From Rhizobiales bacterium dw_265 (GTDB taxonomy: Bacteria > Pseudomonadota > Alphaproteobacteria > Micropepsales > Micropepsaceae), in assembly GCA_018449595.1 (NCBI GenBank), contig JAAVUU010000001.1:1178001-1242000 (forward strand): a DNA stretch of 64,000 nt, written 5' to 3'. The notes beneath the pieces were generated by a model. It was not told where the DNA came from and did not search any database. It was given only the letters and a program-made list of their open reading frames with translations. This document shows positions 1 to 64,000 of the stretch, in pieces. The position numbers were made by a program, and so were the translations under genes. Positions within the stretch are counted from its first letter, which is position 1, and the number at the start of each line of letters is the position of its first letter.

Positions 1-2900
1 GTGGTGATGCGGGTGCTGGGATCGGGCACACGCGTGAAAAGCGCGCCCGGGAAAAGCACCGATCTCTGGATGACCGGCTGATAGGTCGCCAGCAGGCGGG
101 CGGTCCAGGAGCCCGCCCAGTCCGCCATGATGTCCGACATCTGCCAGGCATAGTCGGTCTCGAAGTCCCAGCCCTCGGTCTGTTGGGAGGCGGTGTTTAG
201 GTTGAAGGTATAGACCCTGGTCGCGAAATTCGCGAGGCTGCGGTCGCTGAACGCGAGCGGACGCTGATAGTTCGCGCAATAGATCGAGGCACCGCCCGAC
301 GTTTCACACAAGGTCTGGATGGTGGTGCTGTAGCCGATGGACCCGATCGCGTTGGCCAGGTGGAGGCGGAAATAGTCCAGCGACATGGTCAGGCCCGGAA
401 CCAAGTCCGGTGTCCAGACCGCGCCCAGCGTATAGGTGCGCGACACTTCCGGCACCAGCTTGGGATTGCCCTGGCTGCTGAAAGTCGTCGTGGCGGAATA
501 ATATTGGGGGTTGGGGGCCTGCGGCTTGCTCGGGTCGGGAATGTGCAGGTCGGTGAAGACGTTCTGCAGCAGCGTCGCCGGCTGGAACAGATCGTTCAGT
601 GTGGGGGCGCGAATATCGATCGAGGTGGTGCCCCGGAAGCGCAGGCTGTCCACGACATTCCAGTTGAAGCCGATCTTCCAGGTCTGGACCGCACCGGAGA
701 CCGAATAGTCGGTATACCGGCCCGCCAGGTTGAGGTCGAAGGCCTGGATCAGCGGCACGTTCTCGATCAGCGGTGCTTCGGTCTCCAGCGCCATTTCCCA
801 CACATTCTGGCTGGCATGGACCGGCTGCAGCACCGACTGGGCAAAACTGGGCAGCAACGGGCTGCAGATGCGCAGGCCCGTGCAGTCCACGAAGGTGCTG
901 CTCGGCTGGTTGGAGGTGACGTCATAGGCGTTGAAGCGCACTTCGCCCGACAGCGCGGCGGTGACGGGACCGGCCCAGCCGTCCAGCACCTTGCCCGAGA
1001 TGCTGCCGCCCATGTCATCCAGGGTATTGATCTGATGGAAATCCGTGGGCTGGAACGCATACTTGAAAGCGCCCGGGGTCACCGCGCTGGGGCCAAAGGG
1101 ATCGATCGGCACGCAATCGGCGTATGCGGCCGCGGTCGCCGCCTGGGTCGCGGCATAGCAGGCCACGGTGCCGTCCGGCTTCAGCACCGCATCCTCGGCC
1201 GCATACATGTGCTGAAGATTCTGGTTGTTGACCAGGTCAACCGCCAGACGGTTCTCGGAATGGGCGTAGAAGGCGCCCCAGTTGAAGCGGCCGTTCATGA
1301 TGGTGCCGTCGAACCCGGCCTGCATGCCCAGCACACGGTTGACGCTGCCCGTGCCGTTGGTCTCGGCCTGGCCCATGCCGGTCAGGAATTCGCCCAACTG
1401 GAAGGTGTTGGCGGGTTGCACCGCCGCACCGGCGGCGACCGTCTGCAACGGATTGGCGCCGTCGTTGCCCAGCTGCGCCTGCACCGCGGCCGGCAGGAAC
1501 GGATTGTTCTTGTAGAAGATGTCGGCCTGGCCGGCGCCGGGCTGGATCTTCTGCGGGAAGTACCAGCCGAAGCTGTAGGCTTCCGAGCCCTCCGCCTGGA
1601 GATAGAAGGTCATATTGTCGGCCAGGTCATAGCTGAAACGGCTGAACAGCGAAGCCTGGTGATAGCCGCTGAACACCTGGCCATAGGGGCTGTAGGCGCC
1701 GTCGCCGCCAGAGCTCAGGTTGCTGGTGCCGGCAGTCGCATTGCCGTTGGCGTCGGTGGCGCCGGGGATGCCGGGATTGAAGGGACTGAGCACGCCGTTC
1801 GCCGCAAACTGGGTGCCGTTCGCCGCCGCACAGGCCGGCACGCAGCCCTGGATGACGCCGCCGAAGCTGGAATTGGGCCGGCGGCCGTTGGCGATATAAT
1901 TATAGGGATCGGTGTCGGTGCCGGTGCCCGCCAGCGCCCCGAAGCTGGACGCGGGACCGTAGGGACGGGCGGACTGGTTGACCGGATCGCGATGACGATA
2001 TTCCAGCGAGGCTTCGAAATGGCCGCGACCCGCGAACAGGTCGGCGCCCGTCACCGCGCCGAAATTGTAGCTCATGGCGTCGGCATAGGTGGAGATACCG
2101 CTATTGATGTCGAACTTCAGGCCATTGAACTTCCTGTCGAGAACGAAATTGACCACGCCGGTCACCGCGTCGGAGCCATAGACGGCCGATGCGCCGCCGG
2201 TGACGATATCCACCCGCGAAATCAACATCTGCGGCAGGGTGTCGATATCCACCGTACCGTCGGAATTGGACGGCGTGGCGCGGTTGCCGTCCAGCAGGAT
2301 CAGCGTCCGCTGGACGCCGAAGTTGCGCAGGTTCAGCACATTGCTGGAGTAGTTCTGGCTGCCGTCGCCGGGGCGGCCGATGGATTGCGAACCCTGGAAG
2401 ATCGGCAGCTTGTTCAATCCGTCCGGCAGGTTGGTGGGGGTGGTTTCGCGAAGCTGCTTCGCCGAAATCATGGTCAGGGGCGTGGGGGAATTGGCGGTGT
2501 CGGAAATGACCCGGCTGCCGGTGACGACGATATATTCCGATGGCGGCGGCTCCACATCCGCCGTGCCGGCGATGTCGGGCGCGGGCGCGTCCGTCGCGGC
2601 GACGCGCAGCACGATGGTGAGGTGATCGTTGCTGGCCACTTCCAGTCCGGTGCCGACCAGGAGAAGATCGAGGGCCTCCGCCATCTCCATGCTGCCGGAC
2701 AAGGCCTGTGTCTTGATGCCATGCAGCCGGCTGACCGGGGCAATGATCTGGATATTTTCCTGGCGGGCGAATTCGGGAATGGATTTCGCCGCTTCCTCGG
2801 AAGGGATATCGATGCTGCGGGGCTGCGCGGCGGCGGTATGGGGCAGCAGCGCGGCAAACATGACGCCGCGGACAAGCCAAACCTCGCGCTTCCAACCCAT
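1..2900 (-). CDS. TonB-dependent receptor with STN domain (partial, 3' end off window)
   Basis: Outer-membrane beta-barrel receptor of the TBDR family, open from an ATG at 2900 to the left edge (about 966 residues visible; the end of the barrel is missing). After a signal peptide ending near TAAAQ it has an STN domain (about residues 25-95, including SIPEFARQENIQIIAP), the module that signals to FecR-type anti-sigma factors. The plug follows, starting at YIVVTGSRV and including LLDGNRATP and VTGGASAVYGSDAVTGVVNF, which are classic plug motifs. It is the last visible gene of the minus-strand run sigma-fecR-TBDR, so the upstream FecR is its likely partner. The STN domain closely resembles that of the receptor at 57811-61056. 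The substrate is unknown; a carbohydrate or siderophore-like ligand is family-level inference. Confidence 0.93.
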   Translation of the reverse strand, partial: MGWKREVWLVRGVMFAALLPHTAAAQPRSIDIPSEEAAKSIPEFARQENIQIIAPVSRLHGIKTQALSGSMEMAEALDLLLVGTGLEVASNDHLTIVLRVAATDAPAPDIAGTADVEPPPSEYIVVTGSRVISDTANSPTPLTMISAKQLRETTPTNLPDGLNKLPIFQGSQSIGRPGDGSQNYSSNVLNLRNFGVQRTLILLDGNRATPSNSDGTVDIDTLPQMLISRVDIVTGGASAVYGSDAVTGVVNFVLDRKFNGLKFDINSGISTYADAMSYNFGAVTGADLFAGRGHFEASLEYRHRDPVNQSARPYGPASSFGALAGTGTDTDPYNYIANGRRPNSSFGGVIQGCVPACAAANGTQFAANGVLSPFNPGIPGATDANGNATAGTSNLSSGGDGAYSPYGQVFSGYHQASLFSRFSYDLADNMTFYLQAEGSEAYSFGWYFPQKIQPGAGQADIFYKNNPFLPAAVQAQLGNDGANPLQTVAAGAAVQPANTFQLGEFLTGMGQAETNGTGSVNRVLGMQAGFDGTIMNGRFNWGAFYAHSENRLAVDLVNNQNLQHMYAAEDAVLKPDGTVACYAATQAATAAAYADCVPIDPFGPSAVTPGAFKYAFQPTDFHQINTLDDMGGSISGKVLDGWAGPVTAALSGEVRFNAYDVTSNQPSSTFVDCTGLRICSPLLPSFAQSVLQPVHASQNVWEMALETEAPLIENVPLIQAFDLNLAGRYTDYSVSGAVQTWKIGFNWNVVDSLRFRGTTSIDIRAPTLNDLFQPATLLQNVFTDLHIPDPSKPQAPNPQYYSATTTFSSQGNPKLVPEVSRTYTLGAVWTPDLVPGLTMSLDYFRLHLANAIGSIGYSTTIQTLCETSGGASIYCANYQRPLAFSDRSLANFATRVYTFNLNTASQQTEGWDFETDYAWQMSDIMADWAGSWTARLLATYQPVIQRSVLFPGALFTRVPDPSTRIT

Positions 2901-3011
2901 AGTCCCCCTGTAATGTTTTTATCGGCCTTGCTGCTGAAGGCTCTTCGCGGAGTCCGGCGCACGGGGATCGCCGCACGCAAGGCCGCATCTGGTCATGTCC
3001 ATGCCCTGCGG

Positions 3012-3974
3012 CTAGCGCGTGAGGCGCACCTCCCCTTCCCCGATCCGCACATGCGCGTCCAGGCTGATGGCGATGGTATGGGCGAAACCCACCGGATCGG
3101 TGGCCTTGAACAGGCCGGCGATTTCCTGCCTGGCCAGCGCGGGATCGTCGATGACGATCCTGGTATCGCTGTAGCGGGAGAATTCCTGCGCCGCCTGCGC
3201 CAGGGTCTCGCCTTCAAAGGCGATCTGGCCTTCCTGCCAGGCCATGGCGCGGCGAAGCTGGGCGGCGGGGATGGGCCGCGCGGCGATGGCGGCCTTGTCC
3301 GGCGGCGCCACCGCCATTGTGTTGGCAAAGATGCGCAAGGGCGCGGCATCGCGGGCATCGGGCTTGAACACGTCCACGATGCCTTCGCGCACCAGCACCT
3401 GAATCGGCGCGGCCTCGAAATGGCTGACCGTGAAGCTGGTGCCGACCACTCGCACGCTGGTGTCGCCCGCCGCCACCACGAAAGGCCGGGCATGATTTTT
3501 GGCGACATCGAACAGCGCCTCGCCGCGCAGCAGTTCGACGGAGCGCAGCGCGTCGGAATAATTCACCACGATTTCGGACGCGGTGTTGAGGGTCACCACC
3601 GAGCCGTCCTTGAGGGCGACGACCTTGGTCTCGCCCTTGCCGGTCTGGAAGTGCGACCCGGCGCGCCAAAACCGCCAGCCTCCAACAGCACCCACCAAAA
3701 GCGTGGCGGCAACGGCGCCGCCCGCCCACAGGACCGTCCGACGCGACCGGGCCGGGGCGAAGTCGCCGGGTTTGAAATCCGGCCCCAGCGCCTTGGCGCG
3801 CTCGGTGGACAAAGCCAGCGCCCGCATGCGGCCATAGGCCCCCAGGCAGCGCACATCGCCGGCGACCCAGGCCTGGAAAGCTTGATCCTGTTGGGGGGAC
3901 AGCGGCCCGCGGTCGAAGCAGGCGGCCCAGCCGGCCGCCTCGGCATCAATCTCGCGCGCGGTCCTTCTTGGCAT
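3012..3974 (-). CDS. FecR-family anti-sigma factor
   Basis: Inner-membrane anti-sigma regulator of about 320 residues. The N-terminal cytoplasmic part (residues 1-75, with the AAGWAA and AFQAWV motifs of the DUF4880 type) would hold the sigma factor. One transmembrane segment follows at about 79-101 (VLWAGGAVAATLLVGAV), then a periplasmic FecR domain containing LLRGEALFDVAKN and VVGTSFTVS, and a C-terminal STN-like region. I chose the ATG at 3974 because it gives a normal family N-terminus; an upstream in-frame extension adds unconvincing sequence. The start lies inside the 3' end of the sigma gene (29-nt overlap), indicating translational coupling. It sits directly upstream of an STN-bearing TBDR, as in fecIRA systems. 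Its paralogue is at 61164-62120. Confidence 0.9.
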   Translation of the reverse strand: MPRRTAREIDAEAAGWAACFDRGPLSPQQDQAFQAWVAGDVRCLGAYGRMRALALSTERAKALGPDFKPGDFAPARSRRTVLWAGGAVAATLLVGAVGGWRFWRAGSHFQTGKGETKVVALKDGSVVTLNTASEIVVNYSDALRSVELLRGEALFDVAKNHARPFVVAAGDTSVRVVGTSFTVSHFEAAPIQVLVREGIVDVFKPDARDAAPLRIFANTMAVAPPDKAAIAARPIPAAQLRRAMAWQEGQIAFEGETLAQAAQEFSRYSDTRIVIDDPALARQEIAGLFKATDPVGFAHTIAISLDAHVRIGEGEVRLTR

Positions 3975-4551
3975 GCAACCTGCGGGTCCCGGTTTTACCT
4001 GATCTGGAACTAGACGGATGAAACGGCGCATTTCCGCCATCCCCCAGACGTTCCAGCATGATGAAAAAGCCGCGGCTCATGTGCTTTTCCACCGTGCTTT
4101 CGGAAATGCCCATCTTTTCCGCGACTTCACGCTGCGACAAGCCATAGATTCGTCGCAGGGTAAAGACTTCCCGCACCTTGGCCGGCAGGCCGGCAATGGC
4201 GTTGGCCAGCCGGTGCAGTTCGTCGCGGTCGATCGCCTGGCGTTCCGGCGACGGCGCATCGGACACCACTTCCAGGTAATCCAGGTCCGGGACCGAGGAA
4301 ATCGAGACGACTTTCATGCGGCGCAGATGGTCGATGACCACCGAGCCGGCGATCTGGAAGGCATAGCTTTTGGCGTCCAGCACATGCTGCACGCTGTCGG
4401 CCGCGATCAGCCGGGTATAGGTTTCCTGGATGATGTCGTCCACTTCCAGCCCGTCCAGGCGGCGGCGGCGCAACCAGACGCGCAGTGCCGCTTCATGCGG
4501 CAGCACATGCCGGCCCAGCCACAACGCCCTCTCGTCCGAAAACGACGACAT
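3946..4551 (-). CDS. FecI-type ECF sigma factor
   Basis: RNA polymerase sigma factor of about 201 residues with region 2 (LEVDDIIQETYTRLI, then AYAFQIAG-like helices and DHLRR) and region 4 (LPAKVREVFTLRR, then GLSQREVAEKMGISESTVEK, a helix-turn-helix). It should direct transcription of the downstream receptor when released by the overlapping FecR protein. The start at 4551 gives an N-terminus like that of the paralogue at 62095-62688 (both contain a VLPHEA motif near residue 16). The 3' end overlaps fecR by 29 nt. Only 65 nt separate it from the porin stop, so transcription from the porin and putA side could read into it. Confidence 0.92.
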   Translation of the reverse strand: MSSFSDERALWLGRHVLPHEAALRVWLRRRRLDGLEVDDIIQETYTRLIAADSVQHVLDAKSYAFQIAGSVVIDHLRRMKVVSISSVPDLDYLEVVSDAPSPERQAIDRDELHRLANAIAGLPAKVREVFTLRRIYGLSQREVAEKMGISESTVEKHMSRGFFIMLERLGDGGNAPFHPSSSRSGKTGTRRLHAKKDRARD

Positions 4552-4616
4552 GCGAACATCTAAAGACGATTGCGCGGGTTTGGCAAGAAACGTGAAGTGT
4601 GCAGGTGCGAAGCGGC

Positions 4617-5930
4617 TTAGAGGGTGATCGCCATCTTCAGGCCCATGATGCCGACATCGGCGGCGTTGCCGACACCGCCGGGATGATGGATCAGCTGCAG
4701 GTTGGGCCGCATCTCGATCCAGTCGAAGGGATGCAGGCTGTAATAGATTTCCCCGGCATATTCGGCATGCTGGATGGGCGGCGCGGCGGGGTCCAGCGCC
4801 TCGGCGCGCGCCACCAGCGCGTTGACATGGGTGCGCGCGATGGCGAAGCCGATGACGTCGTCGGGAAAACGGGGAATGGCGCCTTTCCACCACACCCCGC
4901 CGGCAATCTGGTCGTCCAGGGTCGAGGTGCGGTGATCGGTGTAGGTCACGTTCAGGAATACCGCCAGGCCGGAGAGGAATTTGCCCTTCTCCGCTTCGCC
5001 GAAAATCTGCTGCTGGCCGCTGAACCAGACGCCATAGCGGTCGCCGCGCCGCAAGGCCGGAGCGCCGGTCAGGACGCGCGGCTGGCGGTCGATGTCGAGA
5101 TAGACGTCATCGCCCGGCGCGTTGCTGTACCAGCCGCCGATCTTGTAGGTGCCGATGCCGGTCTTGGCCGCCGGATCGGGGTCCCAGCCGAGTTCGACGG
5201 GGACCATCACCCCGGTCGCGCCGTCGAATTTCCCGAAGGAGAAATTGTCGTCCAGATTGTGCGGATTGATCTCGTACACCGCGCCCTGGAGATAGCGGTC
5301 GCCATCATTGTAGCGCAGCCGCGCGGTCCATTGGCTGACGGGCCAGTTGTACCAATAGGAGCCCACCAGATTGCCCGGCGCCGAGCCGCAGAAGCTGAGG
5401 TTCATGAAGTAGCAGGGAAAATTGTCGAAATCCTCGCCCACCGTGGCGCGGCCCAGCTTCAGCGCGAACTGGTCCATGGTCTGCTCGTACCACAACTGGG
5501 TGAGGCGCGCGGTCTGGCCGCGGCCATAGACTTCCTGCACCAGTTGCGTCACGCCGAGGTTGGCATTGGCGCCCAGGTCGTCGCCGCGCCGGTCGGTGAT
5601 GGTGGCCTGGAAGACGCCGCCCAGGCCCGCCAGCCGCTCCATGTCGGCAGTGAAGGACAAGGCGAACTGCCCGGTCTCGGTCACAAGCTGGCGGGTGCCG
5701 CCGTTATAGTTGCCGGCGGTTTCGGAAACATAGCTGGCGGCGGCATTGATGCCGGAATCGCTCAACCGGGTGCGAAGCCCGCCCCAGTCGCCGGTGATGC
5801 CGGCGGGCGGCGGCGCCTCCTGGGTGTCGACCTTTTCCATCTCGGCATTGTGCGGCGCGGTCTGTGCCGCGGCCATGCTAGGCACAAGCAGCACCAACGC
5901 GCATGCGGAAAACCGGCTTGTGCGGGGCAT
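4617..5930 (-). CDS. OprB-type carbohydrate-selective porin
   Basis: Outer-membrane porin of 437 residues with a signal peptide ending at MAAAQ. The opening GDWGGLRTRL is the hallmark of OprB-family carbohydrate porins, followed by barrel-like segments such as ATITDRRGDDLGAN, QLVQEVYG and KLGRATVGEDF, and a strand-like C-terminal end GLKMAITL. Family members allow diffusion of glucose and other sugars. It lies 54 nt downstream of putA and 65 nt upstream of the sigma gene on the same strand, so it may be co-transcribed with either. The substrate is inferred from the family only. Confidence 0.85.
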   Translation of the reverse strand: MPRTSRFSACALVLLVPSMAAAQTAPHNAEMEKVDTQEAPPPAGITGDWGGLRTRLSDSGINAAASYVSETAGNYNGGTRQLVTETGQFALSFTADMERLAGLGGVFQATITDRRGDDLGANANLGVTQLVQEVYGRGQTARLTQLWYEQTMDQFALKLGRATVGEDFDNFPCYFMNLSFCGSAPGNLVGSYWYNWPVSQWTARLRYNDGDRYLQGAVYEINPHNLDDNFSFGKFDGATGVMVPVELGWDPDPAAKTGIGTYKIGGWYSNAPGDDVYLDIDRQPRVLTGAPALRRGDRYGVWFSGQQQIFGEAEKGKFLSGLAVFLNVTYTDHRTSTLDDQIAGGVWWKGAIPRFPDDVIGFAIARTHVNALVARAEALDPAAPPIQHAEYAGEIYYSLHPFDWIEMRPNLQLIHHPGGVGNAADVGIMGLKMAITL

Positions 5931-5984
5931 TGCGTTCCCTTCCCTGCCCGCAAGTCTAGCCGACCGGCGGGAAAGCGGAAACCC

Positions 5985-8945
5985 TTACAAACTCAGCAGC
6001 GCCGGGTCGCCGCCCTGGGCGGCGATGTTCACGCTGATAGCGCGCTCCACCGCATAGCGGGTGAGCGAATAAGGTCCGCCGGCCTTGGGGCCGGTGCCGG
6101 ACAGGCCCTCGCCGCCGAACGGCTGCACGCCCACCACCGCGCCGATGATGCTGCGATTGACATAGATATTGCCCGCCGGAACCAGGGCGCGGACGCGGCC
6201 GACAAAACTCTCCAGCCGCGAGTGGATGCCCAGCGTCAGGCCATAGCCTTTGGCCGCCAAGGCGCGCGCCGCGATTTCCAGTTCGCCGGAGCGGTAACGG
6301 ATGACATGCAGGATGGGGCCGAACACCTCGCGGTCGGGTATATCGCTGAGCGGAATCTCGGCCATCAGCGGCGCGAACAGCAGAGGGTTGCTGCTGGCGG
6401 GCGTGATCTCTTTCAGGATGATCGCGGACTTTTGAAGATGCGCGCGATGCTTTTCCAGCGCGGTCCTGGCGTCGGCATCTATCACCGGGCCGATGTCGGT
6501 GGTGAACAGATGCGGGTCGCCGGCCGTGAGCACATCCATCGCGCCCTTGAGGCCCTCGATCAGGCCATCGGCGGTTTCGTCGGGCACGAACAGCAGCCGC
6601 AGCGCCGAACAGCGCTGGCCGGCCGAACCGAAAGCCGACAGGATCGCATCGTCGATCACCTGCTCGCGCTGGGCGGTGGTGTCGACAAACATGGCGTTGA
6701 GGCCGCCGGTCTCGGCGATAAAGGGCAGCAGCGCGCCGTCGCGCGCCGCCAGGGCGCGGTTGATGGCGCGGGCGGTGTCGGTGCCGCCGGTGAAGGCGAC
6801 ACCGGCGAGATCGGGATGGCGGACCAGCGCCGCGCCCACGGTTTCGCCGGGGCCCGGCAACAGATGCAGCACATCATCGGGCAAGCCGGCGGCCCGGAAG
6901 ATTTTGACGGCGGCGGCGGCGATGCGCGGCGTCTGTTCGGCGGGCTTGGCAACGACCGTGTTGCCCGCGGCCAGGGCGGCGGCGATCTGGCCGGTGAAGA
7001 TGGCCAGCGGAAAATTCCACGGACTGATGCAGGCAAAGACGCCGCGCCCGTGCAGTTCCAGCGCATTGGTTTCGCCCGCCGGGCCCTTCAGGGGTTCGGG
7101 GGCGCCGAACTGGCGCTCGGCCAGCAGGGCGTAATAGCGGCAGAAGTCGGCGGCTTCGCGCACCTCCGCGATGGCGTCGGGCCAGGTCTTGCCGGCCTCC
7201 GATACGGCAATCGCCATCAGCGCGTCGCGGCTGGCTTCCAGCCCATCGCCCATGGCGCGCAGGATCGCCGCCCGGCTTGCGCCCCCACGCGCATCCCAGG
7301 ACGGTTGCGCGGCCTTCGCCACGGCGAAGGCATCGGCGATCTGTTTGTCATTGGCATCGGGTATAGGCGCGGATGTGTCTTTGATCTTCGCCAGCCTTTC
7401 GCGCTCGGCGGCGATGGCGATGTCCACGCCTTCGCTGTTCAAGCGGTCACCATACATATCGCGCGGCAAGGGAATGCGCGGATGCGGGCCGGGCTGCATC
7501 TCCACCAGGGCGATGGGATCGCGCGCCACCTGTTCCGGCGGGGTATCGTCATCCAGCAGCAGATGCACGAAACTGGTGTTGGCCCCATTCTCCAGCAGGC
7601 GGCGCACCAGGTAGGGCAGCAGGTCTTCATGCGCTCCCACCGGCGCATAGGTGCGCAGCGACAGCGGCCCGAAGCGTTTCTCCGCCGCGTCATACAGCGC
7701 ATCGCCCATGCCGTGCAGGCGCTGATGCTCGATGCGGGTATCGCCCGCCATCAGCCGCACCGCCGCCAGGGTATGGGCATTGTGGGTGGCGAACTGGGCA
7801 TAGAGATGCGGCGCGGCGGCGATCAGCGCCCGGGCGCAAACGAGATAGGACAGGTCGGTGGACGGCTTGGTGGTGAAGACCGGATAGCCGGGGCGGCCCG
7901 CCACCTGGGCGCGCTTGATCTCGCTGTCCCAATAGGCGCCCTTGACCAGCCGCACCATCAGGCGGCGGCCGCTTTCCTTCGCCAGCTTTTCCAGTGCGGC
8001 GATCACATGGCGCGCGCGCGTCTGATAGGCCTGTACCGCCAGCCCCAGCCCGCGCCACATCCCCAGCGCGGGTTCGCGCGCCAGCCGGTCCAGCAGCTTG
8101 AGCGACAGCACCAGCCGGTCGGCTTCTTCCGCGTCCAGGGTGAAATTGATGTCGGCATCCGCCGCCAGCCGCGCCAGCCGCAGCAGGCGCGGATACAGCT
8201 CGTCCCACACACGCGCTTCCTGCACCGCCTCATAGCGCGGCGACAAGGCCGACAGCTTCACTGAAATGCCGTGCGCATCTTCCGGTCCAGCGGAAACCCT
8301 GCCGATGGCGGTGATGGCGGCGGTGTAAGAGGCTTCATAGCGCGCCGCATCGTCCTGGGTGCGCGCGCCCTCGCCCAGCATGTCGAAACTGCACAGCAGC
8401 TTTTCCTTCGCGGCGCGGGCAATGGCGTCTTCGATGGTGCGGCCCAGCACGAACTGCTCGCCCATGATGCGGATGGCCTGGGCGACGGCGGCGCGCACGA
8501 TGGGTTCGCCCACCCGCGCCGCCAGCCGCCGGATGGCGCCAACGCCATCCTCCAGGCCCGAGACATCGATCAGCCGCCCGGTCAGCATCAGCCCCCAGGT
8601 CGAGGCATTGACGAACAGGCTGCCCGACTGGCCCAGATGCGCCGCCCAGTCGGCGGCGGAAATCTTTTCCGCGATCAGCCGGTCGCGGGTGGCGGCATCG
8701 GGGGTGCGCAGCAGCGCCTCCGCCAGCCCCATCAGCGCCAGGCCCTCGGGGGTGGAGAGCGAGAATTCCTGCAGGAAGCTTTCCACCAGCCCCTGGCGGC
8801 GCGCCGTCACCCGGGCGCCGGCCACCAGCGCGGTGGCTTCGCGCAACACCGTGATGCGCTGGGCCTGCGACAAAGGCCCGGTGGCCAGAAGGGCGGCGAC
8901 CGCCGCGTCCTCCGCCACATATTTGTACCGATCCAGATGGTCCAA
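5985..8945 (-). CDS. putA: Bifunctional proline dehydrogenase / P5C dehydrogenase (short-form PutA)
   Basis: Oxidises proline to glutamate in two linked steps. The N-terminal FAD-dependent proline dehydrogenase half carries RLVKGAYWDSEIKRA (about residues 328-342), FATHNAHT and RTYAPVG. The C-terminal NAD-dependent aldehyde dehydrogenase half carries ISPWNFPLAIF, AETGGLNAMF (catalytic Glu) and SAGQRCSALRLL (catalytic Cys about residue 779). At about 986 residues it matches the minimal PutA type, such as the Bradyrhizobium enzyme, which lacks the DNA-binding domain of E. coli PutA. The start is uncertain: no ATG fits the family N-terminus. I used the TTG at 8945, just before YKYVAEDAA, which aligns with where related proteins begin; the open frame continues to 9080 with unconvincing sequence. 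No Lrp-type regulator is adjacent. Confidence 0.93.
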   Translation of the reverse strand: MDHLDRYKYVAEDAAVAALLATGPLSQAQRITVLREATALVAGARVTARRQGLVESFLQEFSLSTPEGLALMGLAEALLRTPDAATRDRLIAEKISAADWAAHLGQSGSLFVNASTWGLMLTGRLIDVSGLEDGVGAIRRLAARVGEPIVRAAVAQAIRIMGEQFVLGRTIEDAIARAAKEKLLCSFDMLGEGARTQDDAARYEASYTAAITAIGRVSAGPEDAHGISVKLSALSPRYEAVQEARVWDELYPRLLRLARLAADADINFTLDAEEADRLVLSLKLLDRLAREPALGMWRGLGLAVQAYQTRARHVIAALEKLAKESGRRLMVRLVKGAYWDSEIKRAQVAGRPGYPVFTTKPSTDLSYLVCARALIAAAPHLYAQFATHNAHTLAAVRLMAGDTRIEHQRLHGMGDALYDAAEKRFGPLSLRTYAPVGAHEDLLPYLVRRLLENGANTSFVHLLLDDDTPPEQVARDPIALVEMQPGPHPRIPLPRDMYGDRLNSEGVDIAIAAERERLAKIKDTSAPIPDANDKQIADAFAVAKAAQPSWDARGGASRAAILRAMGDGLEASRDALMAIAVSEAGKTWPDAIAEVREAADFCRYYALLAERQFGAPEPLKGPAGETNALELHGRGVFACISPWNFPLAIFTGQIAAALAAGNTVVAKPAEQTPRIAAAAVKIFRAAGLPDDVLHLLPGPGETVGAALVRHPDLAGVAFTGGTDTARAINRALAARDGALLPFIAETGGLNAMFVDTTAQREQVIDDAILSAFGSAGQRCSALRLLFVPDETADGLIEGLKGAMDVLTAGDPHLFTTDIGPVIDADARTALEKHRAHLQKSAIILKEITPASSNPLLFAPLMAEIPLSDIPDREVFGPILHVIRYRSGELEIAARALAAKGYGLTLGIHSRLESFVGRVRALVPAGNIYVNRSIIGAVVGVQPFGGEGLSGTGPKAGGPYSLTRYAVERAISVNIAAQGGDPALLSL

Positions 8946-9093
8946 GCGATTGCCCCGGCTGTTGCCTGGGCAGGATACAGAATTGCCCGCCGCACCGACA
9001 GGTGGCGCCCTTGCCGCCGCCCGGCACGGCGGCAATGATGGCGTGCATGCCAGACGCGCCAACATGACACGCAAGAACAAACGGGAGGATCAG

Positions 9094-9792
9094 ATGAACA
9101 GGCGAACTTTCGGGGTCATGGCGCTGCTGGGGGCAATGCGTGTTTCCGCGCAGGCGCAAGAACAAACACTATGGAAATTCGACAGCCTGACGCGCATCGG
9201 CGGGCTCGCGCCCAGGGTGGAAGGCGCGCCGGTGCTGGTGGATTCGCCATTGGGCAAGGCGGTGCAGTTCAACGGCAAGGACGACGCGCTGTTCTTTCCG
9301 GGCCGCCCGCTGGTGGGCGCCAGGACATTCACTATCGAGGCGATCTTCCGCCCCGATGGCGGCGACTTCCAGCAGCGCTGGATGCACATCGCCGAGACCG
9401 ATCCCGCCACCGGGCTGGATGCCAGTCCCGCCGGGACGTCCGATACCAACCCGCGCTTCATGTTCGAAATCCGGGTGGTGAAGGACCAGTGGTATCTGGA
9501 CGCCTTCGTCAACAGCAAGGCCGGCAGCAAGGCGCTGGCCTTCCCGGAAAAACTGCATCCCATCGGGCCGTGGTATGCGGTCGCGCAGACCTATGACGGC
9601 AAGACCTACCGCTCATACGTCAATGGCGTGCTGGAAGGCGAAGCCGACACCGCCTTCACCCCGCACGGCCCCGGCCATGCGATGGTGGGCGCGCGCATGA
9701 ACCATGTGAATTATTTCCACGGTGCGATCGCCCAGGCGCGCTTCACCGCCCATGCGCTGCCGCCGCAGGAATTTCTCAAGGCGCCGCAATAG
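9094..9792 (+). CDS. Secreted LamG/concanavalin-like domain protein
   Basis: Exported protein of 232 residues. The N-terminus NRRTFGVMALLGAM resembles a Tat-type twin-arginine signal, ending at the SAQAQ region. The rest is a single jelly-roll (LamG_3/concanavalin-like) domain, shown by KAVQFNGKDDALFFPG, FTIEAIFRPDGGDF, QTYDGKTYRSYVNG and the closing FHGAIAQARFTAHAL. Such domains bind sugars or act as lectin-like modules; no catalytic partner domain is present. The ATG at 9094 is preceded by a good ribosome binding site (GGGAGG at 9083-9088). It is divergent from putA and convergent with the TBDR at 9877-12942. The role is unknown. Confidence 0.75.
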   Translation: MNRRTFGVMALLGAMRVSAQAQEQTLWKFDSLTRIGGLAPRVEGAPVLVDSPLGKAVQFNGKDDALFFPGRPLVGARTFTIEAIFRPDGGDFQQRWMHIAETDPATGLDASPAGTSDTNPRFMFEIRVVKDQWYLDAFVNSKAGSKALAFPEKLHPIGPWYAVAQTYDGKTYRSYVNGVLEGEADTAFTPHGPGHAMVGARMNHVNYFHGAIAQARFTAHALPPQEFLKAPQ

Positions 9793-9833
9793 CCATTGCC
9801 GCAGAAAATAGAGACCGCCCAGCCTGAAAAGAT

Positions 9834-9865
9834 CCCGGCGCCCCGCCTTTCAGCGAGGCGCCGGG
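9834..9865 (-). terminator. Hairpin terminator after the TBDR at 9877
   Basis: A 9-bp GC stem (CCCGGCGCC at 9834-9842 with GGCGCCGGG at 9857-9865) and a 14-nt loop lies 11 nt beyond the minus-strand TBDR stop. On that strand it is followed by ATCTTTTC, a weak T-rich run. It sits between two convergent genes and may serve both. Confidence 0.6.
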
Positions 9866-9876
9866 CCAGGGGGGAG

Positions 9877-12800
9877 CTACATCTTGAATCGCACGCCGAC
9901 GGTGTAATAGCGGCCGATCAGGTCTTCATACGGAAGCACCGGATAGTTCATGCCGGGGCTGCCGGTATAGCCGGAGGCCTGTATGACGTCGGGCTGCTTG
10001 TTGAACAGGTTGTCGATATGCAGAAAGCCAGTGAAGGGCATATTGGCGGCATCGAAGTCATACGCCAAATTGAGGTCGGTGATGAAATACGACGGCACGT
10101 TCGGGATGTCATACACGATGGTGGGGTCCGCGTTCTGACGGACGGGCGAGTAGTAGCGCTCCTGCACATCCACATTTAGCGCATCCAGCGTATAGTCGAC
10201 CGTGAAGGCCGCCTTGTCGCGCGGCAATGCCGCGCCCGGCGCGTTGGCCGCACCCGCTATGTCGGTCGTAACCGAACCCGGCAGAGTCAGCACCGACTTC
10301 AGCAGCGTGGTGTGCGACCACATCAGGTTGAAGTCCAGCATGCCCGGCAGGGGCGTCCATTCGGTGAGATCGGTCTGATAGTTGGCCTCGACATCGAAGC
10401 CTTCCGACCAGGTGGTCTGGGTGTTCTGCGGCGCCGACAGGTACAGCAGCGGGAAGTTCGTCGCGGAGGTGTCGTTATAGGCGCCCGGACGAACGATCAG
10501 ATTGCACAAGGGAGAACTGCCGCCGGAAGACTCGCAAGTGTTGAGCACGGTCTGGTTGTTGCCGCTGATGGCCGCGATCTGGTTGGCGATGACGATGTGG
10601 AAATAGTCGAAGGTGGCGGTGAAGCCCGGCAGGAAGGTCGGCGTGAACACGCCGCCCACCGTGGTCTGGCGCGCCACTTCCGGCTTGAGCTGGGGATTGC
10701 CGACCGAGGACGTGTTGACCGAGCCGGACACGCCGGTCAGCGGGTCCAGGTTGCCCGAGGTGGTGGTCAGCGGTCCCTGGAACAGGTCCCAGAGTGTTGG
10801 GGCACGGATGTCGCGCGAACGCGAGGCGCGAATTTTCAGGTCGTCGATGACCTGCCATTCCGCGCCGACCTTCCAGGTCGAGGCCGAGAAGGACGCCTTG
10901 GTGCTGGCACCATCGGTGCTGGTGGGATCGATGCCGCCGACATGATATTCGGTGTAGCGGGCCGCGGCATTGACCGACAGCAGCTCGATCCCGGGCAAGT
11001 CCTTCAGCAGCGGCGCATCCAGTTCCAGGTTGGCTTCGCTGACATTCTCCGAACCGCGGCCGGGGGACTGAACCTCCTTGAACCGCGACAGGTTGGGGGC
11101 CGGGAAGGTGCCCGTGGGAGAGGCCGTGGTGGAAGCGAAGGTGCCCGGCGGCGCCAACCGCAGATACTGCGGATTGAACGTGTTGTCGGGCGTGGTGCTG
11201 GTCACGTCCAGGCTGGCCAGGCGGTATTCGACACCCACCGCCGCCTTGAGCGGACCCGCGGGCAAGTCGAAAAGGGTGCCGTTGATATTGCCGCTGAAGT
11301 CGTCCAGCCCGTTATGCGCGGTCCAGGAGGTCGGCGGGTTCTGGATATAGTTGAGGGCTGCCTGCGAGGCGTTGGAGCCGTTGGTGACGGTCGCGCTCTG
11401 GCCGAACAGGTTCAGCGGCGCGCAGCCCGGGAAAGCGCCCGGCGCCGTGATGCTGACGTTACAGACGATATTGCCGGTGGTGGGATCTTTCACGGCATCG
11501 ATCGCGGCGAAGAAGCGCGAGCTGTTGATGTTGCCGCGCGAGGTCAGCTGGTTGCGGGTCTCGCCATGGCTGTAGCTGAAGTCCCAGTCATACTTGTCCA
11601 GCAGAGTGCCCTTGAGGCCGCCGCTGACCTGAAGCGCGCCCATATGGTTGTCCAGGCTCAGCTTGGACATCAGGTCATTGTCCATGCGGTTCATCTGGAA
11701 GCTGGTGGCGCCGCCCGCAGGGAACAGGAAGGCCTGCTGTGCCGGCGTCAGGAAGGCATTGCCGCTGTAGATGGTGATGGGGTACTGGGCGCCCGAACCG
11801 TTGTTGGTGTAATTGACGGTGGGGTTGCCGGTGCAGACGCCGTTCACCGGGGTGCAGTTGCCGGTCAGGGTATTGCCCCCCGACGTGTTGGTGAAAATCT
11901 GGCCCGCTTCATAGCTGCGCTCCAGGGCGTAGCGCGCCTCGATCCAGCCGGTGACGTTGCCGGTGATGTCATGGTCGTAATGGGCGAAGAACTGCGCATT
12001 GTTGGTCACCGGCAGCAGATATTCATTGTGCTCGATGCCGCCGTCGCCACCGATGTTGAAGTTGGTCGTCGCGGTGGGCGTGCCGGGATTGAAGGCGCCC
12101 AGCTGGCCGTTCGACAGGAACTGCATGCCGTAGCCGGGGCTGTTGGCCGAGGTGATCAGGCCGCCCGGCGCCGTGTTGGCCTGGCGGATGTTCTGGACCA
12201 GGTAATAGGGGCTGGCGGCGGTGCCGCCGCCCACCACCGAATAGCCCTTGTTGCCCAGGGGGCGGGCCGCGGAATCGGTAATGGCGTCGCTGTCCTTGTA
12301 TTCCGCGCTCCAGATCAGGTGGCCGCCCAACAGGTCTTCGCCGCCCGCCAGGCCGGCGCGCATGCCGCGCCGGTCGCCATAGTCGGAAATGCCGCCCTGG
12401 AACACACCCTTCAGGCCATCGAACTTGTGGTCGAGGATGAAGTTGACCACGCCGGTCACCGCGTCGGAGCCATAGACCGCCGAGGCGCCGCCGGTGACGG
12501 TTTCCACGCGCTGCACCAGAAGCTGCGGCAACGACTGGGTATCGACGGTGGTGTCATAGTTGGTGCCGGGAACGCGGTGGCCGTCCAGCAGCACCAGGGT
12601 GCGGATGGTGCCGAGGTTGCGCAGGTTGAGGAAATAGCCCGGCAGGTTGCCGCCGCGGCCATTGGCGCCGGTGGTGGCGTTGTTGGGCGTGGAACCGCCC
12701 ATGAAGATCGGATTCTTGTCGAGGCCTTCGGAGATCGAGGCCGGGGTAATGTCCTGCAGCTGGGCCGCGGTCTGCACCTGCACCGGCGTCGGCGTGTCGG

Positions 12801-12942
12801 TGCCGCTGATGCGGGTGCCGGTCACGGTCACCGATTCCGTGGCCGGCGCGTCGGCGGCCACCGTCTGGGCATGAACCGATGTTGCAAGCGCGAAGGCGCT
12901 GACGGTTCCAGCAAGAAATGTCTTGAGATAGTGCGAGCGCAT
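9877..12942 (-). CDS. TonB-dependent receptor without STN domain (tandem copy B)
   Basis: Outer-membrane TBDR of 1021 residues. The signal peptide ends at TSVHAQ and the plug begins directly with ESVTVTGTRI, so there is no STN signalling domain. Plug motifs LVLLDGHRVPG and VTGGASAVYGSDAVTGVVNF are clear. The barrel ends with YYTVGVRFKM, a typical aromatic-rich last strand. It lies 69 nt downstream of a close paralogue (13012-16227) with shared stretches such as SFQMNRMDNDLMSKLSLD and LNLFGQSATV, so the pair is a tandem duplication. It is probably transcribed with that receptor under the sigma/FecR pair at 16318-17833. The ligand is unknown. Confidence 0.93.
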   Translation of the reverse strand: MRSHYLKTFLAGTVSAFALATSVHAQTVAADAPATESVTVTGTRISGTDTPTPVQVQTAAQLQDITPASISEGLDKNPIFMGGSTPNNATTGANGRGGNLPGYFLNLRNLGTIRTLVLLDGHRVPGTNYDTTVDTQSLPQLLVQRVETVTGGASAVYGSDAVTGVVNFILDHKFDGLKGVFQGGISDYGDRRGMRAGLAGGEDLLGGHLIWSAEYKDSDAITDSAARPLGNKGYSVVGGGTAASPYYLVQNIRQANTAPGGLITSANSPGYGMQFLSNGQLGAFNPGTPTATTNFNIGGDGGIEHNEYLLPVTNNAQFFAHYDHDITGNVTGWIEARYALERSYEAGQIFTNTSGGNTLTGNCTPVNGVCTGNPTVNYTNNGSGAQYPITIYSGNAFLTPAQQAFLFPAGGATSFQMNRMDNDLMSKLSLDNHMGALQVSGGLKGTLLDKYDWDFSYSHGETRNQLTSRGNINSSRFFAAIDAVKDPTTGNIVCNVSITAPGAFPGCAPLNLFGQSATVTNGSNASQAALNYIQNPPTSWTAHNGLDDFSGNINGTLFDLPAGPLKAAVGVEYRLASLDVTSTTPDNTFNPQYLRLAPPGTFASTTASPTGTFPAPNLSRFKEVQSPGRGSENVSEANLELDAPLLKDLPGIELLSVNAAARYTEYHVGGIDPTSTDGASTKASFSASTWKVGAEWQVIDDLKIRASRSRDIRAPTLWDLFQGPLTTTSGNLDPLTGVSGSVNTSSVGNPQLKPEVARQTTVGGVFTPTFLPGFTATFDYFHIVIANQIAAISGNNQTVLNTCESSGGSSPLCNLIVRPGAYNDTSATNFPLLYLSAPQNTQTTWSEGFDVEANYQTDLTEWTPLPGMLDFNLMWSHTTLLKSVLTLPGSVTTDIAGAANAPGAALPRDKAAFTVDYTLDALNVDVQERYYSPVRQNADPTIVYDIPNVPSYFITDLNLAYDFDAANMPFTGFLHIDNLFNKQPDVIQASGYTGSPGMNYPVLPYEDLIGRYYTVGVRFKM

Positions 12943-13011
12943 GGCGTCCCTCTGATGTTTTTGTCGTTGGGTACTAGGACGCGCGGGTTTGCAAATCCCC
13001 CTATGATTTTT

Positions 13012-16000
13012 TCAGTTGAGGCGAACTTTCAGTCCGGCCGTGAAAGTGCGGCCGACAATGTCCTCGTAAGGAACGGCCGGATAATTCATTCCCGGGCTGC
13101 CGGTGTAACCGGGAACCTGGAAGATGTCGGGCTGGGCATCGAGAAGGTTGGAAACATCGAGGAAGACCGTGAAGGGCGCAATGTCATAGGCGATGTTGAC
13201 ATCGGTCTGGAACCAGGCCGGCAGGTCGCCCGTGGACGGTGCATATATTAACGTGGGGTTGGGATCCTGGCGGATGGAACCGTAATAGCGCTCCATGACG
13301 TCAACGCTCAGACTGTCGCCGGTCCAGCTCGCCATCAGCACGCCCTTATCGGCTGGCAGCGCCTGGGTCGGCGCATTGGCCGAACCCGCAACATCGGTGA
13401 TCACCGAGCCGGGCAGGCCCAGCGTCTTCAGGAAGGATGTGTGGGTCCAAAGCAGGCGCAGACTCAACTGCCCCGAAAGTCCGTGCCAACCGTCCAGGCT
13501 GCCTTGCCAGTCCGCCTCCAGATCCACGCCTTCGGTCCATTGGCTCTGGAAGTTCAAGGTCTGCGCGTAATAGAGGGTGGGGAAATTGGTCGGCAGAGTG
13601 CTGTCGTAGGAGAGCGGCCGCTGGATCAGCCCGCAATAGGGCGAGGAACCGTCCGACGCCAGGCACAGCGACTGCACCACCGGATTGGAGCCGGCGATCA
13701 GCGCGATCTCGCGGTCGATGGCGATGTGGAAATAGTCGGCGCTCAGATGCAGGCCCGCGAGCCAGCCCGGATCGTAGACCAGGCCGATGGTGGTGTTGCG
13801 CGCCACTTCCGGCTTGAGCTTCGGATTGCCGATCGAGGCGGTGTTGATCGAGCCCGACGCGCCGGTCAGCGGGTCCAGATTGCCGGACGTGGTGGTCAGC
13901 GGGCCCTGGAACATATCCCATAATGTCGGGGCGCGAATGTCGCGCGAGCGCGTGGCGCGCAGCCTGAGATCGTCTGTCACCCGCCATTCGGCGCCCAGCT
14001 TCCAGGTGCTGGCGGCGAAGCTGGTCTTCACCGGCACGCCGCTGGCCGGGTCGATGCCGCCGGCATGATATTCGGTATAGCGGGCCGCGGCATTGACCGA
14101 CAGCAGCGCGACGCCGGGCAGGTTCCTCAGCAGCGGCGCGTCCAGTTCCAGATTGGCCTCGCTGACATTCTCCGAGCCCTGCGCGCCGGATTGGACTTCC
14201 TTGAAATTCGCCAGGTTCGTGGGCGGAAAGGTGCCTTGCGGCGATGCCGCGGTCGCCGCGAAGGTGCCCGGCGGGGCCAGGCGCAGATATTGCGGATTGA
14301 AGCTGTTGTCCGGTGTCGAGGTGCCGACATCCAGGCTCGCCAGCCGGTATTCCACGCCCATCGCCGCCTTGATCGGGCCGGCCCAGCCCGGCAGTACTGT
14401 GCCGGTGATATTGGCGCTGAGATCGTCCAGCCCGTTATGGGCGACCCACCAGGTGGTTCCGGCGACATAGTTCAGCGCCGCCTGCGAGGCGTTGGACCCG
14501 TTCACCACCGTGGCGCTCTGCCCGAACAGGTTCAGCGGCACGCAGCCGGGAAAGGCGCCGGGATCGGTCAGGCTGACATTGCAGACGATATTGCCGGTGG
14601 CGGGGTCCTTCACGGCATCCAGCGCCGCATAGAAACGCGCCGTGTTGACATTGTTGCGCGCGGTGAGCTGGGTGCGCGTCTCGCCATGGGTATAGTTGGC
14701 GTCCCAGGTAAAATCGCCGAAAGCGGTGCCCTCAAGCCCCGCGCCGATCGCCAGGGCGCCGGTGTGCTGGTCCAGGCTCAACCGGCTCATCAGGTCGTTG
14801 TCCATGCGGTTCATCTGGAAGCTGGCAGGGCCGCCGGGCGGGAACAGCAGCGCCTGGGCCTGGGGCGTGAGGAAGGCGTTGCCGCTGTAGATAGTGATGG
14901 GATATTGCGCGCCCGAACCGTTGGTGGTGAGGCCCGAGCCATTGATGTTGGTGAAGATCTGGCCCGCTTCATAGCTGCGCGCCTGGGCGTAGCGCGCTTC
15001 GACATGGGCGGTGACGCTGTCGCCAAGCCGCTGGCTGTAATAGGCGAAGCCCTGGGCGTTGGTGAAGGCGGGCAGCAGATATTCATTATGCTCGATGCCG
15101 CCATCGCCGCCGATGGAGAAATTCACCGTCGGCGTCGGCGTGCCGGGATTGAACGGCGCCAGGCTGCCGTTGCTGAGGAATTGCAGCCCCGTGCCCGGTC
15201 CCGACACGATCAAGCCGCCCGGCGCGGTGTTGCTCTGGCGGATGTTCTGCACCAGGTAATAGGGACTGGCGGCGGTGCCGGCGCCCACGATCGCGGTGCC
15301 CAGGTTGCCCAGCGGCCGCGCCGCGGCATCGGGCAACGCATCACGCTGCCGGTATTCCACGCTCCAGATCAGATGGCCGCGCGCCCCGACATCCTCGCCG
15401 CCCGCCACGCCGCCATAAAGCGAGCGCGCATCGCCATAACCGGAGATGCCGCCCTGCGCCACCGCTTTCAGCCCCTGGAAATCGTGATCGAGGATGAAGT
15501 TCACCACCCCGGTCACCGCATCGGAGCCATAGACGGCGCTGGCGCCGCCGGTGACGACCTCCACCCGCTGCATCAGCATCTGCGGCAGCATGTCGACATC
15601 CACCGTGGTGTCGAAGAAGGTGCCCGGCACGCGATGCCCATCCTGCAGGATCAGGGTGCGGATGGCGCCCAGGTTGCGCAGGTTGAGGAAATAGCCCGGC
15701 GCGTTGCCGCCGCGCCCATTGGCGCCGGTGGTCGCATTGTTGGGCGTGGACGCGGCCATGAAGATCGGCATCTTGTCCAGCGCCTCGGGGATGCCGCCCG
15801 GCGTGGTGGCGAGAAGCTGGTCGGCCGCAAGCTGGGTGACCGGCGAGGAGGGATCGTTGCCGCTGCGGATGCGCGATCCCGTCACCACCACCTGCTCCAC
15901 CGCGGACGCCATCTCGGGCGGGCGCGCATCGCGGGCGATCGCCACCGCGCCGGCCCCGTCGCGCTTGGCCGAGGCGCCGCTGCCTTCCAGCAGCGCATCC

Positions 16001-16227
16001 AGGGCGCGATCCGGCGGCGCATCCTTCACCGCATGGCTGGCAAGGCCCTCTATCTCATCGACATTGTAGATCAGCTGCACGCCCGACTGGCGGATATAGG
16101 CGTCGAGCGCGTCTTTCAGGGGCTCGGCGGGGATGGTCAGCGGCGTCTGCGCCCAGCCGCAAGCACCCAGCGCGAGCCAGGCCGCGCCGGACAGAATCGC
16201 ATGGCGAATCCACAGATGCCTCAACAC
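13012..16227 (-). CDS. TonB-dependent receptor with STN domain (tandem copy A)
   Basis: Outer-membrane TBDR of 1071 residues. A signal peptide (ending near GWAQ) is followed by an STN domain, about residues 28-97 (LTIPAEPLKDALDAYIRQSG, QLIYNVDEIEG), then the plug (VEQVVVTGSRIR, LILQDGHRVPG, VTGGASAVYGSDAVTGVVNF) and a long barrel ending FTAGLKVRLN. The STN domain implies it can signal to the FecR encoded 90 nt upstream. Apart from STN it is highly similar throughout to the receptor at 9877-12942. The ATG at 16227 is the first in-frame start and gives a proper signal peptide. Confidence 0.94.
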   Translation of the reverse strand: MLRHLWIRHAILSGAAWLALGACGWAQTPLTIPAEPLKDALDAYIRQSGVQLIYNVDEIEGLASHAVKDAPPDRALDALLEGSGASAKRDGAGAVAIARDARPPEMASAVEQVVVTGSRIRSGNDPSSPVTQLAADQLLATTPGGIPEALDKMPIFMAASTPNNATTGANGRGGNAPGYFLNLRNLGAIRTLILQDGHRVPGTFFDTTVDVDMLPQMLMQRVEVVTGGASAVYGSDAVTGVVNFILDHDFQGLKAVAQGGISGYGDARSLYGGVAGGEDVGARGHLIWSVEYRQRDALPDAAARPLGNLGTAIVGAGTAASPYYLVQNIRQSNTAPGGLIVSGPGTGLQFLSNGSLAPFNPGTPTPTVNFSIGGDGGIEHNEYLLPAFTNAQGFAYYSQRLGDSVTAHVEARYAQARSYEAGQIFTNINGSGLTTNGSGAQYPITIYSGNAFLTPQAQALLFPPGGPASFQMNRMDNDLMSRLSLDQHTGALAIGAGLEGTAFGDFTWDANYTHGETRTQLTARNNVNTARFYAALDAVKDPATGNIVCNVSLTDPGAFPGCVPLNLFGQSATVVNGSNASQAALNYVAGTTWWVAHNGLDDLSANITGTVLPGWAGPIKAAMGVEYRLASLDVGTSTPDNSFNPQYLRLAPPGTFAATAASPQGTFPPTNLANFKEVQSGAQGSENVSEANLELDAPLLRNLPGVALLSVNAAARYTEYHAGGIDPASGVPVKTSFAASTWKLGAEWRVTDDLRLRATRSRDIRAPTLWDMFQGPLTTTSGNLDPLTGASGSINTASIGNPKLKPEVARNTTIGLVYDPGWLAGLHLSADYFHIAIDREIALIAGSNPVVQSLCLASDGSSPYCGLIQRPLSYDSTLPTNFPTLYYAQTLNFQSQWTEGVDLEADWQGSLDGWHGLSGQLSLRLLWTHTSFLKTLGLPGSVITDVAGSANAPTQALPADKGVLMASWTGDSLSVDVMERYYGSIRQDPNPTLIYAPSTGDLPAWFQTDVNIAYDIAPFTVFLDVSNLLDAQPDIFQVPGYTGSPGMNYPAVPYEDIVGRTFTAGLKVRLN

Positions 16228-16252
16228 TCCCCCTGGCTTCTTGTTATCGGCT

Positions 16253-16277
16253 GCAGGCCGTCGGAGGGGCGGCCTGC
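16253..16277. other. Hairpin in the fecR-TBDR leader
   Basis: GCAGGCCG (16253-16260) pairs with CGGCCTGC (16270-16277) across a 9-nt loop, about 25 nt before the TBDR start at 16227. On the minus strand it lies in the leader between fecR and the receptor gene and has no T-tract there, so it may tune expression or mRNA stability rather than terminate. On the plus strand it is followed by a T-rich stretch, but no plus-strand gene ends here. Confidence 0.4.
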
Positions 16278-16317
16278 GTTTATTTTACCGGCATTGCGTC
16301 TGCCCGGCCCGCGCTCC

Positions 16318-17268
16318 CTACCGCGACACCAGAATCCTGTCGCCCTCCTCGCGCACCGTCAGGCCGAAGCCGCGATGCAGGAGCTGCACGAAACTTTCGA
16401 CATTGCGCGCCTTGAAGCGGCCGCCGATGCGGATGCGGCTGGCGCCGCTCTCCACCTGGATATGGCGTGCATTGTAGCGGTTGAACTGTTCGGCAACCTC
16501 TCCCAGCGGCTGCTGGTCGAACACCAGCATGCCGCCGCGCCAGGCCAGGCCATTGTCGATGTCACGGGCGGGCTTCTGCAGCATCAGGCTTTCGCTGCCC
16601 GCCGCGATCACCTCGCGCCCCGCCGGCACCAGCACGGCGTCCTGCCCCTGGCCATCCAGCGACTCGACCCGCACCTTGCCCTCGCGCACCGTGACGCGCA
16701 CATCGTCGCCGTTGCGGAAGACGGCGAACCTGGTGCCGATGTCGGTGATGCGGCGATTGCCGGCATAGACGGTGAAAGGCCGGCCGGCGTCATGCACCAC
16801 GTCGAAATAGGCCTCGCCGGACTTCAGCGTCACGGTGCGGTCGCCGGCCTGCAGCCGCGTGTTGGTGTTCAGTTCGACCTGGGTGCCGTCGGCCAGCCGC
16901 AGCGCCCGCATGCCGCCGATGCCGGTGGCATAGTCCTGTACCTTCGCGGGCGGCGCCGGGCGCAACGCCAGGAATGCGCCGGCCCCCAGCAGCAGGGTCA
17001 GCGATGCCGCGATGGCGAGCTTTACGCCAAGGCGGGAAAAACGCCCTTCATGGATTACCAGGGCGGGCCGGATTGCCGGCACGGGCCTTTTCAGGGCCGC
17101 CAGCCGATCCGCCCGCCGCCAGGCCGCCTTGAGCCGCAGATAGGCGACTTTGTTCAGGCTGGACTGTTCCAGCCATAGATCGCGCGCCTCGCGTTCCGCC
17201 GCGGTCAGGCCGCGATCCTCGCGCGCCAGCCAGGCCGCGGCGGTCATCTCGGCGGCATCAGCGGACAT
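16318..17268 (-). CDS. FecR-family anti-sigma factor
   Basis: Inner-membrane anti-sigma protein of 316 residues. The N-terminal DUF4880-type segment (MTAAAWLAREDRGLTAAERE, about residues 8-27) would bind sigma. A transmembrane helix lies at about 81-102 (GVKLAIAASLTLLLGAG). The periplasmic FecR domain includes LKSGEAYFDVVHDAGRPFTV and DIGTRFAVF, and a DUF4974/STN-like C-terminus ends GDRILVSR. The gene overlaps the sigma gene by 11 nt and is followed 90 nt later by the STN-bearing TBDR. It is less similar to the other two FecR proteins in the window than they are to each other. Confidence 0.91.
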   Translation of the reverse strand: MSADAAEMTAAAWLAREDRGLTAAEREARDLWLEQSSLNKVAYLRLKAAWRRADRLAALKRPVPAIRPALVIHEGRFSRLGVKLAIAASLTLLLGAGAFLALRPAPPAKVQDYATGIGGMRALRLADGTQVELNTNTRLQAGDRTVTLKSGEAYFDVVHDAGRPFTVYAGNRRITDIGTRFAVFRNGDDVRVTVREGKVRVESLDGQGQDAVLVPAGREVIAAGSESLMLQKPARDIDNGLAWRGGMLVFDQQPLGEVAEQFNRYNARHIQVESGASRIRIGGRFKARNVESFVQLLHRGFGLTVREEGDRILVSR

Positions 17269-17833
17269 CGCGCGGCTTCCTGAAGAAGTTGTAGCGGCGC
17301 GCCTCGGCGGTCACCGCGCCGCGGCGTCCGCCCAGCGCCTGGGCCAGCAGGCGCATGCCCTTGGCGACCTGGTTCTCGACCGTCTCTATGGTGATGCCCA
17401 TCTGCCTGGCGACTTCCTTCTGCGAAAGACCCTCGACCTTCCGCAGCAGCACCACCTGGCGGCAGCGCGGCGGCAATTCGTCCAGCGCCGTCTGCAGCAG
17501 GCGCAGTTCCTGGCGGGCGGCGACATAGGCTTCGGACGAGGGCTTGTCATCTGAGACGTTCAGCCAGTCGAAATCCGCCACGCTCTCCAGGGAGACCACG
17601 CTCTGGCGGCGCAGCTTGTCGATCATCAGGTTGCGGGCGATCTGGAACAGGAACGGCTTGGCCAGCAGGGGGCGCTCCCGCCGCGCCGCTTCATAGACGC
17701 GCGCATAGGCTTCCTGGCGCAAATCGCTGATTTCCGCCTCATTGCGCCAATTCCGCTGCAGGAAGCGGGTCAGCATGGACTCGAGGGGCAGCACCTCTCG
17801 CATGAACCATTCGTCTATCGGTTGCTCGGCCAT
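17258..17833 (-). CDS. FecI-type ECF sigma factor
   Basis: Sigma factor of 191 residues. Region 2 is EISDLRQEAYARVYEAA followed by LFQIARNLMIDKLRR; region 4 is LPPRCRQVVLLRKVEGLSQ followed by KEVARQMGITIETVENQVAK. It heads the unit sigma-fecR-TBDR(STN)-TBDR on the minus strand and should activate that unit when the receptor signals through FecR. The ATG at 17833 is the first in frame and gives a normal length. An imperfect palindrome lies 76-100 nt upstream. Confidence 0.92.
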   Translation of the reverse strand: MAEQPIDEWFMREVLPLESMLTRFLQRNWRNEAEISDLRQEAYARVYEAARRERPLLAKPFLFQIARNLMIDKLRRQSVVSLESVADFDWLNVSDDKPSSEAYVAARQELRLLQTALDELPPRCRQVVLLRKVEGLSQKEVARQMGITIETVENQVAKGMRLLAQALGGRRGAVTAEARRYNFFRKPRDVR

Positions 17834-18161
17834 GCCTCCCCTGGACGCCGTCCCTGATCGCGGTCTTGCCGGATTTTCGGCAGCCGCTTGTTTTTGAACG
17901 CTTTCCGGCTGTTCGTACGATACGACGGAACAGGATGCAAAAACCCCTACGGATTTTTTACAAGCGATTCAATAAGAACTGATGGTCCGGCAGAACACGG
18001 ACCTGGAACCCAACTGTTGTGAACGAAATCAATGGCTTGGGTATTCCACGCCCTCGTTCTACCTGTGATTGTGTCGCGCGCTAGGCACCCGGATGCCTTG
18101 GACAGCCGGCCTTGCCGCCTTCCGGCATCCACGGCGCGCCGCCGGAGCCAACCTCCGCGTC
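17834..18161. promoter_or_regulatory. 328-bp intergenic region with imperfect palindrome
   Basis: No gene is visible. This is the upstream region of the sigma gene at 17258-17833. It contains nested inverted repeats at 17909-17933: CTGTTC (17909-17914) with GAACAG (17928-17933), and inside it TCGTA (17913-17917) with TACGA (17921-17925). This could be an operator or promoter element; nothing shows which protein would bind. The rest holds nothing I recognise. Confidence 0.35.
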
Positions 18162-18506
18162 CTATCCGATCAGGATATGCTCCGTCGAAAGCACGAACTC
18201 GCACCGCTTGGGATCGGTGAATCTTTCCTCATCCGGCTTGATGACGTCCTTGTAGTTCTGCGACGCGAAAAACGCCTGAAATCCCGCGACATCGTCAAAC
18301 CACAACTGGGCGATGCCGTCGAAGTCGCTGATGGGAAAGCCTTCCGGCTTGTCGTCGACGATGCGGGACTGCAGATACCGCCGGATGCGGCGCTTGACCT
18401 CCGGCTGGCTCGAAAACAGCGGGCCATGCACATCGCGCCAATGCGCGAGAAACTGTTCATGCGAAAGATCGGGGCGGCGGCGTACCAGAATGTCCAGTTT
18501 CAGCAT
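18162..18506 (-). CDS. EthD-like dimeric alpha/beta-barrel protein
   Basis: Small protein of 114 residues of the EthD/dimeric alpha-beta barrel type. It opens KLDILVRRRPDLSHEQFLAH, the typical EthD pattern of a first beta strand followed by the F-x-x-H-W region (WRDVHGPL). It ends with a second ferredoxin-like half (GIAQLWFDDVAGFQAFFAS). Relatives include ethyl-tert-butyl-ether degradation helpers and small cyclases or decarboxylases, so the exact role cannot be given. The ATG at 18506 has GGAG nine bases upstream; a second ATG at 18515 is possible. It follows the aldo/keto reductase by 56 nt on the same strand and is probably co-transcribed. Confidence 0.75.
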   Translation of the reverse strand: MLKLDILVRRRPDLSHEQFLAHWRDVHGPLFSSQPEVKRRIRRYLQSRIVDDKPEGFPISDFDGIAQLWFDDVAGFQAFFASQNYKDVIKPDEERFTDPKRCEFVLSTEHILIG

Positions 18507-18562
18507 GTTCTGCATCTCCGCGGCGCGGAGTCCTTTCGTGTTGGAATTGTTGTATCCGCTAG

Positions 18563-19432
18563 TCAGTTCCCAGGCTTTCCGACGCCATTGAGTTCGGTGA
18601 ATTCCGCGTCGGAAAGACGAATGCCGGCGGCGGCGATATTTTCCTCCAGATGCGAAACTTTCGACGTCCCGGGGATCGGCAGGATCACCGGACTGCGCTT
18701 TAACAACCAGGCCAGTGCGATCTGGCCGGGCGTCGCGCCATGGGTTTCGGCGATCCGGTTGAGCAGCGAACCGGGTCTGGTCAGATCGCCCGCCGCCAAT
18801 GGGAACCACGGAATAAATCCGATGCCCTTGGATTGGCAAAAATCGAGCACGTCTTCGCTGCCGCGGTCGGCCAGGTTATATCGGTTCTGAACGGTGGCGA
18901 CATCGAACACGCGCGACGCCGCCTCGATCTCCGCGACCGATACTTCACTCAAGCCCGCCATGCGGATAAGACCGCTGTCGAGCAACGACTTTATGGCATC
19001 GAACTGTTCGCCGGCAGGCACCTTTGGATCGATGCGATGCAATTGCCAGAGCGCGATCTGTTCGACGCCGAGACGCCTTGCACTGTTTTTCACCTCCGCG
19101 ATCAGATAGTCGGGGCGTCCGTTCGGCACCCAATTGTCCGGGCCGGGCCGCTCAAGGCCCGCCTTGGTCGCGATGAGCATGTTCTTGTAGGGATGGAGCG
19201 CCTTATGGATGAATTCCTCCGAGACGCCGGGTCCGTAGGAGTTGGCGGTATCGATGAAATTCACGCCAAGCTCCGGGAGACGCTTCAGCGTGCGCAGGCA
19301 TTCGGCGGGATCGGCCGGCTCTCCCCAGATGCCGCTTCCGGTGATCCGCATCGCGCCAAAACCGAGCCGATGGATCTCGATCTCGCCGCCGATCCTGAAA
19401 CTTCCAGAGCCGATCGCATTGGGTGTCGTCAT
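18563..19432 (-). CDS. Aldo/keto reductase
   Basis: NADPH-dependent oxidoreductase of 289 residues with a TIM-barrel fold. The AKR catalytic tetrad is readable: Asp61 and Tyr66 in DTANSYGPG, Lys90 in [10 protein letters not shown] and His132 in QLHRIDPK. The C-terminal cofactor motif [15 protein letters not shown] is also present. Length and motifs match the YajO/Tas-like group rather than the larger voltage-gated channel beta subunits. A truncated AraC-type regulator gene lies upstream on the same strand, possibly its former regulator. The substrate is unknown. Confidence 0.9.
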
Positions 19433-19583
19433 GGGAAACCTTCCGATTTGTATGAACCCGTACCGACACCAATATAGCTATTTTATCCAAATGCCGTGAC
19501 GTCTATTGGACAAAGTTGCCGCGCCTTGGCGATTCAAATTCCCGCGGCGTCGCGGCCGGGGCCTATATCCTGTGTTCTTTTCG

Positions 19584-19742
19584 TCAAACCGCCGGGGTCG
19601 TATCCGTCAAGGACCGAAATACGCGCGTCAGATGCCCCTGCTCGCAGAAACCGGCGGTCAGGGCGATATCGGCGATCGGCGCGTCGGTTTCGAGCAACAG
19701 AGACTGCGCTTTCTTCACGCGTTGCGCCAGCAGCCAGCGAGG
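19584..19742 (-). pseudogene. AraC-family regulator, C-terminal remnant
   Basis: About 52 codons encode the end of an AraC/XylS DNA-binding domain: PRWLLAQRVKKAQSLLLE (start of the first helix-turn-helix), APIADIALTAGF and GHLTRVFRSLTDTTP (second helix-turn-helix). The effector domain and most of the first helices are missing. Its 5' end runs directly into an out-of-frame fragment of a DUF5681 gene, so this is a broken gene. AraC regulators often sit beside aldo/keto reductases, and the intact reductase gene starts 151 nt further on. Confidence 0.7.
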
Positions 19743-19857
19743 CAGGAGGCTTGGTCTTGCGCTTGCCACTAGGGTTACCGGACTGGCCAGGCTTGAACCG
19801 GTGTTCGACCGGCGGCGCTCCGTAGCCGACGCGGATATGATTTCCATGGTTCGTCAT
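19738..19857 (-). pseudogene. DUF5681-type gene, N-terminal remnant
   Basis: The start and first 40 or so codons of a DUF5681-domain protein are present, with the characteristic RFKPGQSGNPSGKRK motif. The frame then leaves the family and enters AraC-derived sequence in another frame. DUF5681 genes in alphaproteobacteria are commonly found just downstream of a ParB/methylase-type gene in phage-like or integrated elements, and a methylase fragment lies immediately upstream here. Confidence 0.65.
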
Positions 19858-19921
19858 GGGCAGCTACTCAAAGGTTGGATGGATGAAGTTGGGATGGATA
19901 TTGCGACCAGTGGAATGCTGT

Positions 19922-20311
19922 TCAGTCATTGAGGCCTGACTTCCGCCATACGCGGGTGAACTCGAAGGTCTGGTTACTCTGGCCCATGGTTGCCTTCTTT
20001 CGAGTCACCCTTTCCAGGCGCCGCACGATAGTGTCGACATAGTAGGGGTCGAACTCGATTGCCCGGCCGCGCCGACCGGTCTCTTCGGCCGCTACCAGCG
20101 TGGTGCCGCTGCCGCCGAAGGCGTCGAGTACGATATCCCCCCGGGGTTGGAGGCATCCAGGATAGCATCGGCCACCAACTGCACCGGCTTGACCGTGGGG
20201 GGCATGGCGAGATCCGCGTCCCGGGTATCGGAGAAGGCATTGGCTCCGGCATATTCCCAAACGTTCGTGCGGTTATTCGCAGATGCGGCAGCAGCCGTTC
20301 TTTGAGAACGG
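19922..20311 (-). pseudogene. N4/N6 DNA methyltransferase, truncated and frameshifted
   Basis: The C-terminal part of a site-specific DNA methylase of the ParB-methylase kind is readable in two frames. The first holds NVWEYAGANAFSDTRD, MPPTVKPVQLVADAILDAS; the second holds DIVLDAFGGSGTTLVAAEET and RAIEFDPYYVDTIVRRLE. The SAM-binding FGGSGTT and the HPTVKP-like motif (here PPTVKP) are both family hallmarks. The frame breaks in a C6/G4 run at 20137-20146, consistent with loss of one base. Everything upstream of NVWEY is missing, and the remnant ends next to the tRNA gene. It is a decayed gene from a mobile element. Confidence 0.75.
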
Positions 20312-20326
20312 TTTTATCGGAATGGT

Positions 20327-20403
20327 TGGTGGGCCCGCCAGGACTCGAACCTGGGACCTAACCGTTATGAGCGGTCAGCTCTAACCAACTGAGCTACAGG
20401 CCC
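20327..20403 (-). tRNA. tRNA with CAU anticodon (tRNA-Ile2 or elongator tRNA-Met)
   Basis: A complete cloverleaf can be drawn: 7-bp acceptor stem GGGCCTG/CGGGCCC with one G-U pair, D-arm GCTCAGTTGGTTAGAGC, anticodon stem GACCG/CGGTT with loop CTCATAA, T-arm with GGTTCGAGTCC, discriminator A and an encoded CCA (20327-20329). The anticodon CAU lies at 20367-20369. CAU tRNAs that are not initiators are either elongator Met or Ile2 (lysidine-modified); I cannot decide firmly, and the initiator type is excluded because positions 1 and 72 pair. Decayed foreign genes abut its 3' end. Confidence 0.93.
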
Positions 20404-20513
20404 TCCGGAAGGGGGTATAACAGGATTTTCCGCCCCGCCAAGGACGCGGTCATGCCCTGATTTCGCCCCGCGACGGGCGCAGCATCCACCCTGATTTCCA
20501 AAGGGAAAATTCC

Positions 20514-21200
20514 ATGAAAAGCCGCTTTCTCCCTGCCTTGCTGCTGGCCCTGAGCCTGTCTGCTCCCGCCTGGGCCGCCGACACCCGCACGCTCTCAATG
20601 GGCGGCCATGGCGAGGTGCAGGGCACGCCCGACCTCGCTACCATCACCGCCAGCATCGCCACCAGCGCCCCCACCGCCGCCCAGGCCCTGGCGGCCAATA
20701 CCGCGCGCATGGCCGGGGTGTTCGCGGCGCTGAAGAAAATGGGCGTGGCGGACAAGAACATCCAGACCGTCAACTTCTCGATCGCACCGCAATATGCCGG
20801 CGGCGGCAACGACAATCCGCGCCGCCTGACCGGCTACCAGGTCAGCAACGAAGTGTCGGTGCGGCTGGAAGACGTCGCCAAACTGGGCGCGGCGCTGGAT
20901 GCGCTGGTCACGGCGGGCGCCAACCAGATGAACGGTATCAGCTTCGACATCGCCCAGCCCGCGCCGCTGCTGGAAAAAGCCCGCACCGATGCCGTGGCCG
21001 ATGCCCGCGCCCGGGCCGAGACCTATGCCAAGGCGGCGGGCGTCACCTTGGGGCCGATCCTGTCCCTCAGCGAAGGTGGGGGCGAGGTGCGCCCACTGCG
21101 CATGGCTGCCCCCATGTTCGCCATGGCCAAGGCGGTGCCGGTGGCGGCGGGCCAGCAAAGCGTCGCCGCCGATGTTTCCGTGGTCTGGGAAATCCACTGA
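20514..21200 (+). CDS. SIMPL (DUF541) domain periplasmic protein
   Basis: Exported protein of 228 residues. The signal peptide ends at PAWAAD. The SIMPL/DUF541 domain follows with the usual start TLSMGGHGEVQGTPDLATIT, the central ADKNIQTVNFSIAPQY and RRLTGYQVSNEVSVRLED, and a C-terminal strand pair. Relatives such as E. coli YggE form periplasmic oligomeric rings and are linked to oxidative stress, but the molecular function is not settled. It is followed 19 nt later by the M3 peptidase gene, suggesting an operon of three genes with the thioredoxin-like gene. Confidence 0.88.
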   Translation: MKSRFLPALLLALSLSAPAWAADTRTLSMGGHGEVQGTPDLATITASIATSAPTAAQALAANTARMAGVFAALKKMGVADKNIQTVNFSIAPQYAGGGNDNPRRLTGYQVSNEVSVRLEDVAKLGAALDALVTAGANQMNGISFDIAQPAPLLEKARTDAVADARARAETYAKAAGVTLGPILSLSEGGGEVRPLRMAAPMFAMAKAVPVAAGQQSVAADVSVVWEIH

Positions 21201-21219
21201 TCGGGGCTATATTGCACCC

Positions 21220-23247
21220 ATGACCAACCCGTTCTTCGAAGACTGGATCGCGCCCTTCGACGCCCCGCCGCTGGACCGGATCAGGGCCGAGCATTTCGCC
21301 CCCGCCTATGACCGGGCGCTGGCCGAACACAGTGCCGAGATCGTGGCGATTGCCGAAAACCCCGCCGCCCCCAGCTTCGACAATGTGATCCTGGCGCTGG
21401 AGAAAAGCGGCCGGCTGCTGACGCGGGTGGATACCGTCTTTTCCAATCTCGCCGCGTCCGCCACCAACGCGACGCTGCAGGCGGTCGAGATGGAAATGGC
21501 GCCGCGCCTGTCGGCGCATTGGAGCACCATCTCCATGCATCCGGTGCTGTTCGCGCGGATGGACGAATTGTACCGCAAGCGTGAGAGTTTGGAGCTGGAT
21601 GGCGAAAGCCTGAAGGTGCTGGAACGCTATCACCTGGATTTCGTGCGCGCGGGCGCCCAGTTGCAAGGCGAAGCGCGCGACCGGCTGGCGGCCGTCGCCC
21701 AACGGCTGGCGGTGCTGGGCACGCAATTCTCGCAGAATGTGCTGGACGACGAGGAAGATTGGGTGCTGCCGCTGACGCCGGCGCAGATGGCGGGCATTCC
21801 GGCATCGGTGCGCGATGCGGCGGCGGCCCAGGCCAAGGCGCTGAAGGTCGATGCCCCCTTCGCCGTCACGCTGTCGCGCTCCAGCGTCGAGCCTTTTTTG
21901 CAGTATGCGGACGACAGGGCATTACGAGAACAGCTTTACCGCGCCTGGACGGCGCGCGGCGACAATCCCAACGCCCGCAACAACAAGGACGTCATCACCG
22001 AGATGCTGGCCTTGCGCGCCGAACGCGCCGCGTTGCTGGGCTATGAGAATTTCGCCGCTTTCAAATTGGCCGACAGCATGGCCGGCACGCCGCAGAAGGC
22101 GCGCGCCTTGCTGGAAGAGGTGTGGGAGCCGGCGCGGGTGCGGGCGTTGGAAGAACGCGACGCCCTGCAGGCCCTGGTCACGCGCGAGGGCGGCAACTTC
22201 CGCCTGGCGCCCTGGGACTGGCGTTATTACGCCGAAAAGCTGCGGCAGGAAAAATACGATTTCGACGAAGCCCAGTTGAAGCCTTATTTCCAGCTTTCCA
22301 ATCTTGTCGAAGCCGCCTTTTACACTGCGCAAAAACTGTTCGGCGTGACCTTCCGCGAGCGCCACGACATGCCGGTCTATCATCCCGACGTGCGGGCATG
22401 GGAAGTGGTGCGCGAAGGCAAGGTGATCGGTCTTTTCCTGGGCGACTATTTCGCCCGTCCCGGCAAGCAGAGCGGCGCCTGGATGTCGAGCTTCCGCGAC
22501 CAGGAACGGGTGAACGGCGACATAATTCCGATCATCGTCAACAATGCCAATTTCAACAAAAGCGATCCCTGCCTGCTGTCGTTCGACGATGCGGTGACCC
22601 TGTTCCATGAGATGGGCCACGCCCTGCACGGGTTGCTCAGCCAGGTGCGCTTCCCCCGCCTGTCGGGCACCGCGGTGGCGCGCGATTTCGTCGAACTGCC
22701 GTCGCAGCTTTACGAACACTGGCTGGAAGTGCCGCAGGTGCTGGAGCGCTTTGCCCGCCATCATGAAACCGGCGAGCCCATTCCCCGCCCGCTGCTGGAC
22801 AAGCTGCTGGCGGCGCGCAATTACGGCCAGGGCTTCGCCACCGTGGAGTTCCTGGCCTCGGCGCTGATCGACATGGATTTCCATACCTTGCCGCCGGGCA
22901 GCGATCCGCTGCAGGCCCAGGCCGAGACCCTGGCGCGCATCGGCATGCCCGAGGAGATCGGGCCGCGCCATGCCGCGCCCCATTTCACCCATGTCTTCGG
23001 CGGCGACGGCTATTCCGCCGGCTATTACGCCTATCTGTGGTCGGAAGTGCTGGATGCCGACGGCTTCAAGGCCTTTGAAGAAGCGCATGATCCCTTCGAT
23101 CCCGCCACGGCGCACCGGCTGTACAAGTTCATCTATTCTTCCGGCGGCACCCGTGACTTCGCCGCCGCCTATCGCGCCTTTCGCGGGCGCGATCCTCATA
23201 TCGAAGCTCTTTTGGAGGGGCGCGGGTTGCTCGCGCCAGCTGCATGA
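21220..23247 (+). CDS. dcp: M3-family peptidyl-dipeptidase / oligopeptidase
   Basis: Zinc metallopeptidase of 675 residues of family M3 (Dcp/oligopeptidase A). The zinc site HEMGH is at about residues 463-467 in LFHEMGHALHGLLSQV, followed about 25 residues later by the third ligand in RDFVELPSQLYEHW. The C-terminal YSAGYYAYLWSEVLDADGF and SSGGTRDFA are typical of Dcp. No signal peptide is visible, so it should act in the cytoplasm, removing dipeptides or degrading short peptides. The ATG at 21220 follows SIMPL by 19 nt; the ribosome site is weak. Its stop overlaps the next start (ATGA). Dcp versus OpdA (prlC) cannot be told apart with certainty. Confidence 0.9.
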   Translation: MTNPFFEDWIAPFDAPPLDRIRAEHFAPAYDRALAEHSAEIVAIAENPAAPSFDNVILALEKSGRLLTRVDTVFSNLAASATNATLQAVEMEMAPRLSAHWSTISMHPVLFARMDELYRKRESLELDGESLKVLERYHLDFVRAGAQLQGEARDRLAAVAQRLAVLGTQFSQNVLDDEEDWVLPLTPAQMAGIPASVRDAAAAQAKALKVDAPFAVTLSRSSVEPFLQYADDRALREQLYRAWTARGDNPNARNNKDVITEMLALRAERAALLGYENFAAFKLADSMAGTPQKARALLEEVWEPARVRALEERDALQALVTREGGNFRLAPWDWRYYAEKLRQEKYDFDEAQLKPYFQLSNLVEAAFYTAQKLFGVTFRERHDMPVYHPDVRAWEVVREGKVIGLFLGDYFARPGKQSGAWMSSFRDQERVNGDIIPIIVNNANFNKSDPCLLSFDDAVTLFHEMGHALHGLLSQVRFPRLSGTAVARDFVELPSQLYEHWLEVPQVLERFARHHETGEPIPRPLLDKLLAARNYGQGFATVEFLASALIDMDFHTLPPGSDPLQAQAETLARIGMPEEIGPRHAAPHFTHVFGGDGYSAGYYAYLWSEVLDADGFKAFEEAHDPFDPATAHRLYKFIYSSGGTRDFAAAYRAFRGRDPHIEALLEGRGLLAPAA

Positions 23248-23744
23248 AAAAACTCGCTCTCGCTGCCTTGCTGATCGCAACGCCTGTTCTGGCCGCCGCG
23301 CCCGCGCCCAAGCCCTCGATCGCCACCCTGCAGCAATTGCCGCTGGTGGTGACCCAGCCTTATGACGAGCAGGCCAATGCCGACGCCGCCGTCGCCGCCG
23401 CCTTCGAACGGGCAAGGAAAACCCACAAGCGGGTGCTGATCGACCTGGGCGGCAACTGGTGCCCCGACTGCATCGTGCTGGCCAATTTCGTCCAGCTTCC
23501 CGAGATGCGCCGCTTCATGGAAAAGCATTATGAGGAAGTGTCGGTGGATGTCGGCCGCTTCGACAAGAATCTGCAGATTCCGGCCCGCTTCGGCTTCACC
23601 GCCCGGCTGAAGGGCGTGCCCACCGTCATTGTCGCCACGCCTGACGGCAAGCTGGTCAATGGCGACGATGTTTTCGCCACCAGCGATGCACGCCACATGA
23701 CGCCGCAATCGCTGTCGGATTACCTGGCAAAATACGCGCAGTAA
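23244..23744 (+). CDS. Periplasmic thioredoxin-fold protein
   Basis: Exported protein of 166 residues. The signal peptide ends near VLAAAP. A thioredoxin-like domain of the Thioredoxin_7 kind carries the redox motif NWCPDC (Cys73 and Cys76) after RVLIDLGG. A cis-proline-type GVPTVIVATPDG occurs further on. It could reduce or oxidise disulfides in the cell envelope; the direction cannot be told. The ATG overlaps the dcp stop by 4 nt (ATGA), so it is translationally coupled to the peptidase. Confidence 0.85.
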   Translation: MKKLALAALLIATPVLAAAPAPKPSIATLQQLPLVVTQPYDEQANADAAVAAAFERARKTHKRVLIDLGGNWCPDCIVLANFVQLPEMRRFMEKHYEEVSVDVGRFDKNLQIPARFGFTARLKGVPTVIVATPDGKLVNGDDVFATSDARHMTPQSLSDYLAKYAQ

Positions 23745-23754
23745 CAGTCAGTAA

Positions 23755-24357
23755 CTAGCGCGACGCAACCTGGCGGGCAGGGCCGCCGGGCTCCAGCGCC
23801 CGGTCCACGACATGGATGATGCCGTTCCTGTCATGCACGTCATAGATGGCGATGTCGGCGGTATTGCCGCGTTCGTCCATCAAGACGATGTTGGTCGGCC
23901 CGTTCATCCGCGCCGTCAGGGCGCCGCCCTCGGCGGTGCGCAGCCTGGCCTCGCCGCCGGCTTCGTTGATGACGCGCAGCAGCGCCACCGAGTCATATTT
24001 GCCCGGCACGATCAGATAACTCATGCGCCGCGCCAGGGTGGATTTGGGCTGGGCCCCGGCCTGGGCCATGGCGGCGTTGGTGGGGGCGAAGATGGTGAAC
24101 TGGCCATTGGTCTTCAGCGCGCCGGCGACGCCGGTCTCCTTCAGCGCCGCCACCAAGGTGGAATGCATTGGCGAAGCCGCCATGTTCTCCATGATGTCGC
24201 GGTCGGGCAGCATGGCCTGGCCGCCGATCATCGGATTCATCATCTCGGCATTGACGTCAGGCACCGGCGTGGGATCGCCCGGGGCGACGGCGGCAAGCGC
24301 GCCGCCGATCACCATGGCGGCGCCTGCGGCAAATCCGGCTATGGCTGCATGCCTCAT
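23755..24357 (-). CDS. Fasciclin (FAS1) domain protein
   Basis: Exported protein of 200 residues. After a hydrophobic signal (AAMVIGGALAAVAPG) it carries a single FAS1 domain with the two conserved boxes: QFTIFAPTNAAMAQ (H1 box) and NGIIHVVDRALEP (H2 box), with LVAALKETGVAGAL at the start of the fold. FAS1 proteins mediate adhesion or sit in the periplasm; the bacterial role is usually unknown. I used the ATG at 24357; a TTG 12 nt upstream is also in frame. It lies 65 nt downstream of the ABC-F gene on the same strand. Confidence 0.88.
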   Translation of the reverse strand: MRHAAIAGFAAGAAMVIGGALAAVAPGDPTPVPDVNAEMMNPMIGGQAMLPDRDIMENMAASPMHSTLVAALKETGVAGALKTNGQFTIFAPTNAAMAQAGAQPKSTLARRMSYLIVPGKYDSVALLRVINEAGGEARLRTAEGGALTARMNGPTNIVLMDERGNTADIAIYDVHDRNGIIHVVDRALEPGGPARQVASR

Positions 24358-24422
24358 GGGGAACACCAAAACCTCGACTTCACGGGATTAAACGCGGAAC
24401 CGGGATGGGCGTTCCGGGTGCG

Positions 24423-26225
24423 TTACCCGGCCTCCAGCGCCTCCCGCGCCATTTCCAGAGCAAGCCATCGTTCCTCGTCGGCGTCCTTGATCTCGCGCAA
24501 GCGCGCCAGATCCGCCGACAGCCGGTCGAATTGCACCCGGTCGCGGGCATAAAGGCCATTGTCGGACAAGACTTTTTCCAGCCGCGCGATTTCGCGTTCC
24601 GCCGCTGCTATTTTTTCAGGCAGCACCTTGAGCGCATGCGCGTCAGCGAAGTTCATTTTCGGGGCAGAGGCGCGGACGCGCTTTTCCGCTGGCTTGTCTG
24701 CTTTTGCGGCCTTGCGCGCTTCGGGTCGTTCCGGCGCAGCCTCGCCGCGCTGGAACAGCATGTCGGCATAACCACCGGCATATTCGGTGAAGCGGCCATC
24801 GCCTTCCGCCAGCACGATGGAGGTCGCCACCCGGTCGAGGAAATCGCGGTCATGGCTGACCAGCAGGGCGGTGCCCTGATAGTCGGCTATCACCTCTTCC
24901 AGCAGGTCGAGCGTTTCCAGGTCCAGGTCGTTGGTCGGTTCGTCCAGCACCAGGAAATTGGACGGCGTGGCGAACAGCTTGGCCAGCAGCAGCCGCGCCC
25001 TCTCGCCGCCCGACAGCACCTTGACCGGGGTGCGCGCCTGTTGCGGCGTAAAGAGAAAATCCTGCAGGTAATTCATCACATGGCGCGGCTTGCCCGCCAC
25101 CATCACCGTGTCGCCGCTGCCATCGGTCACCGCCGCCGCCAGCGACTGTTCGGGATGCAGCTTGCTGCGCTTCTGGTCCAGCTGCGCCATCAACAGGCCC
25201 TGCCCCAGTTTCACATTGCCCTTCTGCGGCTGCAGTTCGCCGATCAGCAGCTTCAGCAGGGTGGTCTTGCCCGCGCCATTGGGCCCGACAATGGCGATGC
25301 GGTCGCCGCGATGGATGCGCATGGTGAAGTCCTGCACGATCTCGCGCTCACCGTACGAAAACGCCACACCCTTGGCGTCAATCACCTTGGTGCCCGAGCC
25401 CGCGCCTTCCGCGGCCTCCATCTTGACGGTGCCGAGCTGGCGGATCTGGTCGCGCCGTTCGGTCCGCAGGCCCCGCAGCCGGTCCAACCGCCCGACATTG
25501 CGCTTGCGCCGCCCCGACACGCCATAGCGCACCCAGTCCTCCTCGGCGGCGATCCTGCGCTCCAGCTTGTGACGCTCGGTTTCTTCCTTTTCCAGCATCT
25601 CGTCGCGCCAGGTTTCGAAGGACGCGAAGCCCCGCTCCAGACGATGCGTCCTGCCGCGATCCAGCCACACCGTGATGCGCGACAGGTTTTCCAGGAAGCG
25701 CCGGTCATGGCTGATCAGCACCAGCGCCCCACGCGAGGCCTTCAGCTCGCCTTCCAGCCATTCGATGGCGGTGACGTCCAGGTGATTGGTTGGCTCGTCC
25801 AGCAGCAATATGTCGGGGCGCGGCGCCAGCGCCCGGGCCAGCGCGGCGCGGCGCGCCTCCCCGCCGGACAGGGTGGCGGGATTTTCGGTGCCATCCAGTC
25901 CCAGATGCCCCAGCAGGTAATAAGAGCGGTTGGGATCGTCGTGCAGGTCCAGCCCCGCCTCGACATAATCGCGGGTGGTGGCGAAACCCGACATGTCGGG
26001 CTCCTGCGCCAGGTAGCGCACCACCGCGCCCGGCTGTACGAAAGCGGTGCCGCCATCGGCCTCCATCAGCCCGGCGGCGATCTTCAAAAGCGTGGACTTG
26101 CCCGAGCCGTTGCGCCCCACCAGGCAGACCCGGTCGCCGGCATTGACCGACAGTTCCGCCCCGTCCAGCAGCTTCTGGCCGCCAAAGGCGACGGTAATGT
26201 CTTTCAGGTGCAATACGGGGGCCAT
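24423..26225 (-). CDS. uup: ABC-F ATPase, Uup-like
   Basis: Cytoplasmic duplicated ATPase of 600 residues without membrane segments. The first nucleotide domain has Walker A GRNGSGKST (about 38-46), signature LSGGEARRA and Walker B LLLDEPTNHLD. The second has GPNGAGKTT, LSGGERARL and LVLDEPTNDLD. The linker between them is arginine/glutamate-rich, and a C-terminal coiled coil (KIAAAEREIARLEKVL, ARLREIKDADEERW) marks the Uup branch of ABC-F proteins, which act on ribosomes and suppress transposon excision when present in E. coli. Other ABC-F types cannot be excluded, but the C-terminal extension favours Uup. Confidence 0.9.
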   Translation of the reverse strand: MAPVLHLKDITVAFGGQKLLDGAELSVNAGDRVCLVGRNGSGKSTLLKIAAGLMEADGGTAFVQPGAVVRYLAQEPDMSGFATTRDYVEAGLDLHDDPNRSYYLLGHLGLDGTENPATLSGGEARRAALARALAPRPDILLLDEPTNHLDVTAIEWLEGELKASRGALVLISHDRRFLENLSRITVWLDRGRTHRLERGFASFETWRDEMLEKEETERHKLERRIAAEEDWVRYGVSGRRKRNVGRLDRLRGLRTERRDQIRQLGTVKMEAAEGAGSGTKVIDAKGVAFSYGEREIVQDFTMRIHRGDRIAIVGPNGAGKTTLLKLLIGELQPQKGNVKLGQGLLMAQLDQKRSKLHPEQSLAAAVTDGSGDTVMVAGKPRHVMNYLQDFLFTPQQARTPVKVLSGGERARLLLAKLFATPSNFLVLDEPTNDLDLETLDLLEEVIADYQGTALLVSHDRDFLDRVATSIVLAEGDGRFTEYAGGYADMLFQRGEAAPERPEARKAAKADKPAEKRVRASAPKMNFADAHALKVLPEKIAAAEREIARLEKVLSDNGLYARDRVQFDRLSADLARLREIKDADEERWLALEMAREALEAG

Positions 26226-26269
26226 GGGGCCGCTATGTGGAGCCCCCGCCGCCGGTAATCAAGCGGAAA

Positions 26270-27412
26270 TCAGCGCGTCTTCGCCGTCACCATCGCGCCG
26301 GGGCGGGATTCGAACTGCAAGGTCATTTCGGGGCGCGGCGTCAGGGTCTTGCCGTCGAAATCGAACACCCGGATATCGCGTTCCACCGAGCATTGCACCA
26401 GCAACCGCTTGGCGTCATCGCTCCACACCATGCCCTGGCAGGCATGGCCCAGCTGGGCGTCGGTCACATGCTCCAAAGTGCCTTTGCCCACCTTGAAGAT
26501 CACCAGCTTGCCGAACACGCTGTCGAAATTCTTGGCATTCTTCACCGTGGCCGAGCCGTTGCCCACCACGGCGGCGGCGAATTTGTTGTCGGGCGACAGC
26601 ACGATGTCTTCCGGCAGCGCGCCCACTTCCTGCACATCGCTGATCTTGCCGGTCCTGGTGTCCAGTACCACGGTGGCGCCCTTGTCGGTCTTGCCCGGCA
26701 CGCCGCCGAAATCATTGTTCAGCAGATAGCGGCCATCGGCGGTCAGGATACCGCCGTCGGGGTTCACGCCCACCGCATAGTCGGCAACGCGGGAAAGCTT
26801 GTCGCCGTCAATCGCCAGCTTCGTCACCTTGGCGTCGCCGAAGCGCAGGGCATAAGCCGTCTTGCCGTCGGGCGCGATGATCACGTCGCGCGGCTCGGCC
26901 TTGGCTTCCAGGGTGACCGAACCGCCCTTTGTCAGTTGGCGATCCTTGATGGTGAAGAGGGTGATGGAATCATCGCCGGTGCCGGTCACCAGGGAAACGG
27001 TATTCTTCTTGTTCAGGAAGATGCCGGTGGCGCCCACCCCCGCTTCCACCGTCTGCAGCAGTTTGGGATGGGTGGGATCGTCCAGCCCGATCACATTGAC
27101 CTTGTTTTCCGGCACATTCTTGCCGTCGGCGCCGATCTTCTGCGGGCAGGTGACCAGCGCGAAGCTGTAGTCCCTGGCCACCGCCACCGAAGACGGCGGC
27201 CCCATGATGGTGCCGCAGGTCGCGATGCTGCCGATCACCTTGGGCGCGTCGCTGCTGGAAAAGGCGATGATGGCGACGCTGTCGGGGGTGGGCTTCATGG
27301 GCAACCCGTCGCCCGCCCGCACCTGCTTGCCGTCATTGGCCGAGACGGCAAGGTCGGCAAAGGCCGCCACGGGAGCCAAGGTCAAAGCCGTCGCCAGCAG
27401 GATCGCGCGCAT
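26270..27412 (-). CDS. Secreted YncE-like beta-propeller protein
   Basis: Exported protein of 380 residues. The signal peptide ends at AAFADLAVS. The remainder is built from repeated blade-like segments with the pattern x-x-x-PDG-x-x-A/Y: IAPDGKTAYALRFG, LTADGRYLLNND, LSPDNKFAAAVVG and WSDDAKRLLVQCS. This is typical of seven-bladed YncE/lactonase-like propellers. Two cysteines (ATCGT, VTCPQ) and a late pair (HACQG, VQCSV) may form disulfides. The function is unknown; no catalytic residues can be named. It lies 44 nt upstream of the ABC-F gene on the same strand. Confidence 0.75.
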   Translation of the reverse strand: MRAILLATALTLAPVAAFADLAVSANDGKQVRAGDGLPMKPTPDSVAIIAFSSSDAPKVIGSIATCGTIMGPPSSVAVARDYSFALVTCPQKIGADGKNVPENKVNVIGLDDPTHPKLLQTVEAGVGATGIFLNKKNTVSLVTGTGDDSITLFTIKDRQLTKGGSVTLEAKAEPRDVIIAPDGKTAYALRFGDAKVTKLAIDGDKLSRVADYAVGVNPDGGILTADGRYLLNNDFGGVPGKTDKGATVVLDTRTGKISDVQEVGALPEDIVLSPDNKFAAAVVGNGSATVKNAKNFDSVFGKLVIFKVGKGTLEHVTDAQLGHACQGMVWSDDAKRLLVQCSVERDIRVFDFDGKTLTPRPEMTLQFESRPGAMVTAKTR

Positions 27413-27533
27413 GTTCCACCCTTTTATCTCTTGATTAAGACGAGCCTAGCGCGCCCGCCCCCCAAAGAAAAAGGGGGCGCACCATTTATTGGTCCGCTCG
27501 TCCATACGCTGTCGCTATGGCCCCCCCAAAAGA

Positions 27534-27559
27534 AAAGGGCGGGATTGCTCCCGCCCTTT
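27534..27559 (-). terminator. Rho-independent terminator after the aldehyde dehydrogenase gene
   Basis: An 11-bp stem (AAAGGGCGGGA at 27534-27544 with TCCCGCCCTTT at 27549-27559) and a 4-nt loop lies 25 nt past the minus-strand stop at 27585. On that strand it is followed by TTTTCTTTT. This is the clearest intrinsic terminator in the window. Confidence 0.9.
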
Positions 27560-27584
27560 CGCATTGCGTTGCGGCAATCCCTTC

Positions 27585-29024
27585 TCAGGAGAAGGAATAG
27601 GCCGTCTTGATCTGGGTGAAGAAGTCCACCGCCGCGAAACCCTGTTCGCGGGCGCCATAGGACGAACCGCGCGAGCCGCCGAACGGCACATGATAGTCCA
27701 CGCCGGCGGTCGGCAGGTTGATCATCACCATGCCAGCCTTCACATTGCGCTGATAGTGGCGCGCATATTTGAGGCTGCTCGTCACGATACCGGCGGAAAG
27801 TCCGAAGTTGCCGGAATTGGAGAGGGCCAGGCCTTCCTCATAATCCTTGATCTTCACCACCGACACGACCGGGCCGAACACTTCTTCCTGGTTGATGGTG
27901 TCACCGATCTTGGTGTCCACGATCAGGGTCGGGCTCATGTAATGGCCGGGCGTGGCCAGCTTCAGCGGCTCGGCGCCGCCGGCCAGCAGCCGGCCGCCTT
28001 CCTTGATGGCGATATCCACATACTTGAGGTTGCCCGCCAGCTGGGTGTCGGTGACGACCGGACCCATCTGGGTGGAGGCGTCCAGCGCATTGCCCACCTT
28101 CAGCGCCTTGGCGCGGGCGGCGACGCCTTCGACGAACTTGTCATAAATGCCTTCCTGCACGAAGACACGGCTGGAAGCGGTACAGCGCTGGCCGGTGGCG
28201 AAATAGCCGCCGTCCACCGCGATCTGGATGGCGCGGTCCAGTTCGGCATCGTCCAGCACCACCAGCGGGTTCTTGCCGCCCATTTCCAGCTGCACGCGGG
28301 CGAAATGCGAGATCGCGGCATTGGCGACCTTGGCGCCCACGGTCTGCGAGCCCGTGAAAGACACGCCGTTGACGTCGGGATGCCGGGCGATGGCGTCGCC
28401 GATGATGCCGCGGCCCAGGACCATGTTGACGATGCCGGCCGGGGCGCCGGCTTCATGGATGATCGAGACCAGGGCATGCGCCATGGCCGGGGTGGGATTG
28501 GCCGACTTCAGCACCACGGTGTTGCCGAAGGCCAGCGCCGGGGCGATTTTCCAGGCCGGGATGGCGATGGGGAAATTCCACGGGGTAATCAAGCCGTAAA
28601 CTCCCACTGCTTCACGATACGTCTGGATTTCCACGCCGGGGCGCACCGAATCCAGGTTCTGGCCGTGGCGGCGCAGCGCCTCGCCGGCCATGTATTTGAA
28701 GATGCGGCCGGCGCGCGCGGACTCGCCGATGGATTCGGGGAGGGGCTTGCCTTCCTCGGTGGCCAGCAGCTTGCCCAGCGCTTCCTTGCGCTCGAGGATC
28801 AGGCTGCCGATCTTGTCCAGCAAGTCGGCACGGACTTCCGGGGTCGAACCCGACCAGCCCGGAAAGGCGGCGCGGGCGGCGGCGACGGCGTCGTTCACAT
28901 CCTCGACGGTGCCGTCGGGGAACTTGGCGACGATCTCGTCGGTGTTGGAGGGATTGGTGCTTTCCAGGGTGCCGGGCGCGGACACCTGCTTGCCGCCGAT
29001 GAAGTGGGTCAGGGTCTGGGTCAT
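27585..29024 (-). CDS. NAD(P)-dependent aldehyde dehydrogenase, probable 2-oxoglutarate semialdehyde dehydrogenase
   Basis: ALDH-superfamily enzyme of 479 residues. Catalytic residues are readable: Asn150 in ITPWNFPIAIP, Glu247 in QLEMGGKNP and Cys281 in GQRCTASSR. The SFTGSQTVG cofactor loop and the C-terminal VPFGGSRGSSYG match the semialdehyde-dehydrogenase branch. It lies 81 nt downstream of an XylX-like dehydratase gene, the order seen for xylX-xylA in Caulobacter, where this enzyme oxidises 2-oxoglutarate semialdehyde to 2-oxoglutarate in the oxidative pentose (Weimberg) route. The ATG at 29024 is preferred to the adjacent TTG. The substrate is inferred from context. Confidence 0.88.
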   Translation of the reverse strand: MTQTLTHFIGGKQVSAPGTLESTNPSNTDEIVAKFPDGTVEDVNDAVAAARAAFPGWSGSTPEVRADLLDKIGSLILERKEALGKLLATEEGKPLPESIGESARAGRIFKYMAGEALRRHGQNLDSVRPGVEIQTYREAVGVYGLITPWNFPIAIPAWKIAPALAFGNTVVLKSANPTPAMAHALVSIIHEAGAPAGIVNMVLGRGIIGDAIARHPDVNGVSFTGSQTVGAKVANAAISHFARVQLEMGGKNPLVVLDDAELDRAIQIAVDGGYFATGQRCTASSRVFVQEGIYDKFVEGVAARAKALKVGNALDASTQMGPVVTDTQLAGNLKYVDIAIKEGGRLLAGGAEPLKLATPGHYMSPTLIVDTKIGDTINQEEVFGPVVSVVKIKDYEEGLALSNSGNFGLSAGIVTSSLKYARHYQRNVKAGMVMINLPTAGVDYHVPFGGSRGSSYGAREQGFAAVDFFTQIKTAYSFS

Positions 29025-29105
29025 CAAATCGCTCCGGGGTGGGAAATGGCTGGCAGTATTTAAGGGGTCGGACGCCGCAATCCAACCCCGAAAGACGTAT
29101 GGCTG

Positions 29106-30251
29106 TTACGCCCTCAAAAGACCACGCCGGACAAGGTTTTTCATCAAGTCTGAAATGCCGAAATTCCACGGCGGCGCCGCCTTGGACGAGGTGACCCGGT
29201 TTTCCAGCACGCCCAGCTTGGGGCTGGAGATGCGCACCACATCGCCCTCCTTGTGCGTAAAGCCCTGGCCCTTGACGTCGCGGTCCTGGGTGGGGGCGAA
29301 CAGCGTGCCCAGGAACAGGACAAAGCCGTCGGGATACTGGTGTTCATGGATGGTCTGGGCCACCAGCGCGAGCGGATCGCGGCTGATCTCGCTCATGGTG
29401 GAGCGGCCTTCCAGCCGGTAGTTGTCGGCGCCGACGATCTCCAGTTCGACCACCGCCTGGCGCACGTCGTCCATGGTGAATTTGTCATCGAACATGCGGA
29501 TGAAGGGACCGATGGCGGTGGAGGCATTGTTGTCCTTGGCCTCGCCCAGCAACAGCGCGCTGCGGCCCTCGAAATCGCGCAGGTTCACGTCATTGCCCAG
29601 CGCCGCGCCCACCGCCTTGCCGTGGCGGTCCACCGCGATGACGATTTCCGGTTCGGGATTGTTCCAGGTCGAACTGGACCGCACGCCGATGAAATCGCCC
29701 CAGCCCACCGCCGACAGCGGCGGGGCCTTGGTGAAGACCTCGGCGTCGGGACCGATGGCGACTTCCAGATATTGCGACCACAAGCCATCGGCGACCAGCG
29801 CCTCTTTCAATTTGGCGGCTTCCGCCGAGCCGGGCACCACGCTCTTGAGGTCGGCGCCGATCTTGGACGCCAGCTCGTCGCGGATGGCCTGGGCCTTGCC
29901 GGCCACGCCCTTGGCGCGTTCCTCGATCACCCGCTCGATGGCCGAAACGGCGAAGGTCACGCCGCAGGCCTTGACACATTGCAGGTCCACCGGGGCCAGC
30001 AGCTTGACCTTGCCGTTGCCGTCCCAGGCATGGGTCAGGCCCAGGTCGTTGATATCCCCCAGGTCGCGGCCCGCGGGAATGCCCTTCCAGTCGTCGATCA
30101 GCTGCGACACGGTCGGCGCGGCCGCCGAGACATCGAACACCCGGCCATCCTTCACCACCACCGGGGTCGGGCCCTCGCCCAGGTCCAGGCGGCCCACCAG
30201 CACGGCATCGTGCCAGTCCTGCGGCAAAGGGAAAGAAGTCTTGGCGGTCAT
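29106..30251 (-). CDS. xylX: FAH-family 2-keto-3-deoxy-sugar-acid dehydratase (XylX-like)
   Basis: Enzyme of 381 residues in the fumarylacetoacetate hydrolase superfamily. It starts SFPLPQDWHDAVLVGRLDLG, and carries KLLAPVDLQCVKACGVTFAV, YLEVAIGPDAEVFTKAP and WNNPEPEIVIAVD. The last contains the metal-binding E-x-E of the fold. Length and these motifs strongly resemble, from memory, Caulobacter XylX, the 2-keto-3-deoxy-D-xylonate dehydratase that yields 2-oxoglutarate semialdehyde. The downstream aldehyde dehydrogenase would take the next step. The sugar could equally be L-arabinose, as the two pathways share this intermediate or its isomer. No xylonate dehydratase, lactonase or transporter is in the window. 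Confidence 0.82.
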   Translation of the reverse strand: MTAKTSFPLPQDWHDAVLVGRLDLGEGPTPVVVKDGRVFDVSAAAPTVSQLIDDWKGIPAGRDLGDINDLGLTHAWDGNGKVKLLAPVDLQCVKACGVTFAVSAIERVIEERAKGVAGKAQAIRDELASKIGADLKSVVPGSAEAAKLKEALVADGLWSQYLEVAIGPDAEVFTKAPPLSAVGWGDFIGVRSSSTWNNPEPEIVIAVDRHGKAVGAALGNDVNLRDFEGRSALLLGEAKDNNASTAIGPFIRMFDDKFTMDDVRQAVVELEIVGADNYRLEGRSTMSEISRDPLALVAQTIHEHQYPDGFVLFLGTLFAPTQDRDVKGQGFTHKEGDVVRISSPKLGVLENRVTSSKAAPPWNFGISDLMKNLVRRGLLRA

Positions 30252-30277
30252 GGCGTGCTTTCTTGTTGTGGCGGGAA

Positions 30278-30305
30278 TGTCTTAAAAGGCGGCGCACTTT
30301 AGACA
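30278..30305. promoter_or_regulatory. Imperfect inverted repeat between xylX-like and SDR genes
   Basis: TGTCTTAAA (30278-30286) and TTTAGACA (30298-30305) form an inverted repeat with one unpaired base and an 11-nt spacer, 27 nt upstream of the xylX-like start and in the shared divergent promoter region. It has the size of a repressor operator. The regulator is not encoded nearby. Confidence 0.35.
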
Positions 30306-30406
30306 ATGGGACATAGGCGCACCATCGCGGCAAATCGCCGTTTGCTGCGCTGCAACATGGCTTTCGGCTGCTATAAACCAACCCTTCAGAATTCAAGGAC
30401 TGTCAC

Positions 30407-31153
30407 ATGATTTACGCAGGGCGTTTTTCCGGCCGCACCGCGGTCGTCACCGGCGGCGCATCGGGCCTGGGGCTGGAAGCGGCCAGGCGCATCGCGGCCG
30501 AAGGCGGCAAGGTCTCTCTATGGGACTTGAACGCCGAGGCGCTGGTCAGGGCGAAGGCGGAAACCGGCGCGGTGCATGTGGCGGCGCTGGACATCAGCAA
30601 GCCCGAGGCGGTCCAGGCCGCCGCCGCCGAGAGCAGACAGGCGCTGGGCAAGATCGACATCCTGATCAACAGCGCCGGCATCACCGGCGCCACCCACACC
30701 GTGATCGGCTATCCCATCGAAAGCTGGCTCAAGGTCTTTGATGTCAACGTCAACGGGCTGTTCTATTGCTGCCGCGCCATCGCCGCGCTGATGGTCGAGG
30801 CCGGCTATGGCCGCATCGTCAACATCTCCTCGGTCGCGGGCAAGGAAGGCAATCCCAATGCCAGTTCCTATTCGGCGTCCAAGGCCGCCGTGCTGGGCTT
30901 CACCAAGTCACTGGGCAAGGAACTGGCGACCAAGGGCGTCATCGTCAATGCGGTGACGCCGGCGACCTTCGAGAGCCCGATCCTGGACCAGGTGCCGCAG
31001 AGCCATATCGACTATATGCGCTCCCGCATTCCCATGGAGCGCCTGGGCACCGCGGCGGAAAACGCCGCCGCCGTCTGCTGGCTGGCGAGCGAGGAGTGTT
31101 CTTTCACCACCGCTTCCACCCTGGATACGTCGGGTGGCAGAACCACCTATTGA
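30407..31153 (+). CDS. SDR-family oxidoreductase, possible sugar or sugar-acid dehydrogenase
   Basis: Classical short-chain dehydrogenase of 248 residues. The cofactor motif is VVTGGASGLGLEAA (TGGASGLG at 15-22); the active site comprises Asn114, Ser142, Tyr155 and Lys159 (ISSVAGKEG, SSYSASKAAV). The tail SGGRTTY resembles, in my recollection, SDRs of oxidative deoxysugar pathways (for example 2-keto-3-deoxy-L-rhamnonate or -fuconate dehydrogenases). The divergent xylX-like/aldehyde dehydrogenase pair supports a role in the same oxidative sugar catabolism. A good ribosome site (AAGGA) precedes the ATG. A second copy of the tail sequence lies 92 nt downstream. FabG-like activity on other substrates cannot be excluded. 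Confidence 0.85.
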   Translation: MIYAGRFSGRTAVVTGGASGLGLEAARRIAAEGGKVSLWDLNAEALVRAKAETGAVHVAALDISKPEAVQAAAAESRQALGKIDILINSAGITGATHTVIGYPIESWLKVFDVNVNGLFYCCRAIAALMVEAGYGRIVNISSVAGKEGNPNASSYSASKAAVLGFTKSLGKELATKGVIVNAVTPATFESPILDQVPQSHIDYMRSRIPMERLGTAAENAAAVCWLASEECSFTTASTLDTSGGRTTY

Positions 31154-31238
31154 TATTGTCGAGGCCAGCACCAGGCCACCCTCCTGTTTTTGTTGGCGCA
31201 GCTACCCTTCGGTCGCTGCGCGCGGGCGGCCGCACCAC

Positions 31239-31697
31239 CTACTGATCGGCGGGCCGGGCGCCGAAATGCGCCAGCACCTTGTCCAGTTCGGCCAGCACGC
31301 CTTGCGCGGGCGCGTCCATCGCCAGCAGGCGCAGCGCCCGCACATGCACCCTCAGCGACCCGGCATGGATGTCGCCCGAGGCGATGAAGGCCGCCGCAAG
31401 ATCGCACAATCGCTTGCCGCCTTCCGCAAGCCCCGGCATGCCGTACAGCCCCGCCAATGAAATCAGCCGGTCGGCGACGCGGCAGATGTCGCGCAGGTTG
31501 CCCGCCGCCAGCGGCGCGGACAGCATGTCTTCCAGGGTGGCGATGATAATCCCGATCGCTCTCATGGCCGGGCCGCGCTGGGCCTCCAGCCGCGCCTGGG
31601 CCCTGGCGATGGCCATGGGACGCAGCAAGCCGCCGGGCCGCGCCACCAGTTCCGCCAGGCGGTTGACCGGCCTCAGGATGCGGACCTTGCGGTTCAT
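31239..31697 (-). CDS. cheE: Chemotaxis protein CheE-like
   Basis: Helical protein of 152 residues with no recognised catalytic motif. It has short helix-rich stretches such as LRDICRVADRLISLAGLYGM and LAELDKVLAHFG. It is the last gene of the operon, after the third cheY-like gene, which is the position of cheE in Caulobacter crescentus. I assign it by synteny; I cannot align it from memory. Its ATG overlaps the upstream stop (ATGA), showing coupling to the operon. In Caulobacter CheE affects motility and chemotaxis but its mechanism is poorly known. Confidence 0.65.
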   Translation of the reverse strand: MNRKVRILRPVNRLAELVARPGGLLRPMAIARAQARLEAQRGPAMRAIGIIIATLEDMLSAPLAAGNLRDICRVADRLISLAGLYGMPGLAEGGKRLCDLAAAFIASGDIHAGSLRVHVRALRLLAMDAPAQGVLAELDKVLAHFGARPADQ

Positions 31698-32272
31698 TCG
31701 GCCAGAATCCGTGTCGGGCGCATCAGATTGTCGATTTCATCCTGCGACATGTTGGGCTCACTGGCATCGCCCAGTTCGGTCGAGAGGTCGGTCGCGCGCC
31801 GCGGCACCCCGCCCGGCGGGCCCATGGACCTGAAACGCCGGTCGGGCCCGACATAGCTTTCGCACTCGATGAAGCTGCGCGACGGCCTGGACACCCAGGC
31901 GATGCGGTCGAACAGCGCCTGGGGCGAAGCCGGTTTCCTGACGACGAAATGCGCCCCGGCATCGCGGAAGGCGACGACATTGCGGAAATCGGAATAGCCG
32001 GTCAGCACCAGGGTGGGCAGGAAGCGCGTCTGGCTCGGCAGCCGCCTGATCCAGCGCACCAGGTCGGGGCCTTTCATGTCCGGCAGGTCGGCCTCGCAGA
32101 TCAAAAGCTCATAGTCGCTGCTTTCCAACTCCCTGCGCGCCCCGGCGGCGCTGGCCTCGACCTTGATGCTGTCGAGCCCCAGCCCGTGCAGCATCTGCAC
32201 CAGCACGGTGGCGCCGAATTGATCGGCATCCACCACCAGCGCCCGCACCTCCTTCAGGTTCATCCGTTCCAT
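31694..32272 (-). CDS. CheYIII-like receiver protein with degenerate phospho-site
   Basis: Protein of 192 residues with an N-terminal receiver domain (about 9-130) and a C-terminal tail with CESYVGPDRRFR and RMPTR-like arginine-rich segments. Conserved receiver features are LVVDADQFG, the switch Thr in LVLTGYSD and the Lys-Pro in VVRKPAS. However, the segment ELLICEADLPDMKG places Glu60 where receiver proteins have the phosphorylated Asp, and the first acidic pair reads Asp-Ala instead of Asp-Asp. It may thus be locked or phosphorylation-independent. Its place between cheU and cheE matches Caulobacter cheYIII. Confidence 0.85.
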   Translation of the reverse strand: MERMNLKEVRALVVDADQFGATVLVQMLHGLGLDSIKVEASAAGARRELESSDYELLICEADLPDMKGPDLVRWIRRLPSQTRFLPTLVLTGYSDFRNVVAFRDAGAHFVVRKPASPQALFDRIAWVSRPSRSFIECESYVGPDRRFRSMGPPGGVPRRATDLSTELGDASEPNMSQDEIDNLMRPTRILAE

Positions 32273-32299
32273 GGGCGTTCGCGCATCATGTGCCTTCCG

Positions 32300-32650
32300 T
32301 CATGGGGCCGGCCAGAAGACATCGTCATCCAGGTCCAGGCTGGCGGCGGTCTTGCCCGCCAGCGCCGCCAGCAGCCGCGCCCGCACCCGTGGCAGGGGGA
32401 TGGCTTCGATGGCGGCGCGCATCTCGTCGGCGCGCACCATGCCGGCGGCCAGCCGTGCGATCAGGCCGGCCTGGGCGTCGGCCTGTTGCGCCAGATAGTC
32501 GAAGCTCTGCAGCGCCACGATATTGGCGCCGCCGTGGCGCGTCTCACCGGAGACCTGCGCCCCCAGCCAGGCGATCTCGCCCGCCATGGCGCTGCATTCG
32601 CGCGCGATGGCGTCGAGCATCCGGGTCATGTCAGAAGAGTTCGACGTCAT
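32300..32650 (-). CDS. cheU: Chemotaxis protein CheU-like
   Basis: Small alpha-helical protein of 116 residues, without recognised domain: MTRMLDAIARECSAMAGEIA, SFDYLAQQADAQAGLIARL and ALAGKTAASLDLDDDVFWP. It follows cheD and precedes the third cheY-like gene, which is the position of cheU in Caulobacter. The name rests on that synteny. The ATG at 32650 has GAGG six bases upstream and overlaps cheD by 20 nt; an ATG at 32629 would leave a 1-nt gap but has no ribosome site. Confidence 0.6.
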   Translation of the reverse strand: MTSNSSDMTRMLDAIARECSAMAGEIAWLGAQVSGETRHGGANIVALQSFDYLAQQADAQAGLIARLAAGMVRADEMRAAIEAIPLPRVRARLLAALAGKTAASLDLDDDVFWPAP

Positions 32651-33212
32651 GCGGCGCCTCGCTTTCCTGTTGGAGTGTCGCCTCGGCCACCATCAGTTCG
32701 CGCGCCGCCAAGGTGCGGCCATCGGACACCGCCAACTGCCGCGCCCGTCCCGACACCGGCCAGAACTGGACCCGGCGCGCGCGGGTGCCGCGCACATCCC
32801 CGCCCACCAGCGCGATGCCTTCGTCGGCGAGGAATTTCTCGGCAAAGGCGACATTGCCGGCGCCGACATCGGAAAGCCCCGCGATGACGCTGGCGCCGCC
32901 GAACAGCTTGGCTTCCAGCCGCGCGCGCGCAGCGCCCTGCCGCAACAGGCCGTTGATCAGGATTTCCATGGCGTTGACGCCATAACGGGCGGCTCGGTCC
33001 TGGCCTCCGCCGTCCGGCAGCAGGAAATGATTCATCCCGCCCACTTTCGCCACCGGATCGTGCAGGCAGGCGGCGATGCAGGAGCCCAGCACCGTGGTCA
33101 GCACCTCGCGCGCATCGGCGGTGACCCAGGTCTCGCCCTGGGTGACCTGGACATGGACATAGCCGTCCTGCGGATTGAGGAAACGCCTTGGCTGGGCGGC
33201 GGCCTGGATCAC
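32631..33212 (-). CDS. cheD: CheD chemoreceptor glutamine deamidase
   Basis: Enzyme of 193 residues that deamidates specific glutamines in chemoreceptors. The catalytic Cys-His pair is evident in TTVLGSCIAACLHDP (Cys) and GGMNHFLLPDG (His), both hallmarks of CheD, with KLFGGASVIAGLSDVGAGN and RKVQFWP-like RRVQFWPVSG near the end. The start is GTG at 33212, inside the cheY stop (GTGA overlap), which fits the coupling seen across the operon. The likely target is the soluble MCP at the head of the operon. Confidence 0.9.
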   Translation of the reverse strand: MIQAAAQPRRFLNPQDGYVHVQVTQGETWVTADAREVLTTVLGSCIAACLHDPVAKVGGMNHFLLPDGGGQDRAARYGVNAMEILINGLLRQGAARARLEAKLFGGASVIAGLSDVGAGNVAFAEKFLADEGIALVGGDVRGTRARRVQFWPVSGRARQLAVSDGRTLAARELMVAEATLQQESEAPHDVELF

Positions 33213-33598
33213 GAAAGCGGCCCCACCACCTGTTCGATCTTCTGCTTCAGGGTCGCCACCGTGAAGGGCTTGACCAGATAGTTGTTGGCGCCGAACTGCA
33301 CCGCGCGCGCCACCAGTTCCTTGTCGGCCCGGCCGGTCAGAAGGATGAAGGCGACATTCTTCATGGTGTCGCAGGCCCGCATGGCGCGCAGGAATTCCAG
33401 CCCATCCATGCCGGGCATGTTGAAGTCGGAGATCACCACATGGGTGGGATGGGTCTGGATGCTGGTCCAGGCCTCGGCCGCGCCGGGAAAGTCGCGGCTG
33501 TTGACGATGCCGATCTGCTGCAGCCCGGTTCTGACCAGGGTCCGCATGGTAAGCTGGTCGTCCACCACGACGACATGAAGCTTGGCGGCGGCGGGCAT
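33209..33598 (-). CDS. cheY: CheY-family response regulator (second cheY)
   Basis: Single receiver domain of 129 residues. The acidic pocket is VVDDQLTM, the phospho-acceptor is Asp58 in VVISDFNMPGMDG, the switch Thr is in FILLTGRAD and the conserved Lys in YLVKPFTVATL. It should diffuse from CheA to the flagellar motor or act as a phosphate sink. It starts directly after the cheB stop and ends in the cheD start codon, matching cheYII in the Caulobacter order. Confidence 0.92.
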   Translation of the reverse strand: MPAAAKLHVVVVDDQLTMRTLVRTGLQQIGIVNSRDFPGAAEAWTSIQTHPTHVVISDFNMPGMDGLEFLRAMRACDTMKNVAFILLTGRADKELVARAVQFGANNYLVKPFTVATLKQKIEQVVGPLS

Positions 33599-34642
33599 TC
33601 AAACCTCCTCCAGGGACGGGGCGCGGCACAGCCGCAAAATCTCTTCGCCGATCTTTTCCAATGGCAGCTGGCGCTGCACGGCGCCGATCTCATGGGCGAC
33701 GCGCGGCATGCCGTAGACGATGGAGGTCGCCTCATCCTGGCCGATGGTGGCGGCGCCATTGGCGCGCATCGCCGACAGGCCCGAGGCGCCGTCGCGGCCC
33801 ATGCCGGTCAGGATCACCCCCACCGCCTTGGCGCCGGCGCAGCGCGCCACCGAATGAAACAGCCGGTCCACCGAGGGGCGATGGCCGCTGGTGGGTTCGT
33901 CCTTCACCAGGCGGCAGCGCCAGGCGGCACGGCCGCAAAGCTCCAGGTGCGAGACCGCGCCGGGCGCCAGCCAGACACGCCCGGCTTCCAGCAACTGGCC
34001 CTCCACCGCTTCCGCCACCCTGGGCGCGCACAGCTTGTCCAGCCGCGCCGCGAAAGAGGCGGTGAAGCCTGCCGGCATGTGCTGGGTGATGAGGGTGGGC
34101 GGACAGTTGGCGGGAAAATGCGTCAGCACTTCCAGCAGGGCCTCGACCCCGCCGGTGGAGGAGCCGATGGCGATCACCCGTTCGGCGAATGGCATGTCCG
34201 GCCTGTGCATCACCGGCTGACGGTCGAGACGCGCCCGCACCTTGGCGCTGGCTGCGGTCTTGACCTTGCGCACCAGTTCTTCCGCCGCCGCGCCCAGGCT
34301 GGCAGCGACATTGCCGCTGGGTTTGGGGAAATAGTCCACCGCCCCGATCGCCAGCGCATCCAGGGTCACTTCGGCGCCGCGCTCGGTGAGGGTGGAAACC
34401 ATCACCACCGGCATGGGGCGCAGGCGCATGATCTTTTCCAGGAATTCGAGGCCCGACATGCCCGGCATCTCGACATCCAGGGTCAGCACGTCGGGATTGA
34501 GATCCTTGATCATCTGGCGCGCGGTGTGCGGCTCGGGCGCCTGACCCACCACCTCGATATCGGGATCGGCCGCGAGAATTTGCGCCAGCAACGCACGGAT
34601 GGTCGCGGAGTCATCCACGATCAGGACGCGGATGGGATTCAT
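33599..34642 (-). CDS. cheB: CheB protein-glutamate methylesterase
   Basis: Enzyme of 347 residues that removes methyl groups from, and deamidates, chemoreceptors. An N-terminal receiver domain ([20 protein letters not shown], acceptor Asp in [18 protein letters not shown]) controls a C-terminal methylesterase. The latter has the catalytic Ser in [15 protein letters not shown], the His in [17 protein letters not shown] and the Asp region [15 protein letters not shown]. The ATG overlaps the cheR stop by 4 nt (ATGA). Together with CheR it provides adaptation. Confidence 0.95.
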
Positions 34643-35472
34643 GTCGTCCTCCGGTAGGCGGTCTGCGCCACCAGCGAAAACTGACTGGAAGAGATGCGCT
34701 CGGAATGGCCGATATAGAGATGGCCGCCGATGGGCAGCAGGCCCGCGAAGCGGCCCCAGATCGCGTCCTGCGTCGCGGGATCGAAATAGATCATCACATT
34801 GCGGCAGAAGATGACGTCGAAGCCGCCCCTCATCGGCCAATCCTTCAGCAGGTTGACCTGGCGGAAGCGCACCAGCGTCCGCACGGTTTCGCTGAAGCGG
34901 AACTGCGCGCCATGATCCTCGATATTGCGGCCCTGCAGATGGCGGGGAATGTCGGCCAGCCGCGCCGCCGGATACAGCGCCGCCTTGCCCGCCGCCGCCA
35001 TGTTGGGATCGATGTCGCTGGCGAGAACCAGCACGTCATGCGATGCCGCGTCGGGCATGGCGTTGAGCAACGTCAACGCAATCGAATAGGGCTCTTCACC
35101 GGAAGAACAGGCCGACGACCAGATGCGCACCCGCCCGCCCTTCCGCGCCGTCTCGATCAGTTTGGGCAGCACCGCCTGCGCCAGGTGATCGAAATGATGG
35201 GCCTCGCGGAAGAAGCGCGTGACATTGGTGGTCATGGCGGCGATCAGCACCTGCCGTTCCTCGCTGCTTTCCGCCACCAGCCCGCAATAGTCCGAGAAAC
35301 GCGACAGGCCCTTTTCGCGCACCCGCTTGCTGAGGCGCGAATAGACCAGGTTGGCCTTGCTGTCGGGCAGTACGATGCCGGCTTCGTCCTGCACCAGCGC
35401 CGCCAGGGTGCGAAAATCCGCCCAGGTGAAGGGAAATTCCCCCGCGACCGCCAGTTCGCCGCGCGCCGTCAT
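34639..35472 (-). CDS. cheR: CheR chemoreceptor methyltransferase
   Basis: SAM-dependent methyltransferase of 277 residues that methylates receptor glutamates. The N-terminal helical domain ([18 protein letters not shown]) is followed by [19 protein letters not shown], the SAM-binding [17 protein letters not shown] and the [14 protein letters not shown] motif, all diagnostic for CheR. Its start overlaps the cheW stop by 4 nt. The operon's MCP ends in a DWKEF pentapeptide that may tether this enzyme. Confidence 0.95.
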
Positions 35473-35951
35473 GCCGCCTGCGCTTCCTGGGTGCCGACCA
35501 GCGAGGCGATCAGCCTGTGCAGGGACAGGATGGTGACCATGCGCTCGGACAGGACGGCAATGCCTTCGACAAAGGCGGTATCGGCTTCGCGCGCCAGTTC
35601 GGGCGTCGGCTGGATGTCGCCGCCGGTGATGGTCAAAATGTCGGACACCGCGTCCACCAGCAGTCCGATGGTGCGCGTCTCGGACTGCACCACCACGATC
35701 ACATCCTTGGGATTGGTTTCCGTGCGGCCCAGCCCCAACCGCGCCTTGAGGTCCACCACCGGCAGCACCACGCCGCGCAGGTTGATGACGCCGCGCACAT
35801 AGTCGGGGGCGTGCGGCAAGGGCGTGGTCTCGGTCCAGCCGCGGATTTCGCGGATCGCCATGATGTCGGCGCCGAACTCCTGTTCGCCCGAGCGGAAGGT
35901 GATGAACTGGCGGCGGCCGCCCACTTCTTTTGTAGAGGTGTGCTCTGTCAT
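35469..35951 (-). CDS. cheW: CheW adaptor protein
   Basis: Coupling protein of 160 residues that links receptors to CheA. The CheW domain is clear: QFITFRSGEQEFGADIMAIR, the conserved HAPDYVRGVINLRGVVLPVV (receptor and CheA contact surface) and GLLVDAVSDILTITGGDI. The ATG at 35951 leaves a 1-nt gap after cheA. An upstream in-frame extension exists but lies inside cheA and looks spurious. Confidence 0.95.
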   Translation of the reverse strand: MTEHTSTKEVGGRRQFITFRSGEQEFGADIMAIREIRGWTETTPLPHAPDYVRGVINLRGVVLPVVDLKARLGLGRTETNPKDVIVVVQSETRTIGLLVDAVSDILTITGGDIQPTPELAREADTAFVEGIAVLSERMVTILSLHRLIASLVGTQEAQAA

Positions 35952-35952
35952 G

Positions 35953-37998
35953 TCAGCTTCCCGTTGGTCGCAGTTCGTTGAAATCGCCCAGTTGCGCGCG
36001 ACAGCGGGTGACGATGCCGTCCACATCCAGGATCAGCGCCACCCGGCCATCGCCCAGAATGGTGGCGGCGGCGATGCCTTCGATATGGCGGTAATTGTCC
36101 TCGAAGCCTTTGATCACCACCTGGCGCTGGCCCAATATGGCGTCCACCGTCAGCGCCAGCCGCCCGGTGCCCTGGCTTTCCACCAGGATCACCACGCCCT
36201 GATCGGCCTGGCTTGTGTCGCCGGCCTGGAGGATCGCGGCGGTGTCAACCAGCGGCACATAGGCGCCGCGCACATTCAGCAGGTTGCGGCCGCGCCCGAA
36301 GGCATGGATGTCCGAGGGTTTGGGCTTGAGGCTTTCGACGATATGGGTCAGCGGCAAGACGAAAGTCTGCGCGCCGATCGCCACCACCATGCCGTCCAGC
36401 ACCGCCAGGGTCAGCGGCAGGGTCAGCGAGAAGCGCGAGCCCTGGCGCGGCGTCGAGCCGATCACGATGCGCCCGCCCAGGTCGATGATGTTGCGGCGGA
36501 CCACGTCCATGCCGACGCCGCGCCCGGAAATGTTCGACACTTCCTTGGCGGTCGAAAATCCCGGCATGAAGATCAGGTTGTCGGTTTCCTCGTCCGACAG
36601 GGCCGTGCCCGGCGAAATCAGCCCGCGCTCCACCGCCTTTTCCTTGACGCGCGCGCGATCAATACCCCGGCCGTCATCGGAAACTTCAATGACAATACGT
36701 CCGCCGCGATGTTCGGCCGAAAGCGTGACGGTGCCTTCTTCCGGCTTGCCGGCCGCCAGGCGTTCCTGCGGCGTTTCCAGGCCATGATCCACCGCATTGC
36801 GGATCATGTGGGTCAGCGGCTCGCCCAGCCGCTCGATCACCGTCTTGTCCACTTCGGTGGTTTCGCCTTCCACCACCAGATGCACCTGCTTGCCGGTCTG
36901 GGCCGCCAGTTCGCGCACCAGCCTGGGCATGCGCTGGAACACCGATTTCACCGGCTGGGTACGGATCGCCATCACGCTTTCCTGCAACTCGCGCAGCAGG
37001 TGTTCCAGCTCGGCCAGGCCGTTGCCGACTGAGGAAGCGCGGGGGATTTTGCATTCCGCCACCCGCTGCGACAGCATCGCCTGGGTGATCACCAGTTCGC
37101 CCACCAGGTTGACCAGCCGGTCCACCTTGTCGAGATCCACCCGGATGGATTGCTTGGGCGCGTCGGCGGCGGGCGCGCTTTCCTTCTTTTCCGCCACCGG
37201 CGCGTCCGGCAAAGGCGCCAGCACCGGCAGCGGGATGATCTCGGCGGTGGGCGCATCCGCCATTTCGATGGTCAGGTCGCAATGGCCCAGGACGAATTCG
37301 AAAACCTCCGCCACCGCGTCGCGCGGCGCATCGCCCGTCAGTGCGATGTCCCAGGCGAAATAGCCGGTCGCGGGTTCCAGTGTTTCCAGCGGCGGAAGCC
37401 GCGCCAGGTCGGCGGTGACTTTCACGGAGCCCAGCCGCGCCAGTTCGCGCAGCAGCAGCGCCGGCTCATTGGCATTGGCATACAGCGTGGCATGCGGCGC
37501 GAAATGGATGCGCCAACCCGCCGAAGCAGGCGCCTCCTCCACCGCGATCACCATGGGCGCGAAATCCAGCCCTTCAAAGTCGGCGGGCGCTTCGCCGCTA
37601 TCGTCGGCATCCGTGCCCGACAGGGCCGCCAGCGCCTCGCTGATGTCGCGGCCGGTCTCTTTATCGAGGTGCGTGCCCTTGCGCGCCGCCGCGACATGGT
37701 CGGCCAGCATGTCGCCGGCCCGCAGCAGCACCTTCACCACCTCGCCGCCGGCATCCAGCTTGCCGCTGCGCAGATGGTCCAGCACCGTCTCGAAGCCATG
37801 GGCGAACTGCACCAGGTCTTCAAAGCCGAAAGCGCCGCCCGAACCTTTGATGGAATGCACCGCCCGGAACACGGCATTGATGACTTCGCTATCGGCCTCG
37901 CCGTTTTCCAGCGCCAGCAGCCCTTCTTCCATGGCGAGCAGCAATTCCTCGCATTCCTGGAAATAGGTCTGCTTGATGGCCTCCATCGGGTCGGTCAT
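35953..37998 (-). CDS. cheA: CheA histidine kinase
   Basis: Cytoplasmic kinase of 681 residues that phosphorylates the CheY proteins and CheB. Domains in order: HPt (about 1-105) with phospho-His48 in AVHSIKGSGGAFGF; a variable linker; dimerisation domain (about 285-345, VDLDKVDRLVNLVGELVITQ); ATPase domain with HMIRNAVDHGLE (N box), VSDDGRGID (G1), FSTAKEVSNISGRGVGMDVV (G2) and QGSRFSLTLPLTLA; and a CheW-like regulatory domain to the C-terminus. It overlaps the upstream cheY by 4 nt. Confidence 0.96.
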   Translation of the reverse strand: MTDPMEAIKQTYFQECEELLLAMEEGLLALENGEADSEVINAVFRAVHSIKGSGGAFGFEDLVQFAHGFETVLDHLRSGKLDAGGEVVKVLLRAGDMLADHVAAARKGTHLDKETGRDISEALAALSGTDADDSGEAPADFEGLDFAPMVIAVEEAPASAGWRIHFAPHATLYANANEPALLLRELARLGSVKVTADLARLPPLETLEPATGYFAWDIALTGDAPRDAVAEVFEFVLGHCDLTIEMADAPTAEIIPLPVLAPLPDAPVAEKKESAPAADAPKQSIRVDLDKVDRLVNLVGELVITQAMLSQRVAECKIPRASSVGNGLAELEHLLRELQESVMAIRTQPVKSVFQRMPRLVRELAAQTGKQVHLVVEGETTEVDKTVIERLGEPLTHMIRNAVDHGLETPQERLAAGKPEEGTVTLSAEHRGGRIVIEVSDDGRGIDRARVKEKAVERGLISPGTALSDEETDNLIFMPGFSTAKEVSNISGRGVGMDVVRRNIIDLGGRIVIGSTPRQGSRFSLTLPLTLAVLDGMVVAIGAQTFVLPLTHIVESLKPKPSDIHAFGRGRNLLNVRGAYVPLVDTAAILQAGDTSQADQGVVILVESQGTGRLALTVDAILGQRQVVIKGFEDNYRHIEGIAAATILGDGRVALILDVDGIVTRCRAQLGDFNELRPTGS

Positions 37999-38363
37999 GA
38001 CGACACCCGGTTGACCGCCGCGATCAGCCGCGCCGGATCGAACGGCTTGACGATCCAGCCGGTGGCGCCGGCCTCGCGGGCGCGCTGTTTCTTGGCGGCG
38101 TCGCTTTCGGTGGTCAGCACCAGGATGGGGGTGGCGCGGTGGCGCGGGTCCTTGCGCACCTGGTCGATGAAACCGAAGCCGTCCAGGCGCGGCATGTTGA
38201 TGTCGGTGATGATCACGTCCAGCCGGGGCGCGCCCGCCAGCGCCTCGACTCCCGCCATGCCGTCATCGGCCTGGATCACCCGATGGCCCGCGCCATTCAG
38301 GGCGAGTTTCAGCATGTCGCGCATGGTCTTGGAATCGTCCACCGTCAGGATGGTCTTAGACAT
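37995..38363 (-). CDS. cheY: CheY response regulator (first cheY)
   Basis: Single receiver domain of 122 residues. VDDSKTMRDMLKLAL holds the acidic pocket, Asp54 in IITDINMPRLDGFGF is the acceptor, the switch Thr is in LVLTTESD and Lys in WIVKPFDPARL. It is encoded just upstream of cheA and overlaps it by 4 nt, as cheYI does in Caulobacter, and its own start overlaps the STAS gene by 8 nt. Confidence 0.94.
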   Translation of the reverse strand: MSKTILTVDDSKTMRDMLKLALNGAGHRVIQADDGMAGVEALAGAPRLDVIITDINMPRLDGFGFIDQVRKDPRHRATPILVLTTESDAAKKQRAREAGATGWIVKPFDPARLIAAVNRVSS

Positions 38364-38622
38364 GCGCGATCCCTTCGATTCCAAGGGCCGCGTCCAGATC
38401 CAGCGCGCCGGCAACCTCGCCGAACGCGGGGGAGGGATGGGCGATGGTGGCGCCGCGCCGCACCGCCGCCACCAGCACCTGCAGGCAGGGCGATGAGACG
38501 CGCTGCACCTGCCCGGCGTCTATGGTCACCGGCTCGCCGCGATCGAAGGCCGCCAGCAATTCCGTTCTCAGCGCATCCGCCGCCGTCAAATCCATCACCG
38601 GCGCCAATGTCACGTCCGTCAT
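38356..38622 (-). CDS. STAS-domain protein (CheX position)
   Basis: Small protein of 88 residues with a STAS fold like anti-sigma-factor antagonists and MlaB: LAPVMDLTAADALRTELLAA, then VTIDAGQVQRVSSPCLQVLV. The Ser-Ser pair sits where antagonists carry the phosphorylatable serine. No kinase of the SpoIIAB type is nearby. It lies between the MCP and the first cheY, the site of the small gene often called cheX in Caulobacter. The function in chemotaxis is unclear. Confidence 0.8.
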   Translation of the reverse strand: MTDVTLAPVMDLTAADALRTELLAAFDRGEPVTIDAGQVQRVSSPCLQVLVAAVRRGATIAHPSPAFGEVAGALDLDAALGIEGIAHV

Positions 38623-38632
38623 CGCCGCCTCC

Positions 38633-40882
38633 TCAGAATTCTTTCCAGTCCTGGTCTTCCTTCACGGCGGCGCTGCCCTGACCCCGACTCTGGCCCCGGA
38701 AGCTGGAGGCGATCCTGGCCTGCAGCCTGGGCACGGCGCGGACAAGCTTTGGCGCCGGCTTGGACGGCGTCTTGGATGCCACCTGGCGTTCGGCCACTTC
38801 ACCCACGTCAAAGAAGGCCACCAGTTCGCCCAGTTCGGCGGTCTCGTTGGCCAGGTTGCGCGAGGCGGCGGTGGATTCCTCCACCATCGCGGCATTCTGC
38901 TGCGTCACCTGATCCATCTGGGTGACGGCGGTGTTGACCTCCTCGATGCCGGTGGATTGCTGCTGCGCCGCCTGGGCCATTTCGGTGACCAGGCTGTTAA
39001 TCTCCACCACCTGGGTGACGATCTTGCGCAGGGCCTGGCCGGATTCGCCCACCAGCCGGACGCCGGACCCGACATGCTCGCTGGAGGCCTTGATCAGGGT
39101 CTTGATCTCGCGCGCCGCTTCCGACGAGCGTTGCGCCAGGGCGCGCACCTCGCTGGCGACCACGGCGAAACCCTTGCCGGCGTCGCCCGCCCGCGCCGCT
39201 TCCACCCCGGCGTTCAAGGCAAGAAGATTGGTCTGGAAGGCGATCTCGTCGATCACCCCGATAATGTCGGTGATCTGTTTGGAGGACTGTTCGATCTGGC
39301 CCATCGCCTTGATGGCGGTATCCACGATCTGGCCGCCCTCCTCCGCCGCGCCGCGCGCGGTGGAGACGATGCTGGACGCGGCCCGGGCATTCTCGGCCGT
39401 CTTCTTCACCGTGGCGGTGATCTGTTCCAGCGCCGCGGCGGTTTCCTCCAGGCTGGCGGCCTGCTGCTCGGTGCGCTTGGACAGGTCGTCGGCCGCCTGG
39501 CTGATCTCGCCGGCGCCGGTGTTGATGCCGCCCGCCGCCGCCATCACGCTTTGCAGGGTTTCCTGCATGCGCGCCATGGCGCCGTTGAAATCGCTCTTCA
39601 GCTTGGCGAAGGGGCCGGTGAGATCGGCGTTGACGCGATGAGTGAGATTGCCCTTGGCCAGCGCCTCCAGGCCCGCGCCGATGCTGTCCACGATCACGGT
39701 GGTCTGGTGCGCCTTGTCGGCTTCCGCCGCCAGCCGCTCGCTTTCCACCGCCGTGATGTCGGTGGCGTATTTGATGACCTTGACGGGCTTGCCGTTGAGG
39801 TCGAACAAAGGATTGTAGGAGGCGAGAATCCACACTTCCTTGCCGCCCTTGCCGATGCGGCGGAATTTGTCGGCGATGAATTCGCCGCGATTGAGCGTCT
39901 CCCAGAACTGGCGGTATTCCGCGCCGCGGGCATATTCGGGATCGGCGAACATGGAATGATGGCGGCCCACGATCTCGCCCGCCGTATAGCCCATGGTGGC
40001 GAGGAAATTCTCATTGGCCGCGAGAATGGTGCCGTCCAGCTTGAACTCGATTACCGCCTGGGCGCGGCCGATCGCATCCACCTTGCTCTTCTGTTCATTG
40101 GCCAGGGTTTCCGAGGCCGTGATGTCGGTGGCGAACTTGACCACCTTGTAGGGCTTGCCGTTCTTGTCCGGGATCGGATTGTAGCTGGCCTGTATCCAGA
40201 CCTCGCGCCCGCCCTTGGCGATGCGCTTGTACTTGCCGGAATCGAATTCGCCGCGGCCCAGCCTGTCCCAGAAGGCGCGATAGTCCGGCGACTGGCGCTG
40301 ACCCGGATCGACGAACAGGGAATGATGCTGGCCGCGAATCTCCTCCAGCGCATAGCCCATCGTGTCCAGGAAATTCCTGTTGGCCCCGGCGATGCGGCCC
40401 GACAGGTCGAACTCGACCACCGCCTGGGCGCGGTCCAGCGCCGCCAGCATGCCTTCCTGCACCCGCTGGGCGCTGACATCGGTCCATTCCAGGATGTTGC
40501 CGATATAGTTGCGCTGGGCGTCGAACACCGCGCCGATGTTGAGGGCGAATTTGAGGTCGCCCAGGGTGATCTCGGCCCGGTGCGGCAGGCGCGACGAATC
40601 GGCCAGCAACTGGCGCTGGTGCGCCGGGTTGCGGTGGAACATGTCGATGCAGGCGCCGACCAGCCGGTCGGGATCGATCCCCGGCACCAGGGCACGGAAA
40701 GCCTCGATCTTGCTGGTGAACAGCTCCCGTGTCGCCTTGTTGACATGGGTGATCAGGAAATCCCGGTCCACCATCATCATGGGGATGGTGGCATTCTCCA
40801 CCGCCGCCACCATGAAGGCGCGCCGCCGCGCCTGCGCTTCGGCCGACGGCCTGCGGCCGGATAAACCCAATCCGTTGAACAT
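38633..40882 (-). CDS. mcp: Soluble PAS-containing methyl-accepting chemotaxis protein
   Basis: Chemoreceptor of 749 residues without a signal peptide or membrane segment, so probably cytoplasmic. An N-terminal divergent PAS (about 25-140, [19 protein letters not shown]) is followed by two similar PAS repeats (about 145-260 and 270-385; each has NFL-TMGY, HHS-F-DP and EVWI-ASYNP). A HAMP-like linker and the MA signalling domain come next, with the hairpin tip [20 protein letters not shown] and [16 protein letters not shown]. The C-terminus ends DWKEF, matching the aromatic-x-x-aromatic pentapeptide that docks CheR/CheB. PAS sensing suggests a redox, oxygen or metabolic cue; no heme or flavin ligand can be named. 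Confidence 0.93.
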
Positions 40883-40936
40883 CTTGCCCTCCGTTGGCGC
40901 CGTGGCGCCCGCCCCGCCCGCATGGTTGCGGACAAT

Positions 40937-40967
40937 ATTTCAATACAATCTATAGTTGTACTGAAAT
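40937..40967. promoter_or_regulatory. 12-bp inverted repeat upstream of the che operon
   Basis: ATTTCAATACAA (40937-40948) and TTGTACTGAAAT (40956-40967) are complementary at 11 of 12 positions, separated by 7 nt. The repeat is AT-rich in otherwise GC-rich DNA, centred about 70 nt upstream of the mcp start and 40 nt past the doxX stop. No T-tract follows, so it looks like an operator or promoter element rather than a terminator. Confidence 0.6.
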
Positions 40968-41006
40968 GCTGAACGAATGGTTAACGGAGGGCAAAAGGAG
41001 CGCAGT

Positions 41007-41390
41007 TCAGGCGGTTTTGTGATTGTCCAGGCTGACCGCCCCCGCCCCGAAATGGACGATCTGCAGCAGCCCGCCGGCGATCATGATGTTCTTGAGGAAG
41101 TGGATCATGGTGTTCTGGTCGCCGAAGTTGTTGTGGAAGAAGGCCGCCGTCACCACGCACCAGGCGGCCAGCACCAGCGCCACCGGCCGCGCCCGCCAGC
41201 CCAGCAGCAGCAACAGGCCGAAGCCGATCTCCACGATCAGGGCGACGAACCAGCCCAGCGGCGCCAGCGGCAAGCCGGCATGGGCGATGGCGGCGGTAAG
41301 GCCGGCCCGGGCGCCCAGCTTGCCCAACCCGCTGATGACGAAGATGCCGCCGATCAGGGCGCGGCCGATGAAGGGAAGGTAACGAGTCAT
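41007..41390 (-). CDS. DoxX-family membrane protein
   Basis: Integral membrane protein of 127 residues with four predicted helices: YLPFIGRALIGGIFVISGLG, LGWFVALIVEIGFGLLLLLG, PVALVLAAWCVVTAAFFHN and the end region FLKNIMIAGGLLQIVHFGAG. The FVISGLGKL opening is typical of DoxX/YphA-like proteins. It starts 2 nt after the azoreductase stop and would be co-transcribed with it. DoxX proteins often accompany quinone or thiol stress genes; the biochemical role is unknown. Confidence 0.88.
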   Translation of the reverse strand: MTRYLPFIGRALIGGIFVISGLGKLGARAGLTAAIAHAGLPLAPLGWFVALIVEIGFGLLLLLGWRARPVALVLAAWCVVTAAFFHNNFGDQNTMIHFLKNIMIAGGLLQIVHFGAGAVSLDNHKTA

Positions 41391-41392
41391 AG

Positions 41393-41995
41393 TTACGCCG
41401 CCAGCTTCGCGGCCACGGCCAGCGCATCCTGGATCGCCTTCTCGCGCTGCTCGGGCCCCATGTTCAGGCCTTCCGCCACGATGATCTCCAGGTCGGTGAC
41501 GCCGAGAAAGCCGAAGACGCTGCGCAGATAGGTCTCCATATGCTCGAACGCCGCAGCCGGCGCGCCCGCGCCATAAAGGCCGCCGCGCGACACCGCGATG
41601 ATGACGCGCTTGTTGCCGGCCAGCCCCCTGGCGCCATTGGCGTCATATTCGAAGGTCTTGCCCTTGACCGCGATGCGGTCGATCCAGGCCTTGAGCTGGC
41701 TGGCGACACCGAAATTGTACATCGGCGCGCCGATCACCACGGTGTCGGCGGCGAGGAATTCCTCCAGCACCGCCTGGCTGGCGGCGATCTCGGCCTCGGC
41801 GCCCTCGGGCACCGCGCCCTGCATGGCGGCGACATGGGTGCCCGACAGGTGCGCCAGCGGCTCGGCCACCAGATCGCGATAGGTCACAGTCACGCCGGGA
41901 TTGGCTTTCTTGAGCTGTTCCACCACGGCGGCGGAGAGCTGGCGGCTGGCGGAATAGCCGCCCAGGATCGAGGCATCGAGATGCAGGAGTTTCAT
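41393..41995 (-). CDS. azoR: FMN-dependent NADH-azoreductase / quinone reductase
   Basis: Flavodoxin-fold enzyme of 200 residues. It begins [20 protein letters not shown], the FMN phosphate-binding pattern of AzoR, and contains [20 protein letters not shown] and VSRGGLYG, two further family signatures. AzoR proteins reduce quinones and azo dyes by two-electron transfer. A divergent HxlR-type regulator and a downstream DoxX gene form the usual quinone/electrophile response set. The ATG at 41995 gives the standard family start. Confidence 0.92.
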
Positions 41996-42004
41996 GGATA
42001 TTTT

Positions 42005-42026
42005 CCAGTATAAATTTGTTACCTGG
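42005..42026. promoter_or_regulatory. Candidate HxlR operator upstream of azoR
   Basis: CCAGTA (42005-42010) and TACCTGG (42020-42026) are an inverted repeat with one bulged base around an AT-rich centre, starting 10 nt upstream of the azoR start within the divergent azoR/hxlR promoter region. The position is suitable for repression by the divergent HxlR protein; the match to any known site is not established. Confidence 0.35.
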
Positions 42027-42091
42027 ACTAAGATGAATACCACTGCTAAACCACGCAAGAAGGCACATTTCTGATACCCGAGCACACCCAG

Positions 42092-42496
42092 GTGACCACG
42101 CACACCGCTGTAACTGCCCGTGATGGGGTGGTCCGCCTCGACCCTAAATCCTCCACCTGCCAGGCCGTCAACGGCGTCCTGGCCCGGGTCGGCGACAAAT
42201 GGAGCGTGCTGATCATCGTGCTGCTGGGCGACGGCCCCAAACGCTTCAACGAGATGAAGCGGCTGGTGGGCGGCATCTCCCAGCGCATGCTGACGCTCAC
42301 CTTGCGCGGGCTGGAACGCGACGGGCTGGTGACGCGCACCGTCTTTCCCACCATCCCGCCGCGCGTCGATTACGAACTGACCGCGCTGGGCCGTTCGCTA
42401 CGCCAGGCGGTCGAGCCGCTGGGCCAATGGGCGCAGGGCCATGTCGGCGCCATTCACAAGGCACAGCAAAAGTTCGACGCCAAGTCGAAAGGCTGA
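42092..42496 (+). CDS. HxlR-family transcriptional regulator
   Basis: Winged helix-turn-helix regulator of 134 residues. Family features: a single cysteine, Cys23, ahead of [20 protein letters not shown], then [20 protein letters not shown] (recognition helix) and [20 protein letters not shown], the wing. In YodB/QorR-like members the lone N-terminal cysteine senses quinones or oxidants. The gene is divergent from azoR-doxX, its probable target. The start is GTG at 42092; no better ATG is available. Confidence 0.9.
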
Positions 42497-42497
42497 A

Positions 42498-43106
42498 CTA
42501 TTTGGCGGGCTGCACGGTGGGCGGATTCTTCGAGAAATCCACCCCCAGGTCGTTCCGGCGCCAGGTGAAAAAGATCAGCACCGCGCCATCCTCCTCGCGG
42601 CTGAAGCCATAGGCGGGATCGGTGGAAACGATCAGCTTGCCGGTCTTGGGATCGTAGATGCTGGCGGCGAATTTGGCGGTGCCTTTGAGATTGCTTTGGG
42701 AATAGAGCGCCAGGGCCGGAATCCCCACCCCCGGCAGGAAGGGATTGGGCAAGGCGGGAATGCCGATCAGGGTGTTGCGCTCATCGGTGGACAGCGTGCC
42801 GGCGCGCGGCAGGATCACCGCATCGGCCTTGGCGCGGTCGGCCACCAGCTTCACGCCATGGCGCAGCAGCGCGTCCTGGATCGCCGCCAGGCCATATTGC
42901 TGGTCCTGGGCCGCGAAGCCGGAGATGTCGATCCAGGCGGTGAGGTTGGCGGGAACCTGCGCCGCCAGCGCCTCGGCGGCGCGGTCGGCGGCGGTGGAGA
43001 TCAGCAACAGCTCCTGGGTGCTGCGGGCGGGGCTGGTGGCGCGCACGGCGGTGCAGCCGCCCAGCAGCAATGCTGCCGCCGCCAACAGGACAAGTCGGGT
43101 CATCAT
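42498..43106 (-). CDS. Putative lipoprotein (DUF6655-like)
   Basis: Envelope protein of about 202 residues. The N-terminus MMTRLVLLAAAALLLGGC ends in a lipobox (LGGC), so it should be acylated at that Cys. The mature part reads like a small family of proteobacterial lipoproteins I recall as DUF6655 (ELLLISTAADRAAEALA, DISGFAAQDQQYGLAAIQDA, VILPRAGTLSTDERNTLIGI). The function is unknown. Either of two adjacent ATGs (43106, 43103) may start it. It is convergent with hxlR, one base apart, and divergent from the P450 gene. Confidence 0.75.
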   Translation of the reverse strand: MMTRLVLLAAAALLLGGCTAVRATSPARSTQELLLISTAADRAAEALAAQVPANLTAWIDISGFAAQDQQYGLAAIQDALLRHGVKLVADRAKADAVILPRAGTLSTDERNTLIGIPALPNPFLPGVGIPALALYSQSNLKGTAKFAASIYDPKTGKLIVSTDPAYGFSREEDGAVLIFFTWRRNDLGVDFSKNPPTVQPAK

Positions 43107-43188
43107 GCGGAAAGGTTCCCTTGACGCCCCCAACACCTACCGAAAGCAATGCGCCTGTGCGAAAACGGTTTCCGGTAAAAAGGTCGCG

Positions 43189-44541
43189 ATGAATATTCAC
43201 CAGACGCCATTCACTCCCGTCGGCGCGCCCATCCACCGCCGGGTGATGAGCCGCATGGAGACCGCGCTGGCGGCGCGGCGCAATGTGCTGGAGATCATCC
43301 CGGCCCTGGCCTATCGCCAGCCCATCGTTTCGGGCGAGATGCTGATGCGCTGGCACATGCTGGCCGATCCCGCCGGATACCGCCGGGTGATGGGCGACAA
43401 TCTGGCCAACTATCCCAAGTCCGAGATCATGCGCCGGATGCTGCGCCCGGCCATCGGCGACAGCCTGTTCAATGCCGATGGCGCGGAATGGAAATGGCAG
43501 CGCCAGGCGGTGGCGCCGGTCTTCACCCATCGCAATGTCGTGGCGCTGGCCCCGGCCATGACCGCGACCGCGAACCGCGCCGCCGCGCGGCTGGCGGCAC
43601 GCGGCGGCCAGGCCGAGCTGGTCTCGGAGATGCTGGGCGCGACCTTTGACGTGATCTGCGACGTGGCCTTGTCGGGCCGCGAGCATTTCGACGGCAAGAC
43701 CTTCAGCGCCGCCATCACCCGCTATTTCCAGACCGCGGGCCGCGCCTCGCTGCTGGATTTCCTGGGCTTTCCCGACTGGTTTCCGCGCCCCGGCGAATTG
43801 CTGGCGGGCCGTTCGGTCAAGACCATGCACGACATGGTGGCCGCCGCCATCGAGGCGCGGCGCAAACAAGGCGGCGGCGCCGCCGGCGACCTGCTGGACC
43901 ACATGCTGGCGGCGCAGGACCCCGAGACCGGCCAGCGCATGGGCGTGGAAAGCCTGATCCACAACATGCAGTTCTTCATCGTGGCGGGACATGAGACGAC
44001 AGCACTGGCGATTGCCTGGGCGCTGTACCTGCTGGCCAACAGCCCCGCCGAGCAGGACCGCGCCCATGACCAGGCCCGCGCCCAACTGGGCATGCGGCCC
44101 GCCACCGCCGACGACCTGGCCGCCATGCCGCTGATAGAGAATATCCTGGAAGAATCCATGCGGCTGTATCCGCCGGTGGGCCTCTTGGCGCGCACCGTGC
44201 TGGCCGAGGACGAACTGTGCGGCCGGGCGATGAAGCCCGGCGACATCGTCTTCCTGCCGATCTGGGCGCTGCATCGCCATGAGATGTGGTGGGAGCGGCC
44301 CGACGCCTTCGATCCCACGCGCTTCGACGGCCCGCGCCGCGACAAGTATCAATACCTGCCGTTCGGGGCGGGGCCGCGCGTCTGTGTCGGCGCCAACTTC
44401 GCCATGATGCAGGCCCAGATCATCCTGGCCACGCTGCTGGCGCGCTTCCGCTTCCATCCGGCGGGCCCCGGACCCCGGCCGGTCATGACCATGACGGTCA
44501 GGCCCGATCCGGGCGTCTTGCTGGCAGTGGAAGAACTTTAG
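43189..44541 (+). CDS. Cytochrome P450
   Basis: Soluble P450 monooxygenase of 450 residues. The I-helix oxygen-activation motif is FFIVAGHETTALAIAW, the K-helix ExxR is in ILEESMRLYPP, and the heme-ligand loop is YLPFGAGPRVCVGANFAM with the axial Cys. No membrane anchor or fused reductase is present, so separate redox partners are needed, and none is adjacent. The 'LYPP' K-helix and general style recall bacterial CYP families close to fatty-acid hydroxylases, but the substrate is not predictable. The stop codon lies in the left arm of a 191-bp palindromic repeat. Confidence 0.94.
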   Translation: MNIHQTPFTPVGAPIHRRVMSRMETALAARRNVLEIIPALAYRQPIVSGEMLMRWHMLADPAGYRRVMGDNLANYPKSEIMRRMLRPAIGDSLFNADGAEWKWQRQAVAPVFTHRNVVALAPAMTATANRAAARLAARGGQAELVSEMLGATFDVICDVALSGREHFDGKTFSAAITRYFQTAGRASLLDFLGFPDWFPRPGELLAGRSVKTMHDMVAAAIEARRKQGGGAAGDLLDHMLAAQDPETGQRMGVESLIHNMQFFIVAGHETTALAIAWALYLLANSPAEQDRAHDQARAQLGMRPATADDLAAMPLIENILEESMRLYPPVGLLARTVLAEDELCGRAMKPGDIVFLPIWALHRHEMWWERPDAFDPTRFDGPRRDKYQYLPFGAGPRVCVGANFAMMQAQIILATLLARFRFHPAGPGPRPVMTMTVRPDPGVLLAVEEL

Positions 44542-44728
44542 AGTCGTTTGCGTTCAGGTTGAATCAATTATGCCAATTGTCATTCCCGCGAAAGCGGGAA
44601 TCCAGCTTTGCAAACACACCCGTAGCAGAAGTAGCTGGATGCCCGCTGGAGTTTATCCTCCGGCCCCGCGAAGCGGGGACCGGGGGACGGGCATGACAAG
44701 AAATGTTTTCGAACGCAACCCGCTCTAG
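44538..44728. repeat. 191-bp palindromic REP/MITE-like element
   Basis: Nested inverted repeats fill the gap between two convergent genes. The outer arms 44538-44555 and 44711-44728 match at 14 of 18 positions (core TTGCGTTC/GAACGCAA). Next come TTGTCAT (44577-44583) with ATGACAA (44693-44699), and ATCCAGCT (44600-44607) with AGCTGGAT (44633-44640). Two tight hairpins lie inside: ATTCCCGC-GAAA-GCGGGAAT (44582-44601) and CCCCGC-GAA-GCGGGG (44664-44678). Both flanking genes use TAG stops placed in the outer arms. No transposase is encoded. It may also act as a bidirectional terminator. Confidence 0.8.
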
Positions 44729-46344
44729 GCGAGCGGCCTGAAACTTTCCGCATCCGCCATGTTCCAGGCCTGGCGATAGCGTTCGGGCACGGCATCGCCC
44801 AGCAGCGCCCCCGGCGCCAGCGCCGGATAAAGGTCGGCAAAGGTCACCACTTCGCTGGGCGAGACGCGGCGCGAGATATGCGCCCGGCTGAACTGGGTGG
44901 GATGGGCCAGCCCCGCCGCCGCCGTCAGTTCCGACAGCGACTGCAGGGTTGCCTTGTGGAAATTGGCGACCCGCGCCGCCTTGTCGCCGACCACCAGGGC
45001 GCGCTGGCGCGAGACATCCTGGGTCGCCACCCCGGTCGGACAACGGTCGGTGTGGCAGGACTGGGACTGGATGCAGCCCAGCGCGAACATGAAGCCGCGG
45101 GCGGAATTGCACCAGTCCGCCCCCAGCGCCATGGCGCGCACCATGTCGAAGGCGTTGACGATCTTGCCGCTGGCGCCGACGCGAATGCGCTCGCGGGCCC
45201 CGATGCCCACCAGGGCGTTGTGTACGAAGCTCAGGCCCTCGCGCAGCGGCTTGCCGATATGGTCGGCGAATTCCAGCGGCGCGGCGCCGGTGCCGCCTTC
45301 CTTGCCGTCCACCACGATGAAGTCGGGATAGATGCCGGTCTTGAGCATCGCCTTGCACACCGCCAGGAATTCCCATTCATGGCCGATGCACAGCTTGAAG
45401 CCGACCGGCTTGCCGCCCGACAGTTCGCGCAACTTCGCCAGGAAATGCACGAATTCCAGCGGCGTGGAAAAAGCGGAATGGCTGGACGGCGAAATGCAGT
45501 CCTGGCCCATCGCCACGCCGCGAATCTGTGAAATCTCCTCAGTGACCTTGGCCGCGGGCAGCACACCGCCATGGCCGGGCTTGGCGCCCTGGCTCATCTT
45601 GACCTCGATCATCTTGATCTGCGGATTGGCGGCGGCGGCGGCGAATTTTTCGGCCGAGAAGGTGCCGTCGAGATTGCGGGCGCCGAAATAGCCCGAGCCC
45701 AGTTCCCAGGTGATGTCGCCGCCATTCTCGCGGTGATAGGGGCTGTAGCCGCCCTCGCCGGTGTCATGGGCAAAGCCGCCCATCTTCGCCCCCTTGTTGA
45801 GGGCGCGGATGGCATTGGCGCTGAGCGAGCCGAAACTCATGGCCGAGATGTTGAAGACCGAAGCCGAATAGGGGTGGAGGCATTCCGGGCCGCCGACCGT
45901 GACGCGGAACGGCGCTTCGTCGGGCGGCGTCGGCGACATGGAATGGTTCATCCATTCGAAGCCGTCGGCATAGACGTCATACACCGTGCCGAAGGGCCGT
46001 GACTGCAGCTGCAGCTTGGCGCGCTGATAGACGATGGCGCGCTTGTCGCGCGAAAAAGGCATGCCGTTCTTTTCGTCCTCGAAGAAATACTGGCGCATCT
46101 CCGGGCGGATGGCCTCCAGGATGAAGCGCAGATGCGCGGCGATGGGATAGTTGCGCAGCACCGCATGCCTGGTTTGGATCAGGTCCAGGATGCCCAGCGC
46201 GGTAAAGGCGCAACACAGCGCCAGGCCCGCGAACAGCAGCGGCGAATGGGGATCGTCGACGAAGAAGATCAGGAACAGGATGCTGGCGACGGCGAAGCCG
46301 GTGAGGGTGACATAGCGCGGGCCGAAGGGGCGGGTGAGAAGCAT
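44725..46344 (-). CDS. Membrane-anchored FMN-binding glutamate synthase-like protein
   Basis: Protein of about 539 residues. Two N-terminal membrane helices (YVTLTGFAVASILFLIFFVD and LLFAGLALCCAFTALGILDL) precede a glutamate-synthase (GltB central/FMN) domain, with ISAMSFGSLSANAIRALNKG, EVKMSQGAKPGHGGVLPAAK, IVVDGKEGGTGAAPLEF and GADWCNSARGFMFALGCIQ. The cysteines in ALGCIQSQSCHTDRCPTG match the ligands of the 3Fe-4S cluster of GltB. There is no amidotransferase domain, so classical GOGAT activity is unlikely; such stand-alone proteins are widespread and uncharacterised. The ATG at 46344 gives the first helix. Confidence 0.88.
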   Translation of the reverse strand: MLLTRPFGPRYVTLTGFAVASILFLIFFVDDPHSPLLFAGLALCCAFTALGILDLIQTRHAVLRNYPIAAHLRFILEAIRPEMRQYFFEDEKNGMPFSRDKRAIVYQRAKLQLQSRPFGTVYDVYADGFEWMNHSMSPTPPDEAPFRVTVGGPECLHPYSASVFNISAMSFGSLSANAIRALNKGAKMGGFAHDTGEGGYSPYHRENGGDITWELGSGYFGARNLDGTFSAEKFAAAAANPQIKMIEVKMSQGAKPGHGGVLPAAKVTEEISQIRGVAMGQDCISPSSHSAFSTPLEFVHFLAKLRELSGGKPVGFKLCIGHEWEFLAVCKAMLKTGIYPDFIVVDGKEGGTGAAPLEFADHIGKPLREGLSFVHNALVGIGARERIRVGASGKIVNAFDMVRAMALGADWCNSARGFMFALGCIQSQSCHTDRCPTGVATQDVSRQRALVVGDKAARVANFHKATLQSLSELTAAAGLAHPTQFSRAHISRRVSPSEVVTFADLYPALAPGALLGDAVPERYRQAWNMADAESFRPLA

Positions 46345-46524
46345 GGGGATATCCGTCTTGTTGGTGAAATTCCGGCGGTTCGGGCGAAGCACATACCCTT
46401 TCGGCGAAAACTATATGTCGGTTGCAGAAAGGTGCGACAACCCCGCAGGGGCGCCGCGGTGGCCCCCACCCCTAGTCCTTGATAGGACTGGGAAATATCC
46501 GCTGCAAGACAAGGACAGGACCGG

Positions 46525-47115
46525 ATGGCAAGCAAGATCCTGGTGTTCTACGGCTCCTACCGGGCCGACCGGGCGGGCATCCGCCTGGCCAATTTCCTCC
46601 TGGCGCGGCTTTCGGCGCGGGGCGAGGACGCCGAACTGATAGATGCCAGGGCCATCGGCCTGCCCATGCTGGACCGCATGTACAAGGAGTATGCGCCGGG
46701 CACGGCGCCGCCCGCCCTGGCGGAACTGGCCGGGAAAATCCGCGCCGCCGACGCCTTCGTTTTCGTCACCGGCGAATATAACTGGGGCGTGCAGCCGGGC
46801 CTCAAGAACCTGACCGATCATTTCCTGGAAGAATGGTTCTGGCGCCCCGCCGCCATCGCCAGCTATTCGGCCGGGCGGCTGTCGGGCGTGCGCGCCGCCA
46901 CCGCCTGGCACGGCACCCTGTCGGAAATGGGCATGGTGGTGATCTCCAGCACATTGAGCGTGGGGCCCATCCGTCAAACCCTGGATGCCGACTCCAGGCC
47001 GATGGGCGCGGCGGGCGCGGCGCTGGAACAGGCCTTTCCCCGCTTTGCCGACGACCTGGCCTGGTGGACTGAAGCCGCACGGCTGCAGCGGGCGCGCAAG
47101 GCCCCGCCCTATTGA
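46525..47115 (+). CDS. NADPH-dependent FMN reductase family protein
   Basis: Flavodoxin-like oxidoreductase of 196 residues. It opens KILVFYGSYRADRAGIRLAN, the FMN phosphate-binding loop, and carries ADAFVFVTGEYNWGVQPGLK, the family's second flavin-contact motif (usual pattern T-P-E-Y-N). It could reduce flavins, quinones or chromate-like oxidants. It is divergent from the glutamate-synthase-like gene. A hairpin (AGTCCT 46474-46479 with AGGACT 46484-46489) lies about 40 nt upstream and may be regulatory. Confidence 0.88.
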   Translation: MASKILVFYGSYRADRAGIRLANFLLARLSARGEDAELIDARAIGLPMLDRMYKEYAPGTAPPALAELAGKIRAADAFVFVTGEYNWGVQPGLKNLTDHFLEEWFWRPAAIASYSAGRLSGVRAATAWHGTLSEMGMVVISSTLSVGPIRQTLDADSRPMGAAGAALEQAFPRFADDLAWWTEAARLQRARKAPPY

Positions 47116-47390
47116 GGGCATCGGGCGATTGCACGACGCCATCGGTCGATTTGATTCTTTGACGGACGAAGACGCGTTTGTGCGAACGGCATGCGCAACA
47201 AGCGCAAAACCGTTTGAAAGAGATCGTACCGACGCCGGCCTGATGCACCCAGGCGGAAGATCACGACCTTCGCGATCGGCCCATGCCGATTGCACATTGG
47301 GCCATTCCACTTTGTGATGACCGGGCCGGCGCTTGCCTGCCCGGGGTCGCATGCTAGTCTTTTCGCGGACGGGATCGCGGGGCGCATCAC

Positions 47391-48788
47391 TTGCAGACAT
47401 CATCGCATGCGAAGAAGGGCCTGCATCCGGTGCTGATGATGATCTGGGTCATCATCGCCACCGTGGCGCTGACCTATGTCGTGGCGTCCGGACAATTCAA
47501 ACGCCATGGCGCGCTGGTGGTGCCCGGCAGCTATCGCACCATGCCCAAGAGCGGCGGGGCGGAAACTTTCTTTTCGCCCACCATTGTCGAGGCCGGGCCG
47601 CACGACACCAGCGCGGCGCCCGCCTCGCTGGCCTCGGCCTTCGCCGCCATCCCCAACGGGCTGGTGAAGAACGCCAAGCTCGAATTCCTGGTGATGCTGG
47701 TGGGCGGCATGTTCGGCGTGCTGCGGCGAAGCGGCGCCATCGATGCCGGGGTGAACCGGCTGATCCAGGTCACCGGCGGCAACAAATATATCCTGGTGCC
47801 GGTGCTGATGCTGCTGCTGGGATTGGGCAGCACCTTCCTGGGCTTCATTTCCGAATATCTGGTGCTGATCCCCATTGCCGCGCTGGTCGGCGAGCGGCTC
47901 GGCTATGGTCCCATCTTCGCCGTGGCGGTGGTGGGCGTCGCCGCCAAGATCGGCTACGGCACCTCGGTCACCAATCCCTACGCCCTGGTGGTGGCGCAGC
48001 CGCTGGCGCATGTGGCGCTGTTCAGCGGCCTGGGCTTCCGGCTGGCGCTGTTCGCCCTCTTCATCCTTCTGGGCATTCTTTACGTCCTGTGGCGGGTGAA
48101 GCCGGTGCGCCCGCCGGAAGCGGCGGCGCTGCGCGATCCCGGCAGGCTGTCCTGGCCGCATCTGGCGATCCTGCTGATCCTGGCGGCGGCGGGCGTCTTG
48201 CTGGTGGCGGGTTCGATTTTCTGGGGCTGGAAGGAAGACGATCTCAGCACCTTCTATGTCGCGCTGACCCTGGTCTTCGCGCTGGCCGCCCGCATGCCGG
48301 CGCGCGAAGCCGCCGACGCTTTCGTGGACGGTCTCAAAAGCATGATCCTGGCCGCCCTGCTGATCGGGCTGGCGGGCGCGGTGCAGATCCTGCTGCAGAA
48401 CTCCTATGTACTGGACACGATGATCGACCGCGCCACGCGAATCCTGCACGGCCAGCCCGGCGCCGCCACCGCCAGCGGGTTGATGGCGATCGAGATGTTC
48501 CTGGGCGTGCTGATCCCCTCCACCGCCGGGAAAGTCGCGGTCAGCATGCCGATCCTGGCGCCCATCGCCCAGCTCTCCGGTGTCAGCGGCCAGACCACCG
48601 TGCTGGCCTTCATCCTGGGCAACGGCCTCACCAACATGGTGACGCCGACCTCCGGCATGCTGCTGGCTTATCTGGCGGCGGCCAAGGTGGGCTTCGGGGA
48701 ATGGATACGCTTCATCGCGCCGCTGTTCCTGCTGCTGCTGCTGCTGTCGCTGGCGGCGCTGACAATCGCCGTGGCGACCGGCTATTGA
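47391..48788 (+). CDS. YfcC/DcuC-type membrane transporter
   Basis: Polytopic membrane protein of 465 residues with about 10-12 hydrophobic helices, starting MMIWVIIATVALTYVVASG and ending LFLLLLLLSLAALTIAV. The internal GFISEYLVLIPIAALVGERL, KIGYGTSVTNPYALVVAQPL and ILGNGLTNMVTPTSGMLLAY are typical of the YfcC family (DcuC-like carriers), linked to peptide, amino acid or dicarboxylate transport. The start is the TTG at 47391, which gives the usual short, basic N-terminus before helix 1; no ATG fits better. It ends 7 nt inside the convergent LysR gene. Confidence 0.85.
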   Translation: MQTSSHAKKGLHPVLMMIWVIIATVALTYVVASGQFKRHGALVVPGSYRTMPKSGGAETFFSPTIVEAGPHDTSAAPASLASAFAAIPNGLVKNAKLEFLVMLVGGMFGVLRRSGAIDAGVNRLIQVTGGNKYILVPVLMLLLGLGSTFLGFISEYLVLIPIAALVGERLGYGPIFAVAVVGVAAKIGYGTSVTNPYALVVAQPLAHVALFSGLGFRLALFALFILLGILYVLWRVKPVRPPEAAALRDPGRLSWPHLAILLILAAAGVLLVAGSIFWGWKEDDLSTFYVALTLVFALAARMPAREAADAFVDGLKSMILAALLIGLAGAVQILLQNSYVLDTMIDRATRILHGQPGAATASGLMAIEMFLGVLIPSTAGKVAVSMPILAPIAQLSGVSGQTTVLAFILGNGLTNMVTPTSGMLLAYLAAAKVGFGEWIRFIAPLFLLLLLLSLAALTIAVATGY

Positions 48789-49675
48789 GCGTGGAAATAT
48801 TTCTGCGTCTGTTCCAGGAAGGCCTGGGTCAGCCGGTTCATCGGCGTGTGCGCCGAGGTGATGAACACGAATTCATGCGGAATGCTGGCGGTATACGGCC
48901 GCAGCACCAGATTGTTGCGCAGGAATGCTTTGGCCATCAGTTCGTTGACAATGGCGATGCCCGCGCCCCGCGCCGCGAAGGCGCAGGCCGAGCCCACCGT
49001 ATGGGTCTCGATCTTCACCTTGGGGTCGATGCCGGCATGCTTGAAGGATTCCTCGATCTGCACCCGGAACCAGCTGCCATGGCCCAGCAGCACCAGGGGC
49101 TGGTCCTTGAGTTGCAGCGGAGAGATGGTTTCCTGTTTGGCGAGCGGGTGCTTCCTGGGCAACACGCAAACCGTGCCGCTGGTGATGATCTTCTCCACCG
49201 CGATATCGGGCCGGTTGATCGGCAGCTTGGCGAAACCGCAATCGGCGGCGCGGGTGGCGACCTGGGCCTTGGCGGTCTCGACGCTGCGGGAATCGATATT
49301 GACGCGCACCTTGGGATAGAGCTTGAGGAATTCAACGATCACGTCCGACAGCACGCCTTCGGAAAAGCTGGGCGAGGCGACGATCCTGAGCTGGCCGGTA
49401 TCGTGGTTGCGGATATCGCGGATCAGCGAATTGATGCGCTCGATGTTGGAGAAGGCCAGATCGACCTCCTCATAGACCAGCAGGCCTTCGGCGGTCGGCA
49501 CCAGCCGGCCCTTTTCCCGGTAGAAAAGCGAAAAGCCGACATCGCGCTCAAGCTGGGAGATCAGGCGGCTGATGCCGGGCTGCGACAGCCCCAGCCGATC
49601 CGCCGCGGCGGTCGCCGATCCTGCGCCGATGATTTCATGAAAACTCTTGAGCGCCCGGAGATTGAGCTGCTTCAT
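48782..49675 (-). CDS. LysR-family transcriptional regulator
   Basis: Regulator of 297 residues. The N-terminal winged helix-turn-helix is textbook LysR: LRALKSFHEIIGAGSATAAA, LGLSQPGISRLISQLE and FSLFYREKGRLVPTAEG. The remainder is the periplasmic-binding-like effector domain (GQLRIVASPSFSEGVLSDVI to the C-terminus). It overlaps the YfcC transporter gene tail to tail and precedes, on the same strand side, the CocE hydrolase gene region; either may be a target. The effector is unknown. Confidence 0.93.
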   Translation of the reverse strand: MKQLNLRALKSFHEIIGAGSATAAADRLGLSQPGISRLISQLERDVGFSLFYREKGRLVPTAEGLLVYEEVDLAFSNIERINSLIRDIRNHDTGQLRIVASPSFSEGVLSDVIVEFLKLYPKVRVNIDSRSVETAKAQVATRAADCGFAKLPINRPDIAVEKIITSGTVCVLPRKHPLAKQETISPLQLKDQPLVLLGHGSWFRVQIEESFKHAGIDPKVKIETHTVGSACAFAARGAGIAIVNELMAKAFLRNNLVLRPYTASIPHEFVFITSAHTPMNRLTQAFLEQTQKYFHAQ

Positions 49676-49829
49676 CGGCCGTACTTCACCTGTCCGTCAC
49701 ATAAAGTATAGCGGCTTTCGCTCCTGCGTCCATGCGATGCCGCCCCGGTTCACCATGCTTTCGCCCCGCGAGACATGGAACGGGTCGAAGACGGGATCGC
49801 CAACCGCTGGACCTTCCGTTCCGCGCTGC

Positions 49830-51704
49830 TCACGGGCGCGTCACAAGCGGCAAGGCAATGATGGAGGGATGGTCCGGCCCCATGTGAATCCGGTTGCGCG
49901 CCACCTGCCTGCGGTCGGCCTGGCCCTCCGGCTCGCCGGAGTTGGGATTGACGTCGAAATGCGGAAAATTGCTGCTGGAAACGTCCAGCCGGATGCGATG
50001 CCCCGCGGCGAACAGGTTGGCGGTGGGGAAGGCTTCGATGGTGACGCGATAGATCGTGCCCGGCACCATCATTGCCGGCGCCTCGAAACTGTCGCGGTAG
50101 CGCAGGCGCAGGATGCCGTGGGTGAGGTTCATGGCGAAGCCCTCCGGCCAGTCGCTGCTGGGCGGATAGACGTCGATCAGCTTGATGGTGATGTCGGTAT
50201 CGGGCGCGGAAGACGAGACATACAGCGTCGCGGCGACCGGGCCGGTGACTTCGGTGTCCTGCGCCAGCGGCGCGGTCTCGAACACCACTATGTCGTCGCG
50301 TTCGCGCAAGGGCCGGAAGGGCGCGGCGGCGCCGAAAATCTCCGGCGTCTCGCGCTGGTCGAAGGCGCCTGCCGCCATCACCGGCGCTCCCGATGCGATC
50401 GCCCCGCCGATGGTGGGAACGGGATGGCCGGGATCGAACAGGAACTCGCGCTGCCCCGCTTCGGCCGGCGCCTGGGCGAGGCCGCCATCCGGATGCAGGA
50501 AGAAGGCCGTGGGCCTGGCGCCCGGCGGCGGCCAGTTCTCTTCATCGCGCCACTGTCCGCCATGGACCAGGCGCCCCTGCGCGTCGCGCTTGCCCGAGCC
50601 GCCACCCATCACGAAGATCTTGACCGGGCTGGGAAGATAGTCGGGAGCATCCAGGCCCTTGAGGTGACGGTCGAACCAGGCCAGCCGCAAGGCGAGATAG
50701 TCGGGGGCGATATTGCCGTCGAGCGGAGCCGCCTCGCCGAAATCCACATCGCCGGCATGGCTCACCGAACGCTGGCCATGTGTCCAGGGGCCCAGCACCA
50801 GCTTGACCGGCCCGCGTCCCTCCGCCGTGAGGCCGTGGAAATTCTCCACCGCCGTGCGGGCATAGGGATCGAACCAGCTCGACATCATGATGACCGGGGC
50901 CTGCGGAAAATCCGCATAATAGCCGCGGGCATACAGCCCGACCTGCCGCCAGTAGGGCCCGAAGCTGCCGCTGCGCCACTGGTCGAGCAGGTAATCCTCA
51001 TATTCCGGCGCGGCGCGCAGCGGCGAATGGCCTTTCGACCAGGGCATATGGGCGAACCACTCCCGCAAATCCTCCGCCTCCAGCACGGCGCGGCGTTCGG
51101 GATCGCGGGCGGTTTCGGGGCTGAGCAGCGCATGCCGGTAGGCCCAGGTCGCCTGCTTGAGTTCGAAGGCGCCGCCCTGGCGGATGCCGCTGTGATAGGC
51201 GCTGGAGAAGCCGCCGGAATCCAGCACCATGGCGCGCAATCCCGGCGCCGACAGCGACGCCATCGCCGCCTGGGTATGGGCGCCGTAGGACAGGCCGAAA
51301 CTGCCGATCCTGCCGTCGCACCAGGGCTGGGCGAGCAGCCATTGCAGGGTATCGACGCCGTCGGTGCCCTCGCTCAGATATTTCTCGAACACGCCTTGGG
51401 AGGCATAGCGGCCGCGGCAGTCCTGCACCGCCACGACATAGCCGGCGCGCGCGAAACTGGCGGCGATCTGCGGCTTGGACAAGGGCTCCGGCCGGGCCCT
51501 GCTGCCGTCGGCATGGTTGGTGCCCAGCTTGTTGTAGGGCGTGCGCTCCAGCAGCACCGGCAGCGCCGCGGCCAGCGGCACGCCGCCCCGCGCCGGCCGG
51601 TAGATGTCCGTCGCCAGATGCACGCCGTCGCGCATCGGCACCATGACGTCGCGCAAGACATGCACATCGTCACCGTCCTGATGACGCTCGAAGGAAACAA
51701 CCAT
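49830..51704 (-). CDS. CocE/NonD-family hydrolase (X-Pro dipeptidyl-peptidase-like)
   Basis: Alpha/beta hydrolase of 624 residues. The N-terminal catalytic domain has PMRDGVHLATDIYRPA, VAVQDCRGRYASQGVF and the nucleophile motif GSFGLSYGAHTQ (Ser in G-x-S-Y-x-G). A later segment LVLGPWTHGQRS holds the catalytic His. The C-terminal X-Pro-type jelly-roll (VTGPVAATLYVSSSAPDTDI, RLDVSSSNFPHFDVNPNSGE) completes the CocE/NonD architecture. There is no signal peptide. Family members hydrolyse esters, beta-lactams or X-Pro peptides. It lies 54 nt downstream of a TBDR stop on the same strand, suggesting processing of the imported compound. Confidence 0.9.
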   Translation of the reverse strand: MVVSFERHQDGDDVHVLRDVMVPMRDGVHLATDIYRPARGGVPLAAALPVLLERTPYNKLGTNHADGSRARPEPLSKPQIAASFARAGYVVAVQDCRGRYASQGVFEKYLSEGTDGVDTLQWLLAQPWCDGRIGSFGLSYGAHTQAAMASLSAPGLRAMVLDSGGFSSAYHSGIRQGGAFELKQATWAYRHALLSPETARDPERRAVLEAEDLREWFAHMPWSKGHSPLRAAPEYEDYLLDQWRSGSFGPYWRQVGLYARGYYADFPQAPVIMMSSWFDPYARTAVENFHGLTAEGRGPVKLVLGPWTHGQRSVSHAGDVDFGEAAPLDGNIAPDYLALRLAWFDRHLKGLDAPDYLPSPVKIFVMGGGSGKRDAQGRLVHGGQWRDEENWPPPGARPTAFFLHPDGGLAQAPAEAGQREFLFDPGHPVPTIGGAIASGAPVMAAGAFDQRETPEIFGAAAPFRPLRERDDIVVFETAPLAQDTEVTGPVAATLYVSSSAPDTDITIKLIDVYPPSSDWPEGFAMNLTHGILRLRYRDSFEAPAMMVPGTIYRVTIEAFPTANLFAAGHRIRLDVSSSNFPHFDVNPNSGEPEGQADRRQVARNRIHMGPDHPSIIALPLVTRP

Positions 51705-51758
51705 GTATAGGCCCAGGCTGGACAGCCGGCCGCGGCGATGCCGCGGCCGGGCCGGATG

Positions 51759-54602
51759 CTAGAAGGATTTGCTCAAGCGGATGAAGAAGTTCCGTCCGAG
51801 AATGTCATAGGTGTACATGTCGAAATTGATCGGCGCGTTGGCATAGGAAGCCGGCGGCATGGCATCGAAGATATTGTCGACCCCCACAGTGACGGTGGCC
51901 TGATGCTCGGGCATGGTATATTCGAACTGCAGGTCGTTATAATAGATCTCGCTCACAGTCAGGCCCTTGACCGGAACCACCGGCAAGGCGGGCGCCGCGC
52001 CGTCGGTGGTGGCGCCGATATAGCGGCCGCGCCACATCACGGCATAGACATCCTGCGACCAGCGCAGCGACGCCGACGCCTTCCAGCGCGGATAGGTCGA
52101 GCGCGCCGTGGCGGGCGTGGTGCCGCCGGTCGAGGTGCCCGCCGCATTGGTGACGAGTGGCGCCCCGCCGCTGGGATTGGGCGCATAGGTGGTGAAGCGG
52201 TCGAGATAGGTGGTGCTGAACACCGCCTCCCAGTTGCCGATATCGGTGTCGAAATTGTAGCGCGCCGTGGTGTCCAGGCCCGCGGTCTTGATCTTGTTCA
52301 GATTCTCATAGGCCGAGAGGAAGTTGAGCACCTGGCCGCTGGAGGCGTCGCGGTCCACCACGCTGCAATAGGAACCGCCCTGCACCGCGCACAGCTGCAG
52401 CGCGGTGGTCACCGCCGGCGTGCTGATCGCGTTGTAGATGGTCACCTGGTACCAGTCCGACGTCAGGCTGAAGCCTGTCAGCCAGTGCGGCGCATAGGCG
52501 ACGCCATAGCTGAAGGTCTCGGCGGTTTCCGGCTTCACCTGGGTATTGCCGGCGATGGTTTCCGGCAGGGTGCCGGAATTGTAGAGATTCTGGTTGTAGG
52601 TGGCGGGAATGCCGGCGCAGCCCGGCAGGCCGGGATGGGCGGCGGCGCCGCCGTTGCAGGGATCGGTATTGCTGCCCGCCAGGTTGGTCTGGCGCGAGCC
52701 GGTGTAAAGCTCGATCAGGGACGGGGCGCGGAAGCCCTGGCTGAAGGTGCCGCGCAGCAGCAGGTCGTCGACCGGCCGCCAGCCCACGCCGACCTTGCTG
52801 GTGACATGGTCGCCGACCGAGTCGTAATTGGAGTAACGCACCGCGGCATCCACTTCCAGGCTCTGGATCAGGGGCTGGTTGGCGATCAGTGGCGCGTTCA
52901 CCTCGAAATAGGCTTCCTCGACATTGATCGAGCCGTCGGCGGTGGGCGTGCGCGCCGTGCCGGTGGTGGTGGGCGTCGAAGGCGGCAGCGGCAGGTTGCC
53001 GGTGCCGGTCGAGAGCGTGTTGATATAGGTATCGGGATCGTCCTCGCCGACATTGCGGCGATATTCGGCGCCGAAGGCCACGCCCAGCGGCCCGCCCGGC
53101 AGGTCGAGGACATTGCCGTTCACGTCCAGCGTCAGGTCGTAAAGCTGGGTGCTGTTGGTCTCCCGCGCATTGGCGCGGATATAGGAGGCCTGCTGCGGCG
53201 TCATCTGGCCGAAGATATTGACCGGAACGCAGCCCGCCACCGCGGCGCAGGCGCTGGGCGAACCCAGCGCCAGGGACAGATGCTCCAGGTCGATATTGTT
53301 GAGCGCCTGGAACTGCATGTCGTTGCGCGCATAGGAACCGAAAAGATTCCAGTTCCATTTCCGCTCCAGGACGTCCAGGGCGCCGTTGAAGCCGGCCGAG
53401 AAGCGGTAATTGGTGTCGTTCTGCAGATTGTCGCGGTTGCCCACCTGCGGCGTGAAGATCTGGATGTTCCAGGGCTGGTTGGCGGCGAAGCCGACGCCGA
53501 ACGGGTTGTAGGCCTGGTTGGCGGCGATGGCGAAGCCCTTCTCGGTGCCGCCGGTGCCGCCGATGGAGAGATTGGTGGGCGAGAAAAGCTGGCTCGACTG
53601 GCGGCGGTTCCACAGCGCGTCCACCGTGAAGGTGACGTCCTTGGTGATCTGGTCGACGATGCGGCCGTAAAGCCCGTAACGCTCGCTGGGGCCGACATCG
53701 TAGAGGCCCTGGGATTCCTGATTGTAGTAATCCTGGGGCAGCGTGGCGATGTGATAATCCGCCGGGCCGGTAGGCGTGGCGGCGCCGACATTCTGGGTGA
53801 TGGGCTTGGCGGCGGTGGAGAAGCCCGGCAGGACATAGAGGCCGCGCGGACTGGAACCCGGCGTCGACAGATTGTTCAGCCCGCCGGTGAGCGACAGGCT
53901 GCTGAGCGGCCGGTCGCCGGTATAGACCGGATCGTCCTTCACATAGCTGGCCGACAGGAAGATCGAGCCATGGTCGAGCGGCGCGCCCCAGTTGACATAG
54001 CCCGCCATTTCCTCGCCGTCGCCGCGCTGGCTCTCGCCATATTTGAGACTGGTGGAAAGGCCGTCGACATCCTGGCGGGTATGGATATTGACCACGCCGG
54101 CGATGGCGTCGGCGCCATAGATGGCCGAAGCGCCATCCTGCAGCACCTCGACACTGCCGATCAGGCCGATGGGAATGGTGTTGAGATCGACGAAATCGCG
54201 GATGCCGCGCGCGCCGGTGCCGTCCACCCAGCGGTGGCCATCGACCAGGACCAGGGTGCGGTCGGCGTCGCCATCGGTATTGGCGAGATAGCGCAGCGAA
54301 ACCGAACTGCCGCCATAGGAGGTGCCCTGGGTGCCGTTGGAATTGTAGCTGACGCCCGCGTCCGGCAGCTTCTGGAGAATATCGCCGATGGAGGAAGACG
54401 CGGTGTTCTCGATGTCGCGGCTGGTCAGCGTGGTCAGGGGGCCGACGGTATCGGCATCCTTTCGCGCGATGCGCGAGCCGGTGACGGTCACCGTCTCGGT
54501 CGAATCCTGCGCGCTCTGCGCCTGGGCCTGCGCGGTCAGCGCGAAACCGGTACACAGCACGGCGAGCGAAACGCCCTGCTTCAAGATATGGCTGTAGCGC
54601 AT
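51759..54602 (-). CDS. TonB-dependent receptor without STN domain
   Basis: Outer-membrane TBDR of 947 residues. The signal peptide ends at LTAQAQAQ, followed at once by the plug (TETVTVTGSRIARKDADTVG, TLVLVDGHRWVDG, VEVLQDGASAIYGADAIAGV) and a barrel that ends FFIRLSKSF, with the terminal Phe typical of outer-membrane proteins. No STN domain and no adjacent sigma/FecR pair are present, unlike the other loci. The ATG at 54602 has AAGGGG nine bases upstream; the upstream extension is not needed. It probably forms an operon with the CocE hydrolase. The upstream region holds two perfect palindromes. Confidence 0.93.
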   Translation of the reverse strand: MRYSHILKQGVSLAVLCTGFALTAQAQAQSAQDSTETVTVTGSRIARKDADTVGPLTTLTSRDIENTASSSIGDILQKLPDAGVSYNSNGTQGTSYGGSSVSLRYLANTDGDADRTLVLVDGHRWVDGTGARGIRDFVDLNTIPIGLIGSVEVLQDGASAIYGADAIAGVVNIHTRQDVDGLSTSLKYGESQRGDGEEMAGYVNWGAPLDHGSIFLSASYVKDDPVYTGDRPLSSLSLTGGLNNLSTPGSSPRGLYVLPGFSTAAKPITQNVGAATPTGPADYHIATLPQDYYNQESQGLYDVGPSERYGLYGRIVDQITKDVTFTVDALWNRRQSSQLFSPTNLSIGGTGGTEKGFAIAANQAYNPFGVGFAANQPWNIQIFTPQVGNRDNLQNDTNYRFSAGFNGALDVLERKWNWNLFGSYARNDMQFQALNNIDLEHLSLALGSPSACAAVAGCVPVNIFGQMTPQQASYIRANARETNSTQLYDLTLDVNGNVLDLPGGPLGVAFGAEYRRNVGEDDPDTYINTLSTGTGNLPLPPSTPTTTGTARTPTADGSINVEEAYFEVNAPLIANQPLIQSLEVDAAVRYSNYDSVGDHVTSKVGVGWRPVDDLLLRGTFSQGFRAPSLIELYTGSRQTNLAGSNTDPCNGGAAAHPGLPGCAGIPATYNQNLYNSGTLPETIAGNTQVKPETAETFSYGVAYAPHWLTGFSLTSDWYQVTIYNAISTPAVTTALQLCAVQGGSYCSVVDRDASSGQVLNFLSAYENLNKIKTAGLDTTARYNFDTDIGNWEAVFSTTYLDRFTTYAPNPSGGAPLVTNAAGTSTGGTTPATARSTYPRWKASASLRWSQDVYAVMWRGRYIGATTDGAAPALPVVPVKGLTVSEIYYNDLQFEYTMPEHQATVTVGVDNIFDAMPPASYANAPINFDMYTYDILGRNFFIRLSKSF

Positions 54603-54721
54603 GTCGAAATCCCCTTCGAACGATAATGCCCGCCGTGCCGCTGCGCATTTTGCGTCTGCGCGGATCGCGAACCGATGCATCACTGTCGAAGCTGTTTCGC
54701 AAATGCGCAATACTATCGTGC

Positions 54722-54763
54722 TTTGACATCGGCCCATGTCAAAAAGGCATGAACCCGGGTTCA
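54722..54763. promoter_or_regulatory. Two perfect palindromes between TBDR and CapA-like genes
   Basis: TTTGACAT (54722-54729) and ATGTCAAA (54736-54743) are perfect inverted repeats with a 6-nt spacer; TGAACCCGGGTTCA (54750-54763) is a perfect 14-bp palindrome a few bases further on. Both lie in the 219-bp divergent region and are candidate operators. A third hairpin, CCGGCG-AAA-CGCCGG (54796-54810), lies in the leader of the CapA-like gene, 11 nt before its ATG. Confidence 0.6.
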
Positions 54764-54821
54764 CTTCCGTCTCCGCCGGCCTCGTGATCTAGTTGCCGGC
54801 GAAACGCCGGGATCTTTCGAC

Positions 54822-55940
54822 ATGCTGCATCCGACACGCCGCGACATCATCGCCGGCGCTTGCGCGCTGCCTCTGCTGCCCGTTGCGGCCAACGCGAATG
54901 CCGCGGGCCTGCGCGTCATCTTGTTGGGCCAGTCGCTGATCCAGCAGGATTTGCGCGCCCAGGCATGGCCCGGCTTCGCCCGCTTCCATGAGATGTTTCG
55001 CGGCGCCGACGCCTGTTTCACCGATCTGGAAACCGCGATCCGCGGGCCGCATGGCGGCACGGTGACGCGCGATCCCAAGCTGTTGCACCTGGCCGATGCG
55101 TCGGTGATCGACTGCCTGGATGATATGGGCGTCACGCTCTACACCACCGCGAGCAACCATGCCTTCGATGTCGGCAGCGGCGGCATCGTCGATTCCATCG
55201 CGGCACTGAAGACGCGCAACGATCCGTTCGCCGGCACCGGACTAACGCTTGCCGAGGCCGCGGCGCCCGCCTACCGGACATCGCGCAACGGCACGGTGGC
55301 GGTCGTGGCGGCGGCGACCGGCAAGATTCGCGAAGGCGGCGCCGCCACCGCCACGCGGCCGGGTGTCAACGAGATACGGCGCGACGCCTCGGGTGCCCTG
55401 AACGAAGACGACGTCGGGCGCATGCTCGCGGCATTGCGCGAGGCCGCGTCGCACGCCGATGTCGTGCTGGCCTATGACCATAACCATTATTGGGAGCCCG
55501 ACATCGCCACCGTCCCCGCCTGGCAGAGGGATTTCGCGCATCGCTGCATCGCGGCGGGCGCGACCTGCTTTGTCGGACATGGCGCCCCGCTGCTGCAGGG
55601 CATCGAGATCCATCGCGGCAAGCCGATTTTCTACGGCCTGGGCAATTTCATCTACCAGTCGCCCTCGCCCGACAATCCCTATGGCGATCCCACCTGGAAG
55701 AGCGTGATTGCCGATGTGCAACTTTCCAGGGCCGGACTTGTTCACGCCTCCCTGATTCCGATCACGCTGAATGCGCAGGGAACAGGGGGCGCCGGGGATC
55801 TGGTTACCCGCGGCAGGCCCGATCTGGCGTCGCCGGCCGACGCCGGGAAAATCCTGCATGACCTGGACGCGGCCAACGCCCCGTTCGATACCCGGATGCA
55901 AATTCACCAGGGTATCGGACGAATTGATGGAGCCGCATAA
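54822..55940 (+). CDS. CapA-family (PGA_cap metallophosphatase-like) exported protein
   Basis: Protein of 372 residues. The N-terminus PTRRDIIAGACALPLLPVAA looks like a Tat signal (twin Arg). The CapA/PGA_cap domain shows RVILLGQSLIQQDL, ACFTDLETAIRG, TLYTTASNHAFDVGSGGIVD, VLAYDHNHYWEP, CFVGHGAPLLQGIEIHRGKP and FYGLGNFIYQSP; these are the conserved metal-binding positions (the family usually has N-H-x-x-D and G-H-x-H-x; here the last reads GHGAP). CapA proteins take part in poly-gamma-glutamate capsule export or are phosphoesterase-like enzymes; which applies here is open. It is divergent from the TBDR and has no capB/capC neighbours, so capsule synthesis is unlikely. Confidence 0.85.
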   Translation: MLHPTRRDIIAGACALPLLPVAANANAAGLRVILLGQSLIQQDLRAQAWPGFARFHEMFRGADACFTDLETAIRGPHGGTVTRDPKLLHLADASVIDCLDDMGVTLYTTASNHAFDVGSGGIVDSIAALKTRNDPFAGTGLTLAEAAAPAYRTSRNGTVAVVAAATGKIREGGAATATRPGVNEIRRDASGALNEDDVGRMLAALREAASHADVVLAYDHNHYWEPDIATVPAWQRDFAHRCIAAGATCFVGHGAPLLQGIEIHRGKPIFYGLGNFIYQSPSPDNPYGDPTWKSVIADVQLSRAGLVHASLIPITLNAQGTGGAGDLVTRGRPDLASPADAGKILHDLDAANAPFDTRMQIHQGIGRIDGAA

Positions 55941-55955
55941 ACAGCTTGCCGATGG

Positions 55956-56108
55956 CTAGTTCGCGGCGAGCTTGACGGCTTTCTTGCGGCCCTTCAGGTC
56001 TATCACGATGGCGACATAGCCCTGATCCAGCAGCTCGCCCAGTTCCTGCACGGTCTGCACCATGGCCACGCGCGGCGTGCCGCCGCCGGGCGACAGCTCC
56101 GAAGAGGT
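55956..56108 (-). pseudogene. Unidentified 50-codon remnant or short ORF
   Basis: An open frame of 50 codons with good coding character (VAMVQTVQELGELLDQGYVA then IVIDLKGRKKAVKLAAN) ends in TAG at 55956 and is closed upstream by a TGA at 56109. It reads like a protein C-terminus. The bases just upstream, in another frame, read LTGAPVNLFG, as though a longer gene had lost bases near 56095-56100. An ATG at 56063 could start a 35-residue peptide instead. I recognise no family. Confidence 0.35.
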
Positions 56109-56123
56109 TCACGGGCGCGCCGG

Positions 56124-56810
56124 TCAGCCGGGCTGTACCTTGTACAGGCCGGTTTCGCCCTGGACCACCAGGTTGATGGTGCCCAGTATCCCGCGTGAAA
56201 TGATGACCACATAGGATTCGGCGGGCTTGTTCCAGTGCGGATAGCGCACATCGCCGGGCATTTGCCTCCAGACCTGCCCGTCCGCAAGCGTCACCGTAAA
56301 GCGCCCGCTTGCATCCTGGCTGTAAGACCTGAGCCGGGCCTTCAAGCCTTCGCGCGCGCCCAGAAACCAGCTGCCGGACGGCAGTTCCGCCGCCGCTCCA
56401 GCCGGCGATGCCGCGGCGGCGGCCTGTTGTGCGTGTTGCGGCGCGGGCGCCAAGCCCAACAGCAGACGCATGGGCTGGGCAGCACCATAATAGCAGTCCA
56501 GCCAGCCATGGCCGTCGCCGTCACAGCGGCCCGCTTCCCGGATAACCGCATCGCGCACCGCCTGGTCCTGCGGCGTTCCCGCCGGAGGATTGCCCGCGAG
56601 CCGGGATTGAACGCCCGTCACCGGCGTCAGGCCCAGCGCCGCGCGGATGGGCTGGGCGGCGCCGTAATAGCAGTCCAGCCATTGGCGTGACGGGCCTATC
56701 GCCCCGCAGCGATAGGCGCCCGCCATCACGTCATCGCGCGGCCGCGCCTGCGCGGGCGGTATCGCGGCAACCGCCAGACCGGACAACAACAACCAGCACG
56801 GCTTGCGCAT
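56124..56810 (-). CDS. Secreted protein with two CYYGAAQP repeats
   Basis: Exported protein of 228 residues. The signal peptide ends near PPAQARP. Two similar motifs follow: Cys35...WLDC47YYGAAQP and Cys96...WLDC106YYGAAQP, each continuing with R-x-x-LGL-x-P. Four cysteines could make two disulfides. A low-complexity Ala/Gln/Pro linker (about 121-142) leads to a C-terminal beta-rich domain (SGSWFLGAREGLKARLRSYS, VTLADGQVWRQMPGD, VVIISRGILGTINLVVQGET) like one seen at the end of many sphingomonad and caulobacter secreted proteins. The function is unknown. It is the third gene downstream of the sigma/FecR pair at 61164-62688. The ATG at 56810 was chosen for its signal peptide. Confidence 0.7.
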   Translation of the reverse strand: MRKPCWLLLSGLAVAAIPPAQARPRDDVMAGAYRCGAIGPSRQWLDCYYGAAQPIRAALGLTPVTGVQSRLAGNPPAGTPQDQAVRDAVIREAGRCDGDGHGWLDCYYGAAQPMRLLLGLAPAPQHAQQAAAAASPAGAAAELPSGSWFLGAREGLKARLRSYSQDASGRFTVTLADGQVWRQMPGDVRYPHWNKPAESYVVIISRGILGTINLVVQGETGLYKVQPG

Positions 56811-56842
56811 CCCCGCAGCCCCTGCCCGCCGCCGGCGCGCGA

Positions 56843-57796
56843 TCAAACGATGTCTATGCGGAACACCCATCCGGCGCTGGGGCTGTTGAGGCCCGGCCAG
56901 CCCGGACGGTTATACTCGCCGGTGATCGGCCAGCCGGGATGCTCGCCGGCATCGACCCCGTAAAGCTGCCCGTTCAGCACCGCCACATCGTGCATGTCGC
57001 AGGAGCCCGGCACGAAATCGACGAACTCCAGCGGCCTGCCGGTCTTGATGTCGTACTTGATGAGCCCCGGCGTATAACCCGCATAGCCGGGCACATCCTT
57101 GCTCTGGGTGCCGTAGACCTGCCAGATGAAGCCGCCATCGACTTCGATGCCGTGCAGCCGGTCGACGCGCGCGGCCGGGAACATGAAGTCGCATTCCCAG
57201 GTCACCGGATTCATCCGGACCAGCGACTCCAGCCGGTTCGCCTGAATCCACAAGCGGCCGCCATCCGCATCTTCCCAGGCCATGCCGTGGCAGGAACCGC
57301 CATTGTCCTTGGGCCCGAACGGAATCTGGCGATGGCTGACGGTCTTGCCGTTCATGTCGGTCTGGAACACGCCTTCGACCGGCGGGTTGGTGGGATTGTG
57401 GACCGAAGCGCCATTGGCGCCGCTCCAGACAAAGCCGTTGCCCACCGCCATGCCGCTGCAATCCACGCAAGCGGTCACCACGCTTTTCAGCACCTTGCCC
57501 TTCATGTCCAGCAGCCAGGCGGTTTCGGGCGTGCTGTCATGTTTCTGCTGCTGCACCCAGAAGCCCCGGCCGTCCGGATCGGCGGTGATGGCATTGGGCC
57601 AGGACGGCGGCGTCAGGAACAGCTTGGTGGTCCTGGCCTTGCGCCGCGGCGCGGGCTTTTCGCGCATGTTGTCCGCATTGCGGCCCAGATCGTCCACCGG
57701 CGGCGCCTTGGATTGTGCCTGGGCGCCGCCCGGTGCGGCAAGCGCCGCCCCGATTCCGACCGCCGCGCCCAGAAAGCTTCTCTTATCGATATTCAT
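56843..57796 (-). CDS. Exported beta-propeller protein (Vgb/SMP-30-like)
   Basis: Protein of 317 residues. The N-terminus NIDKRSFLGAAVGIGAALAA resembles a Tat signal with Lys-Arg in place of Arg-Arg. The body has repeated propeller blades: PNAITADPDGRGFWVQQQ, GMAVGNGFVWSGANG, GMAWEDADGGRLWIQANRLE, LHGIEVDGGFIWQVYG and MHDVAVLNGQLYGVDAGEHP. This pattern fits virginiamycin-B-lyase or SMP-30-type propellers, but no lactonase metal site can be confirmed. Paired cysteines (TACVDCSG) may bind metal or form a disulfide. It lies 14 nt after the TBDR stop and is surely in that operon. Confidence 0.75.
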   Translation of the reverse strand: MNIDKRSFLGAAVGIGAALAAPGGAQAQSKAPPVDDLGRNADNMREKPAPRRKARTTKLFLTPPSWPNAITADPDGRGFWVQQQKHDSTPETAWLLDMKGKVLKSVVTACVDCSGMAVGNGFVWSGANGASVHNPTNPPVEGVFQTDMNGKTVSHRQIPFGPKDNGGSCHGMAWEDADGGRLWIQANRLESLVRMNPVTWECDFMFPAARVDRLHGIEVDGGFIWQVYGTQSKDVPGYAGYTPGLIKYDIKTGRPLEFVDFVPGSCDMHDVAVLNGQLYGVDAGEHPGWPITGEYNRPGWPGLNSPSAGWVFRIDIV

Positions 57797-57810
57797 GGTT
57801 TGACCTCTCC

Positions 57811-60800
57811 CTAAAATCTTGTTCTCAGACCGACCTCGACGATACGTCCGATCGGATTGGAATTGTAACTATCATAGCCCAGCGCCGAATTGTAGAAGGG
57901 CGGATCGGTGTCGAACAGATCCTGTATGTGGGCGTATATCTCGTCGTCCCCCAGAAGCCCGGTGGTAAAGCTGTAGCTGGCATAGAGGTCGAAGATTTCC
58001 GAGGCGTGGACATGGTCGCCGCCGCCCGAGGGATTGCCGAACGGATCGCCCGTCACCGGAATGACCGAGGTCGCGGACCAGTTGCGATAGGCGCCGGTAT
58101 AGTTCATGCCCAACTGCACATAAAAGCCCGACAGGCTCCAGCCGAGCGTCGCCCGCATCTGGGTGGCGATGGACGGGAATGTCGAATTGAAGCCGTCCGT
58201 GTTGAGAACGCTGAAGGTCGGGGCGCCCGTGCCGACCTGCTGGTCGAACTTCACGAACTGGGTCACGGCATCGGTGACGGAGAAGCTGCCGAAGCCGGTT
58301 TCGAACTTGTATCCGATGAAGGCGTCGATGCCCTGAACCTTGAGGTTCAGGACGTTACGCTGGCGTTCGTCATAGGTGTAATAGGCCGTGGCCGGCAGGG
58401 AACTCAGCACCGGCGCGTTGGTGCTGTTGCCGCCCGAACCGGCGGTATAGGCCGCCAGTTGCGACGGCGTGATGCCGGCGGGATAGAGCACGATCAGCGA
58501 ATTCAGCGCCGTGGAAGCCGCGTCCTGGGCATAGAAGGGCGAGGTCACGCCGCCCAGGAATGCCGCGCTCCAATAGGTCAGGTTGACGGTAAGGCCGGGA
58601 ATGTAATCGGGGGTCCAGTCGGCGCCGACCGACCAGCTATGGCCGCGCTCGGGCACCAGATTCGTCGCGCCCTGCAACTGGACGCCCTGGTCCGTTGCCG
58701 GGATGGCGCAACTGGCGGCCGTGCAGGTCACGCCGGGCAACAAAGCGGCGTTGGGATAGGAGGCCAGCGGCAGGTTGAAGGCGGAAGAAACCGAGAGCAG
58801 CCCCGGCGGCTTGCCGATCGAATCGAGCGCCGGCGCCACGAAGGAGGTGGAATAGCTGCCGCGGGCCTTGAGACCGTCCATCACCACCCAGTTGACGCCG
58901 ATCTTGGGATTGGCGGTGGTGCCGACGTCGCTGTAATCGTCATAGCGTCCGGACAGGTTCACTTCCAGGCTCTGCACGAAGGGCACGTTCATCTCCGCGC
59001 CGACCAGCGGCACGTCCAGTTCTCCGAAATAGGCATAGTCGGTGCGCGGATACTGGAAGGCGGTGGCGGTGGAGAAGTTCGACGATGGCCCCAGCGTGCC
59101 GGCGCCGTCGGCATAGGCCTGCTCGCCCGTCTGCAGCGATTCCGCGCCCACCGCGATGCGGACCTTGCCGCCGGGCAAGGCGAAGGGCGAGCCGTCCAGC
59201 ACGATCTTGTAGTCCTGCAGCTGGTCATAGGTGTTGGACTGGCTCTGCGCCTGGCCCAGGCTTTTCAACACCGCCGCGGAGGTGCGGTTGGTGGCGGCGG
59301 GATTCCAGACATCCAGCGCATTGGCCGCGGTCAGGGGAAGCTGGGTAACGGTCGTGGTGGTGTAGGGCAGCGTCGAGGAGACGACCGGCGCGGTGCTGCC
59401 GCCGGCCGATGTCGTGCCGTTCAGGGCCAGGTAGACGCAGCCGGTGCACAAGCCGTTATAGCTGTTGGCGTACAGCCGGTCGGTGCCGATCACGGCGCTG
59501 GCGGTCAAATGGAAATTGTCGTTGATGTTCCAGTCCGCCACCGGCCGGATATAGGCGTTCTGGTTGCCGCTCATGCTGGAGCCGTAATACTGGTCGTTCG
59601 GCAGCAGGCCGGCCAGGTTGAAGCGCAACGATTCCTTGGTCGCGGCTCCGGTGAAGCCGGCCGGCACGGTGTAGAAGGGATTGGCCTGCGCCCCGGTGCC
59701 GAAGGCGGTGGCGGTGATCTGGGTGTTCCAGGGCTGCACGGTGTCGTCGCGCCGGATGGCATAGAGCAGGTCCAGGCTCAGCGAGACCGGCCCGATGTCC
59801 TGGGTGACGCGCACCATGAAATTCGAACGGATTTCGGGATCGAGAAAGTTGCCGTAGGGATTGGTGCAGGACGCGTTCGCCGCGGTGTTGGCGACCGAGG
59901 TGCCCGACGTGGAATCCAGGAAGATGTTTCCGGTCCCGTTGGGCTGCACGGTCGCGGGATAACAGTTGAAGCTGCGGAAGTTGGTGCCGCCCTGGGCGGT
60001 GAAATCGCCCTGCACATACTTCAGGCGGCGGATATTGGCGATGGAGCCCTTGTCGGAATAGGACGCCCCGATCACCAGGCCGCCGCCGTTCCATTCGGTG
60101 CCCCACAGGCCGTTGAACTGGAGCGTGCGGTAACCGTCGGAAAAACCGTATTGCCCGGTCATTTCCAGGCCCTGGAAGCGTTTGCGGGTGATGAAATTGA
60201 TCACCCCGGCCACCGCGTCGGAGCCGTAGATCGAGGAGGCACCGTCCGGCAGCACATCGACCTCCTGCAGCATGGAGACCGGCACGATATTGGGATCGGT
60301 CAGGCCGTGATTCTGTCCGTCGGACGGCATGCGATGGCCGTCGATCAGCACCAGCGTGCTGTTGGAGGCGCTGACGCCTAGCTGGTGGATCGTCGGGGCG
60401 AAGGAGGAGGAGTGCGTCGTGCCCTGGTTGATGTTGTTCATGCCGGTCAGGGACGGGATGTTGACCAGGATGTCCTGGACGTCGCCGGGCGAATAGGTCT
60501 GGATTTCCGCCGCATCGACCGTGATCAGGTTGGAGCCGACGGGCGCCAGGCCGCGGATGCTGGTGCCGGTCACGACGACGGCTTCCACGGGTTCCGCCGC
60601 CGCCGCGGCGGCGTCGTCGGTCGCCGGCGCCTGGGCATGCGCGGCGCTCGCGGCCAGGACGCTGAAAAACAAGGCCAGCACCGATGTCGAATTCTTTGGC
60701 GATATTGGCGACATTTCTTCCCTCTCCTCGTGCTTTTTTTTCGTTTCGAGCAGGGAGATCGTCACCATCCCCTCCGTCGAACGCCTGACCTTCAGGTCAG

Positions 60801-61056
60801 TCCCTTTCAGCATCAGGTCGAGAGCGGCAAAAACATCGTAGGCGCCTTTGATGGGAGGCGTGATCACGCCGTGAAGCTGGTCGCCAGGCGCTATGACCTG
60901 GATCTGAGCCTGACGCGCGAACTCGGGTATGGACCTTCCGGCATCCCCGGCGGGGACATCGAACTGCCGAACCTGGGCGAAAACGGGTGTACTGCAGGAC
61001 AGCGCAGCAATCGCAATTGCTCCGCACACCACTGCGCCTATCCTGCCGCTTCCCAC
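57811..61056 (-). CDS. TonB-dependent receptor with STN domain and an internal second signal peptide
   Basis: TBDR of 1081 residues if translated from the GTG at 61056. It has a signal peptide (ending STPVFAQ) and an STN domain (about 29-103, RSIPEFARQAQIQVIAPGDQ). A lysine/glutamate-rich stretch follows, then a second complete signal-peptide-like segment starting at an internal ATG (60714): NSTSVLALFFSVLAASAAHA. The plug comes after (VEAVVVTGTSIRG, STLVLIDGHRMPS, VLPDGASSIYGSDAVAGVIN) and a barrel ending VEVGLRTRF. An A8 run and a strong ribosome site (AGGAGAGGG) precede the internal ATG, so an STN-less 967-residue form may be made too. It follows sigma and fecR, and precedes the propeller and CYYGAAQP genes. 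Confidence 0.92.
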   Translation of the reverse strand: MGSGRIGAVVCGAIAIAALSCSTPVFAQVRQFDVPAGDAGRSIPEFARQAQIQVIAPGDQLHGVITPPIKGAYDVFAALDLMLKGTDLKVRRSTEGMVTISLLETKKKHEEREEMSPISPKNSTSVLALFFSVLAASAAHAQAPATDDAAAAAAEPVEAVVVTGTSIRGLAPVGSNLITVDAAEIQTYSPGDVQDILVNIPSLTGMNNINQGTTHSSSFAPTIHQLGVSASNSTLVLIDGHRMPSDGQNHGLTDPNIVPVSMLQEVDVLPDGASSIYGSDAVAGVINFITRKRFQGLEMTGQYGFSDGYRTLQFNGLWGTEWNGGGLVIGASYSDKGSIANIRRLKYVQGDFTAQGGTNFRSFNCYPATVQPNGTGNIFLDSTSGTSVANTAANASCTNPYGNFLDPEIRSNFMVRVTQDIGPVSLSLDLLYAIRRDDTVQPWNTQITATAFGTGAQANPFYTVPAGFTGAATKESLRFNLAGLLPNDQYYGSSMSGNQNAYIRPVADWNINDNFHLTASAVIGTDRLYANSYNGLCTGCVYLALNGTTSAGGSTAPVVSSTLPYTTTTVTQLPLTAANALDVWNPAATNRTSAAVLKSLGQAQSQSNTYDQLQDYKIVLDGSPFALPGGKVRIAVGAESLQTGEQAYADGAGTLGPSSNFSTATAFQYPRTDYAYFGELDVPLVGAEMNVPFVQSLEVNLSGRYDDYSDVGTTANPKIGVNWVVMDGLKARGSYSTSFVAPALDSIGKPPGLLSVSSAFNLPLASYPNAALLPGVTCTAASCAIPATDQGVQLQGATNLVPERGHSWSVGADWTPDYIPGLTVNLTYWSAAFLGGVTSPFYAQDAASTALNSLIVLYPAGITPSQLAAYTAGSGGNSTNAPVLSSLPATAYYTYDERQRNVLNLKVQGIDAFIGYKFETGFGSFSVTDAVTQFVKFDQQVGTGAPTFSVLNTDGFNSTFPSIATQMRATLGWSLSGFYVQLGMNYTGAYRNWSATSVIPVTGDPFGNPSGGGDHVHASEIFDLYASYSFTTGLLGDDEIYAHIQDLFDTDPPFYNSALGYDSYNSNPIGRIVEVGLRTRF

Positions 61057-61163
61057 GCCCCCTCTTTTTATTATGCACCCTAGTGGATGATGTGCGCCCT
61101 CTCCCGATACTCGATCAGATGACGGGCGGGCGCATTCATTTCCCTATGGTGACTTATTCAATT

Positions 61164-62120
61164 CTAAAAGATTCTGACTTCGTTGCCTTTCACTTCCATC
61201 TGCAGCTTCAGCACGGCGGCGGCGGCCCTGGCGAAGCCGACCGGATCGTTCGAAGCGAAAAGACCGGTGACGGTCCTGTTGGACACATCGGGATCGACGA
61301 CGATGCGGACCTCGCTGTAGCGGGCGAATTCGCCGGCGGCATCGGCCAGGGTCTGGTTGTCCAGCGCGATGCTGCCGCGCTGCCAGGCCAGGTCGCGCAC
61401 CAGCTTCTCTTCCGGCATCGCCATCGTGACGATCGGCGCGCCCGGCGGCGCGATCGCCTGGATGTTCGCGCTGGCCCGCACCGGCAGAGCTTCCAGGGCG
61501 TCGGCACGCCGCAATTCGACGACGCCTTCCCGCACCAGGACCTGGATCGGCCTTTGCGGCAACCGGGACACCGTGAAGCTGGTCCCCACCGCGCGCACGC
61601 GCGTATCGCCCGCCGACACGATGAACGGGCGGTGCCTGTTCTTGGCGACGTCGAACAGCGCCTCGCCCCGCAGAAGGTCGATGTTGCGGGCATTGCCGGT
61701 GAACTGGACCGAGATTTCGGAATTGGTGTTGAGGGAAACGACCGAGCCGTCGGCCAGGACGACCTCCCGCATCTGTCCGATCGCGGTGGAGAATGCCTCC
61801 TGCTGGACGCCGTCGCGCAACACCGCGATGCCCAGGCCCGCCGCCAGGCCCGCCGCGCCGCCGCCGGTCCACAGGACGCGGCGCCGCGTCCAGCCGGACG
61901 GCCGCGCCGCCGCGTCGGGCGCCGAATCCAGGGCGGCGCTGTTCAGCCGCTCAAGCCGGCCGAGAACCGCTTCGGCCCGTCCGTAAGCGCCCAGGTGCCG
62001 GACATCCGCCGCGAGCCAGGCCTCAAACACGGCCTGCTCTCCGGCGGAGAGCTTTCCCAGGTCCCTTCTGGCGGCCCAATTGGCGGCCAGCCTGTCAATC
62101 TCGTGGTTTATCGATGACAT
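61164..62120 (-). CDS. FecR-family anti-sigma factor
   Basis: Inner-membrane regulator of 318 residues. The DUF4880-type N-terminus (RLAANWAARRDLGKLSAGEQ, about 10-29) is followed by a transmembrane helix at about 82-101 (LWTGGGAAGLAAGLGIAVL). The FecR domain has VVLADGSVVSLNTNSEISV, LLRGEALFDVAKNRHRPFIV and VGTSFTVSRLP, and an STN-like C-terminal domain ends KGNEVRIF. It overlaps the sigma gene by 26 nt and precedes the STN-TBDR by about 107 nt. It is the closest relative in the window of the FecR at 3012-3974. Confidence 0.91.
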   Translation of the reverse strand: MSSINHEIDRLAANWAARRDLGKLSAGEQAVFEAWLAADVRHLGAYGRAEAVLGRLERLNSAALDSAPDAAARPSGWTRRRVLWTGGGAAGLAAGLGIAVLRDGVQQEAFSTAIGQMREVVLADGSVVSLNTNSEISVQFTGNARNIDLLRGEALFDVAKNRHRPFIVSAGDTRVRAVGTSFTVSRLPQRPIQVLVREGVVELRRADALEALPVRASANIQAIAPPGAPIVTMAMPEEKLVRDLAWQRGSIALDNQTLADAAGEFARYSEVRIVVDPDVSNRTVTGLFASNDPVGFARAAAAVLKLQMEVKGNEVRIF

Positions 62121-62688
62121 TTTCCGGAAGCACCAATTCCTTTGTAGTCGACGTGTTTGCCCTGGGTTTCCCTCCCCGTCCGAACAATTTAATCAGCAGA
62201 CGCACACCGTTTGCCATGTGCTTTTCCACTGTCTTCTCGCTGATCTTGAGGCGTCGCGCCACTTCCCTTTGCGACAGGCCCTCGATGCGCCGCAAGACAA
62301 GCGTTTCCCGGCACATCGCCGGAAGCTGGTCCAGGGCGGCCGTGACGGCCCGGATCTCCTGCTGGAATTCCATTCGTTCCTCGCCATTGGCGTCCGGCTC
62401 GGGAATCTCCAGCAGTTCCAGATTGCCGCTGGAGGTGATGGACACGACCCGCGAATGCCGCACGTGATCGATGATGATCGCCCTGGCCGTGAGAAGCGCA
62501 TACTGCCTGGGATAGCGGATGGTTTCCAGCGACGGCAGGGTCAGAAACTTGGCATACATCTCCTGGATCACATCTTCCACATCCAGATCGTAAAGGCACA
62601 TGTCCCGGAGTTTCGCCCGTATCAACGCTTCATGCGGAAGCACATTGCGCGCCAGCCATCGTCCGCGTTCGCGAAAATCCTGTGACAT
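62095..62688 (-). CDS. FecI-type ECF sigma factor
   Basis: Sigma factor of 197 residues. Region 2: YDLDVEDVIQEMYAKFLTLP and ALLTARAIIIDHVRHSR; region 4: LPAMCRETLVLRRIEGLSQR and EVARRLKISEKTVEKHMANG. It shares with the paralogue at 3946-4551 the N-terminal VLPHEA motif and the unusual VVSIxS segment after region 2. It heads a minus-strand unit of sigma, fecR, TBDR, propeller and CYYGAAQP genes. The ATG at 62688 has an AGGAG-like site a few bases upstream on that strand. Confidence 0.92.
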   Translation of the reverse strand: MSQDFRERGRWLARNVLPHEALIRAKLRDMCLYDLDVEDVIQEMYAKFLTLPSLETIRYPRQYALLTARAIIIDHVRHSRVVSITSSGNLELLEIPEPDANGEERMEFQQEIRAVTAALDQLPAMCRETLVLRRIEGLSQREVARRLKISEKTVEKHMANGVRLLIKLFGRGGKPRANTSTTKELVLPENVIDKPRD

Positions 62689-62982
62689 GGAACAAGGAGA
62701 GCATTTGGCGGCCGATTTTCAAGGCTCGGTAAGGCCATTCCGGCGATCCGGGCACGAATTGTGCTTTTTCGAAAATTTATTTCGCGGTCCATAGGGTAAT
62801 CGCGATCTCAAACGACTTATTAAAAAGGGGCGATGATGGAACGACGGCTTTTCCCATCGCAAATCGCAATGCGCTGCAGCAATTTCCGGCCAACGGCGAT
62901 GCACCACAAGCATTCGAGAATCGCAAGCCGCCGATTCCGGGCCTGGGCGCCTTGGGAGCGGCAAATGCCATGACCGCGCAAA

Positions 62983-64000
62983 CTAGCCGCGGGCGGCGAT
63001 GCAGCTGAGAAAAGCCGCATGGCTCCAGCCCAGATCCGGCGTGGAAGACGGCGCCCCGGTGCCCTGGTCGAACTGCTCCGGCAATCGGCCGTCATCGGGC
63101 GCGAAACGGCGAACCGTCTCCAGGAAAGCGTCGCCGCGCCGCGCATCGCCCGCGCGATAGCAATATTCCGCCGCGCCCAGGGTCGCGACAAACCAGGCCC
63201 CGCCGGAGAAATAGGTGTCCCCGGGATAACGGCCCAGGGCGGGGCCGTCATTCACATCGCGGTTGATGGCAAAGCTGCCGCGAAAATGATCGGCCAGCCT
63301 GTCGAGCGTGGCGGTGAGCCGTGCGTCCGGCGGTATTTGCGCATGATTGGCGGCCAGGATCACGGCGATGTCCGGTTCCCTGGCAGAGCGGCCTTGCGCC
63401 AGCCGGCGCGCGCGGATGAAGCCTTGTTCCGGCGACCAGAAACCCTCCAGCGATGCGGCAAGCGCATCCGCTTCCCGCCGGCAGGCTGCCGCGAAATCGG
63501 GGTCGTCGAGCCAGGCCGCGCCACGGCGCAGCGCCGCTTCGCCGACGCGCAGGGTATAATAATGCAGCCCGGATTCTTCTTCCCAGATGCCGAAACAGGG
63601 ATTGCGCGCATGGGCGAGCAGGAAGCGCAGGTCCGCGACTACGAGCTGCTTCTGCATCGCGCTGTCCGCGCCCCAGCGCAGCAGCGCCAGCGCGCGCAAG
63701 GCCGGGCCGTCATATTGCGGCCGGGGCCAGTCGCTGATATCCAGCGTGCCGTCGGGATTGACCCGCGCCTCGGCCGCAACGGTATCGCCATAAACGTGTG
63801 CGATATCCTTCCGCAGGAAGCGGACAAAGTCCGGCGCGACATGCGCCTGCCAGCCGGGCGGCATGTCGCGGCCATCCAGCGCCGCCAGTTCCAGACTGAA
63901 ATCCGTGAAGTCCGCCAGATGCCGGCGCGCTTCGGGCACGTCACCCCGCACCAGCCGCAAGGCGTCGATGACAAGGGCGCTGTCGCGATACCAGTGGAAG
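62983..64000 (-). CDS. GH15 glucoamylase-like glycoside hydrolase (partial, 5' end off window)
   Basis: The C-terminal 339 residues of a GH15 enzyme, open to the right edge. FHWYRDSALVIDAL matches the conserved W-x-R-D motif of the (alpha/alpha)6 barrel. NPCFGIWEEESGLHYYTLRV contains the general-acid Glu, and DGRLPEQFDQGTGAPSS contains the general-base Glu; LGWSHAAFLSCIAA is the typical end. It should release glucose from alpha-glucans or act on related glycosides (GH15 also holds trehalases and dextranases). The N-terminal part, including any signal peptide, is missing. It is transcribed toward the sigma gene at 62688, 294 nt away. Confidence 0.9.
   Translation of the reverse strand, partial: FHWYRDSALVIDALRLVRGDVPEARRHLADFTDFSLELAALDGRDMPPGWQAHVAPDFVRFLRKDIAHVYGDTVAAEARVNPDGTLDISDWPRPQYDGPALRALALLRWGADSAMQKQLVVADLRFLLAHARNPCFGIWEEESGLHYYTLRVGEAALRRGAAWLDDPDFAAACRREADALAASLEGFWSPEQGFIRARRLAQGRSAREPDIAVILAANHAQIPPDARLTATLDRLADHFRGSFAINRDVNDGPALGRYPGDTYFSGGAWFVATLGAAEYCYRAGDARRGDAFLETVRRFAPDDGRLPEQFDQGTGAPSSTPDLGWSHAAFLSCIAARG

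Follow-up and report, generated by a model that had tools for sequence, protein, structure and literature searches.

A signalling-receptor frame with an internal start and a predicted second signal peptide, recurrent in Rhizomicrobium

Layout of the receptor locus

The window, that is, the whole stretch of 64,000 nucleotides analysed here, carries on its minus strand a frame of 1081 codons that, in translation, stays open from GTG 61056 to position 57811 without a stop. This GTG is the earliest start codon downstream of the previous stop in the receptor frame. The frame runs in order through signal peptide 1, an STN signalling domain, a Lys-Glu-rich linker containing TKKK, a ribosome site, ATG 60714, signal peptide 2, a plug and a β-barrel, with GAGGAGAGGGAAGAA-ATG preceding signal peptide 2 (Table 1). 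Translation and Pfam bore out this arrangement, which a preliminary description of the locus had set out as far as the plug; the A8 run reported there is also present, one base off from the 60733-60740 originally given. Genes for a FecR-type regulator and an ECF sigma factor lie upstream of the receptor on the same strand.

Table 1. Features of the receptor locus, in window coordinates.
Feature	Position	Strand	Size, basis or remark
Long frame (signal peptide 1, STN, linker, signal peptide 2, plug, barrel)	57811..61056	-	1081 codons
Signal peptide 1 with GTG start	60973..61056	-	28 residues, ends TPVFAQ; read from sequence
STN signalling domain (Pfam stretch)	60754..60900	-	Pfam and family profile
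A8 run in linker	60734..60741	-	position recounted; not conserved
Internal ribosome site AGGAGAGGG	60720..60728	-	Shine-Dalgarno duplex energy -8.7 kcal/mol
Internal ATG (60714) and signal peptide 2 MSPISPKNSTSVLALFFSVLAASAAHAQ	60631..60714	-	28 residues; hydropathy, AxA
Plug domain	60202..60525	-	Pfam, 51 bits
β-Barrel (Pfam stretch)	57958..59664	-	Pfam, 44.5 bits
FecR-type sigma regulator	61164..62120	-	FecR, 76.2 bits
ECF sigma factor	62095..62688	-	overlaps FecR start by 26 bases

Both the plug and the β-barrel exceed their Pfam cut-offs. The STN match itself, at 22.5 bits (E 1e-4), does not reach the Pfam cut-off of 28.4; a family profile made from the window STN and eight relatives matches the signalling domains of FpvA, PupA-type, PupB, FoxA, HasR, FemA and CntO in the PDB, with a best E of 1.7e-12. 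A structure prediction of the segment from STN through signal peptide 2 to the plug (280 aa, six rows) had a mean pLDDT of 33.8, too low to be informative.

Elsewhere in the window, two more STN domains (15934-16080 and 2628-2849, both on the minus strand) belong to long receptor frames whose linkers are ordinary and which have FecR upstream. Downstream of the receptor, the frame at 56843-57796 (minus strand, 317 aa) matched neither Pfam nor NCBIfam, and that at 56124-56870 (minus strand, 248 aa) had no NCBIfam match. The plus-strand frame at 54822-55940 gave a match below cut-off (130.5 bits against 700) to the lasso peptide C-terminal Trp epimerase MslH.

Recurrence of the layout and conservation of the internal start

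We searched 69 genomes of the window's genus, taken to be Rhizomicrobium, with a profile spanning signal peptide 1, STN and signal peptide 2. The loci examined were part of the list, namely the full-profile matches, many STN-only matches and signal-peptide-2-only matches among the matches listed; a second pass began from STN alone, regardless of what came after it. After exclusion of three FecR matches, 111 distinct STN frames resulted, all from the genus except L053 and L155. Among the matches listed, a second signal peptide stands between STN and plug in 24 of these 111 frames, a visual assignment based on the hydropathy of the linker and on an AxA end, and in all 24 the frame is continuous through STN, signal peptide 2 and plug. 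Besides the window gene, the window's own genome has two loci with this layout (L045, G000:C1:309228-309701; L054, G000:C20:38891-39322); genome G061 has three (L131, L115 and L116) and Rhizomicrobium electricum DSM 21034 has one (L219). A plasmid collection gave seven matching records covering 40-56% of the query, none above 80%, and the two-signal-peptide layout was found in none of them.

Among the 87 remaining frames, four reach a stop within 400 residues past STN. Three of these (L201, L207 and L209) extend 126-139 residues beyond STN and have no plug; they look like other STN proteins and, as a guess from length and layout, are perhaps TonB-like energy transducers. The fourth is the broken locus L117, discussed below. 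Since all four are thus either plugless STN proteins or a broken gene, no intact stand-alone STN gene directly before such a receptor was seen among the 111 STN frames, within the matches listed.

Ribosome-site strength was expressed as the energy of the duplex with the anti-Shine-Dalgarno sequence over positions -19 to -5 before the codon, and set against that of 277 in-frame Met codons located farther along the barrel in the 28 loci under comparison. These control codons averaged -1.48 kcal/mol, with a minimum of -6.6 kcal/mol, and none equalled the -8.7 kcal/mol of the window's ATG 60714. A conserved internal start, for which the preliminary description had pointed to orthologues, was indeed found: of the 24 two-signal-peptide loci of the genus, 22 have strong internal sites (-6.0 to -12.1 kcal/mol), each beating at least 98% of the control codons, and two have weak ones (L054, -4.2 kcal/mol; L077, -4.3 kcal/mol). 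About 1% of control codons matched the sites of L134 and L122, none matched those of the other 20 strong loci, and about 10% matched those of L054 and L077. A chance purine run before the internal start was ruled out in 22 of the 24 loci by these controls. A Mann-Whitney comparison of internal sites with controls gave p 4e-16, a value that is merely indicative given related rows (the first 24, with the broken L117 in and L077 out).

The internal start codon is ATG in 23 of the 24 loci and TTG in L120, so that in L120 initiation is preserved although methionine is not. Likewise, linker residues vary by group (EEREGM, DTEGEAM, DRGETM) while the purine run persists. Upstream starts were compared in 10 loci by choosing, from several candidates, the one that yields a signal peptide of 27-31 residues, two further loci being left without an assigned peptide. 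The start so chosen is GTG at the same place in eight loci and ATG in two, and in all 10 the internal ribosome site is stronger than this likely upstream site, with a margin of 0.4-0.5 kcal/mol in L038 and L047. The openness of the linker is weaker evidence than it appears, because a purine-rich ribosome site disfavours stop codons: 164 of 3150 single changes (about 5%) create a stop, and the count, with 110 differences totalled from 12 pairs that have members in common, is limited by the fact that intact loci are without linker stops by definition.

In hydropathy, signal peptide 2 is similar to the export signals of STN-less receptors, with a best 10-residue value of 2.48 (n=16) against 2.35 (n=14). 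An AxA end is present in 16 of 16 signal peptides 2 and in 14 of 14 peptides of STN-less receptors, counts that are partly built in because the peptide ends were chosen by the analyst. Judged by hydropathy and the AxA motif, signal-peptide character is kept in the sequences compared.

Natural mutants from draft genomes, in which single stops may be errors, bear on the role of the internal start. L117 has a TGA within STN, the STN of L123 has decayed through stops and frameshifts, and L126 has only an STN-like tail before two stops; all three retain the ribosome site, the ATG and signal peptide 2. In L130, a start and signal peptide of this kind stand behind an unrelated gene. FecR is present on L117 and was not found on L123, L126 or L130. 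The pattern fits a role in which the internal start would suffice for making a receptor and the STN would be retained where FecR is retained.

Kinship of the parts, FecR context and spread beyond the genus

The two halves of the window gene have different kin. Its STN is 57-73% identical to those of ten two-signal-peptide receptors of the genus (L037, L038, L040, L041, L044, L115, L116, L131, L132 and L134), whose plugs and barrels are only 22-29% and 23-28% identical to its own; identity to the STNs of the other Rhizomicrobium two-signal-peptide loci compared is 26-48%. Conversely, the window plug and barrel are 55-57% and 34-44% identical to those of five receptors that gave no STN match; these come from seven loci, among which two pairs each represent one gene. 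Because the STN is close to one receptor set and the plug and barrel to another, the gene is, by these identities, a mosaic that combines an STN module with a receptor from an otherwise STN-less group, in keeping with the fusion of an STN gene with an STN-less receptor gene that the preliminary description had considered. Signal peptide 2 favours neither side, at 19-52% identity to the two-signal-peptide set and 25-44% to the STN-less set. On a poorly resolved STN tree (178 rows, 68 columns), the 32 two-signal-peptide rows need seven changes, at least three of them forced by well-supported branches.

Of the 33 two-signal-peptide loci that have an STN (25 from the genus, including L117, and eight from other families), 31 carry FecR no more than 900 bases upstream, the exceptions being L237 and L238. 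FecR was likewise upstream in 62 of the 73 ordinary STN loci scored, many of which have short flanks, so that sigma counts there are not comparable. On STN-less receptor loci, FecR was found in 0 of 18 (L125 and L147 left out).

Beyond the genus, 13 more loci with the layout were found in five other families of the phylum, two in the window's class and 11 in other classes; these are not frequencies, because the searches favour matches reaching into signal peptide 2. A class-wide search of 385 genomes yielded the layout in one of 28 loci (L087), and together with seven loci from a phylum search of 398 genomes (L237, L238, L239, L243, L245, L249 and L261) it was present in eight of 29. Around G762 (197 genomes), 30 loci, 23 of them with an STN frame, included five with the layout in five genomes (L266-L270). 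Twelve named loci from other genera (L222-L233; Sphingomonas-like, Stenotrophomonas, Steroidobacter and others) were also checked, and the layout was found in none. Ribosome sites outside the genus are mostly weaker, at -10.3 (L249), -7.9 (L087, GTG), -6.6 (L243, TTG), -5.6 (L245), -4.8 (L269), -4.2 (L266-L268 and L270), -3.7 (L239), -3.0 (L238) and -2.9 kcal/mol (L237), with L261 left out of the scoring.

Possible products of the frame and known systems

What these loci hold, as read from their DNA, is a single frame with a conserved internal ribosome site and start codon, a conserved second signal peptide and FecR upstream. The reading we prefer, and hold to be somewhat probable, is that this one frame with two starts would yield both a signalling receptor and an STN-less transport receptor. 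Initiation at the weaker GTG 61056 would give the full chain from signal peptide 1 through STN, signal peptide 2 and plug to barrel, a transducer able to contact the product of the neighbouring FecR gene. The stronger ATG 60714 would give signal peptide 2, plug and barrel, a transport-only receptor that would rely on this signal peptide for export. Through the two ribosome sites, one mRNA would thereby supply few sensors and many transporters, and in the long form the inner signal peptide might either pass as a linker or be cut, freeing the STN. What we infer from the layout is that the long and the short product are both made, that the former retains its STN and that sensing and transport are split between them.

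Several observations favour the two-receptor reading: the occurrence of the layout in 24 of 111 STN frames, the internal ribosome sites and their advantage over the likely upstream site in all 10 loci compared, the retention of a start codon in all 24, the mutants L117, L123 and L126, the presence of FecR at 31 of 33 loci as opposed to 0 of 18 STN-less ones, and the 13 loci outside the genus. Against it, the hydrophobic signal peptide that separates STN from plug in the long form may halt export or be cut in its course, the internal sites are weak in L054, L077 and most loci outside the genus, and the broken STNs come from draft genomes. The preliminary description had offered gene fusion, two products from one mRNA, and slippage on A8 separating an STN-only protein. 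The first two gained support, the second from the conservation of ribosome site, start codon and signal peptide 2 and their retention where the STN is broken or lost; slippage did not.

Slippage, or a base-count error, at A8 would split an STN-only protein from the receptor. The run is present as A8 in the window and in L044, and as A7 in L121; across the 24 loci, however, the longest stretch of A ahead of the internal start ranges from 2 to 8 and is at most 5 in 21 of them, and this lack of conservation makes slippage unlikely. The frame is, moreover, continuous in all 24 loci, and a one-base slip would add about 50 (base lost) or several hundred (base gained) out-of-frame codons before a stop, the shifted frames ending at codon 161, 162 or 533, not close to the STN end. 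Non-conservation and distant stops together led us to reject this explanation as very improbable. We also regard as improbable, to a lesser degree, a plain fusion with one working start, in which either the receptor comes from the internal start alone, with a marginal upstream part, or the long form is the sole product and signal peptide 2 is a leftover. The mosaic origin and the loci that have lost their STN (L123 and L126) would suit such a fusion, but signal peptide 1 and STN are conserved across 24 loci with FecR kept beside them, which speaks against a marginal upstream part, and conservation of signal peptide 2, its start codon and ribosome site speaks against a leftover.

A cut polyprotein deserves more weight, although we think it unlikely. 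Signal peptide 1 would export the long product and signal peptidase would cut it at the end of signal peptide 2, leaving a free or signal-peptide-2-anchored STN and a normal receptor; the free STN would then act on FecR as proposed for the released FoxA signalling domain, and the internal start would merely add receptor. The kept signal-peptide character of signal peptide 2 agrees with this, and the proposal gains weight because FoxA is reported to occur in two forms, with the signalling domain proposed to be cleaved off, and because that domain, when overproduced, protects the anti-sigma factor (PMC11637429). On the other hand, a segment behind an already exported domain would not face signal peptidase in the usual orientation, and an internal ribosome site and start are needless for cutting, yet are conserved in the genus. 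A combination appears to us similarly doubtful: the upstream start would make an STN that signal peptidase frees as an anti-sigma ligand, while the internal start would make the transporter. If true, one frame would yield sensor and transporter as separate proteins, and no periplasmic protease of the sort proposed for FoxA would take part.

The preferred two-receptor reading bears on the balance of sensing versus transport and on whether a sensor domain must leave its barrel, two questions of cell-surface signalling (PMC11637429). A natural gene that seemingly encodes both forms, repeated in the genus and in five other families, makes both questions testable. In practice, automatic annotation may choose just one of two real starts. 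Among the titles and abstracts listed by our searches of an open-licence library, we found no description of an internal start or a second signal peptide in an STN receptor.

The nearest parallel for the internal signal peptide is Bradyrhizobium FbcH, a cytochrome b/c1 precursor that is cut at an internal signal peptide. The window gene likewise places an internal signal peptide before a second protein in one frame; in FbcH, however, a membrane protein precedes that peptide, whereas here an internal ribosome site stands before it, as does an exported domain that bears a signal peptide itself. The cytoplasmic end of the upstream part that characterizes FbcH would be absent, as this part has a signal peptide and a periplasmic-type domain, from which its location is predicted.

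With the FecA, FpvA, PupB and FoxA transducers, the window gene shares an N-terminal STN, plug, barrel and FecR and ECF sigma genes next to it. For signalling domains of this kind, direct contact has support from the PupR-PupB structure (PMC7186176). The window gene differs from the FecA type in having a second start with ribosome site and signal peptide in place of a plain STN-plug linker. In having two in-frame starts it resembles dual-start genes such as CheA and InfB, from which a longer and a shorter product arise (PMC11005335). The short forms of OmpX and PagC are described in that paper as being without a signal peptide, whereas here a signal peptide follows each of the two starts, so that export would be expected for both products. 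Relative to FecA-type transducers and dual-start genes, the new point is this predicted export signal at both starts.
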